64,000 nt of DNA from Bryobacteraceae bacterium (lineage in GTDB: Bacteria > Acidobacteriota > Terriglobia > Bryobacterales > Bryobacteraceae): NCBI GenBank assembly GCA_019752335.1, contig JAIEMJ010000023.1, positions 372,001 to 436,000 on the forward strand, written 5' to 3'. The notes under the pieces were generated by a model. That model saw only the letters and a program-made list of their open reading frames with translations, had not been told where the DNA came from and did not search any database. Below, in pieces: positions 1-64,000 of this stretch. Positions within the stretch are counted from its first letter, which is position 1, and each line of letters begins with the position of its first letter. The translations under genes and the position numbers were made by a program.

Positions 1-1
1 C

Positions 2-973
2 ATCTATCCGGGCCGCACCCGCCACATTCATTACCAGATCAAGGCGCCGGGACGCGGCAATCTGGTGACGCAGTGCCACTTCGAGGGCGAGGCCCTGAAC
101 GCCAACGACATGGTGCTGAATGGCATCACGAATGCGGCTCAGCGGGCCTCCGTGGTGCGGCCGATTGAAGCAGTGAGTGGTTCGGCCATCGGTGAGAAGC
201 GCGTGACGTTTGACGTCGTGATGGGTGTCACCCCGGAGGATGCGCCGGCCGGGACGTTGCCGGTGGTCTCGACGCGCAGCGGCGTGGTGAACGCCGCGAG
301 CTCTGACGCGGGCGCGACGCCCGGAGCCTGGATCAGCATTCACGGCTTTCGCTTGGCGAACAATACGCGCGTGTGGAACGCGGGAGATATCGCCAACGGG
401 CAACTTCCCACCAGCCTGGACGGAGTGAGCGTCACGATCAATGGCAAGCAGGCGTTTGTCTATTTCATCAGTCCCAAGCAGATCAACGTGCAGGCGCCGG
501 CGGACTCACTCAGCGGCAGCGTCCAGGTGGTGGTGAGCAATGCCAACGGCACCTCCGCCGCTACCAGCGTGCAGCTACAAAGCGTGTTGCCGGGCTTCTT
601 CCGGCTCAGTGAGGACTACATTACCGCAACGGATGCGCTGGGCGGCTACGTCGCGCCGCCCAATCTGGTGAGCGGACTGCTCACCCTGCCGGCTAAATCC
701 GGCGACACCATCACGCTGTGGGGCACCGGCTTTGGTCCGACAAACCCGGGCTTCACGGCGGGCGAGGTGATCACGAATGCCAGGCCGCTGATGAATCCGG
801 TGAAGATTCGCGTCGGCCAAAGTCCCGCGCTGGTGACCTACGCCGGGGTGACGACCGCCGGCGTTTACCAATTCAATATGGTGGTGCCGAACCTGCCAGC
901 GGGCGACTACCCGGTGCGGGCCGAAGTGGCCGGAGTCCGCACGGCCAGCGTCGCCAAGCTGCGGATTCAGTAG
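2..973 (+). CDS. Intradiol-dioxygenase-like protein fused to a Solibacter-type C-terminal domain (5' truncated)
   Basis: The reading frame is open to the left edge, so the start lies outside the window; a GTG at 65 is internal. The first residues read YPGRTRHIHYQI followed shortly by a QCHFEGE segment. This resembles the C-terminal active site of intradiol ring-cleavage dioxygenases, where Tyr and an HxH pair bind Fe(III). From about residue 75 of the visible part to the end lies a roughly 215-residue beta-rich domain of the TIGR03437 (Solibacter uncharacterised C-terminal) type, with GVVNAAS, the IPT/TIG-like GTGFGPTNPG and a closing DYPVRAEVAGV. Such domains sit at the end of many secreted Solibacter proteins. 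The aromatic-ring-cleaving role is inferred only from the short N-terminal remnant. The stop at 971-973 is 3 bp from the stop of the convergent XRE gene. Confidence 0.8.
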   Translation: MYPGRTRHIHYQIKAPGRGNLVTQCHFEGEALNANDMVLNGITNAAQRASVVRPIEAVSGSAIGEKRVTFDVVMGVTPEDAPAGTLPVVSTRSGVVNAASSDAGATPGAWISIHGFRLANNTRVWNAGDIANGQLPTSLDGVSVTINGKQAFVYFISPKQINVQAPADSLSGSVQVVVSNANGTSAATSVQLQSVLPGFFRLSEDYITATDALGGYVAPPNLVSGLLTLPAKSGDTITLWGTGFGPTNPGFTAGEVITNARPLMNPVKIRVGQSPALVTYAGVTTAGVYQFNMVVPNLPAGDYPVRAEVAGVRTASVAKLRIQ

Positions 974-976
974 GTA

Positions 977-1309
977 CTATGCGGCGCGGTTCGTTTCGGC
1001 TCGCCGAATCCACTTGGCGATTGCGGTGGGGCTGGCCCCGATGCGTAACAATGACTTGACCAAGAGGTCCAGCGAAACCGACCGATCGCCGGCTTCCATC
1101 TTGGCGACGCGCGACTGGCTGGAGCCCAGCCATGCAGCGACCTCCGTCTGCGTCAATCCGTTTTTCTGTCGTAATTCCCGTATTCCGGCTGCGAGAGCGA
1201 GCTTCAATTCGATGAAGCTGGCCTCCTCCGGGCTCAGTTGCAGGAAGTCAGTAGCGCTACCGACAGCCCAGCCGTTTCGCTGAAGGCGTTTCTTCTTTTC
1301 GATATCCAT
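977..1309 (-). CDS. XRE-family helix-turn-helix regulator (antitoxin-like)
   Basis: A 110-residue protein. The frame could extend to 1381, but the ATG at 1309 (MDIEKKKRL) is preceded by AGGGA at good spacing and is preferred. Residues about 33-95 carry a Cro/CI-type HTH (IRELRQKNGLTQTEVAAWLGSSQSRVAKMEAGD), followed by SVSLDLLVKSLLRIGAS. This pattern is typical of HigA/RelB-like antitoxins that partner RelE/HigB toxins. No RelE-like gene adjoins it. Instead it lies 65 bp downstream of an AbiEii-like nucleotidyltransferase on the same strand, so it is probably the third gene of an AbiE-like cassette and may repress it. The HTH call is firm; the antitoxin role is inference. Confidence 0.85.
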   Translation of the reverse strand: MDIEKKKRLQRNGWAVGSATDFLQLSPEEASFIELKLALAAGIRELRQKNGLTQTEVAAWLGSSQSRVAKMEAGDRSVSLDLLVKSLLRIGASPTAIAKWIRRAETNRAA

Positions 1310-1374
1310 GCTTATTCCCTGGTAGCCTCCGCTTTCAAGTAGCGAGACTCGATTCGGCTTTGGATCGTCGATCC

Positions 1375-2277
1375 CTACCATTGCGGTCGGTCCACTAGAC
1401 TACCGCTCTCGATGGTGAGTCCGCGTCGAAATGCCTCCATCAAGCGGCTCGTCGATTCGCGTGTTTCCGGCATGGAAGAAGTTTGCAGAACCTGGTCCAC
1501 AAGTGAGCCATAGCCAGCGTCCCCGGCAACTAGCCCCGCGATCAACTCTCGCGTCGAGGGGCGGGATAGCTCAGCGGCGTCACGCCCCAACAAGGCCGCA
1601 CCAGCCAATTGTGTGTCGAACTCGTGCACTTCGAGCAGCGCCATTTCTTGGTCGTATAGCCGGTCCGCGATCCCCGCATCTCCATACGTTGCGATGAGCC
1701 GGTAAAGATCCGCCGCGTCTTTGTTCGTGATGTTGCGGCGATCCATCCAGGCGACCAACTTCAAGACGGCCAAACCCGGAATGGAAGCCACCCGAACCGG
1801 CAAGCCGTCCTCCACAAGAAGCGCAACGGATGAATCCAGCGCCTCCTCAAAGCCAGCAACGTTCATCACGACATCTCCATTCGGCGGCCATTCAATCCTG
1901 TAGTCGGAAGAAGTGACACCACGAAATGGAATCAGGTCCACCGGCAACTCAACACCGGTTTCCGCGTCGTTGAAAACCAGCCGCTGCATCGCGTGTGGAT
2001 GAGTCCGAAACATCCCGCTGGCTTGGGCGCGCTGCTTCAACGTGCCGAATTGTTCCCAGTTCTGTACAGCCACGCCAAAGTCGACATCTCTGGTTGCGCG
2101 ACCCGGGCGCAGCCCATGCACATGAACCAAAACCAAGTCACGAGCCGTGGCGCCCGCGACGAAATACGGGCAATCCGCTTCGCTCGCCAATCGGTCAATC
2201 CTACGGAGCAGCCGAGTGGTGAGTGGATCAAGAGGGCTGCGCAGTTTGACGGAGGATGGGGGCGATGTGCTGCTCAT
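1375..2277 (-). CDS. AbiEii/AbiGii-type nucleotidyltransferase (candidate toxin)
   Basis: About 300 residues from the ATG at 2277; the open frame reaches 2361, but the extra residues look non-coding and overlap the preceding gene further. Near the N terminus are GATARDL (about residues 42-48) and TRDVDFGV (62-69). Together they form the G..ARD...DxD signature of pol-beta-like nucleotidyltransferases, with Asp64 and Asp66 as expected metal ligands. A VDLIPFRG segment and LKLVAWMDRRNITNKDAADL follow, as in the AbiEii/AbiGii toxin family. Family knowledge: AbiEii toxins transfer nucleotides to cellular RNA and are paired with an AbiEi antitoxin made from the upstream gene. That is exactly the neighbour here, with about 50 bp overlap. 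Its ribosome-binding site is weak, consistent with coupling to the upstream gene. Confidence 0.8.
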   Translation of the reverse strand: MSSTSPPSSVKLRSPLDPLTTRLLRRIDRLASEADCPYFVAGATARDLVLVHVHGLRPGRATRDVDFGVAVQNWEQFGTLKQRAQASGMFRTHPHAMQRLVFNDAETGVELPVDLIPFRGVTSSDYRIEWPPNGDVVMNVAGFEEALDSSVALLVEDGLPVRVASIPGLAVLKLVAWMDRRNITNKDAADLYRLIATYGDAGIADRLYDQEMALLEVHEFDTQLAGAALLGRDAAELSRPSTRELIAGLVAGDAGYGSLVDQVLQTSSMPETRESTSRLMEAFRRGLTIESGSLVDRPQW

Positions 2278-3246
2278 AGACAAGCTTTGCAGTTTCAAGG
2301 TTTCGCGGTTCGTTCGTGGCAAGCAGATCCGCGTACACCAGTATCGCCGGAACGACATCACGACTGGGTTCGGCCTCTAACTGCCAGAATTGGCGCAGGA
2401 CCTCTACGTTGCCGTGAGGGCCAGCTTTCATCCTCGCCGCCGCCACCAGTTTTGCAAGTGGCTCCCGGGTGTAGATCGTGAACTGCTCTGGCTTCAGGTA
2501 GTGCGTCAACCGGTCGGCCGCCAACTCCCCCCCCAAAGGGCACCGCATTTGGCGACATTCAGTCCACTCAGCCTGGAAGGCTCAGCATTGAAACGGCGGA
2601 TCAGCAGCTTGGGCCGAAGCCTCATGGGGTAGTGCGTTACGAATTCGTCAAGCAGGCGGCCGGCATTCATGAGTTTCGGTTTGCCCGGCTTCCGCGGCCC
2701 GGCGTAGTGGCGCTGTTGAAGGTCTTCGAGTACGGGGCCGACGCTGCCGAGCGCTACGCCGGCACATCGTGCGATCTCTCTCTGGCTTGCCTGAAGGAGC
2801 CGTGGTTCGCTGAGCAATACGAATGCGACTTGCAGCCCTGCGGTGGTTAGCGCCCGGTACGGCTTCGAGGTCATTTCCTCGGGCTTGGGAAGCCCGGCGA
2901 CATAGATGAGAAGACCGGCTCCTTCGAGGTAAACGTTGCCCGCGGCGTCGATGAAGGGCAACTTCAGTTCACGGCAGCGCTGAGCCATGTCGCCCGTGAC
3001 GTAGGGAGCCACCACCAGCAAGCGTCTTCCGCCGGTCCGCTCGCGGGCTTTGATTAGCGCAGGGATCGCAAACCGATCCACGTTCTTGGTCACGACCTCA
3101 AATCGCTGTTTCTTGCCGTGGGCGGGAAGCTCGATCACGTACACTCCGCGAGTGTTGTCACTCTGAACAACGAGCGGCAAGCCCGTGGTCCGGCGGGCGG
3201 CGTCAACGGCCTGGGTGAGGATGTCTTGCCCGCTCTTCATGTTCAT
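2228..3246 (-). pseudogene. AbiEi-family antitoxin, interrupted by a frameshift at a G8 run
   Basis: Two overlapping frames together give one AbiEi-like protein. Frame one (2506-3246, 246 codons) has an N-terminal domain with LLVVAPYVTGDMAQRCRE and PFIDAAGNVYLEGAGLLIYV, then a winged-helix stretch with SQREIARCAGVALGSVGPVLEDL. It runs off into GGSWRPTG and stops. The expected C-terminal part (GELAADRLTHYLKPEQFTIYTREP and onward) is in another frame ending at 2228. The switch falls at eight consecutive C on the plus strand (2527-2534, G8 in the gene). Nine G would restore one frame of about 340 residues. It could be a sequencing error, a true inactivation or phase variation. The protein should autoregulate the cassette and neutralise the downstream nucleotidyltransferase. 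Start at 3246 (MNMK) or 3240; neither has a strong ribosome-binding site. Confidence 0.75.
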
Positions 3247-3254
3247 CTTTTCTT

Positions 3255-3293
3255 ATTGTACACGAACCGTGAACAGTGACATTATCTGAACAG
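3255..3293 (-). promoter_or_regulatory. Candidate promoter and operator of the AbiE-like cassette
   Basis: Reading leftward toward the start at 3246, TACAAT (plus strand 3255-3260) is a good -10 hexamer. Upstream are two exact copies of CTGTTCA (plus strand TGAACAG at 3270-3276 and 3287-3293), 17 bp apart, and a small CACG/CGTG inverted repeat next to the -10. Repeats at this spacing fit a DNA-binding antitoxin that represses its own operon, as reported for AbiEi proteins. No clear -35 was found, and binding is inference. Confidence 0.4.
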
Positions 3294-3376
3294 ACTCATC
3301 CGGGATAAAATCGAGGCTGGTCTCTGGTGCCTGTGGCACACCCCTCGCGCTGCTCGGACCACCCTGTTCAATCGCA

Positions 3377-4885
3377 CTACGCTTCAGACAACAAGCGGGC
3401 TTCAACCGCTTCCACCCAACTGCGGAAGCGCGGTCGGAGATGTTCCATGTGATGGTCTACCGCCGCGTGGGCCGCCCTCAAGTGCGCGCGAAGAATCTCC
3501 GCAGACTTTCCGCAGACAGCGAGGCGCAACAGTGCTCGGTGTACCGATTGAGCGGAGCCGTAACCCCGCATCGTCGGATAACGAGCGAGGATCTCCCAGT
3601 CGGGCGACTGGAGAAGCAACGTCAGCGTCTCCTGATTCCGGCAGAACGAAAACCACCGTTCAGCATCCTGCAATGCTGTTTGCGCGGGTTGGTCCGAGTC
3701 GAAGCACGTGGGGCCTGCGACCGCGGCACGAATCCTTGGCATCAGCCACATCTGAAGTTGGCACTCGCTGAACTTCGGCCGAAACTCCCCGCGACGGTTC
3801 TTTCTAGCACCGTCCAATCGCGCCAGCACCGGCCAAAAGATCCCCAGCCCAACTCGGAAAAGACCAGCAGGGTACCCGTTCGCACGCCTCTCGACTGGGT
3901 CCATCGGAACCAACGACACGACCTCAATGGACTCCCCCCTGGGACGGTGCGCGAGGCGGTCAGTGAATTCGGCAAAGCCACTAGTTCGCAATTGCGGCCA
4001 CAAGTGCTCGCGGGCCGTAACAACCGAGGGAGACGTGGCTTCCGTCGGCGCACGGGGCACGATCGGGTCCGACGACCAGTTCGCCCCGAAAAGCTGGCAT
4101 TCGATGGGAACAACATCAAATTGATCCCGAGGCTCTGAAATAGAATCCCGTATCCTCGTGAGAAGATCCCTAACCCGATACGTTTCAAGCTCGACGTCGA
4201 CAGGTGTCGTGAACGCAGACGAAAAGATGTCCAGCCTCGCCCCGATTGCGGCATTAATCGCTTGGACGCACCTACGCGCAGGAACCGCCTCCGGCGACTG
4301 AGTGTGACGTTCGACTTCCAGGCTGGCTAAGAGGTCGCATGCGAGGTAGGAACCAGGAGCGCCGGAGGCTCCAAGGCCGAGGGTTTCCGTGCCCTTTGCC
4401 GGAGTTCCGTTCTCCGCCATCGCGACGACGACGCTGCCAAGATCCGTGAACACCGTAAACCAAGGGGGAGCCTGTTCTTCCAGCAAGTAAATCGCCTCTC
4501 GCAGCACGGGGCCCATCGTGCTGCCGTCCGGCGCGACATAGAAAATGTCCGCCCGTTCAAAGGCGTCGACGGACGTTCTCTTCTTTAGGTGGACTCGGAA
4601 TGAGCATACGTATTCGTGTGGCCGCGCAAGACCGGTTGAGTCCCGCTTGACGTACCTGTCGCAATTGCTACCGATAAGGAATACCCCCAAGTTCAACGCG
4701 AAAGAATACGTCGTACATCCGATCCCGTCCGCCAGGTAAGAATTGAACGACTGGAAGTTGACCACATCGACCAGTGGTCCCCGATACCGCCAAGCGATTC
4801 GGCTATCAAATTTTGAAAAACCTTGACGCCGAAGAACGGGCCACACCTCGGATCGTATGAGCTTGTTGACAACCTTACTATCCAT
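3377..4885 (-). CDS. Protein of unknown function with two diverged internal copies (DUF4304-like)
   Basis: 502 residues, no signal peptide or membrane segment. Two regions are clearly related. The segment EVWPVLRRQGFSKFDSRIAW (13-32) matches HLWPQLRTSGFAEFTDRLAH (294-313). Each is followed by a VDVVNFQ/IEVVSLV strand, a YSFALNLGVFL/FRVGLGIFW strand and, further on, PPWFTVFTDLG (140-150) or RWFSFCRNQET. The layout recalls DUF4304-type proteins, often found beside toxin-antitoxin or immunity genes, but the match is by eye. It starts 7 bp after the purK stop in the same direction, without a recognisable ribosome-binding site, so it may be read through from the icd-purE-purK operon. The AbiE-like cassette lies just downstream, which suggests a small accessory patch. 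I do not know its function. Confidence 0.7.
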   Translation of the reverse strand: MDSKVVNKLIRSEVWPVLRRQGFSKFDSRIAWRYRGPLVDVVNFQSFNSYLADGIGCTTYSFALNLGVFLIGSNCDRYVKRDSTGLARPHEYVCSFRVHLKKRTSVDAFERADIFYVAPDGSTMGPVLREAIYLLEEQAPPWFTVFTDLGSVVVAMAENGTPAKGTETLGLGASGAPGSYLACDLLASLEVERHTQSPEAVPARRCVQAINAAIGARLDIFSSAFTTPVDVELETYRVRDLLTRIRDSISEPRDQFDVVPIECQLFGANWSSDPIVPRAPTEATSPSVVTAREHLWPQLRTSGFAEFTDRLAHRPRGESIEVVSLVPMDPVERRANGYPAGLFRVGLGIFWPVLARLDGARKNRRGEFRPKFSECQLQMWLMPRIRAAVAGPTCFDSDQPAQTALQDAERWFSFCRNQETLTLLLQSPDWEILARYPTMRGYGSAQSVHRALLRLAVCGKSAEILRAHLRAAHAAVDHHMEHLRPRFRSWVEAVEARLLSEA

Positions 4886-4892
4886 GTCAGGG

Positions 4893-6017
4893 TCAAACTG
4901 CGGAGTCAGTAGGGTTTGACAACCGGCGGCGGGCTTCGGTGACGATCTTCGCGGCGGCGTCGGGGTGGCTGGCGAGGGCCGTCAGGTGGCCCATCTTGCG
5001 GCCGGGGCGCGGCTCATGTTTGCCGTAGAGGTGTAGCTTCGCACCGGCGGCCAAAGCAGCCGCCCACTGCGGTTCGCCGGATTCCCATTGGTCACCGAGT
5101 AAGTTGGCCATGGCGCCCGCGCCGACTAAGTATTCTGGGACTGGCGCGGGCAGGCCGCAGACTAAACGAAGCTGTAACTCGAATTGACTAATGTTACAGG
5201 CTTCAATCGTCAAATGTCCTGAGTTATGCGTCCGCGGCGCGATTTCGTTGACGAGATACTCGCCGGTTACCGTTTCAAAAAACTCGACGCACATCACGCC
5301 GACGGCGTCGAGCGCGTCGAAGACCTGGCGGGCGATTTCCACGGGCGCGCCTTCCATAGCCACTGGACCGCGCGAGACATCCAGAATATGGTTCGCGTGC
5401 GCGTTCTCCATCACGCCGAAGTGATAGAAATCCCCGTCGACACCGCGACCCGCCACGACCGAGACTTCGCGCCGGAAGGGGATGAATTCTTCCAGGATCA
5501 ATGGCTGCGGTGGCAAGGACGCGAAGACGTCGCGGGCCTGCGCCTCCGAGGTTACCTTCTGTTGGCCCTTGCCGTCGTAACCGAAGGCGGCCGTCTTGAG
5601 GACGGCGGGGTAAGTGAACCCGGCTAAGTCATCGGCGGAATAGACAGGCCGAAACGGAGTAACCGGAATTCCCGCGTCCCGCAAGAAGGACTTCTCCCGA
5701 ATCCGGTTCTGCGTAATGTGCAGCACGCGGCCGGCGGGCCGGACGAGAGTTACCGCTTCGGCGGCGGCGGCGCACTCGGCGGCGACATTCTCGAATTCGA
5801 AGGTAAGCACGTCCACGGTACGGGCGAAATCACTTACCCGCTGAATGTCGTCGTAAGCGCCGACAAATTCCCGATCAGCGACCGCGCCGGCGGGCGAATG
5901 CAGCTCCGACGAGTAAACGTGGACGCGATAGCCCATTTCACGCGCGGCGATGCCGAGCATGCGGCCGAGTTGGCCGGAGCCGAGAATTCCAAGGGTCCGC
6001 CCGGGCAGGATGATCAC
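4893..6017 (-). CDS. purK: N5-carboxyaminoimidazole ribonucleotide synthase PurK
   Basis: An ATP-grasp enzyme that carboxylates aminoimidazole ribonucleotide with bicarbonate in purine synthesis and hands the product to PurE. The 374-residue protein begins [20 protein letters not shown], the usual PurK nucleotide-binding start. It continues with [24 protein letters not shown] (ATP-grasp loop), [17 protein letters not shown] and [18 protein letters not shown], all in family order. The frame is open far upstream, but that part is antisense-like in composition. The GTG at 6017 overlaps the purE stop by 4 bp (GTGA) and gives the normal N terminus. It is translationally coupled to purE. Confidence 0.95.
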
Positions 6018-6502
6018 GGCAGTGTCGAGTTCAGCACCGTTTGGGTTTGCTCGTCGCGGAAGGCGGTAAGCTTCGCCGAGAGGGCTGCGTCCTGCAAGGC
6101 CAGGATGCCTACGGCGAGTAAGCCGGCGTTGGTGGCGCCGGCGCGGCCGATGGCCATGGTACCCACGGGGATGCCGCCGGGCATTTGGACGATGGAGAGC
6201 AAGGAGTCCTGCCCTTTGAGCGAGTGGCTTTCCACCGGCACACCGAGGACGGGCAGGATGGTATGGGCGGCAACCATGCCCGGCAAATGGGCGGCGCCGC
6301 CGGCCCCGGCGATGATCACGCGAATGCCCCGCCCTGCGGCTTCCTTGGCGTATTGCGCCATGAAGTCCGGTGTGCGGTGCGCGGAGACGATTCCGCATTC
6401 ATGCTCCACGCCGAAACGAGTGAGAATCTCGTCGGCGTGGCGCATCGTTTCCCAATCCGACTTGCTGCCCATGATGACGGCAACCAGCGGATTCGTGGCC
6501 AA
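6014..6502 (-). CDS. purE: N5-carboxyaminoimidazole ribonucleotide mutase PurE
   Basis: Converts N5-CAIR to CAIR, acting with PurK. The motifs [34 protein letters not shown] and ALPVIGVP-like [10 protein letters not shown], plus [17 protein letters not shown], are diagnostic of class I PurE. The start is the TTG at 6502: it gives [17 protein letters not shown] (162 residues, close to the usual length) and has AAGGA 8 nt upstream. An ATG start at MGSKSDW would cut off the first strand, and the longer frame overlaps icd. The TTG lies 1 bp past the icd stop, so icd, purE and purK form one transcript. Confidence 0.95.
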
Positions 6503-6503
6503 A

Positions 6504-7937
6504 TTATTGTCCTTGGCCGAGTGAATAGCCACGCTGGCCGTCGTAGTAGAAGAGCCCTTCGCTCTTGATGATGTTGAAGCCGCCGTCGACAAAGCTCGTG
6601 TAGAGCGCGAGGATGTCTCGCGGGGTGAGTTGGGTGCGGTCGCCTTCGAAGCGGCAACGCCACTGGTCCGCCTTGACGACGTCGGCGCCGCCACTGGGGT
6701 AAACCTTGGTGCCGCGGTTCGAGATGAAGACGAGTTTCAGCTTATCCGTGCCGAGCGCTTCAATCTTTTGGCCCAGCGTATTGGCGTCGCCTTCGAAATT
6801 GACGAAAATGTCGATGCCGGATTGCTCGATCTTGTCGTAGTGCGGGTAGGGCGGCTCCTGCAGCTTCGGCAGGGCCTTGTACTCGACGGCCTTGAGCTTC
6901 TCGGGCATCTTGCCGAGGCGATCTACGACAGCCTGCGCGAATTCTTTCGTGCCGACCTTGGTCTTCGAGACGCCTTCCTGGAAGATGTCGTAAGTGTGTA
7001 CGCCGTCCTCCAGCGTCTTCAGCCAAGCGTTGTGCACGCGGGCGGCGACTTCGGGCTGGCCAATGTGGGCGAGCATCATCACGCCGCCCAGCAGGAGGCC
7101 GGAGGGATTCGCGAGGTTCTGACCGGCGCGCCGCGGCGCGGAGCCGTGAATCGCTTCGAACATCGCGTACTCCATGCCGATGTTCGAGGAGCCCGCGAGG
7201 CCGACGGAACCAGCGATCTGCGCGGCCACATCCGAAAGAATGTCGCCGTAGAGGTTCGGCATCACGATCACGTCGAAGACTTCAGGCGTATCGGCGAGCT
7301 TGGCGGCGCCGATGTCGACGATCCAATGCTCCTGTTCAATCTCGGGGTATTGCTTGCCGAGCTCATCGAAGACCTTATGGAAGAGCCCATCGGAGATCTT
7401 CATGATGTTGTCTTTGGTGAAGCAGGTCACCTTCTTGCGTCCGTTGGCCTTGGCGTATTCGAAGGCGTAGCGGACGATGCGCTCTGTACCGCGGCGGGTG
7501 ATGAGCTTGAGGCTTTGGGTGACGTCAGCGGAGAGTTGATACTCGATGCCGGCGTAGAGGTCCTCTTCGTTTTCGCGCACGATCACCACGTCCATCACCG
7601 GGTGCTTGGTGTCGACGTAGGGATGATAAGAGACACACGGGCGGATGTTCGCGTAAAGGCCCAGCATCTTGCGCGTGGTGACGTTTAGGCTCTTAAAGCC
7701 GCCGCCTTGCGGGGTGGTGATGGGGGCCTTGAGGAAGACCTTGGTGCGGCGCAGGCTGTCGATGGAGCTTTGCGCGATGCCCGAGGAGTTGCCGCTCAGG
7801 TAAACTTTCTCACCGATTTCGATGGTTTCAATATCCAACTGAGCCCCAGCGGACTCGAGGATATGGAGGGTCGCGGCCATGATCTCCGGACCGATGCCGT
7901 CGCCGTGGGCGACTGTAATTGGGGTTTTGGTTGCCAT
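6504..7937 (-). CDS. icd: Isocitrate dehydrogenase with C-terminal extension (Thermus-like type)
   Basis: Oxidative decarboxylation of isocitrate to 2-oxoglutarate in the TCA cycle. At 477 residues it is longer than E. coli Icd (416) and resembles the Thermus-type enzyme with an extra C-terminal domain of about 140 residues (after [15 protein letters not shown]). The motifs [66 protein letters not shown] and AIHGSAP are in the order of the isocitrate/isopropylmalate dehydrogenase family. Cofactor preference (NAD or NADP) was not decided. It is the first gene of the icd-purE-purK run and lies 23 bp downstream of the methyltransferase gene. Coupling of icd to purine genes is unusual. Confidence 0.93.
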
Positions 7938-7960
7938 AAGAAAAACGACTCTTTAATGTA

Positions 7961-8548
7961 TCAGGTTTGGCTCGCTTTTCCGACAATGTGCGGCAAAATG
8001 GCCATGCCGGGTACCGGATAAGCCTCCTGCTCGACGCAGGCAAAGCCTGCCTGGGCAATGGTTTGGCCCGTATCGCGGACCGGATGGCAGCCGATGAGCG
8101 AGCAGACGGGCCGGAGCAGATGCTGCGCCGCGCGGAGCCCAGCGCGCGCCGCCGCGACGTGCTCGATGTAGACGAAAACGCCGCCGGGCCGGAGGACGCG
8201 CCGGATTTCAGCCAGGACGCGCCGAGGGTCATCGACGGAACAGAGGACCAAGGTAGCGACCACGGCGTCACAGGAGGCATCAGCCAACGGGATGCATTCG
8301 GCGGCACCATCCAGAAGACTGCCGGGCACGCCGCGCGCACGAAGGGCGTCGCGCATGGCCGCGCTGGGCTCGAGTCCGGTCCATTGGGTTTGGGCAAGGT
8401 AAGGCAGGTTGGTGCCGAGGCCGGGCCCGAGTTCGAGGACGTCGCCGCGCAGGGGCAGAAGCCAGCGCCGTTTGGCGGGGGCGAGTTGTTTTTCGAGATA
8501 GGGTCCGGCGGCGCGCATCGTGTGGGCGGCCAGTCGTTCCATAATCAT
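7961..8548 (-). CDS. SAM-dependent class I methyltransferase
   Basis: 195 residues. Motif I VLELGPGLGTNLPYL (about 37-51) and the acidic loop GLEPSAAM bind S-adenosylmethionine. DAVVATLVLCSVDDPRRVLAEIRRVLRPGG is the usual post-I to motif III stretch. The tail EHVAA...QHLLRPVCSLIGCHPVRDTG resembles UbiE/METTL7-like small-molecule methyltransferases. The substrate is unknown. The start is the ATG at 8548 or 8542, and neither has a recognisable ribosome-binding site. The start is only 5 bp from that of the divergent quinoprotein gene, so its promoter must lie inside that gene. It may be co-transcribed with icd downstream. Confidence 0.88.
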   Translation of the reverse strand: MIMERLAAHTMRAAGPYLEKQLAPAKRRWLLPLRGDVLELGPGLGTNLPYLAQTQWTGLEPSAAMRDALRARGVPGSLLDGAAECIPLADASCDAVVATLVLCSVDDPRRVLAEIRRVLRPGGVFVYIEHVAAARAGLRAAQHLLRPVCSLIGCHPVRDTGQTIAQAGFACVEQEAYPVPGMAILPHIVGKASQT

Positions 8549-8553
8549 AGGAG

Positions 8554-10911
8554 ATGCTGCTCTCTCTTTCCATTGTCACCTGCCTGGCGCTAGCGCAAGA
8601 ACACACTCCGCAGAATGAGAAGAATCCCTTGGCGGGCAAACCCGAAGCCGTCGCCGCCGGACAGAAGCTCTTCGGACAAGCTTGCCAGTCCTGCCACGGC
8701 GGCAACGCCGCGGGCAGTGCGCGCGGACCCGCCTTGGCCACCGGCGTCTTCCGGCGCGGCGGCAAGGACGGGGAGATCTTCCTCAACATTCGCAACGGCA
8801 TCGCCGGCACGCAGATGCCGCCCTTCCCTGGCCTGACGATTGACCAGGGCTGGCAGATCGTGAGCTATCTACGCAGCCTGACGGGCGGCAAGAGCGCTGA
8901 GACCGTGGCCGGAGACGCTGTAGCCGGCAAGAGTCTGTTCTTCGGCACAGCAGGTTGCGCGGGCTGCCATGAAGTGAACGGCCGCGGCGGCATCGTGGGC
9001 CCGGACCTTTCGGCGGCGGGCGCGACGCCAGCCGAAACGCTGATGCAAAAGATCGTCGACCCCAGCCAGCGCAGCACGCCGCGCCGCCCTCGCGAAGGCA
9101 ACGCGGGCGGTACGGTGAACGTGACCCTGAAGAACGGCCAGCGCATCCGGGGCGTGAAGCGTAACGAAGATACCTACTCGCTACAGGTAACCGATTTGAC
9201 CGGCAAACTGCACTTGCTCGACAAGAGCACCATCACCGAGCGGCGCGATGAGGCCGTGTCCGTGATGCCGATGAACGCCAAGCTGTCGCCGGCGGACCGC
9301 CAGAATCTGGTGGCCTATCTGAAGTCGCTCACCGAACGCGACCTCGCCCAGACCGTGCAGGCACCCAGCGTCCCGGGCGGGTTGAGCTACGAGCGCATTC
9401 GCAACGCGGCCAGCGAACCCCAGAATTGGCTTACCTACTGGGGCGACTACTCCGGCAAGCACTTCACGTCGCTGGACCAATTGACCACGACGAATGTGAA
9501 GCAACTCCAGAGCCGCTGGGCCGTGCAAATGCCCGGCGACTCGGTCCTGCAATCCACCCCCATCGTCATCGACGGCATCATGTACACGGCTGGCATGCCC
9601 GGGCAGGTCTTCGCGCTCGACGCGCGCACGGGTCTCACCATCTGGAAGTATCAGCGCCCGCAGAAGAAGGTGAACACCTTCGAGAGCAATCGCTTCAACC
9701 GCGGCGTGGCCGTGTTGGGCAATCGCGTCTTCTTCGGCACGCTGGACGCGGCGCTGGTCGCGCTGGACGCGCGCACCGGGCGTCCGCTGTGGGAGACGCA
9801 AGTGGCCGACACGATGGAGGGCTACAGCATTACGGTGTCGCCGCTGGCGGTGAAGGACAAGATCGTGGTGGGCGTCGCGGGTGGCGAGCACGGCATCCGC
9901 GGCTTCCTCGATGCCTATGACGCCGCCACCGGCAAGCGCGTTTGGCGCTTCCATACCGTGCCCGGCCCGGGCGAGTTCGGACATGAGACGTGGAAGGGCG
10001 ACAGTTGGAAACTCGGCGGCGCGCCCACCTGGCTCACCGGCAGCTACGACCCTGAACTCGACACGCTCTATTGGGCCACCGGCAACCCCGGACCCGACAT
10101 GGATGGCGAAATCCGGAAGGGCGACAATCTCTTCTCCTGCAGCGTGGTCGCGCTGGACCTGGCCACCGGCAAGCGTAAGTGGCACTACCAATTCACGCCC
10201 AACGACAGCCACGACTGGGACGCCAACCAGGACCTCGTCCTGGCCGACCGCGTCATCGACGGCCAGCCGCGCAAACTGCTGCTGCAAGCGAATCGCAATG
10301 GCTTCTACTACGTGCTGGACCGCACCAACGGCAAGCTGCTGCTCGGCAAGAGCTATGTCCGGCAGACCTGGAACGCGGGCTTCGAAGCCGATGGCCGCCC
10401 CAAGGTAATTCCGGATTCTGACTCCACGCCCGAGGGCCGCGTCGTCTTTCCGACGCTAGTCGGCGGGACGAATTGGCAGAGCCCGTCCTACGACGCGAAC
10501 GCCGGCCTGCTCTACGTGATGTACAACGACGGAGCGCAGCGGTTCATTCGCGAGAAAGGCACCTACGAGCCTGGCAAGGCCTATTGGGGCGGCCGCGCGA
10601 TGCCGGCCGGCGATCCGCCGATTCCCGGCATTAAGGCCATCGACGTCGCCACTGGGCTGCCCAAATGGGACTACAAGCTGTCGCAAGGCAGTCTCGGCGC
10701 GGGCATCCTGGCGACCTCCACGGGCATTCTGTTCTCCGGCACCGCCGAAGGAAATCTGATCGCGCTCGAAAGCCGCACCGGCAAATTCCTGTGGCGGACG
10801 CAGACCGGGGCAGCGATTCTGTCGTCGCCGATTAGCTACTCGGTGGACGGGAAGCAGTACGTGGCGGTGTCGGCCGGTCAAGTGCTCTACAGCTACGCGC
10901 TGCCGGACTAG
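8554..10911 (+). CDS. Secreted PQQ-dependent dehydrogenase with two N-terminal cytochrome c domains
   Basis: 785 residues. A short signal-like N terminus (MLLSLSIVTCLALAQ) is followed by a first haem c site CQSCH (44-48) with GTQMPPF as likely axial Met, and a second site CAGCH (135-139). Then comes an eight-bladed quinoprotein propeller with repeated ALDARTG and DAATGK blade ends. TPNDSHDWDANQ contains the expected catalytic Asp, and GGTNWQSPSYD is typical of alcohol-dehydrogenase-type quinoproteins. It should oxidise an alcohol or sugar in the periplasm and pass electrons through its own haems; the substrate cannot be told. AGGAG abuts the ATG with no spacer, which is odd, and a stop codon just upstream rules out an earlier start. 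No PQQ synthesis genes are in the window. Confidence 0.92.
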   Translation: MLLSLSIVTCLALAQEHTPQNEKNPLAGKPEAVAAGQKLFGQACQSCHGGNAAGSARGPALATGVFRRGGKDGEIFLNIRNGIAGTQMPPFPGLTIDQGWQIVSYLRSLTGGKSAETVAGDAVAGKSLFFGTAGCAGCHEVNGRGGIVGPDLSAAGATPAETLMQKIVDPSQRSTPRRPREGNAGGTVNVTLKNGQRIRGVKRNEDTYSLQVTDLTGKLHLLDKSTITERRDEAVSVMPMNAKLSPADRQNLVAYLKSLTERDLAQTVQAPSVPGGLSYERIRNAASEPQNWLTYWGDYSGKHFTSLDQLTTTNVKQLQSRWAVQMPGDSVLQSTPIVIDGIMYTAGMPGQVFALDARTGLTIWKYQRPQKKVNTFESNRFNRGVAVLGNRVFFGTLDAALVALDARTGRPLWETQVADTMEGYSITVSPLAVKDKIVVGVAGGEHGIRGFLDAYDAATGKRVWRFHTVPGPGEFGHETWKGDSWKLGGAPTWLTGSYDPELDTLYWATGNPGPDMDGEIRKGDNLFSCSVVALDLATGKRKWHYQFTPNDSHDWDANQDLVLADRVIDGQPRKLLLQANRNGFYYVLDRTNGKLLLGKSYVRQTWNAGFEADGRPKVIPDSDSTPEGRVVFPTLVGGTNWQSPSYDANAGLLYVMYNDGAQRFIREKGTYEPGKAYWGGRAMPAGDPPIPGIKAIDVATGLPKWDYKLSQGSLGAGILATSTGILFSGTAEGNLIALESRTGKFLWRTQTGAAILSSPISYSVDGKQYVAVSAGQVLYSYALPD

Positions 10912-10915
10912 CAAC

Positions 10916-11104
10916 TCAGAGCAGCGACAAATCGAGAAACCCGGCCCACGGAGTAGGCCCAGGCTCGCAGACTCGGGCTCGCGCCGGGCGGCCGAATTCG
11001 CGCTGGAAGTCTCGCTCCACTCGTTCAATGGCGAGCCGGAGCCGGATTTCGGCCTCAAGTTCGAACTGCTTCAGCGGGTCAATCCCGCCGGCGCGCGGCG
11101 TCAT
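10916..11104 (-). CDS. Small hypothetical protein, helical and charged
   Basis: 62 residues, convergent with the quinoprotein gene (4 bp between stops). The middle (LKQFELEAEIRLRLAIERV and onward) reads as an amphipathic, possibly coiled-coil helix, and the composition is not that of a typical antisense shadow. No ribosome-binding site or family was recognised. The 227 bp between it and the next gene hold nothing I could identify. Confidence 0.4.
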   Translation of the reverse strand: MTPRAGGIDPLKQFELEAEIRLRLAIERVERDFQREFGRPARARVCEPGPTPWAGFLDLSLL

Positions 11105-11331
11105 GGACCTTCAGTGTAAACAGTCCTACGCCATTTTGGCTACATGTTCGCGCGTTAGCCAGTACTAGTTGGCGGGCCAAGAGTACTAGCGTCGGCGGCA
11201 ATGGTTCATCCTGGGTCTCGTTTGCACCGTCCCACGACAGAGACATAACACTGGCCTCTCATCAGCAAAGCCAGACGCGGCATGCTCTGGCGGGCCCGAG
11301 TCCCCCTGGGCCATAGCGGCGAAAGCGCGGC

Positions 11332-12123
11332 CTATGGACGATGCGCGTGATAGTAGTCTTCCGACCGTTGGAAGAACTTCTGGGTCATCGCCAGTTGATG
11401 ACTCCATGCGGGATCTTTATCGAGACCCTTGAAGGCGACCCAAGCATTCAACATCTCGAAAGGTGTCGCTTCGGTGGATTCTGGATTCGGCTGGAACAGA
11501 GTGGGTGGTGGTTCGCCGAAACGGTATGAGACCAGGTCCAGATTGGACGTGGATTGATTGTCGGCGTAGAACTGCCTCCGCCGGACTTCAACGCACGCCA
11601 GAGCGGGTGCGCGCCATGAAGTCAGGCCGGTTCGGTTGAAGGCGAGCTTGTAGGTCTGCAATCCACCAATCACCTCCTCCGCAATCGACGAAGGCGCGAG
11701 TGCAGGTGGGTCGCCTCCGGCGATCGAGCCGGCACAACTCTTAGCCGGATCAGGCTTCGCGGTTCGTTCGGTAGCGTAATCTCCGGGAGTCATTCTCACG
11801 GTCCGCTTGAGTTTCACGGCGGGGTACTCGACAATCGAGATCCGGTCGGGCGTCTTGATTTTGACCTCGTGCATCCGAAGACCTACGAGTTGTCTCAGTT
11901 CTGCGCGTGAAGCCCCGGCGGCGTTCCTCGCGAGACTGGCCCGCTGAGATTCAACGGTCTCCGCCCCCGGATTGCTGAGGGTTTCTACGGTTTCGACAAA
12001 GAACGGCTCGGCACCCTGAGCGCCTCGCATACGTCGACGGCTTTCCGGCTGCGGGAGCACCAAAAAGAATGCGGCGGACGCTACCAGGATCGCGGCGATG
12101 AACAAGACGATTTTCCCCTTCAT
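11332..12123 (-). CDS. Hypothetical exported or membrane-anchored protein
   Basis: 263 residues. Residues 1-24 (MKGKIVLFIAAILVASAAFF) form a signal peptide or N-terminal anchor with no lipobox. The rest is soluble with no motif I recognise: a mixed central beta-rich part with VKLKRTVRMTPGDYATE, two cysteines that could pair (about 129 and 177), and a C-terminal TQKFFQRSEDYYHAHRP. The NHL-repeat gene lies upstream in the same direction with a 21 bp gap, so the two may be co-transcribed. AGGAG abuts the ATG directly. Confidence 0.6.
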   Translation of the reverse strand: MKGKIVLFIAAILVASAAFFLVLPQPESRRRMRGAQGAEPFFVETVETLSNPGAETVESQRASLARNAAGASRAELRQLVGLRMHEVKIKTPDRISIVEYPAVKLKRTVRMTPGDYATERTAKPDPAKSCAGSIAGGDPPALAPSSIAEEVIGGLQTYKLAFNRTGLTSWRAPALACVEVRRRQFYADNQSTSNLDLVSYRFGEPPPTLFQPNPESTEATPFEMLNAWVAFKGLDKDPAWSHQLAMTQKFFQRSEDYYHAHRP

Positions 12124-12144
12124 CTCCTTGCGCCCTTGATTCTA

Positions 12145-13014
12145 TCACCGCAACACATAAACATGGTTCGGACGCGCGCCGGATAGCACCTGACCGCGGA
12201 CGACGTTGATCCCGTGATGGCCGTGGGCGCTTTCGATGTGGCCCAGAATGGCGCCGTTGCGGCGGTCCAGTTTGAGGATCCAGCCGTCGGCGGACGTCGG
12301 GTCGCTGCGCCGCTGCGTGCCGATCCAGATGGCGCCCGCGTACGCCGTGACGGAGGTCACCATGCCCAGGCCGGTCCACTCGCCGAGGTACTTGCCGGAG
12401 AGGTCAAACCGCTGTAGACGGCCGTTCTTGCGGTCCGCGACGTAGACGATCCCGCGATCAATCGCAATGCCGTGGGGCTGCTCGAACTCGCCCGGGCCGT
12501 GGCCAGGCTTACCCCACTCGCGGAGCTTCTCGCCTTTGGCCGAGTAGACCACGATACGCGCGTTGCCGTATCCGTCCGAGACATACACGTCGCCGTTCGG
12601 CGCGAAGGCGACGTCCGTGGCGCCATTGAAATTGCTGCCGTTCTTGGGCTGTCCACCCACCTCAATGGTGAGAAGCTTCTCCCCGGTGGGTGAGAACTTG
12701 TTGACCTGAGAGATCGACGCGTCCACCGTCCACACGTTGCCGCGCGGGTCGATCCGAATGCTGTGCGGAATCGCATAGGCGCCCTTACCCCAGGCGCGCA
12801 GCACCTGGCCTTGCGCATTCACGACGACCACGGGATCGAGCTGCTCCTCGCGCTGGAGGACGTAAATTTGCCCCGCGGAGTCCATGGTGACGGAAGACGG
12901 GAAGCCGAGACCGGGTACTTGGGGGCGCAGTTCGGTGCGCGTGAAGGGAAGCTTGGGCGAGGCGGCGACGCGAGCGGCTTCGTCTTGCAGTAACAACAGT
13001 GCGATCCAGAGCAT
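12145..13014 (-). CDS. Exported NHL-repeat beta-propeller protein
   Basis: 289 residues from the ATG at 13014, which gives the signal-like MLWIALLLLQDEAARVAASP; the frame is open to 13200 but would then overlap the alaS start. Successive NHL blades can be read: GLGFPSSVTMDSAGQIYVLQ, AIPHSIRIDPRGNVWTVD, GATDVAFAPNGDVYVSDGYGNARI, FEQPHGIAIDRGIVYVADRKN. The family includes peptidyl-glycine lyase-like domains and scaffolds, and the role here is unknown. The start is divergent from alaS with a 43 bp gap. Confidence 0.8.
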   Translation of the reverse strand: MLWIALLLLQDEAARVAASPKLPFTRTELRPQVPGLGFPSSVTMDSAGQIYVLQREEQLDPVVVVNAQGQVLRAWGKGAYAIPHSIRIDPRGNVWTVDASISQVNKFSPTGEKLLTIEVGGQPKNGSNFNGATDVAFAPNGDVYVSDGYGNARIVVYSAKGEKLREWGKPGHGPGEFEQPHGIAIDRGIVYVADRKNGRLQRFDLSGKYLGEWTGLGMVTSVTAYAGAIWIGTQRRSDPTSADGWILKLDRRNGAILGHIESAHGHHGINVVRGQVLSGARPNHVYVLR

Positions 13015-13057
13015 GGCCGAGAGTGTATCAAGCATTTGCGACAATAGTAGATTCCAC

Positions 13058-15613
13058 ATGACTGGCCACGAAATCCGCCAAACCTTTCTCGACTTCTTCG
13101 CCGCGCGCGGCCATCGCCCCGTGCGCTCCTCCTCGCTGGTGCCCCACGAGGACCCCACGTTGCTGTTTACCAACGCCGGGATGAACCAATTCAAGGACAT
13201 TTTCCTGGGCCAGGAGAAGCGCGACTACTCGCGGGCCACCACCGCGCAGAAGTGCGTCCGCGCCGGCGGCAAGCACAATGACCTCGAAAACGTCGGCTAC
13301 ACGCGGCGCCATCACACCTTCTTCGAAATGATGGGCAACTTCAGCTTCGGCGATTACTTCAAGGCCGAAGCCATTGAATTCGCCTGGGACCTCGTGACGA
13401 AGACCTTCGCTCTGCCCAAGGACAAGCTCTACGTCACCGTCTTCCGCGAGGACGACGAAGCCGAAGAGCTTTGGCAGAAGGTGGCCGGCGTCCCGAAGAG
13501 CCGCATCTTCCGCCTCGATGAAAAGGACAACTTCTGGCAGATGGGCGACACCGGCCCCTGCGGTCCTTGCTCCGAAATTCATTATGACCTGGGCCTGGAA
13601 AACGCCGCGCCCGGCCACGAGCACGAAGCCTTTCCGCTGGACGGCGGCGGCCGCTTTGTCGAAATCTGGAACCTGGTCTTCATGCAGTATGACCGCTCTT
13701 CAGCCGGCGTCCTCACGCCCTTGCCGCGGCCGTCAATCGATACCGGCCTGGGCCTGGAGCGCGTTGCGGCGATTTTGCAAGGCAAGGTCTCGAATTACGA
13801 GTGCGACTTGCTCGAGCCCATTCGCGGCCGCGCCGCCGAGCTATTCCCCCGCGGCAAGCAAGTGAAGTCGGCCACCTTGAATATCTGCGCCGACCACGCC
13901 CGAGCCTCGGCGTTTCTGATTCATGATGGCGTCGTGCCGGCCAATGAAGGCCGCGGCTACGTGTTGCGTAAGATCATGCGCCGCGCCATGCGCCACGCCC
14001 GCATGGAAGGCCTTACCGATCCGTTCCTGCATCAACTTACCGCCTTCGTAGCGGACTTCATGAAGCCCGCCTATCCCGAGTTACTCGAAAGCGCCGAGCG
14101 CGTGTCGCGCATGGTGCGCGAAGAAGAGTTGCGCTACGCCTCCACGTTCCTGGTGGCCGAGCGTATCTTCCACGACGAAGCCAAAGCCGCCCAGGGCGGC
14201 GTGATTCCGGGTCCGGCGGCATTCAAGCTCTACGACACCTATGGCCTGGCGCTCGACGAGCAACAGGACATGGCGCGCGACCTCAATCTGACGATTGATA
14301 CGGACGGCTTCCAGTCCGCCATGGAGGACCAACGCACGCGGGCGCGCGCCTCCTGGAAGGGCGCCGATAAAGCCGCGGTAAATCCGGCCTTGCAGCCCGT
14401 CAAGGATACGCACGGCGAGACGAAGTTTCTGGCCTACGACCATACCGAAGCCACGGGCCAGGTGCTCTATGCGAGCGAGACCGAACTCGTGCTCGACCAG
14501 ACGCCCTTCTACGCCGACTCCGGCGGTCAAGTGGGCGACCACGGCCTCTTGTTCGACCCCGAAACGGGCGACAAAGTCGCCGAAGTCACCGGCACAGTTT
14601 ACGGCCTGCCGAAGCTGATCGTTCACAAAGTGAAGTGGCTGCAGCCGCTCGGCGAGCGCAAGCACTTACTCGCCAAAATCGACACGGAACGCCGCGCCGC
14701 CACGCGCCGCAATCATACTTCGACGCACTTACTCCAGGCCGCCTTACAGAACGTCCTCGGCAAACACATCAAGCAGGCTGGCAGCGTGGTGGACCCCACC
14801 CGCCTGCGCTTCGACTTTACCCATTACGCCGGCCTCAGCCCCGAGGAGCGCGCCTCCGTCGAACGCATCATCAACGAGCACATCGTCCAGAACACGGAAG
14901 TTACCACCACCGTAATGGACATTGATACGGCGCTCAAAACTGGCGCCATGGCTCTCTTCGGTGAGAAATACGGCGATAGTGTCCGCGTCGTGGACATTCC
15001 CGGCTTCAGCCGCGAACTCTGCGGCGGCACCCACGTTTCCCGCACCGGCGATATCGGCGTCGCGCGCATTGTTTATGAAGGTTCGATCTCGGCCGGCGTA
15101 CGGCGCATTGAGGCGGTTACCGGCCCCGAGGCAGTGATCCACGCGCTCGAAGCGAACACCGCTGAGTTGAAAGCCGAACTCGACAAAACCAAGGAAGCGC
15201 AGAAGCTACTGGAGCGGCAGGTAGCGCAGATGAAGGAGCAACTGGCGCATGCGAAGTCCGGCTCGCTCGAAGGCGAAGCCCGCGAAATCAATGGCGTGAA
15301 GGTACTCGCCGCCCGAGCCGACGGCCTGGATCGCGCACAGTTGCGCAACTTGGTCGACGCGCTGCGCAGTAAGTGGCCCTCCGCCGTCATCGTCCTCGCG
15401 TCGGCCGATGGCGGGCAGATCTCCATCGTCACCGGCGTCACGAAGGACCTCACCAGCAAGGTACACGCCGGCAAGTTGCTCGGCACCGTAGCCCAAGCCG
15501 TCGGCGGCAAAGGCGGCGGACGCCCGGACCTGGCCGAAGGCGGCGGCAACAACGTCGAGGCGTTGGCCGGAGCGTTGGAGCAGGTTTACACCAGCGTCGG
15601 CGCGAGCCTGTAG
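13058..15613 (+). CDS. alaS: Alanyl-tRNA synthetase
   Basis: Class II synthetase that charges tRNA-Ala, 851 residues. The start is the ATG at 13058 (MTGHEIRQTFLDFFAARGH); the frame is open upstream but that part is antisense to the NHL gene. The catalytic domain has LFTNAGMNQFKDIFLG, HHTFFEMMGNFSFGDYFK and GDTGPCGPCSEIHYD. The editing domain has the zinc ligands HTSTH (His553, His557) and CGGTH (Cys655). A coiled coil (about 700-740) leads to the C-Ala domain with GGKGGGRPDLAEGGG. All domains of a full-length enzyme are present. The next gene starts on the base after its stop. Confidence 0.97.
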   Translation: MTGHEIRQTFLDFFAARGHRPVRSSSLVPHEDPTLLFTNAGMNQFKDIFLGQEKRDYSRATTAQKCVRAGGKHNDLENVGYTRRHHTFFEMMGNFSFGDYFKAEAIEFAWDLVTKTFALPKDKLYVTVFREDDEAEELWQKVAGVPKSRIFRLDEKDNFWQMGDTGPCGPCSEIHYDLGLENAAPGHEHEAFPLDGGGRFVEIWNLVFMQYDRSSAGVLTPLPRPSIDTGLGLERVAAILQGKVSNYECDLLEPIRGRAAELFPRGKQVKSATLNICADHARASAFLIHDGVVPANEGRGYVLRKIMRRAMRHARMEGLTDPFLHQLTAFVADFMKPAYPELLESAERVSRMVREEELRYASTFLVAERIFHDEAKAAQGGVIPGPAAFKLYDTYGLALDEQQDMARDLNLTIDTDGFQSAMEDQRTRARASWKGADKAAVNPALQPVKDTHGETKFLAYDHTEATGQVLYASETELVLDQTPFYADSGGQVGDHGLLFDPETGDKVAEVTGTVYGLPKLIVHKVKWLQPLGERKHLLAKIDTERRAATRRNHTSTHLLQAALQNVLGKHIKQAGSVVDPTRLRFDFTHYAGLSPEERASVERIINEHIVQNTEVTTTVMDIDTALKTGAMALFGEKYGDSVRVVDIPGFSRELCGGTHVSRTGDIGVARIVYEGSISAGVRRIEAVTGPEAVIHALEANTAELKAELDKTKEAQKLLERQVAQMKEQLAHAKSGSLEGEAREINGVKVLAARADGLDRAQLRNLVDALRSKWPSAVIVLASADGGQISIVTGVTKDLTSKVHAGKLLGTVAQAVGGKGGGRPDLAEGGGNNVEALAGALEQVYTSVGASL

Positions 15614-16594
15614 ATGGACTACGACGTCGTCATTGTCGGCGCCGGCCCCACCGGCCTCGCCTGCGGCATTGAGCTCCAGAAACTCGGCCTGCGCGTGGTG
15701 CTGCTCGACAAAGGCTGCGTCGTCAATTCGTTGTATCACTACCCGACCAACATGGTCTTCTTCACGACGCCCGAGTTACTCGAAATCGGCAATATCCCGA
15801 TGACGTCGTTGAACGAAAAGCCAGGGCGGACCGAGGCCCTCAAGTATTACCGGCGAGTGGCGGCCCACTACGGCCTCGACATCCGGCAGTATCAGCACGT
15901 AGATCGCGTGGACGGCGAGGACAACGCCTTCACCGTCCATGCGCACGACATCAACCAGGTGGCGGCCACTTACTCGGCGCGCAAAGTGATTCTCAGCACC
16001 GGCTTTTACGACGTCCCCAATTTACTCAACGTGCCGGGCGAGGATCTACCGAAGGTAATTCACTACTACAAGGAGCCGCATCCTTACTACAACCAGGACG
16101 TGGTGATTGTCGGCGCGAAGAATTCAGCTGCGATTGCGGCGCTGGAACTTTGGTGGTCCGGCGCGCGCGTCACCCTCGTGCATCGCGGAGCCGAGTTACA
16201 CCAGAACATCAAGTACTGGATCATGCCGAATATCGCCAACCGGATCAAGAATGGCGAGATTCCGGCTTACTTCAATACCACCGTAAAGGCGATTACGCCG
16301 GGCACCGTAGAACTGGCGACGCCCCAAGGCCCGGTGACATTGAAGAATGACTTCGTCTTCGCCATGACCGGTTACCGGCCGGACTTCGCCTTCCTGGCCC
16401 AATGCGGCGTCGCGCTGAACCCGGACACCCAGAGGCCGGACGTCAATTCCGATACACTAGAGAGCGCGAGGAAGGGGCTGTACCTCGCCGGCGTGATTGT
16501 GGCCGGCGTCCATACCTCGGAGATCTTCATTGAAAACGGCCGATTCCACGGTAACCAGATTGCCGCCGCTATCGCCTCCCAGTTGAAAGGCTAA
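15614..16594 (+). CDS. ypdA: YpdA-like FAD/NAD(P)-dependent disulfide reductase
   Basis: 326 residues. The N-terminal FAD site is VVIVGAGPTGLACGIELQ and a second dinucleotide site is VVIVGAKNSAAIAALELW. In between lie GCVVNSLYHYPTNMVFFTTPELLEIG and VIHYYKEPHPYY, characteristic of YpdA/Bdr. In Firmicutes YpdA reduces bacillithiol disulfide and has no CxxC redox pair; none is seen here either. That this organism uses bacillithiol is inference. The ATG directly follows the alaS stop with no ribosome-binding site, so translation is probably coupled. Confidence 0.85.
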   Translation: MDYDVVIVGAGPTGLACGIELQKLGLRVVLLDKGCVVNSLYHYPTNMVFFTTPELLEIGNIPMTSLNEKPGRTEALKYYRRVAAHYGLDIRQYQHVDRVDGEDNAFTVHAHDINQVAATYSARKVILSTGFYDVPNLLNVPGEDLPKVIHYYKEPHPYYNQDVVIVGAKNSAAIAALELWWSGARVTLVHRGAELHQNIKYWIMPNIANRIKNGEIPAYFNTTVKAITPGTVELATPQGPVTLKNDFVFAMTGYRPDFAFLAQCGVALNPDTQRPDVNSDTLESARKGLYLAGVIVAGVHTSEIFIENGRFHGNQIAAAIASQLKG

Positions 16595-16596
16595 CC

Positions 16597-17460
16597 ATGT
16601 TACTTCGTCGAGACTTTACCAAGCTGGCCCTGGCCGCCACTGCCGCCGCGGTACCCGCCAGCGCCAAGATTAACTCCGTCTTCGGGGGAGTCCCCCTCGG
16701 CGCGCAAAGCTACAGCTTCCGCGACCGCGATGTCGACGGCGCCGTCGCCGCCATGAAAGAGATTGGCATCGGCTATACCGAGCTCTTCAGCGGCCACGTC
16801 GAGCCCAAGGTGGAACGCGGCCCCGCCGGCCAAGCCGCATTGAAGAAGTGGCGCCTGGAAGTGAAGAAGGAAGAGATTGCCGCCATTAAGGCGAAGTTCG
16901 ACGCCGCGGGCATCAATATCTACGCCTTCAACTACTCCTTCCGCGATAGCTTCTCCGACGAAGAAATCGACAAGGGCTTCGTGATCGCCAAGTGGTTGGG
17001 CGCGAAGTACATCACCGCCAGTTCCAACGTCGCGACCGCGAAGCGTGTAGCGCCGGCGGCGGCCAAGCACAAGATGATCGTGGGCATGCACAACCATTCG
17101 CGCATCGTCCCCAACGAATTTGCCACCGCCGAGAACTTCGCCACGGCGATGAAGGAAGGCCCCTTCATCGGCATCAACCTCGACATCGGCCACTTCTGGG
17201 CGGCTAACTTCGACGCCGTGCCCTTCATGAAGGAACACCACCAGCACATCGTCACCATCCATGTGAAGGACCGGAAGAAGAATCAGGGCGACAACATGCC
17301 GTTCGGCCAGGGTGACACCCCCATCAAGGAAGTGCTGCTCCAGATGAAAGCCAACAAGTGGAAGATCCCGGCCATGATTGAGTACGAGTACAAGGGCGCC
17401 GACACGGTGGCGGAAGTGAAGAAGTGCTTTGAGTATTGCAAAGCGATCCTGACCGCCTAA
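16597..17460 (+). CDS. Tat-exported sugar-phosphate isomerase/epimerase-like TIM-barrel protein
   Basis: 287 residues. The N terminus LLRRDFTKLALAATAAAVPASA is a twin-arginine signal. The mature part is a xylose-isomerase-like TIM barrel (AP endonuclease 2 superfamily): VPLGAQSYSFRDRDVDGAVAAM, GMHNHSRIV, GINLDIGHFWAAN, HIVTIHVKDRK and MIEYEYKG place His, Asp and Glu ligands on successive strands, as in metal-dependent family members. The substrate is unknown. AAAGG lies 6 nt upstream of the start, 2 bp after the ypdA stop. A small GGCTC/GAGCC hairpin follows the stop but lacks a T run. Confidence 0.82.
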   Translation: MLLRRDFTKLALAATAAAVPASAKINSVFGGVPLGAQSYSFRDRDVDGAVAAMKEIGIGYTELFSGHVEPKVERGPAGQAALKKWRLEVKKEEIAAIKAKFDAAGINIYAFNYSFRDSFSDEEIDKGFVIAKWLGAKYITASSNVATAKRVAPAAAKHKMIVGMHNHSRIVPNEFATAENFATAMKEGPFIGINLDIGHFWAANFDAVPFMKEHHQHIVTIHVKDRKKNQGDNMPFGQGDTPIKEVLLQMKANKWKIPAMIEYEYKGADTVAEVKKCFEYCKAILTA

Positions 17461-17550
17461 GGCTCACCGGGAGCCAAAAGGGAAACGGTCCTGGCTTGCG
17501 TCTTCTCGTGGTAAGCGGCCCTCGGAAACCAGGGCCCTCGGAGGACTCCT

Positions 17551-18135
17551 ATGCCACGGACGGTGCCGCCAGAGGCGATTACGACTGGTTCGCAGCCCGG
17601 TGCGGCGACCGAAGCCGTCGCGCCTTGGTTGGCCCGCCTGGCCGAGGGGGATCTCTCGGTATACGCCGAGTTGAAGCGGTTGGCCGCAAATTACCTGCGG
17701 CATGAACGTGCCGGCCATACGCTGCAGGCGACGGCGCTGGTTCACGAAGCCTACCTTAAGCTCTCGGGACAGCGCCGGCCTCACTGGCAGGACCGGGCGC
17801 ATTTCTTCGCCATGGCCTCGCGCATCATGCGGCGCATTCTCACTGACCATGCGCGGCAGCATCGGGCGCTGAAGCGCGGGGCGGGCCAAGCGGATCTGCC
17901 GCTGGAAGAGGTCCAACTGTGCGCGGGCGACGAGAGCGTCTTGCTGCAACATCTGGACGAGGCACTCCATCGGCTCGCGAGCTTCGCGCCCCGGCAGTCC
18001 CTCGTGGTGGAACTGCGCTTCTACGGCGGCATGACGGAGCGCGAGATTGCCCATCACCTCGCCATCTGCGAACGCACGGTGAAACGCGACTGGATGATTG
18101 CCCGCGCCTGGCTCCACGGGGAATTGAACCCATGA
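17551..18135 (+). CDS. Acidobacterial-type ECF sigma factor
   Basis: 194 residues. Region 2 has VYAELKRLAANYLRHERAGHTLQATALVHEAYLKL and FFAMASRIMRRILTDHARQ, the hallmark of the TIGR02999-like group common in Solibacter. Region 4 has LVVELRFYGGMTEREIAHHL and the recognition helix around CERTVKRDWMIARAWL. A GGAGGA ribosome-binding site lies 5 nt before the ATG. It overlaps the kinase start by 4 bp (ATGA). This sigma/kinase pairing recurs in Acidobacteria, and the kinase is presumed to act in the signalling; targets are unknown. Confidence 0.92.
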   Translation: MPRTVPPEAITTGSQPGAATEAVAPWLARLAEGDLSVYAELKRLAANYLRHERAGHTLQATALVHEAYLKLSGQRRPHWQDRAHFFAMASRIMRRILTDHARQHRALKRGAGQADLPLEEVQLCAGDESVLLQHLDEALHRLASFAPRQSLVVELRFYGGMTEREIAHHLAICERTVKRDWMIARAWLHGELNP

Positions 18136-19154
18136 ACGAATGGCCACGCGTATTAGCGCTCTTCCACCGCTGTGCCGGCCTGCCGGCGGAGCGGGAGGCG
18201 AACGCGCTGGCCGAAGCAGCGGAGACGCCGGAGGTGGTCGCCGAAGTAAGGCGGCTGCTGAAGCATCATCGCCAGTCCGGCGGGTTCCTCGAAGACGCAC
18301 CTGAAGCGGTGCGCCACCTGCACCAGCCGCCCGCGGCGCGTTACTCGCCAGGCGATCAACTCGCCGGACGCTACGACATTCGGCGGCGGCTGGCGCGCGG
18401 AGGCATGGGCGAAGTCTACGCGGCTTTCGATACCGCGGCCCAGGTGCCGGTCGCCTTGAAGGTGAACCACAGGCCCGGCGAGGAACTGGCGCGCGAACTG
18501 CGTTACGGACGCCGCGTGACGCATCGGAATGTCTGCCGGCTGTTCGACTTGGGCCAACACGCCGGCCAGGTGTTCCTGACCATGGAGTACCTGGAAGGTG
18601 AGACGCTCGCCGCGCGCCTGAAGCGAGGCCGTTTGCGGCTGGAAGAAGCGCGGCCGATCGCCGAGCAGTTGTTGCACGGCCTGGCTGCGATCCACCAAGC
18701 CGGACTGGTCCACGGCGACTTCTCACCCGGCAACGTGCTGCTGCTGCCGGAGCGCGCCGTGATCCTCGACTTCGGCCTGGCGGCTCCCGAAGGCGAATTA
18801 CCGCAGGAAAGGATCGGCACGCTCGACTATATGGCGCCCGAGCGCCTGGCGGGCGCACCGGCCACAGCCGCCGCCGACATCTACTCGTTTGGCCAGGTGT
18901 TGCGCGGGATGGTGGATGCGCGGCTGTGGGCCGCAGCGATTCGCGCGGCCGTGGAGCCCGTGGCCGCCGCGCGCCTGCAATCAGCGAGGGAATTACAAGG
19001 CTGGTTAACGGGACCACCGCAATTGGCCCGCCGTGCCGGGCGTTGCCGTCCAGCGGCGCGCCGGGTGTCGTATCCTAACAGGGCGATCTCCCTATCATGC
19101 GAACCGTACTCTTCTGGCTCCATCTCTGCCTGGGAATCGCCGCTGGCGCGGTGA
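18132..19154 (+). CDS. Ser/Thr protein kinase with atypical catalytic loop
   Basis: 340 residues from the ATG at 18132, overlapping the sigma-factor stop. After a helical N-terminal segment, the kinase domain starts near 81: glycine loop LARGGMGEVYAAFD, Lys110 in VALKV, LVHGDFSPGNVLL (Asp196, Asn201), DFGLA (Asp213) and MAPE. The catalytic loop reads HGDFSPGN, so the usual HRDxK Arg is Gly and the Lys is Ser198. Asp and Asn are kept, so activity is possible but uncertain. Unlike most Solibacter kinases it has no transmembrane or sensor domain. The last 40 residues are low in structure and overlap the next gene by 58 bp, suggesting a shortened C terminus. Confidence 0.85.
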   Translation: MNEWPRVLALFHRCAGLPAEREANALAEAAETPEVVAEVRRLLKHHRQSGGFLEDAPEAVRHLHQPPAARYSPGDQLAGRYDIRRRLARGGMGEVYAAFDTAAQVPVALKVNHRPGEELARELRYGRRVTHRNVCRLFDLGQHAGQVFLTMEYLEGETLAARLKRGRLRLEEARPIAEQLLHGLAAIHQAGLVHGDFSPGNVLLLPERAVILDFGLAAPEGELPQERIGTLDYMAPERLAGAPATAAADIYSFGQVLRGMVDARLWAAAIRAAVEPVAAARLQSARELQGWLTGPPQLARRAGRCRPAARRVSYPNRAISLSCEPYSSGSISAWESPLAR

Positions 19155-20206
19155 TTCTGGTGATGTCTGTGACGGGCGTCCTGCTCACTTATGAGAAGCA
19201 GATGACAGCCTGGATGGACACGCAAAACTTGCCCGCGCTCTCCTCCGCCGCGCCCCTCCCGGTCGAAACCTTGCTGGAGCGAGCGCGCGGCGCGGACGGC
19301 AAGTTGCCCGCTTCGGTCACCATCTATTCGGCGCCCGGCCAGCCCGTGCAGGCCAGCTTCGGCCGGGAAGTGCGGTGCCTCGATCCAGCAAGTGGCCAGT
19401 CCGTGGGCATCGCGCACGCCGGCATCCGCCAGTTCTTCCGGTCCGTGACCGAGTGGCATCGCTATCTCGCGGCCAGCGGACCCAGCCGCCCCACGGGACG
19501 CGCGCTCACCGGGGCCGCCAATCTGGCGTTCCTCTTCATTGTTACCAGCGGCCTCTATCTTTGGCTGCCCAAGGTTTACACGCGCGCCAGCATTCGCGCC
19601 GTCGCTTGGTTTCGCGGCGGACTGCGCGGCAAGGCGCGCGACTTCAACTGGCATAACGTGCTCGGCGTATGGTGCGTTGTGCCTTTGTTCTTCATCGTGC
19701 TGGGCGGCACGGTGATCTCTTACGCCTGGGCCTCGAACCTCGTTTACACCCTGACGGGCACGAAACCGGCGGCCGCGGCTCCAGCGCCCGCGGCGGCGAA
19801 GGGCCCAGTGGACCTGGCCGGACTGAATCAACTCTGGCAGCGCGCCGCCACCCAAGTGCCTGGCTGGCGGACCATCAGCCTCCGCGTGCCGGCGTCCAAC
19901 GACGCGCCCGTCACCTTCGTCATCGACGGCGGTTACGCAGGCCAGCCGCAATTGCGCACCTCCCTGACGCTGGACCGCGCGGGGCAAACGCTTACCGCCG
20001 AGAACTTCGCTAGCTTCAACGCCGGCCGTCAGTGGCGTACTTGGCTGCGCTTCGTCCACACCGGAGAGTACTATGGCCTCCCCGGGCAAACCATCGCCGG
20101 CCTCGCGACCGCCGCTACGGTGATCCTGGTTTACACCGGCATCGCCCTGGCGCTGCGCCGACTGTCCGCCTGGATCGCCCGCCGCGCCCGGCAGACTGTA
20201 ACTTAG
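19097..20206 (+). CDS. PepSY-associated membrane protein (PiuB-like)
   Basis: 369 residues with about four membrane segments: near 5-29 (LFWLHLCLGIAAGAVILVMS), 140-157 (ANLAFLFIVTSGLYLW), 190-212 and 329-350. The N-terminal HLCLGIAAG..VTGVLLTYEK, the central RALTGAANLAFLF and NWHNVLGVW, and WLRFVHTGEYYGLPGQ near the C terminus are typical of PepSY_TM proteins. These are often linked to iron-siderophore uptake or periplasmic reduction. It lies just upstream of a TonB-dependent receptor, which fits outer-membrane uptake. The gene starts inside the kinase reading frame. Confidence 0.85.
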   Translation: MRTVLFWLHLCLGIAAGAVILVMSVTGVLLTYEKQMTAWMDTQNLPALSSAAPLPVETLLERARGADGKLPASVTIYSAPGQPVQASFGREVRCLDPASGQSVGIAHAGIRQFFRSVTEWHRYLAASGPSRPTGRALTGAANLAFLFIVTSGLYLWLPKVYTRASIRAVAWFRGGLRGKARDFNWHNVLGVWCVVPLFFIVLGGTVISYAWASNLVYTLTGTKPAAAAPAPAAAKGPVDLAGLNQLWQRAATQVPGWRTISLRVPASNDAPVTFVIDGGYAGQPQLRTSLTLDRAGQTLTAENFASFNAGRQWRTWLRFVHTGEYYGLPGQTIAGLATAATVILVYTGIALALRRLSAWIARRARQTVT

Positions 20207-20257
20207 CTGCAGCCAGGTTGAAGTCACGGCGAAATACGCAGTCGCTACACTGCGGCA

Positions 20258-23200
20258 ATGCGTCTAGCGCTCAGCGGTTTTCTCCTTTTCGCGTTACCAT
20301 TACTCTCCCAGACCTTTGGCGAACTTACTGGCGTAGTAACTGACCCTGGCCAAGCCCCCATCGCGCGCGCGCAGGTAAACATCCGTAGCGTAGGCACCGC
20401 TCAGGAACGCCTTACCCAAACCTCGGAAGCCGGGCTCTTCCGGGTACCCTTTCTTCCTCCGGGCGAGTATGAAGTCACCGTGGCGACGGCTGGTTTTCGG
20501 AAATCCGTTCACCGCGGCGTCACCATCCAAGTGGACTTACCCACCCGGCTCGATATCCAACTCGCCCTGGGACCCGTGGCGGAAGCCGTCGAGGTAACCG
20601 ACACGCCCCCGTTGCTTACTGGCGACAGCGCCGCCGTAGGCACCGTGATCGAGCAAAAGCGCATTGTCGAGCTGCCACTCAACGGGAGAAACTGGCTGCA
20701 GATGGTCGCGCTGAGTCCCAACGTCAGCGCGGAACAACGCGCGAGCGGTCACGTGGACTCCCGGCAAGGCGGCGAGCGCGGGCGCCAGTCCATTTCCGTG
20801 GCGGGCCAGCGGCAATTCTTCAATCGCTACACCTTAGACGGCGTCGAAAATACCGACGTCAATTACAATACCTACGTCGTGCGCCCTTCGATTGAGGCGC
20901 TGCGGGAGTTCAAGGTACAAACCGGAATCTATTCGGCCGAGTATGGCCGGGCCACGGCGCAGATCAACGCCACGACGAAAAGCGGCACCAACGAGTATCA
21001 CGGCGCCATCTTTCACTTTCTCCGCAACGACCGGCTCGATGCCAAGGAATGGCAACAACAAGGAGACAAAAATCCCTTCCGGCGCAATCAATTTGGCTTT
21101 GTCTTCGATGGGCGGATTATCCGCAACCGCCTCTGGTTTTTGTCGAACTACGAAGGCCAGCGCGACGTCCGAACCCTGCAAGGCTTAGCCAACGTCGCGC
21201 CCTCACCCTGGCGGACCGGCAACTTCTCCGGCCAAGCGGCTGCCTTGTTTGATCCGGAAACCCGGGTCTTCAATGACGCGGGCCGGGCCATCAGCGCGAC
21301 ACCCTTCGCGGGGAACCGCATTCCTACCTCGCGGCTAAATCCGGTAGCGATCAAGTTACTCGAATTCTATCCTGAGCCGACAGTGCCGGGCGAGAATATC
21401 GTCTCGAACTTCGTCCGCCAAAGGAAACGTCCTATCAATAGCGATCAGTTTACGCAGCGCTTTGACTTTGCGGAGTCAGCACGATCCGCGTGGTTCGGCC
21501 GGTTTAGTTTGGGGAAGGAGTTCGAACGGCGCTTGGAGAGCTTCGAACAGCAGGAAGGCGGCGTCAACGTGAACGTCTTTCAAACGATGGTGAGCAATAC
21601 CCGCACCCTTACCGCAAACATGGTGAACGAAACGCGCTTCGGGTTCAATCGTTTCGACAGTGACTTACTCTTGCGCTACGCCAATGAGCGGGATGTAACG
21701 AAGGAACTGGGCATTCGCGGACTCGTCTCGCCCCCCATGAACGGCTGGGGCACGCCGGCGATTCAATTGGGCAGCGGACTGACTAGCTTTGGCGAATCCG
21801 GGAACGGGCCATGGATTTACCGGAACCGGACCATGCAGTTTCTCAACAATACGAGCTGGGTGAGGGGCAAGCACGCCCTCCGTTTCGGCGTGGAAGCACG
21901 CCGCGACGTTTACGGGGCGGAGGGCAACACCGTCGCGCGGGGACGGCTCTATTATCAAGGTTTATTGAGTATCGCCCCGGGTGGCCGCGCGGCCGCGGGC
22001 AATCTCTTTGGTGACTTCATGCTGGGGCTGCCGCAACGCGCGGAACGCGCGTTGGGCTTGGCCTCCGCCAGTCTACGCAGCATTGCTTGGTACGGCTACG
22101 TCGAAGACACCTGGCGGCTTACCCCGAAACTAACCCTCAACCTCGGGCTGCGCTACGAACTTACTCCGCCATGGTTCGAGCCGAATCGCCGCATCATGAA
22201 TATTCAGATGCAAGGCTGGGACCCGGCGCGCGTACCCATCATGACCAGAGCCGGCCAGGGTGACTTCAATGAGGGCCTGCAGTTTCGCTACGCCGACGGC
22301 ATCCCCACCCAAACCGGCGATGACAAGCTAGGCCGGCGCCTGATCCGGACGGACGCGAACGACTGGGCACCGCGCATCGGCATCGCTTGGTCGCCCACCG
22401 GACGAATTGTCGTCCGGGCTGGCGGCGGAATCTTCTATACGCAGGACCAAGGCAATCCCCGCTTCGACATGGTGCGCAACATTGCCGGCCGCGGCGACTT
22501 CACCGGCAGCGATCAACGGCCGAACATGACCAACGATGACCCTTGGCGGTTCGAGCGGCAGTCGTTTACCTGCACCGGCTGGAGTGGAAACTGCGTCGGT
22601 CAACCCTTTGTCCTGGGCAATGTCGTCAGCCGCCGGACGCCCTATGTCGGACAGTGGTTGCTGAACCTGCAGTACGAGCTTACGAAGAACTTACTGCTCG
22701 AGGCGGGTTACCTGGGAAACGTCGGACGCAAGTTAGAACGGCTAAGGAGTACAAACGAAGCCTTTACCCGGACGGGGTTAAATGACACCCGCACCATCGC
22801 ACAGCGGCGTATCTTTCCGATGTACGGCATCATTCAACAAGTGGACGGCGTGGTGAATTCGAATTACCACGCCTTCAGTGCCAAGGTTCAACAACGTTTT
22901 TCGAGCGGGCTGACGCTGTTGGCGGCTTATACCTGGGCCAAGTCGATTGACGACGCCAGCGGGATTCGCTCCTCGTCCGGCGAGCAATCGATCGCGGCTT
23001 ACGATTGGAATCTGCAACCCGAGCGTGGCCTGAGCCAATTTCACACGGCGCATCGCTTTGTCACAAGCCTGATTTACGAACTCCCCCGGCTCCGTCAGGC
23101 GGTCCCACTGCTTCGTCACACTTTCGGCGGCTGGCAAACTTCCTCCATCCTCACTTTCGCTACCGGCAATCCGACGCGGGTGGGAGTGATCGGCGACACC

Positions 23201-23575
23201 AACAACATGGGGGGCGAAGGAAATTATCCCGATGCCACCGGCGTCAGTCCTTACTTAAATGCCGGCACGGTAAATCAGTTCTGGAATGCGGTCGCCTTCG
23301 ATCTCCGGAATCCAGAGTTGAACTTCCGCTTTGGCAACACCGCCCGCAATACTCTCATCGGGCCAGGTTACGGAAATTGGGACTTCTCGCTGCTGAAGAA
23401 CTTTCCGTTGGGCGCGGAACGGAGAGTTCTCCAGTTCCGCTGGGAGACTTTCAATTTTAGCAACCATCCAAACTGGAATTTCCCGTCCGCCGATGTGCGC
23501 AACGTCGCCTTTGGCCGGGTCCTGTCGGCGCGCGAAATGCGGCAGATGCAATTTGCCTTGAAGCTGCTATTTTAG
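20258..23575 (+). CDS. Oar-like TonB-dependent receptor with N-terminal carboxypeptidase-regulatory domain
   Basis: 1105 residues. A signal peptide (MRLALSGFLLFALPLLSQ) precedes a CarboxypepD_reg-like fold: GELTGVVTDPGQAPIARAQV, FRVPFLPPGEYEVTVATAGF. A plug region follows (VVELPLNGRNWLQMVALSP-type IVELPLNGRNW, YTLDGVENTDV, GTNEYHGAIFHFLRND). A long beta barrel with many aromatic-ended strands closes with FNFSNHPNWNFPSADVRN and a terminal LKLLF. This architecture is expanded in Bryobacterales and is presumed to import large organic ligands with TonB energy. The ligand cannot be told. The phosphodiesterase gene starts 10 bp after the stop and is probably co-transcribed. Confidence 0.93.
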   Translation: MRLALSGFLLFALPLLSQTFGELTGVVTDPGQAPIARAQVNIRSVGTAQERLTQTSEAGLFRVPFLPPGEYEVTVATAGFRKSVHRGVTIQVDLPTRLDIQLALGPVAEAVEVTDTPPLLTGDSAAVGTVIEQKRIVELPLNGRNWLQMVALSPNVSAEQRASGHVDSRQGGERGRQSISVAGQRQFFNRYTLDGVENTDVNYNTYVVRPSIEALREFKVQTGIYSAEYGRATAQINATTKSGTNEYHGAIFHFLRNDRLDAKEWQQQGDKNPFRRNQFGFVFDGRIIRNRLWFLSNYEGQRDVRTLQGLANVAPSPWRTGNFSGQAAALFDPETRVFNDAGRAISATPFAGNRIPTSRLNPVAIKLLEFYPEPTVPGENIVSNFVRQRKRPINSDQFTQRFDFAESARSAWFGRFSLGKEFERRLESFEQQEGGVNVNVFQTMVSNTRTLTANMVNETRFGFNRFDSDLLLRYANERDVTKELGIRGLVSPPMNGWGTPAIQLGSGLTSFGESGNGPWIYRNRTMQFLNNTSWVRGKHALRFGVEARRDVYGAEGNTVARGRLYYQGLLSIAPGGRAAAGNLFGDFMLGLPQRAERALGLASASLRSIAWYGYVEDTWRLTPKLTLNLGLRYELTPPWFEPNRRIMNIQMQGWDPARVPIMTRAGQGDFNEGLQFRYADGIPTQTGDDKLGRRLIRTDANDWAPRIGIAWSPTGRIVVRAGGGIFYTQDQGNPRFDMVRNIAGRGDFTGSDQRPNMTNDDPWRFERQSFTCTGWSGNCVGQPFVLGNVVSRRTPYVGQWLLNLQYELTKNLLLEAGYLGNVGRKLERLRSTNEAFTRTGLNDTRTIAQRRIFPMYGIIQQVDGVVNSNYHAFSAKVQQRFSSGLTLLAAYTWAKSIDDASGIRSSSGEQSIAAYDWNLQPERGLSQFHTAHRFVTSLIYELPRLRQAVPLLRHTFGGWQTSSILTFATGNPTRVGVIGDTNNMGGEGNYPDATGVSPYLNAGTVNQFWNAVAFDLRNPELNFRFGNTARNTLIGPGYGNWDFSLLKNFPLGAERRVLQFRWETFNFSNHPNWNFPSADVRNVAFGRVLSAREMRQMQFALKLLF

Positions 23576-23585
23576 AGATTCGCTT

Positions 23586-24773
23586 ATGTGCCGCCTGCTG
23601 CTCTTTTTCTCACTCGCCATTTCGTTGTGGGGCCAGCCCCGCAAGTTACTCGTCGTCTCCATCGACGGTCTCGACCATCGCTACCTTCGCGACCGCGACG
23701 CGCTAAAGCTGCGCATTCCGCATTTGCGAAAGTTGATCGCGGAGGGCACCTGGGCGGACGGCGTTACCGGCGTCGTACCGACGAACACGTGGCCGTCGCA
23801 CACGACGCTGGTGACCGGCGTACGCGCCACGGAGCATGGAATTCTCGATAACAACATTCGTCTGGCGGATGGGAAGTCCGAACGCTATTGGTACATGAGT
23901 TACCTGAAGGCGCCCACCCTGTGGCAAGCGGCCAAGCGCGCGGGACGCACCACCGCGGCCATCACCTGGCCGGTTACCGTCGGCGACGGCATTGACTATA
24001 ACGTGCCTGAATACTTCCAAGGCCGCGCCGGCGGCGCGATGGACTTGAAGAGCATTGAGGAGAAGGCGACGCCCGGCCTGATTGCCGCCATCGCGCAAGA
24101 CTATCCCAGCTTCGCCACCGAATGGATGGATGACCGCACCCGCGCGCTCGCCACAATCCATATTCTGCGGCGGCATCAGCCGGACTTGACACTCCTGCAC
24201 TTTGTCGACCACGACTCAGCGGCGCACGAGATGGGACCGTTTTCGCGTGCCGCCAATGCGGCGCTCGAATACACGGACGAGTTGCTGGGGCAGATATTGG
24301 CCCATCTGCCGGCCAATACGGTGGTGAGTATCGTTTCCGACCATGGCTTTGAAGCGACGTCGCGTGTGCTGAACCTGGCGGCCCTGCTGCCCGCGGGAAG
24401 TAGCGTGACCGCGCGCGGTGGCTACGCCACCACCACGGATGTGGAAGTGGCCAAGTTACTCAGCCAACCAAACGAGTGCGTCGGCCGCGAAGTACCGCGC
24501 CACGAAATTGACCGGTTCCTGCCCGAATCACCGGCCGGGTTGCGCGTCTTCGAACCGGCGCCCGGCTGCCTGTTTCGGGTCGGGAAGGCAAACGAACCGC
24601 TCCTGGCCAAGGCGAATGAAGCAGGCGGGCACGGGCACTGGCCCACAAGGTATCAAGCGGCCTTTCTTCTGGCAGGTCCCGGGGTGAAGAAGCAGCGGCT
24701 TCCGGGTTTTGACATGCGCGAAATCGCCAACCGATGGGCCACGATTCTGGGCATTCCCGCCTTGCGACCCTAA
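23586..24773 (+). CDS. Exported type I phosphodiesterase / nucleotide pyrophosphatase-like enzyme
   Basis: 395 residues with a signal peptide (MCRLLLFFSLAISLWGQ). The alkaline-phosphatase fold metal sites can be read: LVVSIDGLD (Asp), PTNTWPSHTTLVTG (nucleophile Thr), LLHFVDHDSAAHEMGP (Asp, His), VSIVSDHGFEAT (Asp, His) and AGGHGHWP (His). The family hydrolyses phosphodiester or pyrophosphate bonds of nucleotides, phytate-like or lipid substrates outside the cytoplasm. Position right after the TonB receptor suggests it trims or releases what that receptor imports, but this is inference. Confidence 0.87.
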   Translation: MCRLLLFFSLAISLWGQPRKLLVVSIDGLDHRYLRDRDALKLRIPHLRKLIAEGTWADGVTGVVPTNTWPSHTTLVTGVRATEHGILDNNIRLADGKSERYWYMSYLKAPTLWQAAKRAGRTTAAITWPVTVGDGIDYNVPEYFQGRAGGAMDLKSIEEKATPGLIAAIAQDYPSFATEWMDDRTRALATIHILRRHQPDLTLLHFVDHDSAAHEMGPFSRAANAALEYTDELLGQILAHLPANTVVSIVSDHGFEATSRVLNLAALLPAGSSVTARGGYATTTDVEVAKLLSQPNECVGREVPRHEIDRFLPESPAGLRVFEPAPGCLFRVGKANEPLLAKANEAGGHGHWPTRYQAAFLLAGPGVKKQRLPGFDMREIANRWATILGIPALRP

Positions 24774-24977
24774 GAGACAAAACTTTACCTCATCTCCGGT
24801 CGCAATCGTATCCGCCTTGCCTCGGCCCACAGGTCGAAGACGTAATGTAGATTCGCCGAGACGGTTGCGCGCGGTAAGCTCCGCAGTGGACGGTGTTGTG
24901 TAAGTCAACTAGGCGACTTTCCAGCTCCGTTTCAAGATCTTGTCGCTCTCCGATTGTGCAATCAGGAGAACCGAGCT

Positions 24978-25055
24978 ATGCCTGAAATCACTCCCGCCGC
25001 CCACAACACCGCCATCGAAGCTATCCGCGAAACCCGTAAACCCTGCAAGGCATAG
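24978..25055 (+). CDS. Possible 25-residue peptide
   Basis: In the 403-bp gap between the phosphodiesterase gene and the porin gene, AGGAG (24964-24968) stands 9 nt before an ATG that opens a 25-codon frame ending in TAG. The product (MPEITPAAHNTAIEAIRETR and five more residues) is hydrophilic, has no membrane segment and matches nothing I know. The rest of the gap shows only a CAAGATCTTG palindrome near 24933-24942 and a GC hairpin at 25095-25110. Confidence 0.3.
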   Translation: MPEITPAAHNTAIEAIRETRKPCKA

Positions 25056-25094
25056 AAAACCGCGCGTCCCCCCAGGCACCATGCCCCTGTAACT

Positions 25095-25110
25095 CGGGCC
25101 CCCCGGCCCG
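25095..25110. other. GC-rich hairpin in the 24774-25176 gap
   Basis: CGGGCC-CCCC-GGCCCG forms a perfect 6-bp stem with a 4-nt loop. It lies between the 25-codon frame and the porin stop, so it could end transcription from either side, but no T run follows on either strand. A terminator role is only possible. Confidence 0.3.
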
Positions 25111-25176
25111 ACAAAAACCAACAAGGGAACCCAGCGGCGAGCTTGACGATCGCCTCCGGCGTGCCAGGGCCCGCCG

Positions 25177-27039
25177 CTAAAAGATCCGCAAGCCCAACGT
25201 GAACTGGTGCATCCCAAAGGATTCCGCCGGATACAACGACTGCCCCAACGACGCTTGCCGCCATTCGGCCAGGAAGCTGGCGTGCGTGGCGACGGGAATG
25301 CGGAGCCGTGCCAAGGGCTGGTAGAACCGGCTCGGACGCGTCCCGCTCGACCGGAAGAGGCTCCCGCCCAGCGTCAGCGTCGCCTTGCGCGGCAAGCGCC
25401 AATCCGTGGCTAGAGTACCGGTATGCGCGTTGTCCTGGTAGAGGCTCCGCGAGAAACGGTAGAGCACCGGATCGAGCAGCGTGAAGTCGCTGCGGATCGA
25501 ACTGCGCGTGTAGTCGGCCATTACCGAAACGGCCTTGCCCGTCCACTGCAAGGTGACGTTGGCTTGCTGATTTTGGCTCGCGAACGGGAAGTGATTCTTG
25601 AGGCGCGCGAAACGCGCGTTGAGATGCCAGGCCTGGGAGAGTTGGTAACGGGCGCGCAGGCGCATCTGCTCAAAGTCCTGCAGACTCGTCCGAAAGTAGA
25701 CCTGCCGGCCACGGCCCACTTCGGCATCGCCGTTCAGCGTCAGTTTCGCCGTCGGACGAAAGACGAAACCGCCCAGCGCGGAATGACGATGCAAGGCACC
25801 CGTCTCCGTGGGACCACCCGGCGCAATCGTCGCCCGCCGGACCTCCGCTTCGCCCCACAGATAGCGATGGCCCCCGTAGAGCGTGAAGCGATTCGTAACG
25901 TCGTAGAAGGCCTGCACCCGCTGCTCATTCTGGCGCCACACCATGCGGTCCTCCAGATTCAACGGCGGCAATGCCCGCGCGTCGAGCGTCGTCACCAGCG
26001 AAAGCGCACCCGAATTGTGCGTCCGCTCGCTCTGCCAGGCTTCGACGATTCGCAGGCGGCTGAAAGGCCGCACTTCGAACGTCAAGCCCCCCGCCGACCG
26101 CGGCTGATTGGCGTAGCCCGTCGCCAGCGCCTGCTGGCCGTTGACGAAGCGCAATGAATCCAGCCACAGAATCGTACCCCGCGCGGACTCGTTAAAGCGC
26201 ACATCCGAGCGCGGCCGCGAGTAGTAATACTCGGCGCTCATGTCCAGCCAGGAGACCGGCGAATAGGTGAGATCCACCGACGAATAGAGATGATCCCCGG
26301 TGACGTCGTAGAGCCGGTTCGCGCTCTGCAGGGACAACGAACGGCCCAGCAATGGGGCTTCGCGATTGCCCGTGTTGCTCACCGTATTGAAGAGCGACGT
26401 GCCGTCAGAGAATGTGGCGCCGCCTTGTTCGAGCGTCAGATGCAGCTTGTCGAGTTCGTAGCGCAGCCCGCCGCGAAACACGGTATAGCCGGAGTCCACA
26501 CGGCTGGCGGCCGGGTAGCTATTCTCGTCGAGCACCAGCGGACTCACGCCGAGTCCACGGCTCGTGTTCTGCGCCGCGCCAAAGAAAGGCTGCAGCCGGT
26601 GGCCAGGCAATAGCTCCAGGTCGAAATTCCAGAAGCGTTGGCGGGTGTCGTAGGAGTTTTGGTTCGTCGTATACGCTTCGGTCCCCAGCTTGCCTAACTG
26701 CGGACTCGCAAAGCTCGGCAACGCATTAAAGTAGGCCAGATTCCGGTACTGAAAATGACTCCGGTAAGCCGTGGACCTCTCCGCGCGCACCTGCACCGAA
26801 TTGAGCGGATCGCCCCAATTGGCGCCGGTAATCCGCAAATCATCCAGCCACCGCAGCGGCGCGCGGTAACGGCTCTCAAACTGCAGCAAACGCGGACCCT
26901 CGCCCAGGTTCACCACACTGCGGTAGGTATTGAAGCTGCCGCGCTGCCCGGCCAGCGCGCGGTAGCCGATTTCGCTCGAGCCGGTAAATCCCTTCGCCGG
27001 TTCTTGCGCCCACAACGTTAGCCAGAGTAAAGCATTCAT
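25177..27039 (-). CDS. MtrB/PioB-like outer-membrane porin of a porin-cytochrome complex
   Basis: 620 residues from the ATG at 27039, which overlaps the stop of the decahaem gene by 4 bp (ATGA). A short signal-like N terminus (MNALLWLTLWAQ) is followed by a protein made almost wholly of alternating beta strands with aromatic girdles (YRSHFQYRNLAYF, VFRGGLRYELDKLHLTLEQG, WLDMSAEYYYSRP). It ends in a barrel-type terminus (HQFTLGLRIF). I see no cysteine, so the N-terminal CxxC of Shewanella MtrB is absent. Known role of the family: a large barrel that sheaths a decahaem cytochrome so electrons cross the outer membrane. The assignment rests mainly on its place after the MtrA- and MtrC-like genes. 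Confidence 0.8.
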   Translation of the reverse strand: MNALLWLTLWAQEPAKGFTGSSEIGYRALAGQRGSFNTYRSVVNLGEGPRLLQFESRYRAPLRWLDDLRITGANWGDPLNSVQVRAERSTAYRSHFQYRNLAYFNALPSFASPQLGKLGTEAYTTNQNSYDTRQRFWNFDLELLPGHRLQPFFGAAQNTSRGLGVSPLVLDENSYPAASRVDSGYTVFRGGLRYELDKLHLTLEQGGATFSDGTSLFNTVSNTGNREAPLLGRSLSLQSANRLYDVTGDHLYSSVDLTYSPVSWLDMSAEYYYSRPRSDVRFNESARGTILWLDSLRFVNGQQALATGYANQPRSAGGLTFEVRPFSRLRIVEAWQSERTHNSGALSLVTTLDARALPPLNLEDRMVWRQNEQRVQAFYDVTNRFTLYGGHRYLWGEAEVRRATIAPGGPTETGALHRHSALGGFVFRPTAKLTLNGDAEVGRGRQVYFRTSLQDFEQMRLRARYQLSQAWHLNARFARLKNHFPFASQNQQANVTLQWTGKAVSVMADYTRSSIRSDFTLLDPVLYRFSRSLYQDNAHTGTLATDWRLPRKATLTLGGSLFRSSGTRPSRFYQPLARLRIPVATHASFLAEWRQASLGQSLYPAESFGMHQFTLGLRIF

Positions 27040-27935
27040 CGCAGAAAGTCCCGGTTGATGTGCGACCCGTGAATCTTGGCGTGGCAACTGGTGCAGTTGC
27101 GATAAGCCGGCAGCCGCAGGTCATGGAAGCCCGTCGCCACCGTGCCCAGGGTGGCCGCACGGCCGCCCGGCGCGTTGGCATGGCACTCCAGGCAAAGGTT
27201 CAACACCTCGGCACGATTCAACATGCGTGGATTGGCGGACCCGTGCGGCTCGTGGCAGGCGGCGCAACCTTCCAGCCGCACCGGCGCGTGCTCGAAGGCA
27301 AAGGGGCCGCGCTTATCGGCGTGGCAATTGAAGCAGCCCGGCTCGGCATTCGTCGTCCGCGCCGTGCTCCGGAGCGCCGACGAACGCGACGTGCCATGAG
27401 GATTGTGGCAATCGACGCAAGACATCACCCCTTGCGGCAAGGCATGCGCGTGCGAACGCTGGAAGGCCGCCCAGGCGCTGGCGTGGCAGTTCGAGCACAG
27501 CGCATTGATGACCGCCGCGCTCTTCCCCGGACCTTCGTGATGCACAGAGTGGCACGAGACGCACGCCACCTGCATCCTGGCGTGCGAGCCGCTCACGCGC
27601 CCCACATGCGTCGCCTGATTGCGATGGCAACTTAGACAGGACGAGTCGGCTACGCGTGGCGTGGCCTTGGCGTGGTTAAGGATGAACTTCGCCTCGGCCG
27701 CCTCCCCGTGCTTCGCTCCCGGGCCATGGCAACTCTCGCAGGACTGCCCCTTCCAACCGCGGCTTACATTGTTTTCGAGCGACCCATGCCGCGTCTTCAA
27801 GAAGGCCTTGCCCATTTCCTCATGGCAGACCAGGCAGGCCCCCGTATTGGCGTAGCCCTGTTTGTCCGTGTGGGGAGGTTGGGCACCGAACACGAGGCCC
27901 AACCAGCACGCGATGATGGCCAGGCTAACGCGCAT
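27036..27935 (-). CDS. MtrA/DmsE-type periplasmic decahaem cytochrome c
   Basis: 299 residues with a signal peptide (MRVSLAIIACWLGLVFGAQ) and exactly ten CxxCH sites, at Cys 34, 66, 100, 125, 147, 173, 201, 224, 248 and 281. Length, haem number and spacing agree with the MtrA/PioA/DmsE family. That protein inserts into the MtrB barrel and carries electrons from the periplasm to the surface cytochrome. Many lone His residues (HGS, HAHALP, HGTS) are available as distal ligands. Its start overlaps the end of the MtrC-like gene by 11 bp and its stop overlaps the porin start by 4 bp, so the three are translated as a unit. Confidence 0.93.
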   Translation of the reverse strand: MRVSLAIIACWLGLVFGAQPPHTDKQGYANTGACLVCHEEMGKAFLKTRHGSLENNVSRGWKGQSCESCHGPGAKHGEAAEAKFILNHAKATPRVADSSCLSCHRNQATHVGRVSGSHARMQVACVSCHSVHHEGPGKSAAVINALCSNCHASAWAAFQRSHAHALPQGVMSCVDCHNPHGTSRSSALRSTARTTNAEPGCFNCHADKRGPFAFEHAPVRLEGCAACHEPHGSANPRMLNRAEVLNLCLECHANAPGGRAATLGTVATGFHDLRLPAYRNCTSCHAKIHGSHINRDFLR

Positions 27936-29937
27936 GCACCCGGTTCACCGAGAATTCCGCGTTCGGCCCGTGGCAGACAGTACAGCTCTCGCCCAGCGGC
28001 GAAGTATTCAACTGCGCGTGCGCCGCGGCGTCGCGCGAAGTATGGCAACTCAGGCACGCGGCCGTCGTCGCGCCCACCGTGGGCAGCCAACCGCGCGGAT
28101 CGGTAACCGCCGTCAGATTCGGCCGCAGCGGTAAGGACTGGGAGTTATTCACGTGGCAAGTGGAGCAATCCGAGGCGCTGGTGGGGAAGCCGACCTTGCT
28201 GAAATCATTCACCGAACCGCCAAAGCCGTAAATGATGTATGGCCGCCCCTGCTCTTTGCCCGTATGGATGCGGTGGACCATGCTCGCGAAGCTGATCGCT
28301 TCGTTAGGCGCCTGCGCGGCCGGGCGGCGCGCGCCGTCCGTCATGGTCGCGTTGTGGCAAACCACGCACGCTTCAATCTGATTCCGGTTGCGCCCGTGCG
28401 CTTCGAGTCGCGTGTGGCAGGCATTGCATTTCTCGAGCGCCACCACTTGACGGCGCCTTTCCACGCGCGTCCCGTCGACGCTGAAGTAAGTGATGACGTT
28501 CTTCAGCGGATCGCGCACCGTCGTCGGAATCCGGCCCGGCCCCTCGAAGGACGCATTGCGATAGCCTTCCGCGCTTACCGAGTACGTGCCGCGCGCCGCG
28601 GCGGGGATGGCCACCGCGAAACGATGCGTGGCGATGCCGGCCGCCGAGGCCGTATCCGTGCGCGAAGCCTCCGAGGTGTAAGTCGTATAGTCCGGCGCGG
28701 GCCCGGCCAGAATCAGGGAGAGCGACGTCATGTCCGCCGGAGCCAAGGGTCGGCCTTCCGAATCGCGCAGGCGGTAGCTGACAATCGGGTTCTGGCCGGG
28801 CGCCGTGTCGCGCACTTCGATCAGTTCGATCGACTGGCCCTTTAGATTGCGCGAGAACTCCGGCACCACGTGCGCGCCCTTCACCGAAATGTCCCATTCG
28901 CGTTCGCCTTCCGGCCGGTGGCACTGGCCGCATTGGGCGTCACTGGTTTGCACCAGATGGCCCTTGCCGGCGGCAAAGTCGATATTGTCATGGCAGGAGC
29001 CACAGGCGGTACGGGACGGCTCGAACATCGCCGTCGCCTGCGACGCCGCGTTCGGCCCCGTTTGGGCGTGGCACGCGGCGCAGTTGCGCGGATTGGCCGG
29101 GAAGCCTACCGCCGAATAGTCCACTTCGGTCTGGCCGAAGCCGATGATCGAGTACTTGCCGCCGGCCTTCACACTGGGAAGATCCTTGCCCATGTGAATC
29201 TTGTGGGTCATCACGGTCATATCCACGGTATTGCCCGTGTCCGGATCCACCGTTTGGGGCGTGTGGCAAAGTACGCACATTTCGAGTCCCCGCCGCGCTC
29301 CTCCGTGCGCCGAGATGGTCACGTGGCAGGCATTGCAGGACCCGGTCTTGATCACGTCGCGCACCTGCGTCACGGGTCCGCCCGCCGGCACGAAGTCGAA
29401 GGTCGAACTGGCATAATTCGTACCCAGATCGAACGCCGTCAAATTGCGGCTGGCATAAGCGCCGATGGTGTGCGTCGCCGTGCGATCAAAGCCGGCCGGC
29501 GCGCGCGTGGCGAAAGTATACGTGTATTCGCCCTCTACGTCGTTCTTCGTCCAGAAGCCGCCCGTGTCGGAGGAGGCTTGGGTTGCCGACACGCGGGTGA
29601 TCGGGCTGGTCTGCACGCGCGTCGTATAGGCGCGGTAGACCTTCTGATCCTTGGGAATAAAGGCAGCCACCATGCTCACGGCCACTGGGCCTGGCGTTGT
29701 GACGCCCAAACGATCCAGCGGCACGCCCAGCGGATCCGTCAGGCGTACCCGCGCCGCGATGGAGCCGTCGGCATTCACCACCGCCGCGATCACCTTCATC
29801 TCGAGCCCAGGGCGCACGAAACTCACCGTCTTCGGATCGGCGTAGAAGGCCTTCTCGAGCGCGTTGTAAGCACGCGGTCCGGCGGAGAGCGCCGCGCCCA
29901 CCAACACGATCAGCCAATAGAAATGTCGTTTCCGCAT
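27925..29937 (-). CDS. OmcA/MtrC-family decahaem cytochrome c (surface terminal reductase)
   Basis: 670 residues. Ten CxxCH sites in two groups of five: Cys 201, 221, 286, 312, 336 and Cys 504, 524, 591, 628, 652. Before each group is a beta-rich domain (about 30-195 and 345-500). This two-domain, five-plus-five layout is that of MtrC/OmcA. MTHKIHMGKDLP and MVHRIHTGKEQG precede the third haem of each half, a further internal repeat. The N terminus is a cleavable signal (WLIVLVGAALSAG) with no lipobox cysteine, unlike the Shewanella lipoproteins, so anchoring must rely on the porin partner. It starts 4 bp after the NapC-like gene. Confidence 0.93.
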   Translation of the reverse strand: MRKRHFYWLIVLVGAALSAGPRAYNALEKAFYADPKTVSFVRPGLEMKVIAAVVNADGSIAARVRLTDPLGVPLDRLGVTTPGPVAVSMVAAFIPKDQKVYRAYTTRVQTSPITRVSATQASSDTGGFWTKNDVEGEYTYTFATRAPAGFDRTATHTIGAYASRNLTAFDLGTNYASSTFDFVPAGGPVTQVRDVIKTGSCNACHVTISAHGGARRGLEMCVLCHTPQTVDPDTGNTVDMTVMTHKIHMGKDLPSVKAGGKYSIIGFGQTEVDYSAVGFPANPRNCAACHAQTGPNAASQATAMFEPSRTACGSCHDNIDFAAGKGHLVQTSDAQCGQCHRPEGEREWDISVKGAHVVPEFSRNLKGQSIELIEVRDTAPGQNPIVSYRLRDSEGRPLAPADMTSLSLILAGPAPDYTTYTSEASRTDTASAAGIATHRFAVAIPAAARGTYSVSAEGYRNASFEGPGRIPTTVRDPLKNVITYFSVDGTRVERRRQVVALEKCNACHTRLEAHGRNRNQIEACVVCHNATMTDGARRPAAQAPNEAISFASMVHRIHTGKEQGRPYIIYGFGGSVNDFSKVGFPTSASDCSTCHVNNSQSLPLRPNLTAVTDPRGWLPTVGATTAACLSCHTSRDAAAHAQLNTSPLGESCTVCHGPNAEFSVNRVHAR

Positions 29938-29941
29938 GAAC

Positions 29942-31288
29942 TCAACCTCCCAATTCCTGCATCGCTTTCAGATCTTTTTCTTCCACGCCAATCACCTTAT
30001 GGCAGGCTTCACAGTCCTGCGTCAGCCCTTGGCCGGCCTTTTTCGGCTTCAGTTCGTCGCCGTGGCAACGGAAGCAGCCTGGCGAATCCGTATGGCCCAG
30101 ATGCTGGGGATAGGTGCCCCAGCCCACCCGCATCGCGGGAAATACATTGCGCTCGTACAGGCTCACCAGTTCGCGCCCCGCCTTCACCAGTTCCTCCCGC
30201 GGTACCGCAGGTTGGTTCTTCTCATAAAACGCCAACAGCCTTGCCGGCAGCGCTGCCGCCGCCGCACCCGGCGCGTACTCGCCGCGCAACGCATCCAGCG
30301 CCGCCTTGCGGAACAAGGGCAACCGCTGCGGCAAGCGGCCCTCGGTCATCATCTGATCGACGCTGCGTTCTGGATTCTCAAACTCATGCGCGGGCCGGTT
30401 GTGGCAATCCAGGCAATCCATATCCCGGCGAAAAACCGCGGTCTCCTTACCGGCGCGATAACCGTCCGTCGCATACTCCGCGCCACTCTTGGTGCGCACG
30501 GCCAGCATGCGCGACCGCCGCTCATCAGCCGCCTCGTAGGAAACGCCCCGATGGGCGCGATGAATCGCGCCCAGCTTCAACATCAGCGCCGTCTCCAACC
30601 GTTCGCCCGCGTCGTTAAACTGCGTCCGGCGCCACAGCCGCTGGCCATAGTCGTGTCTGGGCGAATGGCAGTTCTCGCAAGTTTCGCCAGCCGCCTTCAG
30701 TCCATGCGGCGGCGACGGAATGGGACGCTGGTAACGCCCCGTAGTCACCAGAAATAACTGCCGCGTCCCATTCACCTTGGCGCGGATTGCATTCCCCGCA
30801 CCCTCGCCGATGTGGCACTCCACGCACTTCACCTGCGCGTGCGCCCCCGCCTGATAGGCCGCAAACTCCGGCGCCATCACATGGCAGGCCGTACCGCAGA
30901 AGTTCGTCGACTCCATGTAATGCACCGTCTGATACGTCAGCGCGCCGCCGATAATCAGATTCGCGCACGTGGCCCCGCCGACGAACAGCAAAAAGCGCAG
31001 TACGCGCCGATTCGCCAGATCGATCTTGTCCGGCAGCACATGATGGTCCGGCGACTCGCGCCGCCGCTGCAGGCTGATACCCAAGGGCACCAGCACCAGT
31101 CCCAGGAAGAACGTCGCCGGCAGGGCCACGAACTGCAGAATGCCCAAATAGCCCGACGCCGCGCTCGCGCCCGTCAAAAAGATCCACAGCACGGTGGCCG
31201 AAAGCAGAAGAAACAGTCCGATCCGGCTCAGCCAGTTGTCGGTGAAGTAAACGAGCGGCAGGATCCAGCGGCGCGTGAATTTGCCCAT
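29942..31288 (-). CDS. NapC/NirT-family inner-membrane multihaem cytochrome (ImcH-like)
   Basis: 448 residues. Three membrane segments (about 21-39, 50-72, 98-122) lie before the haem part. Haem sites: an unusual CxxxCH, CGTACH (131-136), then CVECH 155, CENCH 204, CLDCH 292, CFRCH 405 and CEACH 426, six in all. NapC-like proteins take electrons from menaquinol at the outer face of the inner membrane. The three-helix anchor, the CxxxCH site and the long C-terminal haem region recall Geobacter ImcH more than Shewanella CymA. Its place between the monohaem and decahaem genes suits the entry point of the electron route. It is 6 bp downstream of the monohaem gene. Confidence 0.88.
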   Translation of the reverse strand: MGKFTRRWILPLVYFTDNWLSRIGLFLLLSATVLWIFLTGASAASGYLGILQFVALPATFFLGLVLVPLGISLQRRRESPDHHVLPDKIDLANRRVLRFLLFVGGATCANLIIGGALTYQTVHYMESTNFCGTACHVMAPEFAAYQAGAHAQVKCVECHIGEGAGNAIRAKVNGTRQLFLVTTGRYQRPIPSPPHGLKAAGETCENCHSPRHDYGQRLWRRTQFNDAGERLETALMLKLGAIHRAHRGVSYEAADERRSRMLAVRTKSGAEYATDGYRAGKETAVFRRDMDCLDCHNRPAHEFENPERSVDQMMTEGRLPQRLPLFRKAALDALRGEYAPGAAAAALPARLLAFYEKNQPAVPREELVKAGRELVSLYERNVFPAMRVGWGTYPQHLGHTDSPGCFRCHGDELKPKKAGQGLTQDCEACHKVIGVEEKDLKAMQELGG

Positions 31289-31294
31289 GGAAGT

Positions 31295-31606
31295 CTACTT
31301 TTTCAGCGTCCGGATGAAGGCCACGATATTCGCCGCGTCCTTCTCCACGGCCGGAATCCCCTTCATCTTGCCCACCCCTTCCAGGGTCTCCTTGATCAAC
31401 GCCGCGTCACTCTTCCCTTGCACTTCGGGCGCGCCCAGATGCTTCATCTCCACTTTCAACATCCTGGCCATCGCGGCGTTCGGAGTGCCGTCCGCACCGT
31501 GGCACTTCTTGCAGGAAGCATCATAGGCCGCTTTGCCGGCGGCGGCGTCCGCTGCCCACGCCGCGCTAACGAGAACCATGGGAAAGAACAATTTGTACAG
31601 TTTCAT
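31295..31606 (-). CDS. Small periplasmic monohaem cytochrome c
   Basis: 103 residues. Signal peptide MKLYKLFFPMVLVSAAWA, then a class I cytochrome c: GKAAYDASCKKCHGADGT with the haem site CKKCH, a likely axial Met in VGKMKGIP, and the closing helix ANIVAFIRTLKK. It is the first gene of the five-gene porin-cytochrome operon and could shuttle electrons between the inner-membrane cytochrome and the MtrA-like protein. A candidate sigma-54 site sits directly upstream. The predicted transcript start would leave almost no leader, so ribosome binding is unexplained. Confidence 0.9.
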   Translation of the reverse strand: MKLYKLFFPMVLVSAAWAADAAAGKAAYDASCKKCHGADGTPNAAMARMLKVEMKHLGAPEVQGKSDAALIKETLEGVGKMKGIPAVEKDAANIVAFIRTLKK

Positions 31607-31618
31607 CGCCTATTGCTA

Positions 31619-31635
31619 AGCAAGTAACGGGCCAA
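31619..31635 (-). promoter_or_regulatory. rpoN-type site: Candidate sigma-54 (-24/-12) promoter of the porin-cytochrome operon
   Basis: On the minus strand the sequence reads TTGGCCCGTTACTTGCT. GG and GC are separated by exactly 10 bases, and it matches the TGGCACG-N4-TTGCW consensus at all but one fixed position. Initiation 12 bases past the GC would fall about 2 bases before the start codon at 31606, a very short leader. No activator site was identified. Confidence 0.4.
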
Positions 31636-31754
31636 CGTCTCCAGAGCGCCATATGCGCATTCTGCGTTCCGCGTCTGCGCGAAATCACGCAAACACCGCG
31701 CGAAATAGCACAATTCTTACGCACCACCCACACAAAACCGCGTGCGTTTGGCGA

Positions 31755-31771
31755 TTGGCCATTCGATTGCA
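31755..31771 (+). promoter_or_regulatory. rpoN-type site: Candidate sigma-54 (-24/-12) promoter of the divergent cytochrome gene
   Basis: TTGGCCATTCGATTGCA again has GG-N10-GC with intact TGGC and TTGCA. Predicted initiation near 31782 gives a 12-base leader containing GAGG (31784-31787) and the ATG at 31794. This geometry is coherent and supports function. The site is on the opposite strand of the same 187-bp region as the other candidate. Confidence 0.4.
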
Positions 31772-31793
31772 TGACGCATCGCCGAGGTACCCC

Positions 31794-32276
31794 ATGATTC
31801 TCGCCATCGCCCTCCTTGCCCTCGCCGCCGACCTTCCCGATCAGGCGATACGCGGCAAGGAGCTATTCAACCTGAAGAGCGCCACGGGCTACGCCTGCAC
31901 CACCTGCCACGCCGTCGCCGGCGAAGGGACAGCCGTAGGCCCGGACCTGAAGACCATTGCCCCTCTGCACCCCCGGGCCGTGGTGCTCGGTATCCTGGCG
32001 ACCCGCACCCAGTACGTGAAGACGGTCTCGCAGACCAAAACCAAGTCGTTTCCCATGATCCAGTCCGGGGACATCTACTACGACCTGTCGAAGAATCCCC
32101 CCGCCGCAGTGAAGCTGACGCCCGACGAGATCCAGAAAGCCCGGGACAACGGCTCCTGGAAACACCCACCCGAGTCACGCGGCCTCACCAAAGAGCAACT
32201 GGCCGACCTGATCGCCTACCTCCGCTTTGCCCTCGCCGGCGACGCCAAAGGCGTCGACGCCAAGGAACTGAACTAA
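31794..32276 (+). CDS. Exported monohaem cytochrome c
   Basis: 160 residues from the ATG at 31794, which has GAGG 6 nt upstream and yields a short signal (MILAIALLALAADLP). The frame is open 141 bases further up, but that part is the intergenic region. There is one haem site, CTTCH, in GYACTTCHAVAGEGTAVGPDL. A later TKSFPMIQSG may supply the axial Met, and the fold closes with LADLIAYLRFAL. It is divergent from the porin-cytochrome operon and shares its regulatory region, so it may belong to the same electron-transfer process. Confidence 0.87.
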   Translation: MILAIALLALAADLPDQAIRGKELFNLKSATGYACTTCHAVAGEGTAVGPDLKTIAPLHPRAVVLGILATRTQYVKTVSQTKTKSFPMIQSGDIYYDLSKNPPAAVKLTPDEIQKARDNGSWKHPPESRGLTKEQLADLIAYLRFALAGDAKGVDAKELN

Positions 32277-32366
32277 GGTACACGCGGGCCGCCGATCTAC
32301 AGGAAAGCGTCGACGGTGACCCCGTTTTCGTTTTGTCCTCGCATTGTGTGCAAGGAGGACATTCTC

Positions 32367-33044
32367 ATGTTCAAATTTCGCACAGCCGTTTGCGTGCTCT
32401 TTCTCTCGGCCGGCCTTCCAGGGGCAGTGATTCCCATTCAGGGCCTTTTCAACACCGGTGTCGACAACAGTTCGTTACAGGTAGCCGATCTGGATGGTGT
32501 CTCTGACCCTCACTGGTTGCAAAACAACGCGACCGCCTTCACCTACAACATCAATCGAGCGTTTGGCTCGACGATCTATATCGACGAAAACAGCCTCATA
32601 GGTCCGGGCAGCCTCGCTTCCCGTTGGATCTCCGTCAACGGGGCCGGAGGTCCGGGAGCGTTTACCATACCCTTTACGCTCAGCTTCAACCTGGGCAGCG
32701 GAATTCCTAGCACGGCCTCCATCACCGGCCGCTGGGCCACCGACAACTGCGGCACGGCCCAACTGAATGGCGGCGCAGCCTTCTCCACCATCGCCGGTTG
32801 CAATACCTCCAGCAGTTTCACGCAGTGGAGCGCCTTCTCGGTGAATGCCGGTTTCCAGGCGGGAATCAATACGCTCACCTTCAATCTCCAGAATGTTGGC
32901 AACGGCGTGGGAGCCATCCGCGTGGAGTTTCTCTCGTCCGAAGTCACCTCCGACGTCCCGGAGCCCGCGACGTTCGGACTGCTGGGCGCCAGCCTCCTCG
33001 CCCTCGGCGCCCTCCGCCGCCGGTGCGCTGCGCCTATGGGATGA
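32367..33044 (+). CDS. PEP-CTERM exported protein
   Basis: 225 residues from the ATG at 32367, with AGGAGG 8 nt upstream. A signal peptide (FRTAVCVLFLSAGLPGA) leads to a low-complexity, Gly/Ser/Asn-rich beta protein with one cysteine pair. The C terminus is a textbook PEP-CTERM tail: VPEPATFGLLG, a hydrophobic helix (SLLALGAL) and an RRR cluster. Such proteins are processed by exosortase and linked to exopolysaccharide or surface coats; no exosortase gene is in the window. The function of the body is unknown. Confidence 0.85.
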   Translation: MFKFRTAVCVLFLSAGLPGAVIPIQGLFNTGVDNSSLQVADLDGVSDPHWLQNNATAFTYNINRAFGSTIYIDENSLIGPGSLASRWISVNGAGGPGAFTIPFTLSFNLGSGIPSTASITGRWATDNCGTAQLNGGAAFSTIAGCNTSSSFTQWSAFSVNAGFQAGINTLTFNLQNVGNGVGAIRVEFLSSEVTSDVPEPATFGLLGASLLALGALRRRCAAPMG

Positions 33045-33073
33045 GTTCGCGGGGCAGCAGGTCCCAGTGTGCG

Positions 33074-33099
33074 GCCGAGGACCACGCAGGGTCCTCGGC
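33074..33099. terminator. Stem-loop between convergent genes
   Basis: GCCGAGGACC-ACGCAG-GGTCCTCGGC forms a perfect 10-bp stem with a 6-nt loop, midway between the stops of the PEP-CTERM gene and the convergent membrane-protein gene. It could end transcription from both sides. It is followed by a C run, not a T run, so it is not a classical intrinsic terminator. Confidence 0.5.
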
Positions 33100-33114
33100 T
33101 CCCCCCCAGAGTGA

Positions 33115-33501
33115 TTACTTCGGGCGCTCCAAGGTGAGCAGGACCATCCACTGCGCCAAGGCGACGACGCCCATTAGCATCGCGCCCACCACCAGCCGCT
33201 GCGTCAGCAATGCCGCCCCCAGCCAGATCGTCATCGACACCGTCGCCAGTTCCGCCGTCGAGCGGACCCCCGTCACTTGCCAAAGCCGCGCCACTAGCCC
33301 GGCGAGCAAAATCGCGACTCCGGCCCAGCCCCACTCCGGATAGGCGCTGCCCGCCAGTCCCAGGCAATGCCAAGCCGCCACCCAGGAAGCCAGCAGCAGC
33401 AGACCCTCCGCTCGCCGCGTCGTGAAGCAGCGGCGCCAGGCGTAGGCCTCCGCCGCCAGCGCCAGAAACAGCAAACCTTCGCCCACAGTGGCCGGTGTCA
33501 T
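33115..33501 (-). CDS. Small integral membrane protein
   Basis: 128 residues from the ATG at 33501 (MTPATVGEGLL), 4 bp after the RND pump stop; the frame is open to 33537. About four hydrophobic helices (9-22, 32-56, 61-79, 92-122) and no recognised family. It is translated right after the pump and may be an accessory subunit, or simply co-transcribed. Confidence 0.65.
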   Translation of the reverse strand: MTPATVGEGLLFLALAAEAYAWRRCFTTRRAEGLLLLASWVAAWHCLGLAGSAYPEWGWAGVAILLAGLVARLWQVTGVRSTAELATVSMTIWLGAALLTQRLVVGAMLMGVVALAQWMVLLTLERPK

Positions 33502-33505
33502 CCGG

Positions 33506-36500
33506 TTACTCTCCCTGGGCGGCGCTGCCTCCCGCACTTCGGCGCGCCGTTAGGTAATACAGGCTCGGCAGCACGAGCAGGGTGAGAAACAGTGTCGACA
33601 GCAAGCCGCCCACCAGCACGGTAGCCAGCGGCCGCTGTACGTCACTGCCGATGCCGGTGGCGCGCGCCGCGGGCACCATGCCCAGCAAGGCCACCATGAT
33701 CAGAATCAGGCGTGGCCGGAGTTGACTGGTCGCCCCGTCGACAATCGCGCGGATGAGCGGCGTGTCCGGATTCCGCCTTCGCCGGTCAATTTCGGCAATG
33801 TACAGCAGACCGCTCATCACCGCCACGCCGAACAGGCTGATGAAGCCCACCGCGGCCGACACACTCAGGTGAATGCCGCGCATCCATAGCAGCAGAATGC
33901 CCCCTACCAGCGAGAACGGTACGTTGATCAGCACCATCGCCGCGCTGGTGGCGGAGTTAAACGCGACGAAGAGGATCGCGAAGATAATGGCGATCGTCAC
34001 CGGTAGAATGATCCGCAAACGCCGCGAGGCGCGCTCCAGATTTTCGAACTGGCCGCCCCAGGAAACGGTGTACCCGGGCGGAATCACCACCTCTTTCGCC
34101 ATCCGGCCTTGCGCCTCGGCCACGAAGCCACCCTGATCGCGGCCCCGGATGTTGGTCCGCACTGAGATGGTGCGCCGGTTGTCGCGCCGGGCGATGATCG
34201 TCTGGCCGTTCACCAGTTCAATCTGCGCCAATTGCGAGAGCGGCACGGTGGTGCCGTTCGGCGCGCGCAGCAGCGTGGAGCCGATGGTGGCGATACTGCC
34301 GCGCGCCTCCGGCACATAGCGCACGGTAATGTCGAAGCGCCGTTCGCCTTCGAACATCGTACTCACGGCCCGGCCGCCAATGGCCATCTCAATCACGCTT
34401 TCGATGTCGGCCACGTTCAACGCGTAGCGCGCAATGGCGTCCCGGTCCATGGCGATGCGCAGTTGGGGCTGCGCGCCTTCCTGCTCGATGAAGGTGTCCA
34501 CCGCGCCGGGCAGCTTCCGCATCACGGCCAGGGTGCGTTCAGCGGTGGCGCGGAGCGTCGCCAGATCCGGGCCGCTGATGATCACCGCTAAGTCGGCGGG
34601 CGAACCGGTGACGGCCTCGGTGACATTGTCAATAATCGGCTGGGTGAAGCTGAAATTCGCCCCCGGAATCGAGCCTTGCAGCCGGGCGGAGAGCGTCCGG
34701 ATCAGATCTTCCTTCTGGCCGCCGTTAGGCCAGGTATCGTAGGGCTTCAGCGCGACGAAAAACTCATTGCGATTCGGGCCATAAGGGTCAGTGCCGTCGT
34801 CGTTGCGGCCCGATTGCGAACTCACCAGCGACACCTCAGGCGATTGTCCGATCAGCGCGCGGATCTGGTCCGCCACCTTCGCGCTCTCGCTGAGCGAGAT
34901 TCCCGGCGGCAGGTTCGCGCGCACCCACAGGGTGCCTTCGTCCAATTGCGGCAGAAACTCGGTGCCCAGTCGGGTGCCCAGCGCGAAGGCGCCCACGACA
35001 ATCAGCAAGCCCGCGATCACCGTCTGCCAGGGACGGCGCAGCGTCGCTTCGAGCGCATGCGCGTAGCCGCGCTGCACCCAGCCCAGCAGCGGATTCTCCC
35101 AGGTGTGCGCGCCGTTGCGGAAGAGGAACGTCGCCAGCACCGGCACCAGGGTGAGCGCCAACAGCATCGAGCCGAAGAGCGCGAAGCAGATCGTGTAGGC
35201 CATCGGCGTGAACAGCCTCCGTTCCACGCGCTCCAGCGTAAAGAGCGGAATGTAGGCCGAGATGATAATCATCAGCGAGAAGAAGATCGGCGACTCCACC
35301 TCGAGCGCTGCGTCTTCAATCACCTGGCGCACGCTGCGCGTCGTCAGCGCCGGCGCGTGTTCTTCCATCGTGCGGACAATGTGCTCCACCATCACCAGTG
35401 TGCCGTCGACGATCACGCCGAAGTCGAGCGCACCCAGGCTCAACAGGTTCGCCGGAATGCCGGCGAAGTGCATGCAGATGAACGCGAACAGCATGCTGAG
35501 CGGAATGGTGATCGCCGTCAGCAAGGCCGCGCGCGCACTGCCGAGGAACAGCAGCAAGAGCGCCACCACGATGGCCAGGCCTTCCAGCAACGTGTGGCTC
35601 ACAGTGCGCAGCGTATTCTCCACCAGATCCGTGCGATCGTAAATCGGCAGGATCCGCATGCCCTTGGGCAGCAGATTTTGGTTGAGATCGTCCACGGCGG
35701 TCTTGATGCCCTTCAGCACCTCGCTCGGATTCTCGCCACGGCGCATCAGAACGATGCCTTCCACCTCACCGGTCTGGCTGCCCACGCCGAAAATCCCCGT
35801 GGATACCGCGGGACCAATCTCGACGCGTCCTATGTCGCGGACAAACACCGGCACACCGTTGTTGGCCAGCAGCACGATGTTGCCGATGTCGCTGGCGCCC
35901 CGCACCAGGCCCACCCCGCGCACCACAATCGACTGTTGCTGATTGTCCAGCGCCGCGCCGCCCGCGTTGCCGTTGTTCGCCGACACGGCGGCCGCCACCT
36001 GGGCAATAGAGAGGTCATACTTGCGGAGCGCCAACGGATCAATCTGCACCTGATACTGCTTCACCAGCCCGCCAAAGGGAGTGACGTCGGCGACGCCGGG
36101 CACCTGCAGAAAGCGCGGATCCACCACCCAGTCCTGCACCGTGCGCCGTTCCATGGGGCTGCCTCCGCCCGCGACCCGATAGCGGTAGAGTTCGCCGATC
36201 GGCGTGGCCATGGGGCCCAGTTCGGGCGTCACCCCGTCCGGCAGATCGGCGTCACGCAGTTTCTCGAGCACCACCTGGCGGGCAAAGTAGTCGTTCGTAT
36301 TGTTCTCGAACGTCAACTCCACCACCGACAGTCCGAAGATCGTGCGCGAACGGCGCGCAATCACGCCCGGCGTGCTGTTCAGTGCTCTTTCCAAAGGCAC
36401 CGTCACCTGCTGCTCCAGTTCCTCAGCGGCGTGGCCGGGATACTGAGTAATCACCACCACCTGCGTGTCGGAGATATCGGGATAAGCTTCAATCTTCAGT

Positions 36501-36598
36501 TGGTTCAAGGCCCACAGGCCAATGCCAATCAACAGGCCAGCCAGGGCAAAAGTGATGAACCTTTGCCGCAAGGCGAAACTCAATATGCGAGCGACCAT
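33506..36598 (-). CDS. CzcA-type heavy-metal efflux RND transporter
   Basis: 1030 residues, the usual length for HME-RND pumps. N-terminal helix FITFALAGLLIGIGLWALNQ, then IEAYPDISDTQVVVITQYPG and the porter domains. TM4 carries LGALDFGVIVDGTLVMVEH, with the Asp pair and Glu typical of divalent-cation (Co/Zn/Ni, CzcA-like) exporters rather than the Cu/Ag group. The second half repeats the fold (LGTEFLPQLDEGTLWVRANLPPG, VAFNSATSAAMVLINVPFSLVGG). It should export metal ions from periplasm or cytoplasm with proton exchange. No CzcB adaptor or CzcC channel gene adjoins it, which is unusual since the three are normally together. Confidence 0.93.
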   Translation of the reverse strand: MVARILSFALRQRFITFALAGLLIGIGLWALNQLKIEAYPDISDTQVVVITQYPGHAAEELEQQVTVPLERALNSTPGVIARRSRTIFGLSVVELTFENNTNDYFARQVVLEKLRDADLPDGVTPELGPMATPIGELYRYRVAGGGSPMERRTVQDWVVDPRFLQVPGVADVTPFGGLVKQYQVQIDPLALRKYDLSIAQVAAAVSANNGNAGGAALDNQQQSIVVRGVGLVRGASDIGNIVLLANNGVPVFVRDIGRVEIGPAVSTGIFGVGSQTGEVEGIVLMRRGENPSEVLKGIKTAVDDLNQNLLPKGMRILPIYDRTDLVENTLRTVSHTLLEGLAIVVALLLLFLGSARAALLTAITIPLSMLFAFICMHFAGIPANLLSLGALDFGVIVDGTLVMVEHIVRTMEEHAPALTTRSVRQVIEDAALEVESPIFFSLMIIISAYIPLFTLERVERRLFTPMAYTICFALFGSMLLALTLVPVLATFLFRNGAHTWENPLLGWVQRGYAHALEATLRRPWQTVIAGLLIVVGAFALGTRLGTEFLPQLDEGTLWVRANLPPGISLSESAKVADQIRALIGQSPEVSLVSSQSGRNDDGTDPYGPNRNEFFVALKPYDTWPNGGQKEDLIRTLSARLQGSIPGANFSFTQPIIDNVTEAVTGSPADLAVIISGPDLATLRATAERTLAVMRKLPGAVDTFIEQEGAQPQLRIAMDRDAIARYALNVADIESVIEMAIGGRAVSTMFEGERRFDITVRYVPEARGSIATIGSTLLRAPNGTTVPLSQLAQIELVNGQTIIARRDNRRTISVRTNIRGRDQGGFVAEAQGRMAKEVVIPPGYTVSWGGQFENLERASRRLRIILPVTIAIIFAILFVAFNSATSAAMVLINVPFSLVGGILLLWMRGIHLSVSAAVGFISLFGVAVMSGLLYIAEIDRRRRNPDTPLIRAIVDGATSQLRPRLILIMVALLGMVPAARATGIGSDVQRPLATVLVGGLLSTLFLTLLVLPSLYYLTARRSAGGSAAQGE

Positions 36599-36670
36599 TC
36601 AGCGGAACTCCCCTCTCGTGGCAATCTGGCGCCGCGCTCCATCCGAGAGCGCCGCGCAATTCGGATGCAA

Positions 36671-37024
36671 CTAAAGGGAGGGCGGCGGCGGACGCGATGC
36701 GCGAGGGAAATCCGTGATCCGGGGACCGGCGAACCGGCAGCGGCGGAAAGCGCAATCGAGTGACGGAGGGGCCAGTGCGAGTACAAAGATGCCAGGCGCT
36801 ACCGCCGCATCGTCGTCAGAGTCGTCCTCGCCATCGGCCCAGATTTCGGTCGAAACGGCGGCAACGGTAAGGGCGAGTCCGGCAGCCGGCCGCACCCGCG
36901 AATCGTGGTCGTGGTTCACATCGTGGCCTACGGAAGCCCCCGTCAAAGCGAACGTCGCACCCACCAGGCAGAGCCACCCAACCAGGCTCAGCAGCCGCCA
37001 CGGTATGTGCTTCGCAAAGCGCAT
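36671..37024 (-). CDS. Hypothetical small protein upstream of the RND pump
   Basis: 117 residues. A basic start and hydrophobic stretch (LLSLVGWLCLVGATFALTGASVG) look like a signal or anchor. GHDVNHDHDSR and an acidic DGEDDSDDDA segment follow, either of which might bind metal ions. It lies 72 bp before the pump gene on the same strand. Small His- or acidic-rich exported proteins often accompany metal pumps, but no family was recognised and the C terminus (RPPPPSL) is uninformative. Confidence 0.5.
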   Translation of the reverse strand: MRFAKHIPWRLLSLVGWLCLVGATFALTGASVGHDVNHDHDSRVRPAAGLALTVAAVSTEIWADGEDDSDDDAAVAPGIFVLALAPPSLDCAFRRCRFAGPRITDFPRASRPPPPSL

Positions 37025-37268
37025 CAGGCCTCAATGGTACCCGCGCCGGGAAGCGCTGGCTATCCCAGCCTGAGGCGAGTCTAAGCACCGTCCGCGCGGG
37101 AATCCCCAACTTACTGTCGTCCGCGGGTAGCCACAGCGCTGAGTCACACCAGCCCAAAATTGACCTAACCCACATCTCCTGAAAAGGTTGGGGCGCTACT
37201 CGCCCCACGGAACTTGCCGCGGCCGGTCTACAATTAGATCAAGGGCTGAAAGCACGCCACAGCCGATT

Positions 37269-37298
37269 CGACACTTTTCGACACTTTTCAACACTTGT
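37269..37298. repeat. Three 10-bp tandem repeats in the 37025-37361 gap
   Basis: CGACACTTTT occurs twice exactly and once as CAACACTTGT, head to tail, in the 337-bp gap between the peptidase stop and the hypothetical upstream of the pump (both leftward). A 10-bp period places each copy on the same helix face, so it could be a protein-binding array. Nothing else was recognised in the gap. Confidence 0.6.
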
Positions 37299-37361
37299 CC
37301 GCTTCTGCGGCAAGCAGAAGCTTTTGGAATCAAGCACTTCCCGGTTCGTTCCGTCGCCGGC

Positions 37362-39500
37362 TCAGGGTTGCAAGGCGCGCACGAAGAAGTTCGTGGTGGT
37401 TTCGAGCAAGTGCTTCCGGGCCGGACCCGAAACGCCATGCGCCTTCTGCGGATAGATCATCGTCTCGAATGGCTTGCCCGCTAGCTGCAGGGCGTTCATC
37501 ATCATCATGCCATTTTGGAACAGCACATTGTCGTCGCCGATGTTGTGGACCAACAGCAGCTTGCCCTTTAGATTCGCCGCCGAATGTACTGGCGAACTCG
37601 CCTTGTAGCCCGCCTCATTCTGCTGCGGCAGACCCATATAGCGTTCGGTGTAAATGGTGTCGTAAAGGCGCCAATCGGTCACCGGCGCACCGGAAATGCC
37701 GGCCGCGAAGCGGTCCGGGGCGTTGAGCATGCTGTAGAGCGTCATGTAGCCGCCAAAGGACCAGCCGTACATGCCGACCCGCGCGGGGTCGACGAAGCCG
37801 AGTTTCGTGAGGTAATCGAGGCCAGTCAGCTGATCCGCCAGTTCCAGCTTGCCGAACTGCCGGAACACTTGGCTCTCCCAACGATGGCCGCGGCCGCCGG
37901 AGCCGCGATTGTCGAGTTGCCAGATGACAAAGCCGCGATGCGCCAGCGCCTGGTCCCAACTGAGGCCGGCCCACTGATTGCGTACGGTCTGCGCGTGCGG
38001 CCCGCCGTACACCATGACGACGGCGGGATACTTCTTCCGCGGGTCAAAGCCCGCGGGCTTAATCAGACGGGCATGAAAGAGAGTGCCGTCAGGTCCGGTA
38101 ACCTGATGGAGCTCGGTAGGCAGGATCTCGTACTCTTCGAGGACCTTCGTATTGGCGGGGCGCACCACCTCCAATTGCGTGCCGTCGGCGCGATGCATGG
38201 TCATCCGCGGCGGTGAAGTCAGGCTCGAATAGCTGTCGAAGTAGGTCGCACAACCGGGGGCCATGGAAATCGCATGGGTGCCAGCCTCCGCCGTCAACCG
38301 GCGACGGGCGCCGCCGTCGAAACTCACCGTGTACAGGTGCCGTTCGAGCGGCGATACTTCCGTCGACACGTAATAAATCTGCCGCGCCTTCTCGTCCACG
38401 CAGGCGACGTCGTTCACTTCCCAGTCGCCGGAAGTGATCGTTTTCGCCGGAGCCCCGGCAAGACTGCGCAGATACAGGTGCCGGTAGCCGGTGCTCTCGC
38501 TGGACCAGAGAAAAGTCTTCTGATCGGCGAGCAAGTGGAATTCATCCGAGAGGTTCACCCAGTAGGGGTCTTCTTCGGTAAGTACCGTCTCCAATTTGCC
38601 GCTCTTCGGCTCGATGCTGAGTAAGTCGAGGCGATTCTGGATCCGGGTCAGGCGCGTGACCAGGACATGGGAGGGAGTCCAATTCACCCGCGCGAAGAGA
38701 TACTCTTCGGAGCTACCCAAGTCGATCCAGCGTGTCTTCCCGCCGCTCGCCGGCACCAGGCCAAAGCGGACGACGGAATTCTTGCTGCCCGCTTTCGGGT
38801 AACGCTCCGGCTCGCTTTGGCCTTCTACTTTGGAGTAGTCGACATGCGAATAAACACCGACGGCGCTCACCTCGAACTGCAGATAGGCGATCCATTTGCC
38901 ATCCGGGCTCCACCAGTGCGCGGTGCCGATTTCGAGCTCTTCGGGATAAACCCAGTCCAGCTTGGCGTTCATGCGCGTCGGCGAGCCATCATTAGTGAGC
39001 CGCGTCACTTTACCGGAGGCTACGTTGAGGGTATAGAGGTCATGATCCTGACGGTAGGAGATGAATTTACCGTCGGCGGAGAGTTTGGCGTCCCGCTCGG
39101 CGAAATTGGTGGCGGTGATCTGACGCGTCTTCTTAGTGGCTACCTCGACCAGAAAGAGGTCGCCGCCGAGGATGAGGAGTAATTGCTTGCCGTCGGCGGA
39201 CCATTGCAGCGGCCGCTCCGAGACGCGGCGATTCTCCCAGTCGAAGGGGCCATTCGCGGCCACGGTCTTGGCTTGGCCTTCCAGCGTCTTCAGGTCAGCC
39301 AGTTCCGTCGTGGATTTGTCGGCCAAGCGGTAGAGGGAGAGCTTGTCGCGGGTACGCATCACATAGGACGCGCCGTCCGGCGCCCACAACATCCGGAGCA
39401 TCGGTCCGCCACCGGCGGAGACGGCCTCCAGCGTAACCGGCTTCTTCGCGGCCTGAACCAGGGCGGCGCTTCCCAGAAAAAGTATCAGCAGCAGCTTCAC
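37362..39500 (-). CDS. Exported S9 family peptidase (dipeptidyl-peptidase IV-like)
   Basis: 712 residues with a GTG start and signal peptide (LLLILFLGSAALVQA). The N-terminal beta propeller contains LDWVYPEELE, equivalent to the Glu-Glu motif that anchors the substrate amino terminus in DPP-IV. The C-terminal alpha/beta hydrolase has the triad in GMYGWSFGGYMTLYSM (Ser), HNIGDDNVLFQNGM (Asp) and KAHGVSG (His). It should remove dipeptides (often X-Pro) from peptides in the periplasm, fitting a protein-scavenging lifestyle. It is divergent from the TPR-like gene. Confidence 0.92.
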   Translation of the reverse strand: MKLLLILFLGSAALVQAAKKPVTLEAVSAGGGPMLRMLWAPDGASYVMRTRDKLSLYRLADKSTTELADLKTLEGQAKTVAANGPFDWENRRVSERPLQWSADGKQLLLILGGDLFLVEVATKKTRQITATNFAERDAKLSADGKFISYRQDHDLYTLNVASGKVTRLTNDGSPTRMNAKLDWVYPEELEIGTAHWWSPDGKWIAYLQFEVSAVGVYSHVDYSKVEGQSEPERYPKAGSKNSVVRFGLVPASGGKTRWIDLGSSEEYLFARVNWTPSHVLVTRLTRIQNRLDLLSIEPKSGKLETVLTEEDPYWVNLSDEFHLLADQKTFLWSSESTGYRHLYLRSLAGAPAKTITSGDWEVNDVACVDEKARQIYYVSTEVSPLERHLYTVSFDGGARRRLTAEAGTHAISMAPGCATYFDSYSSLTSPPRMTMHRADGTQLEVVRPANTKVLEEYEILPTELHQVTGPDGTLFHARLIKPAGFDPRKKYPAVVMVYGGPHAQTVRNQWAGLSWDQALAHRGFVIWQLDNRGSGGRGHRWESQVFRQFGKLELADQLTGLDYLTKLGFVDPARVGMYGWSFGGYMTLYSMLNAPDRFAAGISGAPVTDWRLYDTIYTERYMGLPQQNEAGYKASSPVHSAANLKGKLLLVHNIGDDNVLFQNGMMMMNALQLAGKPFETMIYPQKAHGVSGPARKHLLETTTNFFVRALQP

Positions 39501-39640
39501 CAGCTTATGGTAGCGCCAAGCTAAGCCGCGAAAAAGTGCCCGCCGTGATCTGGCATAATCAATTGTTTAAGGGCTGGCAAAAGCCCGACGGAGGCCGGTG
39601 CGATTTCGAGCCAACGGGTCGAAATGGACCGGTAAAAATA

Positions 39641-40153
39641 TTGGCCACCAGAAATATCAAGACCAGCGAGAGCGCCGTGGATTTATCGCGGCAGCAAGCG
39701 GAGACCTTTAACCAAGCCATGGCCCTTTTTCACCAGCGTGAGTTTCGCCGGGCTCTGCCGCTGTTCGAAGCAGCGGCGCAAGGTCCCGCCAGCGATATGG
39801 CCTACGCCGCCCGCACGCATGTCCGGATGTGCGAAAGCCGCTTGGCGAAGATTGACCCGGAAACGCGCAGCTTTGAAGATAACTATGCCCAGGCCATCGC
39901 CCAGTTGAACGTGCGCGCCTACGCGGACGCAGCCACGCTCCTCGACTTCTCCTTGCGCCAGCAAGAGACGGACTACGCCCACTACGCCGCCGCCGCCGCG
40001 CGAGGCCACCTGGGACAGATTGACCGCGCGGTGTCCCATCTGCGCCGCGCGATCCAGATGCAACCGCGCAACCGGGCCCTCGCGATGGGCGACCCGGATT
40101 TTTCCGAGTTGGCCAAGCTCCCGGCTTTGCGCGAAGTGCTGATGGGCAATTAG
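39641..40153 (+). CDS. TPR-like helical repeat protein
   Basis: About 170 residues. The frame is open from a GTG at 39536, but the first 35 codons look non-coding. The TTG at 39641 (then ATRNIKTSESAVDLSRQQ) is the most natural start, with a GTG at 39677 as alternative. Helical pairs typical of TPRs follow: FNQAMALFHQREFRRALPLFEAAAQG, YAQAIAQLNVRAYADAATLLDFSL and AAARGHLGQIDRAVSHLRRAIQMQPRN. A CATAAT box about 80 bp upstream may be its -10. It is 6 bp ahead of yvcK, so probably in one operon with yvcK and glmU. Confidence 0.78.
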   Translation: MATRNIKTSESAVDLSRQQAETFNQAMALFHQREFRRALPLFEAAAQGPASDMAYAARTHVRMCESRLAKIDPETRSFEDNYAQAIAQLNVRAYADAATLLDFSLRQQETDYAHYAAAAARGHLGQIDRAVSHLRRAIQMQPRNRALAMGDPDFSELAKLPALREVLMGN

Positions 40154-40159
40154 CGCCGG

Positions 40160-41182
40160 ATGCCCCATCGGCGATCCAGTCGCACTGATGCCCTGCGCGT
40201 CGTCTCCATTGGTGGCGGCACCGGGCTCTCCTCTCTGCTGCGCGGCCTGAAACGCTACGTCGAGCCCAGTGACGGCTTGCCGCCCATCGAGATCGCCGCC
40301 GTAGTTACAGTAACCGACGACGGAGGCTCCTCCGGCCGCCTCCGCCGCGAACTCGACGTGCTGCCGCCGGGCGACATCCGCAATTGCCTGGTGGCGCTTT
40401 CCGACGACGGCGACCTGCTCACCAAGCTCTTCCAGTACCGCTTCACCGCGGGCAAAGGCCTTAGCGGGCACAACTTTGGCAACCTCTTCCTCACCGCGCT
40501 CACGCAACTCACCGGCGACTTCGCGCACGCCGTAAAGCTCTCCTCACAGATCCTCTCCACCGGTGGGCGTATCTTCCCCTCCACCGATAGCAACGTCACC
40601 CTGGAGGCGGAGTTAGTGAACGGCAAGCGGGTGCTGGGTGAAACCAGAATCAGCCGCGCGCGGGTGGCCATCAAGACGATCCAGTTGCAACCCCGCGTTT
40701 GTCCGCCATTGCCCGAAACGCTCCGGGCCATCGAAGAGGCTGACCTGATCACGATGGGGCCGGGGTCACTCTACACCAGCGTGATTCCGAATCTGCTGGT
40801 AGCCGGGATTCCACAAGCGATCCGCCGCTCGAGAGCGCTGAAGGCCTACTTCTGCAACCTGATGTGGCAACCCTGGGAGACGATGAACTACAGCGCCTGC
40901 GACCACGTGGACGCCATCCACCGCCACGCCGGCGGGCCGCTGCTGGACTTCGCCGTATTGAATAAGCGCGCCATCTCCGGCACCCTGCGGCGCGCCTATG
41001 CCGCGCAAAAGGTCTACCCGGTCGCCAACGACACGCCCCGGCTGATCGAGCAAGGTATTGAAGTGATCGAACGAAATCTGCTGCTGACGAAGGGCGAGAA
41101 GGTCCGGCATGACCCGGTGCAGACCGCGGCCATCGTCCTCGAACTCGCCTTGCGCGCCCGCCAACAGCGGCAGGCGCGCTAA
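40160..41182 (+). CDS. yvcK: YvcK/CofD-like (gluconeogenesis factor) protein
   Basis: 340 residues. VVSIGGGTGLSSLLRGLK, TVTDDGGSSGRLRRELDVLPPGDIRNCLVAL, HNFGNLFLTAL and DLITMGPGSLYTSVIPNLLV are the signature blocks of the UPF0052/YvcK branch of CofD-like proteins. In Bacillus and mycobacteria YvcK binds UDP-sugars (UDP-GlcNAc) and supports cell-wall synthesis on gluconeogenic carbon. The gene directly downstream is glmU, which makes UDP-GlcNAc, a pairing that fits that role. Confidence 0.93.
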   Translation: MPHRRSSRTDALRVVSIGGGTGLSSLLRGLKRYVEPSDGLPPIEIAAVVTVTDDGGSSGRLRRELDVLPPGDIRNCLVALSDDGDLLTKLFQYRFTAGKGLSGHNFGNLFLTALTQLTGDFAHAVKLSSQILSTGGRIFPSTDSNVTLEAELVNGKRVLGETRISRARVAIKTIQLQPRVCPPLPETLRAIEEADLITMGPGSLYTSVIPNLLVAGIPQAIRRSRALKAYFCNLMWQPWETMNYSACDHVDAIHRHAGGPLLDFAVLNKRAISGTLRRAYAAQKVYPVANDTPRLIEQGIEVIERNLLLTKGEKVRHDPVQTAAIVLELALRARQQRQAR

Positions 41183-41194
41183 GAAGGAACAAGA

Positions 41195-42577
41195 ATGCAC
41201 AACGACTTATCGATGGTGATCCTCGCCGCGGGCATGGGCACGCGCATGAAAAGCAAGTTGCCCAAGGTGTTGCACCAGGCCGGCGGACTCCCAATTGTGG
41301 CCCACGTGGCGCAGTCCGCGTTGGCGCTGGCGCCGCCGGAGCGCGTAGTGGTGGTGACGGGGCATGGCGCCGAAGAAGTGGAAGCGTACCTCTCCCCCTA
41401 CAAGACGCGCTTCGCGCGGCAGGCCGAGCAGAAGGGCACCGGCCACGCCTTAATGGTGGCGGCGGACCAGGTGCAGGCCCGCGAGGGTCTGCTGGTGGTG
41501 CTCTACGGCGATTGCCCCCTGCTCTCCGCAGACACGATCACGCGCCTGCTGGCGCAGCACGCGGCAACCGGCGCTGCCGCGACCGTGATCACCGCACTGC
41601 TCGACGACCCCACCGGCTACGGCCGCATGATCCTCGATGCCGAAGGTAACTGCGAGGCCATCGTGGAGCAGAAGGCCGCCACGCCCGCGCAACTCGCCGT
41701 GCGCGAGATCAACTCTGGCATCTACTGCTTCAACGCCCCGCTGCTCTGGCGGCACCTGGCCGAGATCACGCCAAACGCGGCCTCCGGCGAAATCTACCTC
41801 ACCGACATGATCGAGATCCTCCGCCGCCACGGCCATCGCGTAAAGACCCTCCGCGTCGCGGATCCGGCTGAGATTCTCGGCATCAACACCCGCCTGGAAC
41901 TGGCCCAAGCCGACCGGTATCTTCGTGACCGCAAGGCGAAACAACTGATGCTGGAAGGCGTGACGCTGGAACGCCCGGAGACGATCACCCTCGACAAGTT
42001 CGTCGAGGTGGGGCCTGACACCATCGTCGAGTCCTTCGTTCACCTGCGGGGCAACACCCGCATCGGCCGCGATTGTCGCATCGGCACGGGCTGCGTCCTG
42101 ACGAACGCAACCCTGGCCGACGGGGTGGTGCTGCACCCTTACTGCGTCATCTCAGATAGCGAGATCGCCACCCATGCTCACCTCGGCCCCTTTGCCCGGC
42201 TGCGTATGCAAGCCCAGGTGGAGGCCGGAGCGCACGTCGGCAACTTCGTCGAACTGAAAAAAACCCGGCTCGGCAAAGGAGCTAAGGCGAGTCACTTAGC
42301 TTACTTGGGCGACGCCAAAATCGGCGCCGAAGTTAATATTGGCGCAGGAACTATTACTTGTAATTATGATGGCCAGAAAAAGCACGCCACAATTATTGGG
42401 GAAGGTGCGTTTATTGGCAGTAATTCAACGCTCGTCGCGCCCGTAGAGATCGGTGAGAATGCGTACGTTGCGGCAGGTTCGGTGATTACGGAAAACGTGC
42501 CCGCCTCCACCTTGGCTCTGGGCCGCGCCCGACAGGTGGTGAAGACAGACTGGAAGCGGCAGCCGAAAAGGAAGTAA
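41195..42577 (+). CDS. glmU: Bifunctional UDP-N-acetylglucosamine pyrophosphorylase / glucosamine-1-phosphate N-acetyltransferase
   Basis: 460 residues, full length. The uridyltransferase half opens with MVILAAGMGTRMKSKLPKVLH and has QKGTGHALM, YGDCPLL and the metal-binding NTRLELA. The acetyltransferase half is a left-handed beta helix of hexapeptide repeats ending in IGAEVNIGAGTITCNYDG, IGSNSTLVAPV and AAGSVITENVP. It makes UDP-GlcNAc for peptidoglycan and lipopolysaccharide. AAGGAA lies 7 nt before the ATG. Bases 42331-42420, within the last repeats, are only 37 of 90 G+C and use A/T-ending codons, unlike the rest of the gene. Confidence 0.97.
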   Translation: MHNDLSMVILAAGMGTRMKSKLPKVLHQAGGLPIVAHVAQSALALAPPERVVVVTGHGAEEVEAYLSPYKTRFARQAEQKGTGHALMVAADQVQAREGLLVVLYGDCPLLSADTITRLLAQHAATGAAATVITALLDDPTGYGRMILDAEGNCEAIVEQKAATPAQLAVREINSGIYCFNAPLLWRHLAEITPNAASGEIYLTDMIEILRRHGHRVKTLRVADPAEILGINTRLELAQADRYLRDRKAKQLMLEGVTLERPETITLDKFVEVGPDTIVESFVHLRGNTRIGRDCRIGTGCVLTNATLADGVVLHPYCVISDSEIATHAHLGPFARLRMQAQVEAGAHVGNFVELKKTRLGKGAKASHLAYLGDAKIGAEVNIGAGTITCNYDGQKKHATIIGEGAFIGSNSTLVAPVEIGENAYVAAGSVITENVPASTLALGRARQVVKTDWKRQPKRK

Positions 42578-42586
42578 CTGGCCGCT

Positions 42587-42916
42587 TTAGGGCTCCGGCG
42601 TTTCACGCACGATGATGCGCCAAGCGTGATCCTGGCCATCGTGGCTGCGGTAGCCGACGGTCACCCGGACCTGCTTTTTCAGGCGGCCTTCGACGATGGT
42701 GTCGCCGTCCAATACGAAAACGCGGGTCTCGGCTTGTTTGCCAGGCAATTGCCGCGCCACGGCCACGGTGGTCTCCGAGACCTCCTGCACTGCCCCCGAA
42801 TAGAACTCGTCATGGGACGAACCGTCACGGTTGGTCTCCTGGAAAAAGACGGGCGTTTTTTCCCACGCGAGGAGTGCGATGCCGAAGCTAAGAACGAGGA
42901 GTACGCGCATGGTCAT
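42587..42916 (-). CDS. Small exported hypothetical protein
   Basis: 109 residues. A signal peptide (RVLLVLSFGIALLAW) is followed by a small beta-rich domain: SGAVQEVSETTVAVARQLP, RVFVLDGDTIVEGRLKKQVRVTVGYRSHDG. The pattern recalls OB-like DUF5666-type periplasmic domains. It is convergent with glmU (9 bp between stops) and upstream of truB's stop by about 75 bp. Function unknown. Confidence 0.65.
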   Translation of the reverse strand: MTMRVLLVLSFGIALLAWEKTPVFFQETNRDGSSHDEFYSGAVQEVSETTVAVARQLPGKQAETRVFVLDGDTIVEGRLKKQVRVTVGYRSHDGQDHAWRIIVRETPEP

Positions 42917-42991
42917 TTGCTTCTCACTAGAGAGTACATCGAAACCATGAAGTTACACCGAGTAAGTAATTAAACTTGATTCATTCGAAAG

Positions 42992-43921
42992 CTAAAAGAC
43001 GACGATCGGATGATAAACCAAGGGCATTCTGGCTTCGCCGATGGCAATTAGTTCACCTTGATCGCTGACGGCCTTCACTTGACGCGCATCTTTGGCCGAG
43101 ACGAGAAAGGGCGACATGCGGAACATGCGACCCTGGCGGATGTGTGCCACGGTGTCGTGGTCGACGCGCACCGAGGGAAACTGGGGCAGCAACGTGGCCG
43201 ACGGTAGAACTGCGTCCGATAGAGTACTAGTTGCGGCCATCCGCACCAACTCCTCCATGGGATGGGACTGCTCCAGGCCGAAGCCGCAAGACTCCAAGCG
43301 CCGCAGTTCTGTCAGGTGCGCGCCGCATCCGGCGACGCGGCCCAGTTCATGGGCAATCGCGCGGATGTAGGTACCCGCCGAGCAAACGACGCGCAAGCGA
43401 AGGCGGTCCGCCGCGCACGAGAGCAACGCCAGTTCGTCAATCGTGACTTCGACGGCCTTCAGTTCTACGGGCAGCTTTTGGCGCGCCAGCTTGTAGGCGG
43501 GGACGCCGTTGATCTTCTTGGCGGAGATGGGCGGAGGCATCTGCGCCTGCGTGCCCAACTGGCGGCTGAGCCACTCGCGGACGGTGGCGGCCTCCAACAC
43601 AATCGCTTGCGGCTCCGCTAAGGGCTCGCCCTCCCGATCATAGGTGTCGGTGGCGAAGCCGAAGCGAATCTCGGTCTCGTAAACTTTGCGGCCGACGGCG
43701 ACAAACTGCGCCAGACGCGTCGCTTTGCCGACGACGAGCGGAAGCACCCCCGTCGCCATGGGGTCCAGCGTTCCCAGGTGGCCCACCTTGGTTTGTCCGG
43801 TGAGGCGACGCACTTTGTTCACCGCGTCGTGCGATGTCCACCCGGCTGGCTTGTCTAATACGATGAGCCCGTTCAGTTCCACTCCTTCCAATTTAGAATA
43901 GAGGGCGTACGCCCCGCGCAT
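42992..43921 (-). CDS. truB: tRNA pseudouridine-55 synthase
   Basis: Makes pseudouridine 55 in the T loop of tRNAs. 309 residues from the ATG at 43921, which has GGGAGAGAG just upstream; the frame is open to 43945, and a GTG at 43882 is the other candidate. The core LIVLDKPAGWTSHDAVNKVR, KVGHLGTLDPMATGVLPL (catalytic Asp53), MPPPISAKKINGVPAYKLAR and CSAGTYIRAIAHELG are diagnostic. A PUA-like C terminus follows. The start shares the palindrome CATG with the start of the divergent UvrC-like gene. Confidence 0.95.
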   Translation of the reverse strand: MRGAYALYSKLEGVELNGLIVLDKPAGWTSHDAVNKVRRLTGQTKVGHLGTLDPMATGVLPLVVGKATRLAQFVAVGRKVYETEIRFGFATDTYDREGEPLAEPQAIVLEAATVREWLSRQLGTQAQMPPPISAKKINGVPAYKLARQKLPVELKAVEVTIDELALLSCAADRLRLRVVCSAGTYIRAIAHELGRVAGCGAHLTELRRLESCGFGLEQSHPMEELVRMAATSTLSDAVLPSATLLPQFPSVRVDHDTVAHIRQGRMFRMSPFLVSAKDARQVKAVSDQGELIAIGEARMPLVYHPIVVF

Positions 43922-45002
43922 GAAACTCTCTCCCGCTTGCATCATTCACCCGCACGACGACCTGGCCCACGTCGATGACCAGCCCGCCGTGTTCGCCCTC
44001 TGGGCCGCGCAGGGCGAGCCCTATCTCGCGAAGACCAACTTCCTGCGCCGCCGCCTGCGCCGCCTGCTCGGCGACTCGCGTTGGGCGAGCCTGCGCGGGG
44101 TCGCGGAGCGCGTGGAGTATTGGCCAACGGGATCCCGGCTGAGCGCAAGTCTGCTGCACTACACCCTGGCGCGGGAGTACTTCCCGGAGAGCTACGTCCA
44201 GAGGTTGAAGCTGCGCTATCCGTCGTATGTGCGTCTGGTGGCGAACAACGCCTTTCCGCGCACGACGGTGACCACGCGTTTCGCCGGCGTGGACTCGCTC
44301 TTCTATGGTCCTTTTCGCTCCCGCGCCGCGGCGGAAGAGTTGGAGGGCCAGTTCCTGGACCTGTTTCAGATCCGCCGCTGCCAGGAGGACCTGATCCCCG
44401 CCACTGACCATCCGGGCTGCATCTACGGCGAGATGAACATGTGCCTGCGGCCATGCCAGGAGATGGTGGGCGAGGCCGAGTATGCCACCGAGGTGGCGCG
44501 GGTGCGCGAATTCCTTACGAGCGACGGCCAAAGCCTGACGCTAACGGTGGAAAGGGCACGAGACCGGGCCAGCGAGAATATGGACTTCGAGGAGGCTGCG
44601 CGTCAGCACAAGCGGCTCGAAAAGGTGCAGCAGGTGCTGCGCCTGCGCGACGAGATGGTGCGCGACGCGGCGCGGCTTTGCGGCGTGGCGGTCACCAAAA
44701 GTACGGTAGGTGGCACGGTGGAACTACGCTTCTTCCTCGACGGGCAATGGCTGCCCAGCCGCAATTTTCACTTGGATGGCGCGGGCCTCTCGATGGATGC
44801 CCGCCTACGGGAACTGGCCGCGACTTTGGAGCCGGAAAGCAAGATGACACTCGCGCGGCGGCAGGACCATCTGGCGTTGCTGGCGCGTTGGTATTATTCG
44901 AGCTGGCGCGACGGAGAGTGGCTGGGCTTTGCCAGCCCCCAGGAGTTGCCTTACCGCAAGCTGGTGCGCGCGATCTCACGCGTCGCCGGTCAGGAGAGCT
45001 AA
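43920..45002 (+). CDS. UvrC-related protein with degenerate GIY-YIG site and no C-terminal nuclease
   Basis: 360 residues, against about 600 for UvrC. The centre matches UvrC well: FYGPFRSRAAAEELEGQFLDLFQIRRC, the MNMCLRPCQEMVGEAEYATEV cysteine block, and a UVR domain ENMDFEEAARQHKRLEKVQQV. The N-terminal GIY-YIG nuclease is worn: GVY has become AVF, YVGKA has become YLAKT, and the active-site Glu is His (LLHYTLA). The catalytic Arg region (FLRRRLRR) remains. The RNase H-like nuclease and HhH domains are absent. It probably binds UvrB or DNA without cutting. True repair UvrC would have to be elsewhere. Confidence 0.82.
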   Translation: MKLSPACIIHPHDDLAHVDDQPAVFALWAAQGEPYLAKTNFLRRRLRRLLGDSRWASLRGVAERVEYWPTGSRLSASLLHYTLAREYFPESYVQRLKLRYPSYVRLVANNAFPRTTVTTRFAGVDSLFYGPFRSRAAAEELEGQFLDLFQIRRCQEDLIPATDHPGCIYGEMNMCLRPCQEMVGEAEYATEVARVREFLTSDGQSLTLTVERARDRASENMDFEEAARQHKRLEKVQQVLRLRDEMVRDAARLCGVAVTKSTVGGTVELRFFLDGQWLPSRNFHLDGAGLSMDARLRELAATLEPESKMTLARRQDHLALLARWYYSSWRDGEWLGFASPQELPYRKLVRAISRVAGQES

Positions 45003-45005
45003 ACC

Positions 45006-47357
45006 ATGCGACAGGATCTGGCCTACGCGGGCCGAGCGCTGTGGCGCGCCAAGGGCTTCGCCGTCACGGCGATCCTGACCCTGGCGCTGGGCATCGGCGC
45101 GAATACGGCCATCTTCACCCTGGTGCGCGCGGTGCTGCTGAAGCCACTTCCCTTCCCCGAGCCGGAGCAACTGATGCGCGTAAGCGGCGGTGCGACGGAT
45201 GATCGCTTCACGCGCCTGCGCGGCGCGGCGAGCTTCGCGGGCGCGGCTGCTTATACGGTGTTCGGCGACAACCTCGCCTGGACGGCGCCCGAAGGTCCGG
45301 AGCCAATGAAGGGCGCGCGCGTGTCGGCGAACTTCCTGGCCGTGCTCGGCGCGAGTCCGCTGTTGGGTCGTAGTTTTCTGGCGGACGAAGAGCAGCTGGG
45401 GCCGAGGGTCGTCATGCTGAGCGCGGAGCTATGGCGCAGTCGCTTTGCCGCCGACCCGGCGGTGCTGGGACGGACGCTGACGCTATCGGCGGGCACGCGC
45501 GGCGCGGAGACTTACACCGTAGTCGGCGTGCTGCCGCCCGACCTGAAGCTGGGGCTCGACGCCGACCTCCTGCGGCCTTGGCAGCCGGACGACCTGCCGC
45601 TGCCGGTGCGGCAGAATAGTCCTTTGCTCAGCGTCTTCGCGCGTTTGCGGCCCGGCGTCAGCCGGGTGCAGGCGAACGCCGAGGTGGCGGTGCTGCATCG
45701 CCAGTACGCCACGGAGCATAAGGGCGCGCTCGACGCGCGACCGGAGGCGATCACGCCTTTGCAAGAGTCCTTGGTGCGCGGCGTGGCGCCGTTGTTGTGG
45801 CTGCTATTGTCTGCCGTGGCGCTGCTCTTACTGTTGGCTTGTGCCAACGTCGCTGGCCTGATGGTGGCTCGGGCGACATCGCGCGCCAGTGAGTTCGCGG
45901 TGCGCGCCGCCTTGGGTGCCGGGCGAGGCCGCTTGCTTGCCGCGCAGTTGGCCGAAAGCCTTTGGCTCGCGGTCGCGGGCGGCGTACTCGGCGTGCTGGT
46001 GGCGTGGCTGAGCCTGGGATGGCTGGTGACGCTGCCGGGCTTGGACTTGCCGCATTCGCGGGACATCACGCTGGACGGGCAGGTGCTCGCCTTCGCTCTC
46101 GCCCTGACCCTGCTGAGCACCCTGCTCTTCGGACTGGGCCCGGCTTGGGGCGCATCGCGGCCGGAAGTCGCCCGGATGATGCGCACGCCGGACTCGCAAG
46201 GCTGGGTGGGGCGGTTTCGCCTCGGAACGCGTGGCGGGTTACTCATCGGGCAGATCGCACTGTCGGTGGTGCTGCTGCTCTCCGCGCTGCTGATGATCGT
46301 CAGCATGGCTCGCCTCAAGCAAGTGTCACCCGGGTTCGAGCCGCGCAAGTTGCTCACCATGCAGATTACGCTGCCCGAAGCACGACATGAGGAGTTGGTG
46401 CGGCGCGTGGAAGCGATCCCCGGAGTTCGTTCCGCGGCCATGACGCTCACTTTGCCGATGACGGGCTTCGCCGGCACGCCGGTGCAAGCCGCCGAGCAGC
46501 CCTTGCGCAAGCTGAACGAACGCACGATCGCCGTGTTGCAGACGATCACCCCCGGCTACTTCCGCACGCTGCAAATTCCGCTACGGCAAGGCCGGGACTT
46601 CACGCGGAACGACTCGTCATCCGCGCCATTGGTCGCCATCCTCAGCGAGAGCCTCGCCCGCCGCTTCTGGCCGGAAGACCCAGCGCCCGTAGGCCGGCAG
46701 ATTCTCGTAGGCACCAATCCAAAGCCGCTGACGGTGGTGGGCATCGCCGCCGACATTCATCAGGCCGGGCTCGGCGAAGCGATGCGGCCGGGCCTCTATC
46801 GTCCGCGCTCGCAAATGCCGGAGATGCCGGCGATGTTCGCCGTGCGGGCCACGGGTGACCCGGCGGGCTACGTCAGCGCGATTCGCCGCGAACTGGCCGC
46901 GCTGGACCGGCATCAGGCCATCGGAGCGGTACGGCCGATGGAAGAAGTGATTGGCGCCTCCGAGGGCCAGCGCGGTTCGCTGATGCTCTGCCTGACGCTC
47001 TTCGCCGGCGCGGGCTTGATCCTGGTGAGCGTAGGAATTTACGGCGTGATGGCGTATTCCGTCACGCGGCGGATGCGAGAACTCGGCATTCGCCGCGCGT
47101 TGGGCGCGCGCCCGGGCGACTTACTACGACTGTTATTGGGCCAAGGCCTGAGCCTGGCCGCGGCGGGAGTCCTGCTGGGGTTGGTGGGCGCCTTCTGGCT
47201 CACGCGTCTGCTGAAAGGCCAGTTGTATGGAATCGCCCCGACGGACCCGGTGGCGTACGCGGCGGTGGCCGTAGTCATGTTGCTGGTCGCGCTGGCCGCC
47301 AGCTATTTTCCGGCGCGCCGCGCCCTCGGGAATGCGGGAATCCGCGGCATTCTGTAA
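45006..47357 (+). CDS. ADOP-type ABC transporter permease (MacB/FtsX-like, duplicated)
   Basis: 783 residues. It starts [31 protein letters not shown], the opening of the acidobacterial duplicated orphan permease family (TIGR03434). A periplasmic MacB-like domain, a first FtsX block ([32 protein letters not shown]), then a second copy of the layout with periplasmic domain and a second FtsX block ([34 protein letters not shown]) follow. As usual for the family there is no adjacent ATPase. The substrate is unknown. It begins 3 bp after the UvrC-like stop. Confidence 0.92.
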
Positions 47358-47374
47358 GTAATTTCGGGGCGCGC

Positions 47375-47402
47375 TTGTATTTGGCGGGAATCGCGATATT
47401 CT
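47375..47402 (+). promoter_or_regulatory. Candidate sigma-70 promoter of the lysine-rich protein gene
   Basis: TTGTAT (47375-47380) and TATTCT (47397-47402) are separated by 16 bp, each with four of six consensus bases. Initiation would leave a leader of about 57 bases before the ATG at 47467. Confidence 0.35.
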
Positions 47403-47466
47403 ATCCTTGTCTTCGCCACGATCCGGTGGCACCTTAAGAAACAGTTTGCGGGAGTTTTTTCCTCCA

Positions 47467-48039
47467 ATGCCCCTCGATGATGAATTAGACGACTTCGACT
47501 ACGAAGAAGAACATCTGGACCTGGAGAGCGAGATCAGCTCTTACGATGATGATGACGACGAGGATGACGACGATGCGCCGCCAGCGCGTTCGATGACGCC
47601 TCCGGCCGCGCTGCAAGCGTGGAATCCGCCTTCGTCACCTACCCCGCCCGCCGCGCTCGTCGCGCCGCCGGTGGAGGCGGTTCGCCCGGCCGCGCCAGCA
47701 TCGCGCGAACGCGTTGCACGAAAGACTAGCAATTTACCCGTCACCCAAGTTAAAGTAAAAGCATCGGTGACGAAGACCTCGTCTACCAAAGCGGTGGCGG
47801 CTCCGAAGGCCAAAACGAAATCGAGCGGAAATGTTCCAACGAAAGTAGTGGCGGCAAAGAAGACTGCCTCGCTACCAAATCAAGGGAGATCGATTTCTAA
47901 AATGAAATTTGCCACGAAAAAGGCTGCGAAGAAGGCTGTGAAGAAGGCTGCCGCTCCGGCCAAGAAGGCTGCTGCTCCAGCCAAGAAGGCTGCCGCTCCG
48001 GCCAAGAAGGCTGCTAAGAAGGCCGCGAAGAAGAAGTAA
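47467..48039 (+). CDS. Histone H1-like lysine/alanine-rich protein with acidic N terminus
   Basis: 190 residues from the ATG at 47467. Residues 1-36 are extremely acidic (DDELDDFDYEEEHLDLESE, then DDDDDEDDDD). A Pro/Ala-rich linker follows, then a basic half that ends in repeated KKAAAPA units (AAPAKKA three times) and KKAAKKAAKKK. The basic tail is like bacterial H1-type nucleoid proteins (Hc1/AlgP-like) and should bind DNA or RNA without sequence preference. The acidic head could fold back on the tail and tune binding. The codons in the tail are A-rich (AAG AAG GCT) compared with neighbours. It stands alone, followed by a strong terminator. Confidence 0.82.
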   Translation: MPLDDELDDFDYEEEHLDLESEISSYDDDDDEDDDDAPPARSMTPPAALQAWNPPSSPTPPAALVAPPVEAVRPAAPASRERVARKTSNLPVTQVKVKASVTKTSSTKAVAAPKAKTKSSGNVPTKVVAAKKTASLPNQGRSISKMKFATKKAAKKAVKKAAAPAKKAAAPAKKAAAPAKKAAKKAAKKK

Positions 48040-48070
48040 CTTCTTTTCGCTCTTCCGTATTTACCAAACC

Positions 48071-48100
48071 AAAAGGGCGGCGCCTCGGCGCCGCCCTTTT
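48071..48100. terminator. Strong bidirectional intrinsic terminator
   Basis: AAAAGGGCGGCGCC (48071-48084) and GGCGCCGCCCTTTT (48087-48100) pair perfectly over 14 bp, with A and T runs at the outer ends. It serves the lysine-rich protein gene and the convergent small gene at 48122-48346. Confidence 0.9.
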
Positions 48101-48121
48101 GCTATTCCGCGTGAGAACGCT

Positions 48122-48346
48122 TCAGCCGTTCACGACATCGCGGCATCGCTTGTACAAGTCGATCAGCGAGTCCGCATGCTCCTCCGCCGTACGCAGCGTG
48201 CTCTTGCCGGCGAAGCCCGCCGCCGCCACGCCCTTTCCGTATCCGGTGGTTACCGCGATAAACTTCATCATCTCCAAGGCCACTTGATTCTTGGCCTGCG
48301 CCTCGGCGGCTTGCTTTTCTTCGCTCGTCTTCACTTCTTCACTCAT
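48122..48346 (-). CDS. Small soluble hypothetical protein
   Basis: 74 residues. The first part is charged (MSEEVKTSEEKQAAEAQAKN); the rest, with MMKFIAVTTGYGKGVAAAGFAG and TAEEHADSLIDLYKRCRDVV, looks helical. It ends at the shared terminator and has GAGGAG 12 nt before the ATG. No family was recognised, though it looks like a genuine short gene rather than a shadow. Confidence 0.7.
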   Translation of the reverse strand: MSEEVKTSEEKQAAEAQAKNQVALEMMKFIAVTTGYGKGVAAAGFAGKSTLRTAEEHADSLIDLYKRCRDVVNG

Positions 48347-48414
48347 GCTTTCGTTTTTCTCCTCGAATTTCCAGACTCCAGAGGCCCGCTTCTGCCATAA
48401 TCCATCAGTATCGC

Positions 48415-49251
48415 ATGCCGATTCGTGCCATCGAATTCGTTCGCAAACTCCGGGGCGGCGCCCAGGCCCATCTGATGAAAGCCGAGGACGGCCATTTCTA
48501 CGCCGTGAAGTTTCAGAACAACCCGCAGGGCCGGCGCGTGTTGGTGAACGAATGGATCGCCCATGCCATCTTCGAGCAACTGCGGGTGGCCTCCGCGAAG
48601 GTGATGGCCATCGAAGTCACGGCGGACTTCCTCGCCGCGCATCCGGACATCTCGATGCGCAACCACACGGGCGTCTATCGCCCGGAAGCCGGATGGCACT
48701 TTGGCTCCCGCCTGGCGGGCGACCCGAACCGCTTGGGCTTTTACGACTACGTGCCGGACCAACTACTGAAGGAAGTGGTGAACGTGCGCGACTTCCTGGG
48801 CGCGCTGGTGATTGATCGCTGGCTCGCCAACGCGGACGTCCGCCAGGCGATTTTCTTTCGCGCCAAGATCAAGCCCTGGGCGCCTTCGGTGGAAGTGCAT
48901 GCGGCGAAGGTGGGCTTCGTGGCGATGATGATTGACCACGGCTACAGCTTCGGAGGTGAGCACTGGCGCTTTGACGACGCGGCCGGCTATGGCCTCTATC
49001 ATCGCCCGGTGGTGTACCGCGAGGTGACCAGCGCGGCGTCGTTTGAGCCGTGGCTGGGGCAGGTGATGCACTTCCCGGAGTCAGTCCTGGAGGCAGCGCG
49101 CCACTCGATTCCGCCGCAGTGGGTGGCCGGCGAAGACGACGTACTTGACCGCCTGCTGCACACACTCGTGCAGCGCCGCCGCAAGCTGCCCGAGTTGCTG
49201 GCCCTGAGCAGCAGTTACCACACGAAGCCGTTTGAGAATTGGCAGGGGTAA
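48415..49251 (+). CDS. HipA-like kinase-fold protein
   Basis: 278 residues. RGGAQAHLMKAEDGHFYAVKFQNN looks like the glycine loop and Lys strand of the HipA kinase fold, with NEWIAHAIFEQL as the following helix. LGALVIDRWLANADVRQAIFF stands where HipA has its catalytic loop with Asp and Asn. MMIDHGYSFGG is the equivalent of the DFG loop. The protein is shorter than HipA (about 440) and has no HipB-like HTH partner next to it, so a toxin role should not be assumed. Confidence 0.75.
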   Translation: MPIRAIEFVRKLRGGAQAHLMKAEDGHFYAVKFQNNPQGRRVLVNEWIAHAIFEQLRVASAKVMAIEVTADFLAAHPDISMRNHTGVYRPEAGWHFGSRLAGDPNRLGFYDYVPDQLLKEVVNVRDFLGALVIDRWLANADVRQAIFFRAKIKPWAPSVEVHAAKVGFVAMMIDHGYSFGGEHWRFDDAAGYGLYHRPVVYREVTSAASFEPWLGQVMHFPESVLEAARHSIPPQWVAGEDDVLDRLLHTLVQRRRKLPELLALSSSYHTKPFENWQG

Positions 49252-49254
49252 CCG

Positions 49255-49312
49255 CTTTCTTGATACTTTCTTGATGCCGATGGGCTGGCTTTTGGCGCGG
49301 CTTTGACGTCAA
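49255..49312 (+). promoter_or_regulatory. Direct repeats and palindrome upstream of the kdp operon
   Basis: CTTTCTTGAT occurs twice (49255-49264 and 49266-49275) with an 11-bp period, one helical turn, as expected for a response-regulator dimer. Downstream is the perfect palindrome TTGACGTCAA (49303-49312), which also contains a -35-like TTGACG. Position, 19 bp before the first small gene, makes KdpE the obvious candidate binder, but no -10 of good quality was found. Confidence 0.45.
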
Positions 49313-49330
49313 CTTTCATACCTTAGGGGC

Positions 49331-49414
49331 ATGGACGTGCTCTACCTCACCCTCGTGCTGGCTCTATTCGCCCTCACCTACCGTTGCGTACGCGCCGCGG
49401 GAGGCCGCCCATGA
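49331..49414 (+). CDS. 27-residue membrane peptide at the head of the kdp operon
   Basis: ATG at 49331, product MDVLYLTLVLALFALTYRCV plus seven residues: one membrane helix and a basic tail. Its TGA overlaps the kdpF ATG (ATGA). Short one-helix genes of this kind precede kdpF in several GC-rich bacteria. It may be a further small Kdp subunit or a coupling leader; function is unproven. Confidence 0.6.
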   Translation: MDVLYLTLVLALFALTYRCVRAAGGRP

Positions 49415-49500
49415 GTCTGCTTTACGCGGCGGGCGGCGTAATCGCCGTGCTTCTGATGATCTATCTGTTCTACGCCTTGTTGGCGCCGGAGAGATTCTGA
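49411..49500 (+). CDS. kdpF: Potassium-transporting ATPase small subunit KdpF
   Basis: 29 residues, a single membrane helix ending in the characteristic YALLAPERF. KdpF stabilises the KdpFABC complex. Its stop overlaps the kdpA ATG (TGATG). Confidence 0.88.
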   Translation: MSLLYAAGGVIAVLLMIYLFYALLAPERF

Positions 49501-51122
49501 TGAGCGGCAGCGACCTCTTCCAGATCTGTCTCTACCTGGCCGTCCTGCTGGCTTGCGTGGTGCCGGTGGGCGCTTACATGGCTCGGGTGTTGGATGGCTC
49601 TCTCACGTTTCTAGGCCCCATGGAACGCCTTTTCTACCGGGTAAGCGGCGTGGATCCCGCGGCGCCGATGACCTGGACGGCTTACGCAGGCGTCCTCCTG
49701 TGGTTCAATCTGGCAGGCACCCTGGCCGTCTACGGGATCCTGCGCGTCCAGCACCTGCTGCCCCTCAACCCGCAGAGCTTCGGCCCAGTGGATCCGCATA
49801 CGGCCTTCAACATCGCCATCAGTTTCGCCACGAATACCAACTGGCAGAACTACGGCGGCGAAACGACGCTCAGTTACCTGACCCAGATGTTGGCGCTTAC
49901 CGTCCAGAACTTCGTCTCGGCGGCATCGGGCATCGCGGTGCTAGCGGCCTTAGCGCGCGGGTTAGCCGCCAAGAACTCAACCAGCATCGGCAACTTCTGG
50001 GCCGATCTGACGCGAACGACGCTCTACTTGCTCCTGCCGCTTTCCATCGGGTTAGCGCTGTTGCTGGTGGGGCAGGGTGTCATCCAGAACTTCGACAGCT
50101 ACGTTCCGGTGGCCGGGACGCAGCAGGTGATCCCGATGGGTCCGGTGGCGTCGCAGGTAGCGATCAAGCAACTGGGCACCAACGGAGGCGGCTTTTTCAA
50201 CGTTAATTCCGCCCATCCGTTCGAGAATCCCACGCCGGTCTCGAATTTTCTGCAGGTGATCTCGATTCTGCTGATTCCCGCGGCGCTGTGCTACACCTTT
50301 GGCAAGTTAGTCAACGACAAGCGGCAAGGCTGGGCCTTGCTGGCGGCAATGCTCATCATCTTTGTGCCCTTGGTCTTCCTGGAAGCGCAATTTGAGCAAG
50401 GCAACCTCGAAGGGAAAGAGGTCCGCTTTGGCACAGCGAACTCGGCCGTGTGGGCCGTCGCGACGACGGCCGCGTCGAATGGCTCCGTCAACTCCATGCA
50501 CGACTCGTTCACGCCCCTGGGCGGCCTGATTCCGCTGTTTCTGATGCAACTGGGCGAGGTGGTGTTTGGCGGGGTTGGCTCGGGCCTCTACGGCATGGTG
50601 ATCTTTGCCATCATCGCGGTATTTCTGGCGGGCCTGATGGTGGGCCGGACACCAGAGTATCTGGGTAAGAAGATCGAAGCCTTCGAAATGAAGATGGCTT
50701 CGCTCGTGATTCTGATGCCGCCCGTCAGCGTGCTGCTCGGCACGGCCATCACGGTGACGGCGCCGATGGGGCTGGCCGGTCTGCAGGATCGCGGACCGCA
50801 TGGCTTCAGCGAGATCCTCTATGCGTTCTCGTCGATGGGGAATAACAACGGCAGTGCGTTTGGCGGCTACGGAGCGAATAACCCCCTCGTCAACTCGCTG
50901 GGCGGCGTCGCAATGTTTCTGGGCCGCTATTGGGTAGCGTGGCCCGTGCTGGCCATCGCGGGATCGTTGGCCAAGAAGAAAACCGTGCCGGTGGGTCCGG
51001 GGACTTTGCCGACGCATACGCCCCTCTTTACGGGCTTGTTAGTCGGCGCGGTGTTGCTGGTGGGGATGTTGGCCTTTATTCCGGCCCTGGCTTTGGGTCC
51101 GGTGGTGGAGGCATTGCAATGA
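49500..51122 (+). CDS. kdpA: Potassium-transporting ATPase subunit KdpA
   Basis: 540 residues, about ten membrane helices, the K+ channel subunit of the high-affinity pump. Selectivity-filter-type loops are visible: [47 protein letters not shown] (as [16 protein letters not shown]) and [29 protein letters not shown] near the start and [12 protein letters not shown] are also family blocks. The start follows kdpF by overlap and the stop overlaps kdpB (ATGA). Confidence 0.97.
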
Positions 51123-53173
51123 GCGCGTTGTCCGATCCAACCATTGTGGGCGGCGCCTGTTGGGAGGCGGTGAAAAAGCTGGACCCCCGGCACCAAGCCA
51201 AGAATCCCGTGATGTTCGTGGTCCTGGTGGGCAGCGTGTTTACGACGGTGCTGGGGATTCAAGCGTTAGGCGGGCACGGGGAGGCCGCGCCATCCTTCAT
51301 CCTTGGGATCAGCGTTTGGCTGTGGTTTACGGTGCTATTCGGTAACTTCGCCGAAGCGATGGCCGAAGGACGAGGTAAGGCCCAGGCGGATACGCTGCGC
51401 AAAAGCCGGCGGGATGTGCAGGCGCGTAAGCTGACGCAGCCCAAGTACGGCAGCCCGTTTACGGTGGTGGCGGGGGCGGACTTACAGAGAGGCGACGTGG
51501 TGGTGGTAGACGCCGGCGAATACATTCCGATGGACGGTGAAGTGATCGAAGGAGCCGCGTCGGTGGACGAAAGCGCGATCACCGGCGAGAGTGCGCCCGT
51601 CATTCGCGAAAGCGGCGGAGACCGGTCCAGCGTAACGGGCGGCACACGCGTCCTCTCCGATTGGCTGGTAATCCGCGTGACGGCAGAGGCCGGACAGAGC
51701 TTTCTGGAGCGCATGATCGCCATGGTGGAGGGCGCGCAACGGCAGAAAACGCCAAACGAGATCGCGCTGAACATTCTGCTCGCCGCGCTCACCATCGTTT
51801 TCCTGATGGCAACCGCCACTTTGCTGCCCTTCTCTATCTTTGCGGTGAACGAGGCCGGCCGAGGCCAGCCCGTCACAGTGACCGTGTTGGTCGCGCTGCT
51901 GGTTTGCCTAATTCCCACGACGATCGGCGCGCTGCTCTCGGCGATCGGCATCGCCGGGATGGATCGGATGTTGCAGGCCAACGTGCTCGCCATGTCGGGC
52001 CGCGCCGTGGAAGCGGCGGGCGACGTGGACGTCCTCCTGCTCGACAAGACCGGAACGATCACCTTGGGCAACCGGCAGGCCACGGCATTCGTCCCCGCGA
52101 GTGGAGTTACCGAGGTGCAACTGGCGGACGCGGCGCAGTTGGCTTCGCTCGCCGACGAAACACCGGAAGGCCGCAGCGTGGTGGTGCTGGCGAAGGAGCG
52201 TTTTCAGATTCGCGAACGCGACTTACAGGCGCTCGGCGCGCATTTTGTCGCCTTTACGGCCCGGACGCGCATGAGCGGAGTGGACGTGGAGGGACGGCAG
52301 ATCCGCAAAGGCGCGGCCGACTCGATTGGGGCGCATGTGGAAGCGCGGGGCGGTAGCTTTCCGCCGGATATCCGGCAGGCCGTGGAGTCCATTGCCCGGC
52401 AGGGCGGCACGCCGCTGGTGGTGGCGGATGGGAGTCGCGTCCTGGGCGTGATTCACCTGAAGGACATTGTGAAGGGCGGCATCAAGGAACGCTTCGCGGA
52501 GTTGCGGCGGGCGGGTATCAAGACGATCATGATCACGGGCGACAACCCGCTCACCGCGGCGGCGATCGCGGCGGAAGCGGGCGTCGACGACTACCTGGCG
52601 GAGGCGACTCCCGAACGGAAGCTACAACTGATCCGCGAGCGGCAGGCCGAGGGACGCCTGGTGGCGATGACGGGCGATGGCACGAACGACGCGCCGGCGC
52701 TAGCCCAGGCTGACGTGGCCGTGGCGATGAATACGGGTACCCAGGCGGCTAAGGAAGCCGGAAACATGGTGGACCTGGATTCCAATCCGACGAAGCTGAT
52801 TGAGATCGTGCAAATCGGGAAACAAATGTTGATGACGCGCGGCGCACTTACTACGTTTTCTACGGCGAACGATGTAGCGAAGTACTTCGCCATCATTCCG
52901 GCGGCGTTCGCGGCCACGTATCCCGAGTTGGGGGCCCTCAACGTGATGCATTTGGCGTCGCCGGAAAGCGCAATTCTTTCCGCGGTGATTTTCAACGCGT
53001 TGATTATCGTCGCGCTGATTCCGCTGGCGCTGCGTGGTATTCAATATCGCCCGGTGCCGGCGGCGGAGTTACTCCAGCGGCACTTACTGATTTACGGCGT
53101 GGGAGGCGTGCTGCTGCCCTTTGCGGGAATTAAGTTGATTGATTCATTCTTGTCGCTGATGGGATGGGTATAA
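51119..53173 (+). CDS. kdpB: Potassium-transporting P-type ATPase subunit KdpB
   Basis: 684 residues from the ATG at 51119 ([10 protein letters not shown]). The catalytic subunit: [12 protein letters not shown] (actuator loop), [15 protein letters not shown] with phosphorylated Asp309 (Asp307 in E. coli), [12 protein letters not shown] in the nucleotide domain, [20 protein letters not shown] and [26 protein letters not shown] hydrolysis here drives K+ uptake through KdpA. The upstream open part of the frame belongs to kdpA. Confidence 0.97.
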
Positions 53174-53175
53174 AG

Positions 53176-53724
53176 ATGATTCGCGCTTGCCTGACGATGT
53201 TGGTTCTGTTTACGGTGCTGACGGGCGTAGTTTACCCGCTGGCGATCACCGGCCTCGCCCAGCTACTCTTTCCTTGGCAGGCCGGCGGCAGTTTGATTGT
53301 CGAAGGAGGAAAGGTAAAGGGGTCAGAGTTACTGGGGCAATGGTTTACCGAACCCCAGTATTTCTGGCCGCGCCTTTCCGCCACGGCTACGGCGCCCTAC
53401 AACGCCGCGTCTTCGTCGGGGTCTAATTATGGCCCGCATCATCCGGACTTACAGAAGGCGATGCGGGAGCGGACGGTGGCCCTACAGGCCGGCCGCACGG
53501 GCATGCCGCCGATCGATTTAATCACGGCATCGGGCAGCGGACTGGACCCGCATATTTCGCCCGAGGCGGCCGAGTATCAAGCCACGCGGGTGGCGGCGGC
53601 ACGCCATTGGCCGGTGGAGCGAGCGAAGCAAAGGATTGCCGCCCGTACGGAAGGGCGGCAGTGGGGCTGGCTGGGTGAGCCGCGGGTGAATGTGGTGCTA
53701 TTGAATCGCGACCTGGACCGTTAA
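53176..53724 (+). CDS. kdpC: Potassium-transporting ATPase subunit KdpC
   Basis: 182 residues. The ATG at 53176 (MIRACLTMLVLFTVLTGVVYPLAITGLAQ) is 2 bp after the kdpB stop and gives the normal N terminus; an ATG at 53164 inside kdpB would add four residues. One membrane helix, then GSELLGQWFTEPQYFWPRLSA, SSSGSNYGPHHPDL and ITASGSGLDPHISPEAA, the conserved KdpC blocks. KdpC raises the affinity of KdpB for ATP. Confidence 0.95.
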   Translation: MIRACLTMLVLFTVLTGVVYPLAITGLAQLLFPWQAGGSLIVEGGKVKGSELLGQWFTEPQYFWPRLSATATAPYNAASSSGSNYGPHHPDLQKAMRERTVALQAGRTGMPPIDLITASGSGLDPHISPEAAEYQATRVAAARHWPVERAKQRIAARTEGRQWGWLGEPRVNVVLLNRDLDR

Positions 53725-53736
53725 GCTGAAGGTGTG

Positions 53737-56397
53737 ATGCGACCCGATCCGGAAGAGCTGCTGCGACGCGCCGAGGCCGAAGATCGCCAACAGACGCGCG
53801 GTAAGTTCAAGGTCTTTTTCGGGTCATCACCGGGAGTCGGCAAGACTTACGCGATGCTGGAAGCCGCGCACCGGCAAAGGGAAGCGGGCCGGGACGTGGT
53901 GGTGGGTCTGGTGGAGACCCACCAACGCGCGGAGACCGGCGCGTTACTGGCGGGACTGGAACTGCTGCCGCGCCGGCCGGTAACGCATCGCGGGATTACG
54001 ACGGAGGAGTTTGATCTCGACGGGGCGCTGGCCCGGCATCCCGACCTATTGCTGGTGGATGAGTTGGCGCACACCAACGCCCCCGGCTGCCGCCATGTGA
54101 AGCGCTGGCAGGATGTGCGCGAACTGGTGGAAGCCGGCATCAACGTCTATACGACTTTGAACGTTCAACATCTGGACAGCGTGAATGACATTGTGGCCCA
54201 AGTGACGGGCGTGATCGTGCGCGAAACGCTGCCCGATGCGGTGCTCGACGAAGCCGATGAGGTGGAACTGGTTGACCTGCCCGCCGGGGAGTTACTCGCT
54301 CGCCTCGCGGCGGGCCAAGTGTACGTTCCGGAGCAGGCCAAGCGCGCACGGGAGAGCTTTTTCCGGGAAGGCAATCTCAACGCGCTGCGCGAACTCGCCC
54401 TGCGGCGTACCGCGGACCGCGTGGACGCCCAGATGCGCAACTACCGGCGAGACCATGCGATTGACGCCACTTGGCCAGTAACGGAACGCATCCTGGTGTG
54501 TATCGGGCCGAGCCCGTTCGCGGCCAAACTGGTGCGCGCGGCGAAGCGCCTGGCGGACCGGTGGCAAGCCGAATGGATCGTCGCGTTCGTGGAGACGCCG
54601 GGCTACGCCACGCTGAGCGAAGAGCGGCGGACAAGCTTGCTATCGGCGCTGCGTTTAGCGGAACAACTCGGCGGACGTACCGTGACCTTGACGGGCACGC
54701 GCGTAGCGGACGCACTGTTGCAGTACGCGCGCAGCAAGAACGTTTCGAAAATCGTGATCGGCAAGCAGGCCGGGCCCTTGTGGCGGCGCCTGTGGCGCGG
54801 GTCAGTGCTGGATGACCTGATCGAGCTTAGTGGCGAAGTGGAGATCTACGCGATTTCGGGGGATTTAGGCGCGCCGGAGCCCGCGTTAGCCGTCGTAGGC
54901 CCCCGTCCACCCTGGCCACAGTGGGCCGGAGCCGCCACCGCGGTGGCGCTGTGCACCTTGGTGTCCTTGCTCCTACGCCCGGCACTGGCGCCCACCAACC
55001 TGGCAATGATCTATCTGTTGGGTGTGACGGTCGTGGCGATGCGCTGCGCCCGCCGCGTATCGTTTATGGCCGCGTTCTTGAGCGTCGCGGCTTTCGACTT
55101 TTTCTGTATACCGCCCTATCTCAATTTTTCCGTGAACGACTACGAGTACCTGCTGACGTTTGCGGTGATGCTCACCGTCGGCCTCTGCATCAGTGGCCTG
55201 ACGGCGCGCGTCCGGCAGCAAGCGGAACATGCGGTGGAACGCGAGAGCCAGACGCAGGCGCTTTATCAATTCACCCGCGAGTTGGGTGGGGAAACACGGC
55301 GGTTCGAAGTGGCGCGGCTTGCGGGCCGCATCATCGGCGATATCTTTTCGGCGCCGGTGGTCATTTTTCTACCGGATGAAGCCGGCAGGATTTCGCTGAA
55401 ACGCCGCACGACGGAGCAGTTGCCGCTGCCGGCCAGCGAGGAGGGGATCGCCCAATGGGTATTTGACCACGGCGAGCGCGCAGGACAAGGAGAGGATACG
55501 CTTCCCGGCGCCTCCGCGACCTACTTGCCGCTGGGCACGGCGCCGCGAGTACACGGCGTTTTGGCGATCCTGGGGGAAGCAGTGAGGTTACCGGAACGGC
55601 GGCATTTACTGGAAGTATTTGCGGGACAGACGGCACTAGCGCTCGAGCGCGCCACCAGCGGCGCGGCTGCCGCCGAGGTGGCGCGAAGGATGGAGGCGGA
55701 GCAAATGCGCAACTCCCTGCTGGCGGCGGTATCGCACGACTTACGAACGCCGCTGGCGTCAATTACCGGCGCGGCGACGAGCTTATTGGCACACGGCGAG
55801 GGTTTCGACGAAGGCACGCGGCGCGGGCTACTCGAAGACATCGCCGAGGAAGCGGCCCGGTTGGGGCGTTTGGTGAATAACTTACTGGAGATGAGCCGGT
55901 TGGAGTCCGGCGCGGAAGTGAAGCGGGGGTGGCATCCGCTGGAAGAAATTGTGGGTGCCGCGCTCACTCATCTCGATCATCGTTTGGCCGGCCGAGCAGT
56001 GAAGGTGGACTTGCCGCCGGACTTGCCGCTGGTGTCCGTGGATGATGTATTACTGGAGCAAGTGCTGATCAACTTATTCGAGAATGCGGTGAAGTATACG
56101 CCCGCGGGGTCGCCGGTGGACTTAGTAGCTGGACGTGAAGGCGATGCAGTCAGTTTGGAAATTCTCGACCGCGGACCCGGTTGGCCACCGGGTGAGGAGC
56201 GCCGCGTTTTCGACAAGTTCTTTCGCGGACCGGCTGGCAATCAACCCGGTGCCGGGTTAGGGTTGGCGATTTGCCGGGCGGTGATTGCGGCACACGGGGG
56301 CGCGATTGAGGCGCGGAACCGCGAAGGCGGAGGCGCCGTGGTTAAGGTCACCTTACCGATTGGCGGCGTCCCGCCGGAGTCTCCCAGCCTTGCTTAG
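53737..56397 (+). CDS. kdpD: Sensor histidine kinase KdpD
   Basis: 886 residues from the ATG at 53737, with GAAGG 4 nt upstream. Domains in order: KdpD N-terminal domain with Walker A GSSPGVGKTYAML and DELAHTNAPG; a universal-stress-protein-like domain (about 245-370); four closely spaced membrane helices (about 400-490, DUF4118); a GAF-like region; HisKA with AVSHDLRTPLASI (His667); and an ATPase domain with NLFENAVKYTP, DRGPGWPPGE and GAGLGLAICRAVI. It senses low K+ or turgor and controls KdpE. It overlaps kdpE by 8 bp. Confidence 0.96.
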   Translation: MRPDPEELLRRAEAEDRQQTRGKFKVFFGSSPGVGKTYAMLEAAHRQREAGRDVVVGLVETHQRAETGALLAGLELLPRRPVTHRGITTEEFDLDGALARHPDLLLVDELAHTNAPGCRHVKRWQDVRELVEAGINVYTTLNVQHLDSVNDIVAQVTGVIVRETLPDAVLDEADEVELVDLPAGELLARLAAGQVYVPEQAKRARESFFREGNLNALRELALRRTADRVDAQMRNYRRDHAIDATWPVTERILVCIGPSPFAAKLVRAAKRLADRWQAEWIVAFVETPGYATLSEERRTSLLSALRLAEQLGGRTVTLTGTRVADALLQYARSKNVSKIVIGKQAGPLWRRLWRGSVLDDLIELSGEVEIYAISGDLGAPEPALAVVGPRPPWPQWAGAATAVALCTLVSLLLRPALAPTNLAMIYLLGVTVVAMRCARRVSFMAAFLSVAAFDFFCIPPYLNFSVNDYEYLLTFAVMLTVGLCISGLTARVRQQAEHAVERESQTQALYQFTRELGGETRRFEVARLAGRIIGDIFSAPVVIFLPDEAGRISLKRRTTEQLPLPASEEGIAQWVFDHGERAGQGEDTLPGASATYLPLGTAPRVHGVLAILGEAVRLPERRHLLEVFAGQTALALERATSGAAAAEVARRMEAEQMRNSLLAAVSHDLRTPLASITGAATSLLAHGEGFDEGTRRGLLEDIAEEAARLGRLVNNLLEMSRLESGAEVKRGWHPLEEIVGAALTHLDHRLAGRAVKVDLPPDLPLVSVDDVLLEQVLINLFENAVKYTPAGSPVDLVAGREGDAVSLEILDRGPGWPPGEERRVFDKFFRGPAGNQPGAGLGLAICRAVIAAHGGAIEARNREGGGAVVKVTLPIGGVPPESPSLA

Positions 56398-57088
56398 CAC
56401 GCCCGAGCTACTGCTGATCGAAGACGACCCCGGCATTCGCCGGTTTTTGCGGGCGTCACTCGCGGCCGGCCAATACCGGTTGTGCGAGTGTGAAACGGGC
56501 CAGGACGGCCTGGCGCAAGCCGCCGCGCGCCAGCCGGAATTAATTATTCTGGACCTGGGTCTACCGGACATGGATGGCGTGGCCCTGATTCGCCAAGTGC
56601 GTAGCTGGTCACAGATTCCCATCATCGTGCTCTCCGCGCAGGGCCAGGAGAGCGTGAAGATCGCCGCGCTGGACGCGGGCGCGGACGACTTCGTGAGCAA
56701 GCCCTTCGCCGTGGGAGAACTGACCGCGCGGATCCGGGCGGCGTTACGACGCTCCGCGGGTCTCCCTGGCGGAGGACAGATCTTTCGCGCCGGACGGATC
56801 GAAGTAGACCTCGACAAGCGCGTAGTGCTCGCGGACGGTGAGGAAGTTCACTTGACACCGATTGAGTTCAAACTCCTGCGCGTGTTGGTAAGGCACGCCG
56901 GCCGGGTAATCACCCAACGGCAACTGCTGAACGAGGTTTGGGGGCCGCATCACATGGAACAGGCGCACTACCTCCGCGTCTACATGGCGCAGCTACGGCG
57001 TAAGCTCGAAGTGGAACCGGCCCGGCCGCGCCACTTCCTCACCGAGCCCGGCGTGGGATACCGGCTGGTGGGCGACCTCGCCTGCTAA
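56390..57088 (+). CDS. kdpE: Response regulator KdpE
   Basis: 232 residues from a TTG at 56390, which overlaps the kdpD stop by 8 bp and gives LSTPELLLIEDDPGIRRFL; the frame is open further inside kdpD but that part is a shadow. Receiver domain with acidic pair EDD, phospho-acceptor Asp55 in LIILDLGLPDMDG, and Lys in FVSKPF. OmpR-type winged helix at the C terminus: HLTPIEFKLLRVLVRHAGRVITQRQLL and RVYMAQLRRKLE. Probably activates the kdp promoter through the repeats at 49255-49275. Confidence 0.94.
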   Translation: MLSTPELLLIEDDPGIRRFLRASLAAGQYRLCECETGQDGLAQAAARQPELIILDLGLPDMDGVALIRQVRSWSQIPIIVLSAQGQESVKIAALDAGADDFVSKPFAVGELTARIRAALRRSAGLPGGGQIFRAGRIEVDLDKRVVLADGEEVHLTPIEFKLLRVLVRHAGRVITQRQLLNEVWGPHHMEQAHYLRVYMAQLRRKLEVEPARPRHFLTEPGVGYRLVGDLAC

Positions 57089-57099
57089 GCTGACATTGA

Positions 57100-57408
57100 A
57101 TGAAGATTACCGAGAAGGAAGTGCGCTACGTCGCGGGCCTCGCTAACCTCACGCTGACGGAAGACGAGATCCCCGCCATGGCGCATGACATGGACGAGAT
57201 TCTGGTCTATATGGAGAAGCTGGGCGAAGTGGACACGAAGGGCGTCGAGCCGATGGCGCAGGTGTTGTTCGAAGCCGACGAGACGGCCACGCTGCGCGAC
57301 GACGTGGAGCGGCCGGACCGGCGCTTCACTTCGGCCATTGCCACGGCCCATGCGCCCCAGGCCGGGCAAGGCTACTTCAAAGTTCCCAAGGTGATTGAAC
57401 GCGCTTAG
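57100..57408 (+). CDS. gatC: Asp-tRNA(Asn)/Glu-tRNA(Gln) amidotransferase subunit C
   Basis: 102 residues: MKITEKEVRYVAGLANLTLTEDEI, DMDEILVYMEKLGEVDT, RDDVERP and YFKVPKVIE are the GatC pattern. GatC wraps around GatA and steadies the GatCAB complex, which amidates mischarged Glu-tRNA(Gln) or Asp-tRNA(Asn). It starts 11 bp after kdpE without a clear ribosome-binding site and lies 1 bp ahead of gatA. Confidence 0.94.
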   Translation: MKITEKEVRYVAGLANLTLTEDEIPAMAHDMDEILVYMEKLGEVDTKGVEPMAQVLFEADETATLRDDVERPDRRFTSAIATAHAPQAGQGYFKVPKVIERA

Positions 57409-57409
57409 C

Positions 57410-58843
57410 ATGAAGATTTCCAGCCTTACCATCTCTCAGATCCAAGCCGGCTTGGCCGCCAAAGAGTACAGCGCGGTGGAACTGGCGCAGCAGGCGCTCG
57501 ACTTCGCCGCCGCAGAGAATCCCAAGACGAACGCCTATCTGCGCTTCTCTCCCGAACGCGCGCTGGCCGCGGCGCGCGCCGTCGATGAGAAGCTCGCCCG
57601 GGGCGAAGCCGCCGGTAGCTTAGCCGGCGTGCCGATCGCGGTGAAGGACGTGATTGTGACGCAGGGGATCCACACCACCTGCGCGTCGAAATTGCTCGAA
57701 GAATACATTCCGCCCTACGACGCGACGGCCATCACTAGGCTGGAGCGCGAAGGCGCGGTGATCCTCGGCAAAGCCAACTGCGACGAGTTCGCGATGGGCT
57801 CCTCGAATGAGAATTCGGCTTTCGGGCCGGTACGGAATCCGGTGGCGCTCGACCGGGTGCCCGGCGGCTCCAGCGGCGGGTCGGCCGCGGTGGTGGCGCA
57901 AGGGACGGCGGTGGTTTCGTTGGGCTCGGACACGGGCGGCTCGATTCGCCAACCGGCCAGCTTTTGCGGCATCGTTGGCGTGACGCCGACTTATGGCCGC
58001 GTGTCGCGTTATGGCCTGGTGGCCTTCGCGAGTTCGCTCGACCACATTGGCCCTTTCGCGCGCAACGTGGAGGATTCGGCCACCGTATTGAAGGCGATGG
58101 CCGGCCACGATGACTGCGACGCTACCAGCGCGGCCGCGCCCGTTCCGGACTACCATGCGTTGCTCGACGGCAACGTTAAGGGCATGCGCGTAGGCCTGCC
58201 GAAGGAGTATTTCGCGGGGCTCGACAGCGAGTCCGGCACGCTGATCCTGCAGGCGGCGGAGCAACTGAAGAAGCTGGGCTGCGAGATTGTCGACATCAGC
58301 TTGCCCACCACGGAGCAGGCCATCGCCTGTTACTATGTGATCTGTACGGCCGAAGCGAGCAGCAATCTGGCGCGCTATGACGGCGTGCGTTACACGAAGC
58401 GCTCGCCCAATTCGGGCACGCTGTCCGACATGTACTGCAACACGCGTGGCGAGGGCTTTGGCCGCGAATGCAAACGCCGCATCATGCTGGGCACCTACGT
58501 GCTGAGCCACGGCTATTACGAGTCCTATTATTTGCAGGCGCAAAAGGTCCGCGCGCTGATCGCGCGCGACTTTACGCGCGCGTTCACCGAAGTGGACGCG
58601 ATCGTCGGCCCGGTATCGCCGTTTCCGGCCTTCAAGCTCGGCGAAAAGACGGCGGATCCGCTCCAGATGTATCTGAGCGACATCTACACCATCACCGGCA
58701 GCCTGGCCGGCATCCCTTGTTTGTCGGTGCCTTGCGGCAACACGAGCGAGGGCTTGCCCGTGGGCCTGCAGATTCTCACCAAACATTTCGACGAAACCAC
58801 CATGTTTCGCCTGGCGCACGCTTACGAACGCAGCCGCGCCTGA
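57410..58843 (+). CDS. gatA: Asp-tRNA(Asn)/Glu-tRNA(Gln) amidotransferase subunit A
   Basis: 477 residues from the ATG at 57410. The amidase-signature triad sits at Lys79 (PIAVKD), Ser154 (GGSSGGS) and Ser178 (GSDTGGSIRQPA), the same numbers as in Staphylococcus GatA. GatA releases ammonia from glutamine for transfer to the tRNA-bound acid by GatB. gatB is not in the window, so the operon is split. The upstream TTG at 57395 is inside gatC and less likely as a start. Confidence 0.96.
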   Translation: MKISSLTISQIQAGLAAKEYSAVELAQQALDFAAAENPKTNAYLRFSPERALAAARAVDEKLARGEAAGSLAGVPIAVKDVIVTQGIHTTCASKLLEEYIPPYDATAITRLEREGAVILGKANCDEFAMGSSNENSAFGPVRNPVALDRVPGGSSGGSAAVVAQGTAVVSLGSDTGGSIRQPASFCGIVGVTPTYGRVSRYGLVAFASSLDHIGPFARNVEDSATVLKAMAGHDDCDATSAAAPVPDYHALLDGNVKGMRVGLPKEYFAGLDSESGTLILQAAEQLKKLGCEIVDISLPTTEQAIACYYVICTAEASSNLARYDGVRYTKRSPNSGTLSDMYCNTRGEGFGRECKRRIMLGTYVLSHGYYESYYLQAQKVRALIARDFTRAFTEVDAIVGPVSPFPAFKLGEKTADPLQMYLSDIYTITGSLAGIPCLSVPCGNTSEGLPVGLQILTKHFDETTMFRLAHAYERSRA

Positions 58844-58871
58844 TTTCCGTCCATACTAAAAGGAGACCTAT

Positions 58872-59474
58872 ATGCCATTTACCTTGCCTAGCCTGCCTTA
58901 CGCTCATGACGCCCTGGAACCGGTGATCGATAAGATGACCATGGAAATCCACCACGGTAAGCACCACAACGCTTATGTGACGAACCTGAACAAAGCCCTA
59001 GAGTCCGCGCCAGAACTCGCCGCGAAGACGATTGAGGAGTTACTCGCCGGCAACCTCGCCGCGGTACCCGACGCGATTAAGGGACCGGTCCGCAACAACG
59101 GCGGCGGCCACTGGAACCACACCTTCTTCTGGAACATCATGCGCGCCCCGAAGGAGGGCAATGCGCCGCACGGCAAGCTGGCGGCGGCGATCGACGCCAA
59201 GTACGGCAGCTTCGACGCGTTCAAGGAGAAGTTCAACGCCGCGGGCGTCGGCCGCTTCGGCTCGGGCTGGGTGTGGCTGATCAAGACGGCGGACGGCGTG
59301 GACATCATGTCGACGCCGAACCAGGACAATCCGCTGATGGAAGGCAAGACGGCCATCATCGGCTGCGACGTCTGGGAGCATGCCTATTACCTCAAGTATC
59401 AAAACCTGCGCCCCACCTACTTGGCCAATTGGTGGCAGGTAGTGAACTGGGACGCCGCCGAAGCCAACTACTAA
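58872..59474 (+). CDS. sodA: Fe/Mn superoxide dismutase
   Basis: 200 residues, cytoplasmic (no signal). Metal ligands are His27 (in [13 protein letters not shown]), a His in [11 protein letters not shown], and Asp and His in [22 protein letters not shown] and the NNGGGHWNH segment favour the Mn or cambialistic type over strict Fe, but the metal is not certain. AAGGAG lies 8 nt before the ATG. An intrinsic terminator follows the stop. Confidence 0.94.
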
Positions 59475-59484
59475 CTCTGCGTGA

Positions 59485-59519
59485 AAAAAGGGGCGCGCCC
59501 GGCAGGCGCGCCCCTTTTT
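59485..59519. terminator. Intrinsic terminator after superoxide dismutase
   Basis: AAAAAGGGGCGCGCC (59485-59499) pairs perfectly with GGCGCGCCCCTTTTT (59505-59519) around the loop CGGCA. The 15-bp stem with T run lies 10 bp after the stop and separates sod from the pot operon. Confidence 0.93.
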
Positions 59520-59541
59520 GCGTTACTCTCATTTCTAAACC

Positions 59542-60510
59542 GTGCCGCCTGACCCGATTCTGCAAATTCGCCAAGTCTCGAAGACGTTTCCCAGCCACAA
59601 GGCCGTGGACCAGGTCTCGATGACGCTCGAACGGGGCGAATTGCATGCCCTCCTTGGACCTTCGGGCTGCGGCAAGACGACCTGCCTGCGCATGGTGGCC
59701 GGTTTCGAAACGCCGGACTCCGGCGAGATTCTCTTGAACGGCGTCGATATCGCGCCCCTAAAGCCTTATCAGCGCAACGTCTCCACCGTCTTCCAAAGCT
59801 ACGCGCTCTTCCCGCACCTGACGGTTTTCGACAATGTCGCCTTCGGCCTGCGCCAACGCGGCGAGAAGGCTGTGCGAGACAAGGTGATGGCCTCGCTCGA
59901 GATGGTGCAGCTAGCCGCCAAGGCCGACCGGCGGCCCGCGCAGATGTCGGGTGGAGAGAAGCAACGCGCGGCTCTAGCGCGCTCGCTAGTGCTGGCGCCG
60001 GACTTACTGCTCCTCGACGAGCCGCTCTCCGCGCTCGACCCCAATCTGCGCCAGCAAGTGCGCCACGAACTGAAGGCCTTGCAACGCCGCGTCGGCATCA
60101 CGTTTCTGATGGTGACGCACGATCAGGAGGAGGCCCTGTCCTTGGCGGATCGGATCACGCTGCTGAACCAGGGCCGCGTGGAGCAAGTGGGCACGCCGCA
60201 GGAGATTTACCTGGCGCCGGCGAATCGCTTCACCGCCAATTTCCTGGGCGAGATGAATTGGCTGGACGATGTGGGAGTGCGCCCGGAGAGCACGCGGCTC
60301 AGTCATCAAGCGCCGGAGCCCGGGGTGCGCGTGCATCCGGGCCAGGTTACCCAGTCGACTTTTCTGGGCGACTGTTATCACATCCAAGCCGAGATCGGCG
60401 GTGGCCGCCAACTGATGGCGCGCGTGCCACGCTCGCAGAATGGCTATCATCCCGGCGACCGGGTCCACGTCTGGTGGCAGGCCGCCGATGAGTTACACCT
60501 GCCGCAATGA
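59542..60510 (+). CDS. potA: Polyamine ABC transporter ATP-binding protein
   Basis: 322 residues, GTG start. Walker A GPSGCGKTTCLRM, Q-loop FQSYALFPHLTVFDNV, signature MSGGEKQRAALARSL, Walker B LLLLDEPLSALD and switch His in THDQEEAL. The C-terminal TOBE-like part has GQVTQSTFLGDCYHI. The neighbours and FETPDSGEILLNG place it with the spermidine/putrescine PotA group. Its stop overlaps potB (ATGA). Confidence 0.94.
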   Translation: MPPDPILQIRQVSKTFPSHKAVDQVSMTLERGELHALLGPSGCGKTTCLRMVAGFETPDSGEILLNGVDIAPLKPYQRNVSTVFQSYALFPHLTVFDNVAFGLRQRGEKAVRDKVMASLEMVQLAAKADRRPAQMSGGEKQRAALARSLVLAPDLLLLDEPLSALDPNLRQQVRHELKALQRRVGITFLMVTHDQEEALSLADRITLLNQGRVEQVGTPQEIYLAPANRFTANFLGEMNWLDDVGVRPESTRLSHQAPEPGVRVHPGQVTQSTFLGDCYHIQAEIGGGRQLMARVPRSQNGYHPGDRVHVWWQAADELHLPQ

Positions 60511-61340
60511 AACGGCTCCGGCTCGCCTTCCTGGCGCCCAGCGCGCTCTTACTCGCCACGCTCTTTCTTGCGCCGTTGGTGATTGTAGCGGTGTATAGCT
60601 TGGAGAGTCGCGGCGCTTACGGGGGAGTAACTCCGCCGTTTACCCTGGAGAGTTACTCGCGCATCCTGGACCCCTTGTATCTGAAGATCCTCTGGCGGTC
60701 GTTCTGGGTGGCCGGAGTTTCGACCTTACTCTGTTTACTGCTCGGCTTTCCCCTCGCCCTCTTCATTTCGCGATCCGGCCCGCGTCGCGGGCTGTACTTA
60801 CAACTGGTGATGCTCCCTTTCTGGACGAGTTTCCTGATCCGCACTTACGCCTGGATGTTTCTGCTGCGCGATACCGGACTCATCAACACGGCCTTGCTCG
60901 CTACAGGGCTCATCTCCGAACCGCTGCCGCTACTCTACAACGACTTCGCCGTCATCCTCGGACTGGTTTACGGCTTTCTGCCCTTCATGGTGCTACCGCT
61001 CTACACCACGCTCGAAAAACTCGATCCCGCCTTGCTCGAAGCCGCCGCTGACCTCGGCGCGCCGCCGTGGCCGGCCCTGGCCCGCGTCACGCTGCCGCTG
61101 TGCCGGCCGGGGATTCTGGCGGGCAGCATCCTCGTCTTTATTCCCTGCCTGGGCGCTTACCTTACGCCTGATCTGATGGGCGGCGGGAAGAGCATCATGA
61201 TCGGTACCCTGGTGCAGAATCAATTTACAACTTCCCGCGACTGGCCTTTCGGCGCGGCGCTGTCATTCAGCTTGATGGCGCTGACGCTCGGCCTGTTGTA
61301 TATCGTTTCCAAGCGTTCGCGCGGTGAGGACTTACTCTAA
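60507..61340 (+). CDS. potB: Polyamine ABC transporter permease PotB
   Basis: 277 residues, six membrane helices. It starts LRLAFLAPSALLLATLFLAPLVIVAVYSL and carries the EAA loop LEAAADLGAPPWPALARVTLPLCRPGIL that docks on the ATPase. LPFWTSFLIRTYAWMFLLRDTGLIN is a PotB hallmark. The stop abuts the potC start. Confidence 0.93.
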   Translation: MKRLRLAFLAPSALLLATLFLAPLVIVAVYSLESRGAYGGVTPPFTLESYSRILDPLYLKILWRSFWVAGVSTLLCLLLGFPLALFISRSGPRRGLYLQLVMLPFWTSFLIRTYAWMFLLRDTGLINTALLATGLISEPLPLLYNDFAVILGLVYGFLPFMVLPLYTTLEKLDPALLEAAADLGAPPWPALARVTLPLCRPGILAGSILVFIPCLGAYLTPDLMGGGKSIMIGTLVQNQFTTSRDWPFGAALSFSLMALTLGLLYIVSKRSRGEDLL

Positions 61341-62096
61341 GTGCGGCTGCTGAGCATCTACGCCGTGTTGGCTTATGCCTTTCTGCATCTGCCGCTGCTG
61401 GTGCTCACCGTTTTCAGCTTCAACCATTCGCGCTTCACCCAGTGGGAAGGCCTCTCGCTACGCTGGTACACGCAAGCCTTCGCCGACCCAGCTTTGCGCG
61501 AAGCGACGCTCAACTCGCTGCTGATCGGCGGCGCGGCGACGGCCCTCGCGACGGCCCTCGGAACCCTTTGCGCCTATGCCTTGTGGAAGAAGAAATCGCC
61601 GCTGTTCGCGGGTGCGCTGTATCTGTCGCTGATGACCCCCGAAATCGTCACCGGCGTGGCCTTGCTGGCATTCTATCAATGGCTTTTTCATCTGCTGGAC
61701 TTACAGCTCGGCATGTTCACCGTCATCCTGGCGCACGTCAGCTTCTGCCTGGCTTACGTGGTGATCGTGGTGATCGCCCGCTTGCGGACCATGGACGCGA
61801 CGCTCGAAGAGGCCGCGCTGGACCTGGGCGCGAATGAGTTACAAGCCTTTTACAAAGTGACTTTACCGCAGTTACTGCCGGCCATCATTAGCGCCGCCTT
61901 GTTGGCCTTTACGATCTCCTTCGACGATTTCGTGATTACTTCGCTGGTTGCGGGTGTGGACTCCGAGACGCTGCCCATGGTGATGTACGCGACGGCCCGG
62001 CGGGGCGTCAGCCCGGTGCTGAATGCCGTCTCCACGGTGATCGTATTGGGGCTGGGTGGGCTAATTCTGCTTTCCGAGAGGTTGCAGACCAAGTGA
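61341..62096 (+). CDS. potC: Polyamine ABC transporter permease PotC
   Basis: 251 residues, GTG start on the base after the potB stop. Six membrane helices, FNHSRFTQWEGLSLRWYTQAF and LMTPEIVTGVALLAFY as in PotC, and the EAA loop LEEAALDLGANELQAFYKVTLPQLLPAI followed by SFDDFVITSLVAG. Its stop overlaps the potD start. Confidence 0.93.
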   Translation: MRLLSIYAVLAYAFLHLPLLVLTVFSFNHSRFTQWEGLSLRWYTQAFADPALREATLNSLLIGGAATALATALGTLCAYALWKKKSPLFAGALYLSLMTPEIVTGVALLAFYQWLFHLLDLQLGMFTVILAHVSFCLAYVVIVVIARLRTMDATLEEAALDLGANELQAFYKVTLPQLLPAIISAALLAFTISFDDFVITSLVAGVDSETLPMVMYATARRGVSPVLNAVSTVIVLGLGGLILLSERLQTK

Positions 62097-63121
62097 TGCA
62101 CCGGCGCACCTTCTTCTTCGGCGGACTGGCCGGGCTGGCCGGCTGCCGCCGCTCCTCGCAGCCGAGGCTGAATGTCTATAACTGGTCAAACTATATCGGA
62201 CCCAACACCGTGGCAGAGTTTGAACGACAAACCGGCATCCGGGTCCGTTACGGAATCTTTGAAAGCTCCGATGAGTTACTCGCCAAGGCACTTACGGGCA
62301 ATTGCGGCTGGGACGTCGTATTTCCGACGAACCACCACGTCGCGCCGCTGCGCGACTACAACTTACTCGCGCCGCTGGACCATTCGCGTCTGCCGAACTT
62401 ACAGAACTTAGCCAGTGACTTCCGCGCGCCCGAATGGGACCCGCAGCTGCAGCACTCCGTGCCCTACATGAGTACCTCGGCGGGCATCGTTTATGATCGC
62501 CGCCAACTGGGGACACTCAGCCGCTGGGCGGACCTGTGGGAGGCCAAGGTAGAAGGGCGCATGACGATGCTGGACGCGCAGGATGACGTACTGGGCGCCT
62601 GCCTGGTGAAACTCGGCCACAGTTGGAATTCGACGGCAGAGAGCGAACTGCGCGCCGCGCAACGCGAGGCGATTCGCCAGAAGCCGCTGCTGCGCGCCTA
62701 CCTCAATGCCGAGGTGCGTGACCAAGTAGTGGCGGGTGACGTGCTGGCCGCGCAGATGTGGACCACAACGATGCTGCCGGTGATGGCCAGCGCGCCGCAG
62801 TTGGACTTCGTCTATCCGGCGGAGGGCTTCGTGCGCTATGCGGAGTCGGCGGTGGTTCTGCGGGAGAGTCCGCGGCAGGAGGCGGCGCACCGGTTTATCA
62901 ATTTCCTGCTGCAACCCGAGATCGCCGCAGCCTGTGTAGCGGCCGAAAAGACGGGCCCGGTGCTGGCTGGCGTGCGCGAGTTGCTGCCCTCCGAACTGCG
63001 TGATCACCCACTGCTATTCCCTGCCCCCCAGGACCTCGCGCGCGGCGTCTGGCTGCGGACCATGCCCCCCAGCGCACAGCGTCTGCGGGACCGGCTTTGG
63101 ACCGAAATCAAAAGCGCGTAA
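62096..63121 (+). CDS. potD: Polyamine-binding lipoprotein PotD
   Basis: 341 residues. HRRTFFFGGLAGLAGC combines a twin-arginine pair with a lipobox (LAGC, Cys17), so it is probably a Tat-exported lipoprotein. LNVYNWSNYIGPNTVAEFERQTGIRV and WDVVFPTNHHVAPL are the start of the PotD/PotF family, with aromatic residues positioned to cage the amines. The ATG at 62096 overlaps the potC stop (TGATG); a GTG at 62093 is also possible. It completes a potABCD importer; the preferred amine is not determined. Confidence 0.92.
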   Translation: MHRRTFFFGGLAGLAGCRRSSQPRLNVYNWSNYIGPNTVAEFERQTGIRVRYGIFESSDELLAKALTGNCGWDVVFPTNHHVAPLRDYNLLAPLDHSRLPNLQNLASDFRAPEWDPQLQHSVPYMSTSAGIVYDRRQLGTLSRWADLWEAKVEGRMTMLDAQDDVLGACLVKLGHSWNSTAESELRAAQREAIRQKPLLRAYLNAEVRDQVVAGDVLAAQMWTTTMLPVMASAPQLDFVYPAEGFVRYAESAVVLRESPRQEAAHRFINFLLQPEIAAACVAAEKTGPVLAGVRELLPSELRDHPLLFPAPQDLARGVWLRTMPPSAQRLRDRLWTEIKSA

Positions 63122-63130
63122 AGTAGATGC

Positions 63131-64000
63131 ATGAAGGAATTTATTTCAAAGCGGCTCCCGCGCCGGGACGTTTTCCGCGGCACGGCTCTTGGTTTCCTGG
63201 CTAGCTACCTGCCCGCGCCCGCCGCGGCCGCGCCCGCGAAGGGCCTGCAACTCGGTGCGACGATGTATGAGTCGATCGGCGTAAAGCCGCTGATCAACGC
63301 GCGCGGCACCTTCACGATCATTAGCGGCTCCACGATGCTGCCCGAGGTCCGCGCGGCGATGACGGAGGCCGCGCAGCATCATGTCCACATTGACGAACTG
63401 CAGGCCGGCGTGGGTGCGCGCCTGGCGGAGTTGCTGCAGGCGGAGTCCGCGATTGTCACCAATGGCTGCAGCGCCGCCATCACGCACGGCACGGCGGCGT
63501 GCATCGCCGGCGGCAACCCGGACTTGCATGTGCGCCTGCCCAATCTGCAGGGCTTCGCCAAGGACGAAGTGATCATCCCGCGACACTCGCGCAACGTCTA
63601 CGACGCGGCGGTGCGCGCGGTGGGCGCGCGCGTGGTGGAAGCGGGCACGGTGGAAGAGCTCGAGGCGGCCTTCGGTCCGCGCACGGCGATGATCTACATC
63701 CTCGCAGGGCCCAACGCGGAGAGCGGCCCGCTGACGACGCAGGTGATCTGCGACATGGCGAAGCGGCGCAACGTGCCCGTGTTTGTCGACGCGGCGGCCG
63801 AAGTCCTCACGGTGCCGAACGTCCATCTGGCCAAGGGAGCGACGCTGGTGGCTTACAGTGGCGGCAAGTGCATTCGCGGTCCGCAGACGGCGGGCTTGCT
63901 GCTGGGCCGGAAGGATTTGGTGCAAGCGGCTTGGGTCCACAGCGCGCCGCATCATGGCTACGCGCGGTCGCTCAAGATCGGCAAGGAAGAGACGATGGGC
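63131..64000 (+). CDS. Tat-exported SelA-like PLP-dependent enzyme (3' truncated)
   Basis: 290 codons are open to the right edge. The N terminus LPRRDVFRGTALGFLASYLPAPAAA is a twin-arginine signal. The mature part has the fold-type I pattern of the SelA/DgaE group: INARGTFTIISGSTMLP, AIVTNGCSAAITHG, VFVDAAAEV and the probable PLP lysine in YSGGKCIRGPQTAGLLLG. SelA-like proteins outside selenium metabolism act as lyases or racemases on sugar-acid or amino-acid substrates. Export of a PLP enzyme is unusual and means it must fold with its cofactor inside. It begins 9 bp after potD and may be co-transcribed. Confidence 0.85.
   Translation, partial: MKEFISKRLPRRDVFRGTALGFLASYLPAPAAAAPAKGLQLGATMYESIGVKPLINARGTFTIISGSTMLPEVRAAMTEAAQHHVHIDELQAGVGARLAELLQAESAIVTNGCSAAITHGTAACIAGGNPDLHVRLPNLQGFAKDEVIIPRHSRNVYDAAVRAVGARVVEAGTVEELEAAFGPRTAMIYILAGPNAESGPLTTQVICDMAKRRNVPVFVDAAAEVLTVPNVHLAKGATLVAYSGGKCIRGPQTAGLLLGRKDLVQAAWVHSAPHHGYARSLKIGKEETMG

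Follow-up and report, generated by a model that had tools for sequence, protein, structure and literature searches.

Putative divergent sigma-54 promoters with a shared enhancer between cytochrome c genes of a Bryobacteraceae bacterium

Background

Acidobacteriota are widespread in soil. To our knowledge, little is known about the switching-on of extracellular electron conduits outside Shewanella and Geobacter. Divergent sigma-54 promoters with a shared enhancer are found at the FhlA-controlled hyc/hyp genes of E. coli. HoxA and HupR are NtrC-type response regulators that control uptake hydrogenases, the HupR site being TTG-N5-CAA. The mycobacterial DosR dormancy regulon, with a LuxR-type regulator, comprises an Acg-type oxidoreductase, CBS and Usp proteins and a hydrogenase.

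The locus described here lies in a 64,000-nucleotide stretch of Bryobacteraceae DNA (64 kb, the window). It resembles hyc/hyp in two predicted outward sigma-54 promoters, candidate activator sites between them and electron-transfer genes on both sides. It differs in that FhlA is a formate sensor, whereas the candidate activator here is a response regulator, and also in the sequence of the site and in the MtrCAB-like target. An NtrC-type response regulator, sigma-54, a predicted hydrogenase target and a PAS kinase gene near the regulator are points of likeness to HoxA/HupR; the present regulon, however, would include a porin-cytochrome operon, and the HupR site is unlike the dyad found here. 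Like the DosR regulon, the present one would bring together an Acg-type oxidoreductase, CBS and Usp proteins and a hydrogenase, but with a sigma-54 activator, and the site is limited to some of these genes.

Group 5 of the Acidobacteriia MtrCAB clusters is likewise an mtrCAB-type cluster of Bryobacterales (PMC8805035). As described there, mtrCAB of this group has no quinone oxidoreductase nearby and mtrB is followed by a tetrahaem gene, whereas in the present cluster a NapC/NirT gene and a cytochrome c gene precede the conduit genes. The passages of PMC8805035 on regulation and promoters do not treat control in Acidobacteriia, and no report of sigma-54 control of MtrCAB in Acidobacteriota was found in titles and abstract openings (few subscription journals; PMC8805035 and PMC10599522 included).

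Results

Genes on either side of the intergenic region

The original prediction placed two back-to-back sigma-54-like promoters between a leftward five-gene operon and a divergent cytochrome gene. Five leftward genes are indeed present, from 31606 down to 25177, and both genes next to the gap encode class I cytochromes c:

31295..31606, minus strand: cytL, class I cytochrome c, 103 aa, first gene of the operon
29942..31288, minus strand: napC, NapC/NirT-type multihaem cytochrome, 448 aa (PF03264 over cut-off, TIGR03153 below cut-off)
27925..29937, minus strand: OmcA/MtrC-family decahaem cytochrome, 670 aa (TIGR03507, 479 bits, cut-off 209)
27036..27935, minus strand: DmsE/MtrA-family decahaem cytochrome, 299 aa (TIGR03508, 229 bits, cut-off 192)
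25177..27087, minus strand: candidate MtrB-like outer-membrane beta-barrel, 636 aa by the first start (structure model)
31794..32276, plus strand: cytR, class I cytochrome c, 160 aa, divergent gene (family matches)

The leftward operon encodes an MtrCAB-like porin-cytochrome conduit, with MtrA-type and MtrC/OmcA-type decahaem cytochromes in adjacent same-strand genes, both over curated cut-offs. At E 0.001 the barrel protein matches neither Pfam nor NCBIfam, and a codon-usage gene caller favours a start at 27015. Its structure model is of low confidence (mean pLDDT 57.6) and supports an MtrB identity weakly; the best PDB match is 6r2q_B of the Mtr complex (E 1.4e-10, TM 0.51), followed by other outer-membrane barrels. 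Close orthologs of cytR align from residue 2-4.

Promoter sites in the 187-bp gap

The starts of cytL (31606) and cytR (31794) enclose 187 bp. Both sites of the original prediction are found there, each with TGGC, TTGC and GG at -24 and GC at -12 in the exact N10 spacing of sigma-54 promoters, the generally known consensus being used. On the minus strand, TTGGCCCGTTACTTGCT has its TGG at 31634 and the end of its GC at 31620; on the plus strand, TTGGCCATTCGATTGCA has them at 31756 and 31770. Since sigma-54 polymerase initiates 12 nt past the C of the GC element, the following predictions result:

31619..31634, minus strand: -24/-12 element TGGCCCGTTACTTGCT, facing the cytL operon; predicted +1 at about 31608, leader of 2 nt
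31756..31771, plus strand: -24/-12 element TGGCCATTCGATTGCA, facing cytR; predicted +1 at about 31782, leader of 12 nt with GAGG

The GAGG (31784-31787) noticed at good spacing before the rightward start codon lies 6 nt 5' of the cytR ATG at 31794. The predicted leftward leader of just 2 nt, like the tandem dyad at 31676/31697 described below, was absent from the original prediction.

By itself, the motif TGGC-N7-TTGC is weak evidence for promoters, because the window contains four exact matches (the remaining two at 42745 and 52068) versus 3.8 expected from shuffles. Such a count would also fit chance consensus matches in a GC-rich genome, with the genes using ordinary sigma-70-type promoters.

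Conservation in related genomes

A cytL search in 237 genomes of the family, 100 of which matched, was followed up in the best 30 places (one from the genome under study, 29 from relatives). The cytL-napC arrangement occurs in 16 of these loci, i.e. 15 with napC seen and L072 at a contig edge. A sigma-54 site, counted as GG-N10-GC with a consensus score of at least 9 and 23-60 nt before the cytL start, is present in 14 of the 16 (the window locus included) versus none of the 14 others (Fisher 8e-7, kinship between genomes ignored); judged from the density in the flanks, the chance of such a site is 0.023 per locus. The two exceptions are L075, without any sigma-54 site, and L082, whose site at -87 is outside the tested positions. 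The site is not a general feature of napC loci: of 30 examined, those lacking the cytL-napC arrangement have mostly no strong site, or scattered ones, within 1.5 kb upstream.

A short predicted leader recurs as well. Counted in frame from the nearest ATG (GTG in L068) with the 12-nt start rule, the predicted cytL leader is 1-6 nt long in 15 of 15 loci, or in 14 of 15 after correction of L082, where another ATG, at 49 nt, seems the likelier start; further in-frame GTG codons lie upstream of the cytL start in L056 and L059. In the sample of the genome under study, 101 canonical sigma-54 sites were found. Nineteen are intergenic, and for eight of these the next gene begins no more than 300 nt away (12, 12, 13, 13, 19, 23, 34 and 296 nt). 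These distances suggest that sigma-54 mRNAs may be nearly leaderless. Some loci, e.g. L058, possess a Shine-Dalgarno-like run in the promoter spacer.

A dyad upstream of both promoters

In the relatives, a 16-bp dyad TGSGNNATWTNNCSCA recurs upstream of the sigma-54 site at about -57/-80. Counting of trinucleotide pairs was indecisive since the repeat is imperfect, and expectation maximisation (EM) was used in its place. Run with a width of 17 on 140-bp segments upstream of the site from 11 relatives, EM returned the near-palindromic motif CTGGGGCATATGACGCA, located at -57 to -59 in seven relatives, at -79/-80 in three and at -67 in one. The log-likelihood is 118 versus 49 (sd 2.3) in 25 shuffles, with width and region picked after a visual alignment that had suggested the dyad; a flanking region reaches 81, so that part of the likelihood reflects shared ancestry. 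The window contains two such elements, 21 bp apart:

31676..31691, strand not assigned: candidate activator dyad 1, TGCGCGAAATCACGCA, at -57 from the left TGG and -80 from the right TGG
31697..31712, strand not assigned: weaker candidate activator dyad 2, CGCGCGAAATAGCACA, at -78 from the left and -59 from the right

Dyad 1 is the best of 63985 positions in the window; dyad 2 is weak, with 7.1 bits and rank 13 of 63985. Conserved upstream activator sites, as expected of sigma-54 promoters, are thus present at both window promoters, and the pair may form one putative enhancer at about equal distances from both (-57/-78 and -80/-59). The genome under study has 65 matches to the dyad pattern versus 10 for a reversed control. 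Two of these matches, L085 and L086, were discarded, as both lie inside ORFs.

Genome-wide ranking

The matrices, for which only relatives were used (14 strings for the promoter, 17 for the dyad, the latter chosen by eye), were scanned over 1,303,057 and then 1,703,057 bases (1.70 Mb) of the genome under study, i.e. 24% of its 7.2 Mb in 55 contigs. The gene context of ranked sites was taken from a codon-usage caller, as longest-ORF calls misplace genes in GC-rich DNA.

For the combined promoter and dyad score, the right window site ranks first (39.8) and the left one fourth (31.2) in the 1.70 Mb. Between them are L130:4304 (33.7), before an Acg-family oxidoreductase gene, and L192:10072 (32.4), before the [NiFe] hydrogenase small subunit. 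L194:18042 (25.7) and L202:14782 (25.0, before a barrel gene) are next, followed at rank 7 by L129:10858 (24.9), which the gene caller places just inside the CBS gene adjoining the regulator described below, and which likely sits 29 nt before the actual ATG of CBS at 10887. Ranks 1-6 are intergenic, rank 7 is at a gene start, and ranks 8-15 (23.1 at most) lie inside called genes.

By promoter score alone, the right site leads the 1570 matches above 7 bits in the 1.70 Mb, with 22.7 bits. The left site scores 14.1 bits; at least 14 bits are reached by 53 sites in all, 38 of which lie inside called genes. The expectation that both would rank high in a sigma-54 scan therefore stands for the combined score, whereas the left site alone is not exceptional and has equals in coding regions, a circumstance that the original prediction had counted against itself. 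Site plus dyad is exceptional for both promoters.

The highest score among 150 Markov-simulated 64-kb sequences was 27.4, and none of them reached the weaker window site. Matrices limited to a single genus put the window sites at ranks 1 and 6 among 6669, with coding sites at ranks 4 and 5, above the left site; in six flanks of other genera the same matrices place the cytL promoter first or second. Chance matches, for which the motif count in the window and the many coding sites of at least 14 bits would speak, are very improbable in view of the conservation together with the cytL-napC arrangement, the fixed enhancer spacing, the ranking across species and the simulation.

Two further intergenic sigma-54 sites of the genome under study, L125:2481 and L125:11342 (contig C2; 19.8 and 19.5 bits), have no gene start within 250 nt and are absent from the top of the combined list.

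rpoN and a candidate activator

The original prediction asked for rpoN and an enhancer-binding protein. rpoN has one match in the genome (PF04552, E 9.6e-57). PF00158 matches in 21 places, 16 of them with at least 157 bits and treated as enhancer-binding proteins, and one of these regulators has orthologs beside the operon in relatives. It is encoded on contig C9 (G000:C9:19450-20772) and consists of a receiver, a Sigma54_activat AAA+ domain and a Fis-type HTH. This NtrC-type response regulator is likely the activator of both promoters, and may bind the dyad, because of gene adjacency in relatives and similarity of the recognition helix.

Regulator orthologs adjoin the operon, convergent with its 3' end, in 7 of 14 relative flanks (L113, L114, L115, L117, L118, L119 and L122). 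In L116, L123 and L124 the sequence beyond the barrel gene contains no regulator, although the genome of L116 (G107) has a copy about 32 kb away on the same contig; in L120, L121, L127 and L128 the contig ends too soon for judgement. The neighbour of the regulator is a PAS hybrid kinase in L119 and a non-kinase in L114. The operon-adjacent regulators are 56-60% identical to the C9 regulator over their full length, and C9 and the seven adjacent regulators have the HTH NQS-AA---L-I(S/G)RD-LRY(K/R)(M/I)K(K/R)(H/Y) in common. Among five other aligned regulators of the genome under study, none has NQS or RD, and L002 has LRY. No HoxA or HupR model is among the matches listed (25 of 119 families).

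At a cut-off of E 1e-144, chosen here, the regulator is present in 13 of 15 operon genomes (the genome under study included, G111 and G136 lacking it) versus 76 of 222 others; the operon genomes come only from the best 30 cytL loci, and G204, which harbours the site-less L075, is left out of the 15. These figures bear on another reading, in which the sigma-54 promoters are real but the dyad is bound by a different enhancer-binding protein of this bacterium. The C9 gene is unlinked to the conduit operon here, and those 76 genomes have orthologs of it with no operon among the 30 cytL loci. We nevertheless regard a different activator as unlikely, given the identity of the operon-adjacent regulators to C9 and their largely common recognition helix; the next regulator by score is about 42% identical and has a different helix.

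The C9 regulator, the preferred candidate, follows genes for a PAS histidine kinase and a receiver and precedes those for CBS, Usp and a CcoN-like oxidase. The whole cluster (L129:7667-17017), which also includes a cytochrome c and a P-type ATPase, resembles a low-oxygen or dormancy set. The sister genome G001 of the same genus has the regulator at 74% identity and no match to napC (E 0.001), cytL (E 1e-10) or the hydrogenase (E 1e-60). Other targets of the regulator are therefore probable.

The hydrogenase and the rightward promoter

A related genus (L113-L115, L128) carries, divergent from cytL, the gene for a [NiFe] hydrogenase small subunit. It is 91-93% identical to the copy in the genome under study and has its own sigma-54 site and dyad; two of these hydrogenase sites, with the dyads shared with cytL, are in the training set, and the scores are not independent. 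The hydrogenase of the genome under study is on contig C4 (start 210023), with a tandem dyad, a sigma-54 site and AAGGAG before the ATG. A search matched the hydrogenase in 49 of 237 genomes. Thirteen of 30 scanned loci score above 22 (four from the L113-L115/L128 genus, one from the genome under study), and nine of these reach at least 24.9, above the level of the best coding region; the other 17 score lower, have nothing or, in three cases, lack upstream sequence. It is very likely, as far as sequence can indicate, that the C9 regulator also drives this uptake hydrogenase and the Acg-family oxidoreductase of contig C6.

Seven cytR orthologs with 61-69% identity (L252-L258) are not preceded by a promoter of the rightward type, and a conserved sigma-54 promoter of cytR was discarded for this reason. 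Three distant cytR homologs (L266, L267, L272, among 29 loci of other genomes) show a dyad and promoter-like sequence at 20.8-24.3 bits, in a range where combined scores up to 23.1 also occur inside genes. Because the seven close orthologs lack the promoter, cytR seems to be a neighbour that came to lie beside it, and the rightward unit seems peculiar to the present arrangement.

The leftward promoter might then be the only functional one, the right site being a relic of the hydrogenase promoter and cytR using another promoter or being barely expressed. The hydrogenase with a sigma-54 site at that very position in L113-L115 and L128, and the close cytR orthologs without promoter, are in line with this. 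The right site, on the other hand, is the best sigma-54 match in 1.70 Mb and therefore unlike a product of decay, it has a suitable ribosome site and spacing, and the distant homologs show dyad and promoter-like sequence; we consider a relic improbable.

Further loci with dyad and sigma-54 site

The Acg-family FMN oxidoreductase (L130:4258-5390, contig C6; NF047509 over cut-off) has a dyad and sigma-54 site, with a predicted 2-nt leader before a GTG start (4332). At L194:17962-18150 (contig C4), downstream of an intergenic dyad (-79) and sigma-54 site, lie about 90 nt in which no gene is called; a strong hairpin and T run close this segment, making it a candidate sigma-54-driven small RNA.

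An OmcA-like query retrieved 33 loci, mostly from acidobacterial, Bryobacteraceae, Bryobacterales or Solibacter MAGs. Of 32 scanned over at most 3 kb upstream, several shortened by contig ends, 12 reach at least 24.9: nine cytL-type loci resembling the training set, and L294, L308 and L310. L294:5896 (29.8 bits combined) and L308:5925 (26.3 bits) are divergent acidobacterial mtr-type clusters with dyad and sigma-54 site directly before the OmcA-like gene. L310:5360-5530, on a Myxococcota MAG contig, contains the dyad TGGGCGATATGGCCCA at -78 and TGGCCCGCTTGTTGCA (31.1 bits combined), about 560 bp upstream of the OmcA-like match.

Discussion

The gap is in all likelihood a genuine and conserved control region for sigma-54. 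Its kind is known, its set of targets unusual. We hold it highly probable that it contains divergent sigma-54 promoters with a shared enhancer; this estimate covers that core only, and a one-sided promoter or another activator are variants that overlap with it. Shared RpoN control of electron-transfer genes, as originally proposed, is the best reading, on grounds beyond those first given, because of the conservation linked to the arrangement, the fixed dyad spacing, the ranks 1 and 4, the presence of rpoN and the operon-adjacent regulator. It holds overall, although the rightward promoter has no counterpart before the L252-L258 cytR orthologs.

The C9 regulator would bind the tandem dyad at 31676 and 31697 and activate RpoN polymerase in both directions. 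Leftward, a five-gene mRNA would be made for a cytochrome c, a NapC-type quinol-side cytochrome, the OmcA/MtrC-like and MtrA-like decahaem proteins and the barrel; rightward, an mRNA for the further cytochrome c, cytR. The inducing signal is probably low oxygen or redox state, and electrons would presumably flow out of the cell. With the same activator at hydrogenase and conduit, hydrogen oxidation and electron export would be co-induced.

More tentatively, a sigma-54 two-component regulon of Bryobacteraceae may join hydrogen uptake, MtrCAB-type export and dormancy-type proteins (Acg, CBS), perhaps reaching other phyla (the Myxococcota locus L310), with a nearly leaderless conduit mRNA in which the -12 element sets the position of the start codon; we think this possible, if somewhat doubtful as a whole.

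The analysis offers a candidate activator, a 16-bp motif and a short list of targets tying hydrogen consumption to electron export. If true, hydrogen uptake and electron export would be switched together in a soil-type acidobacterium.
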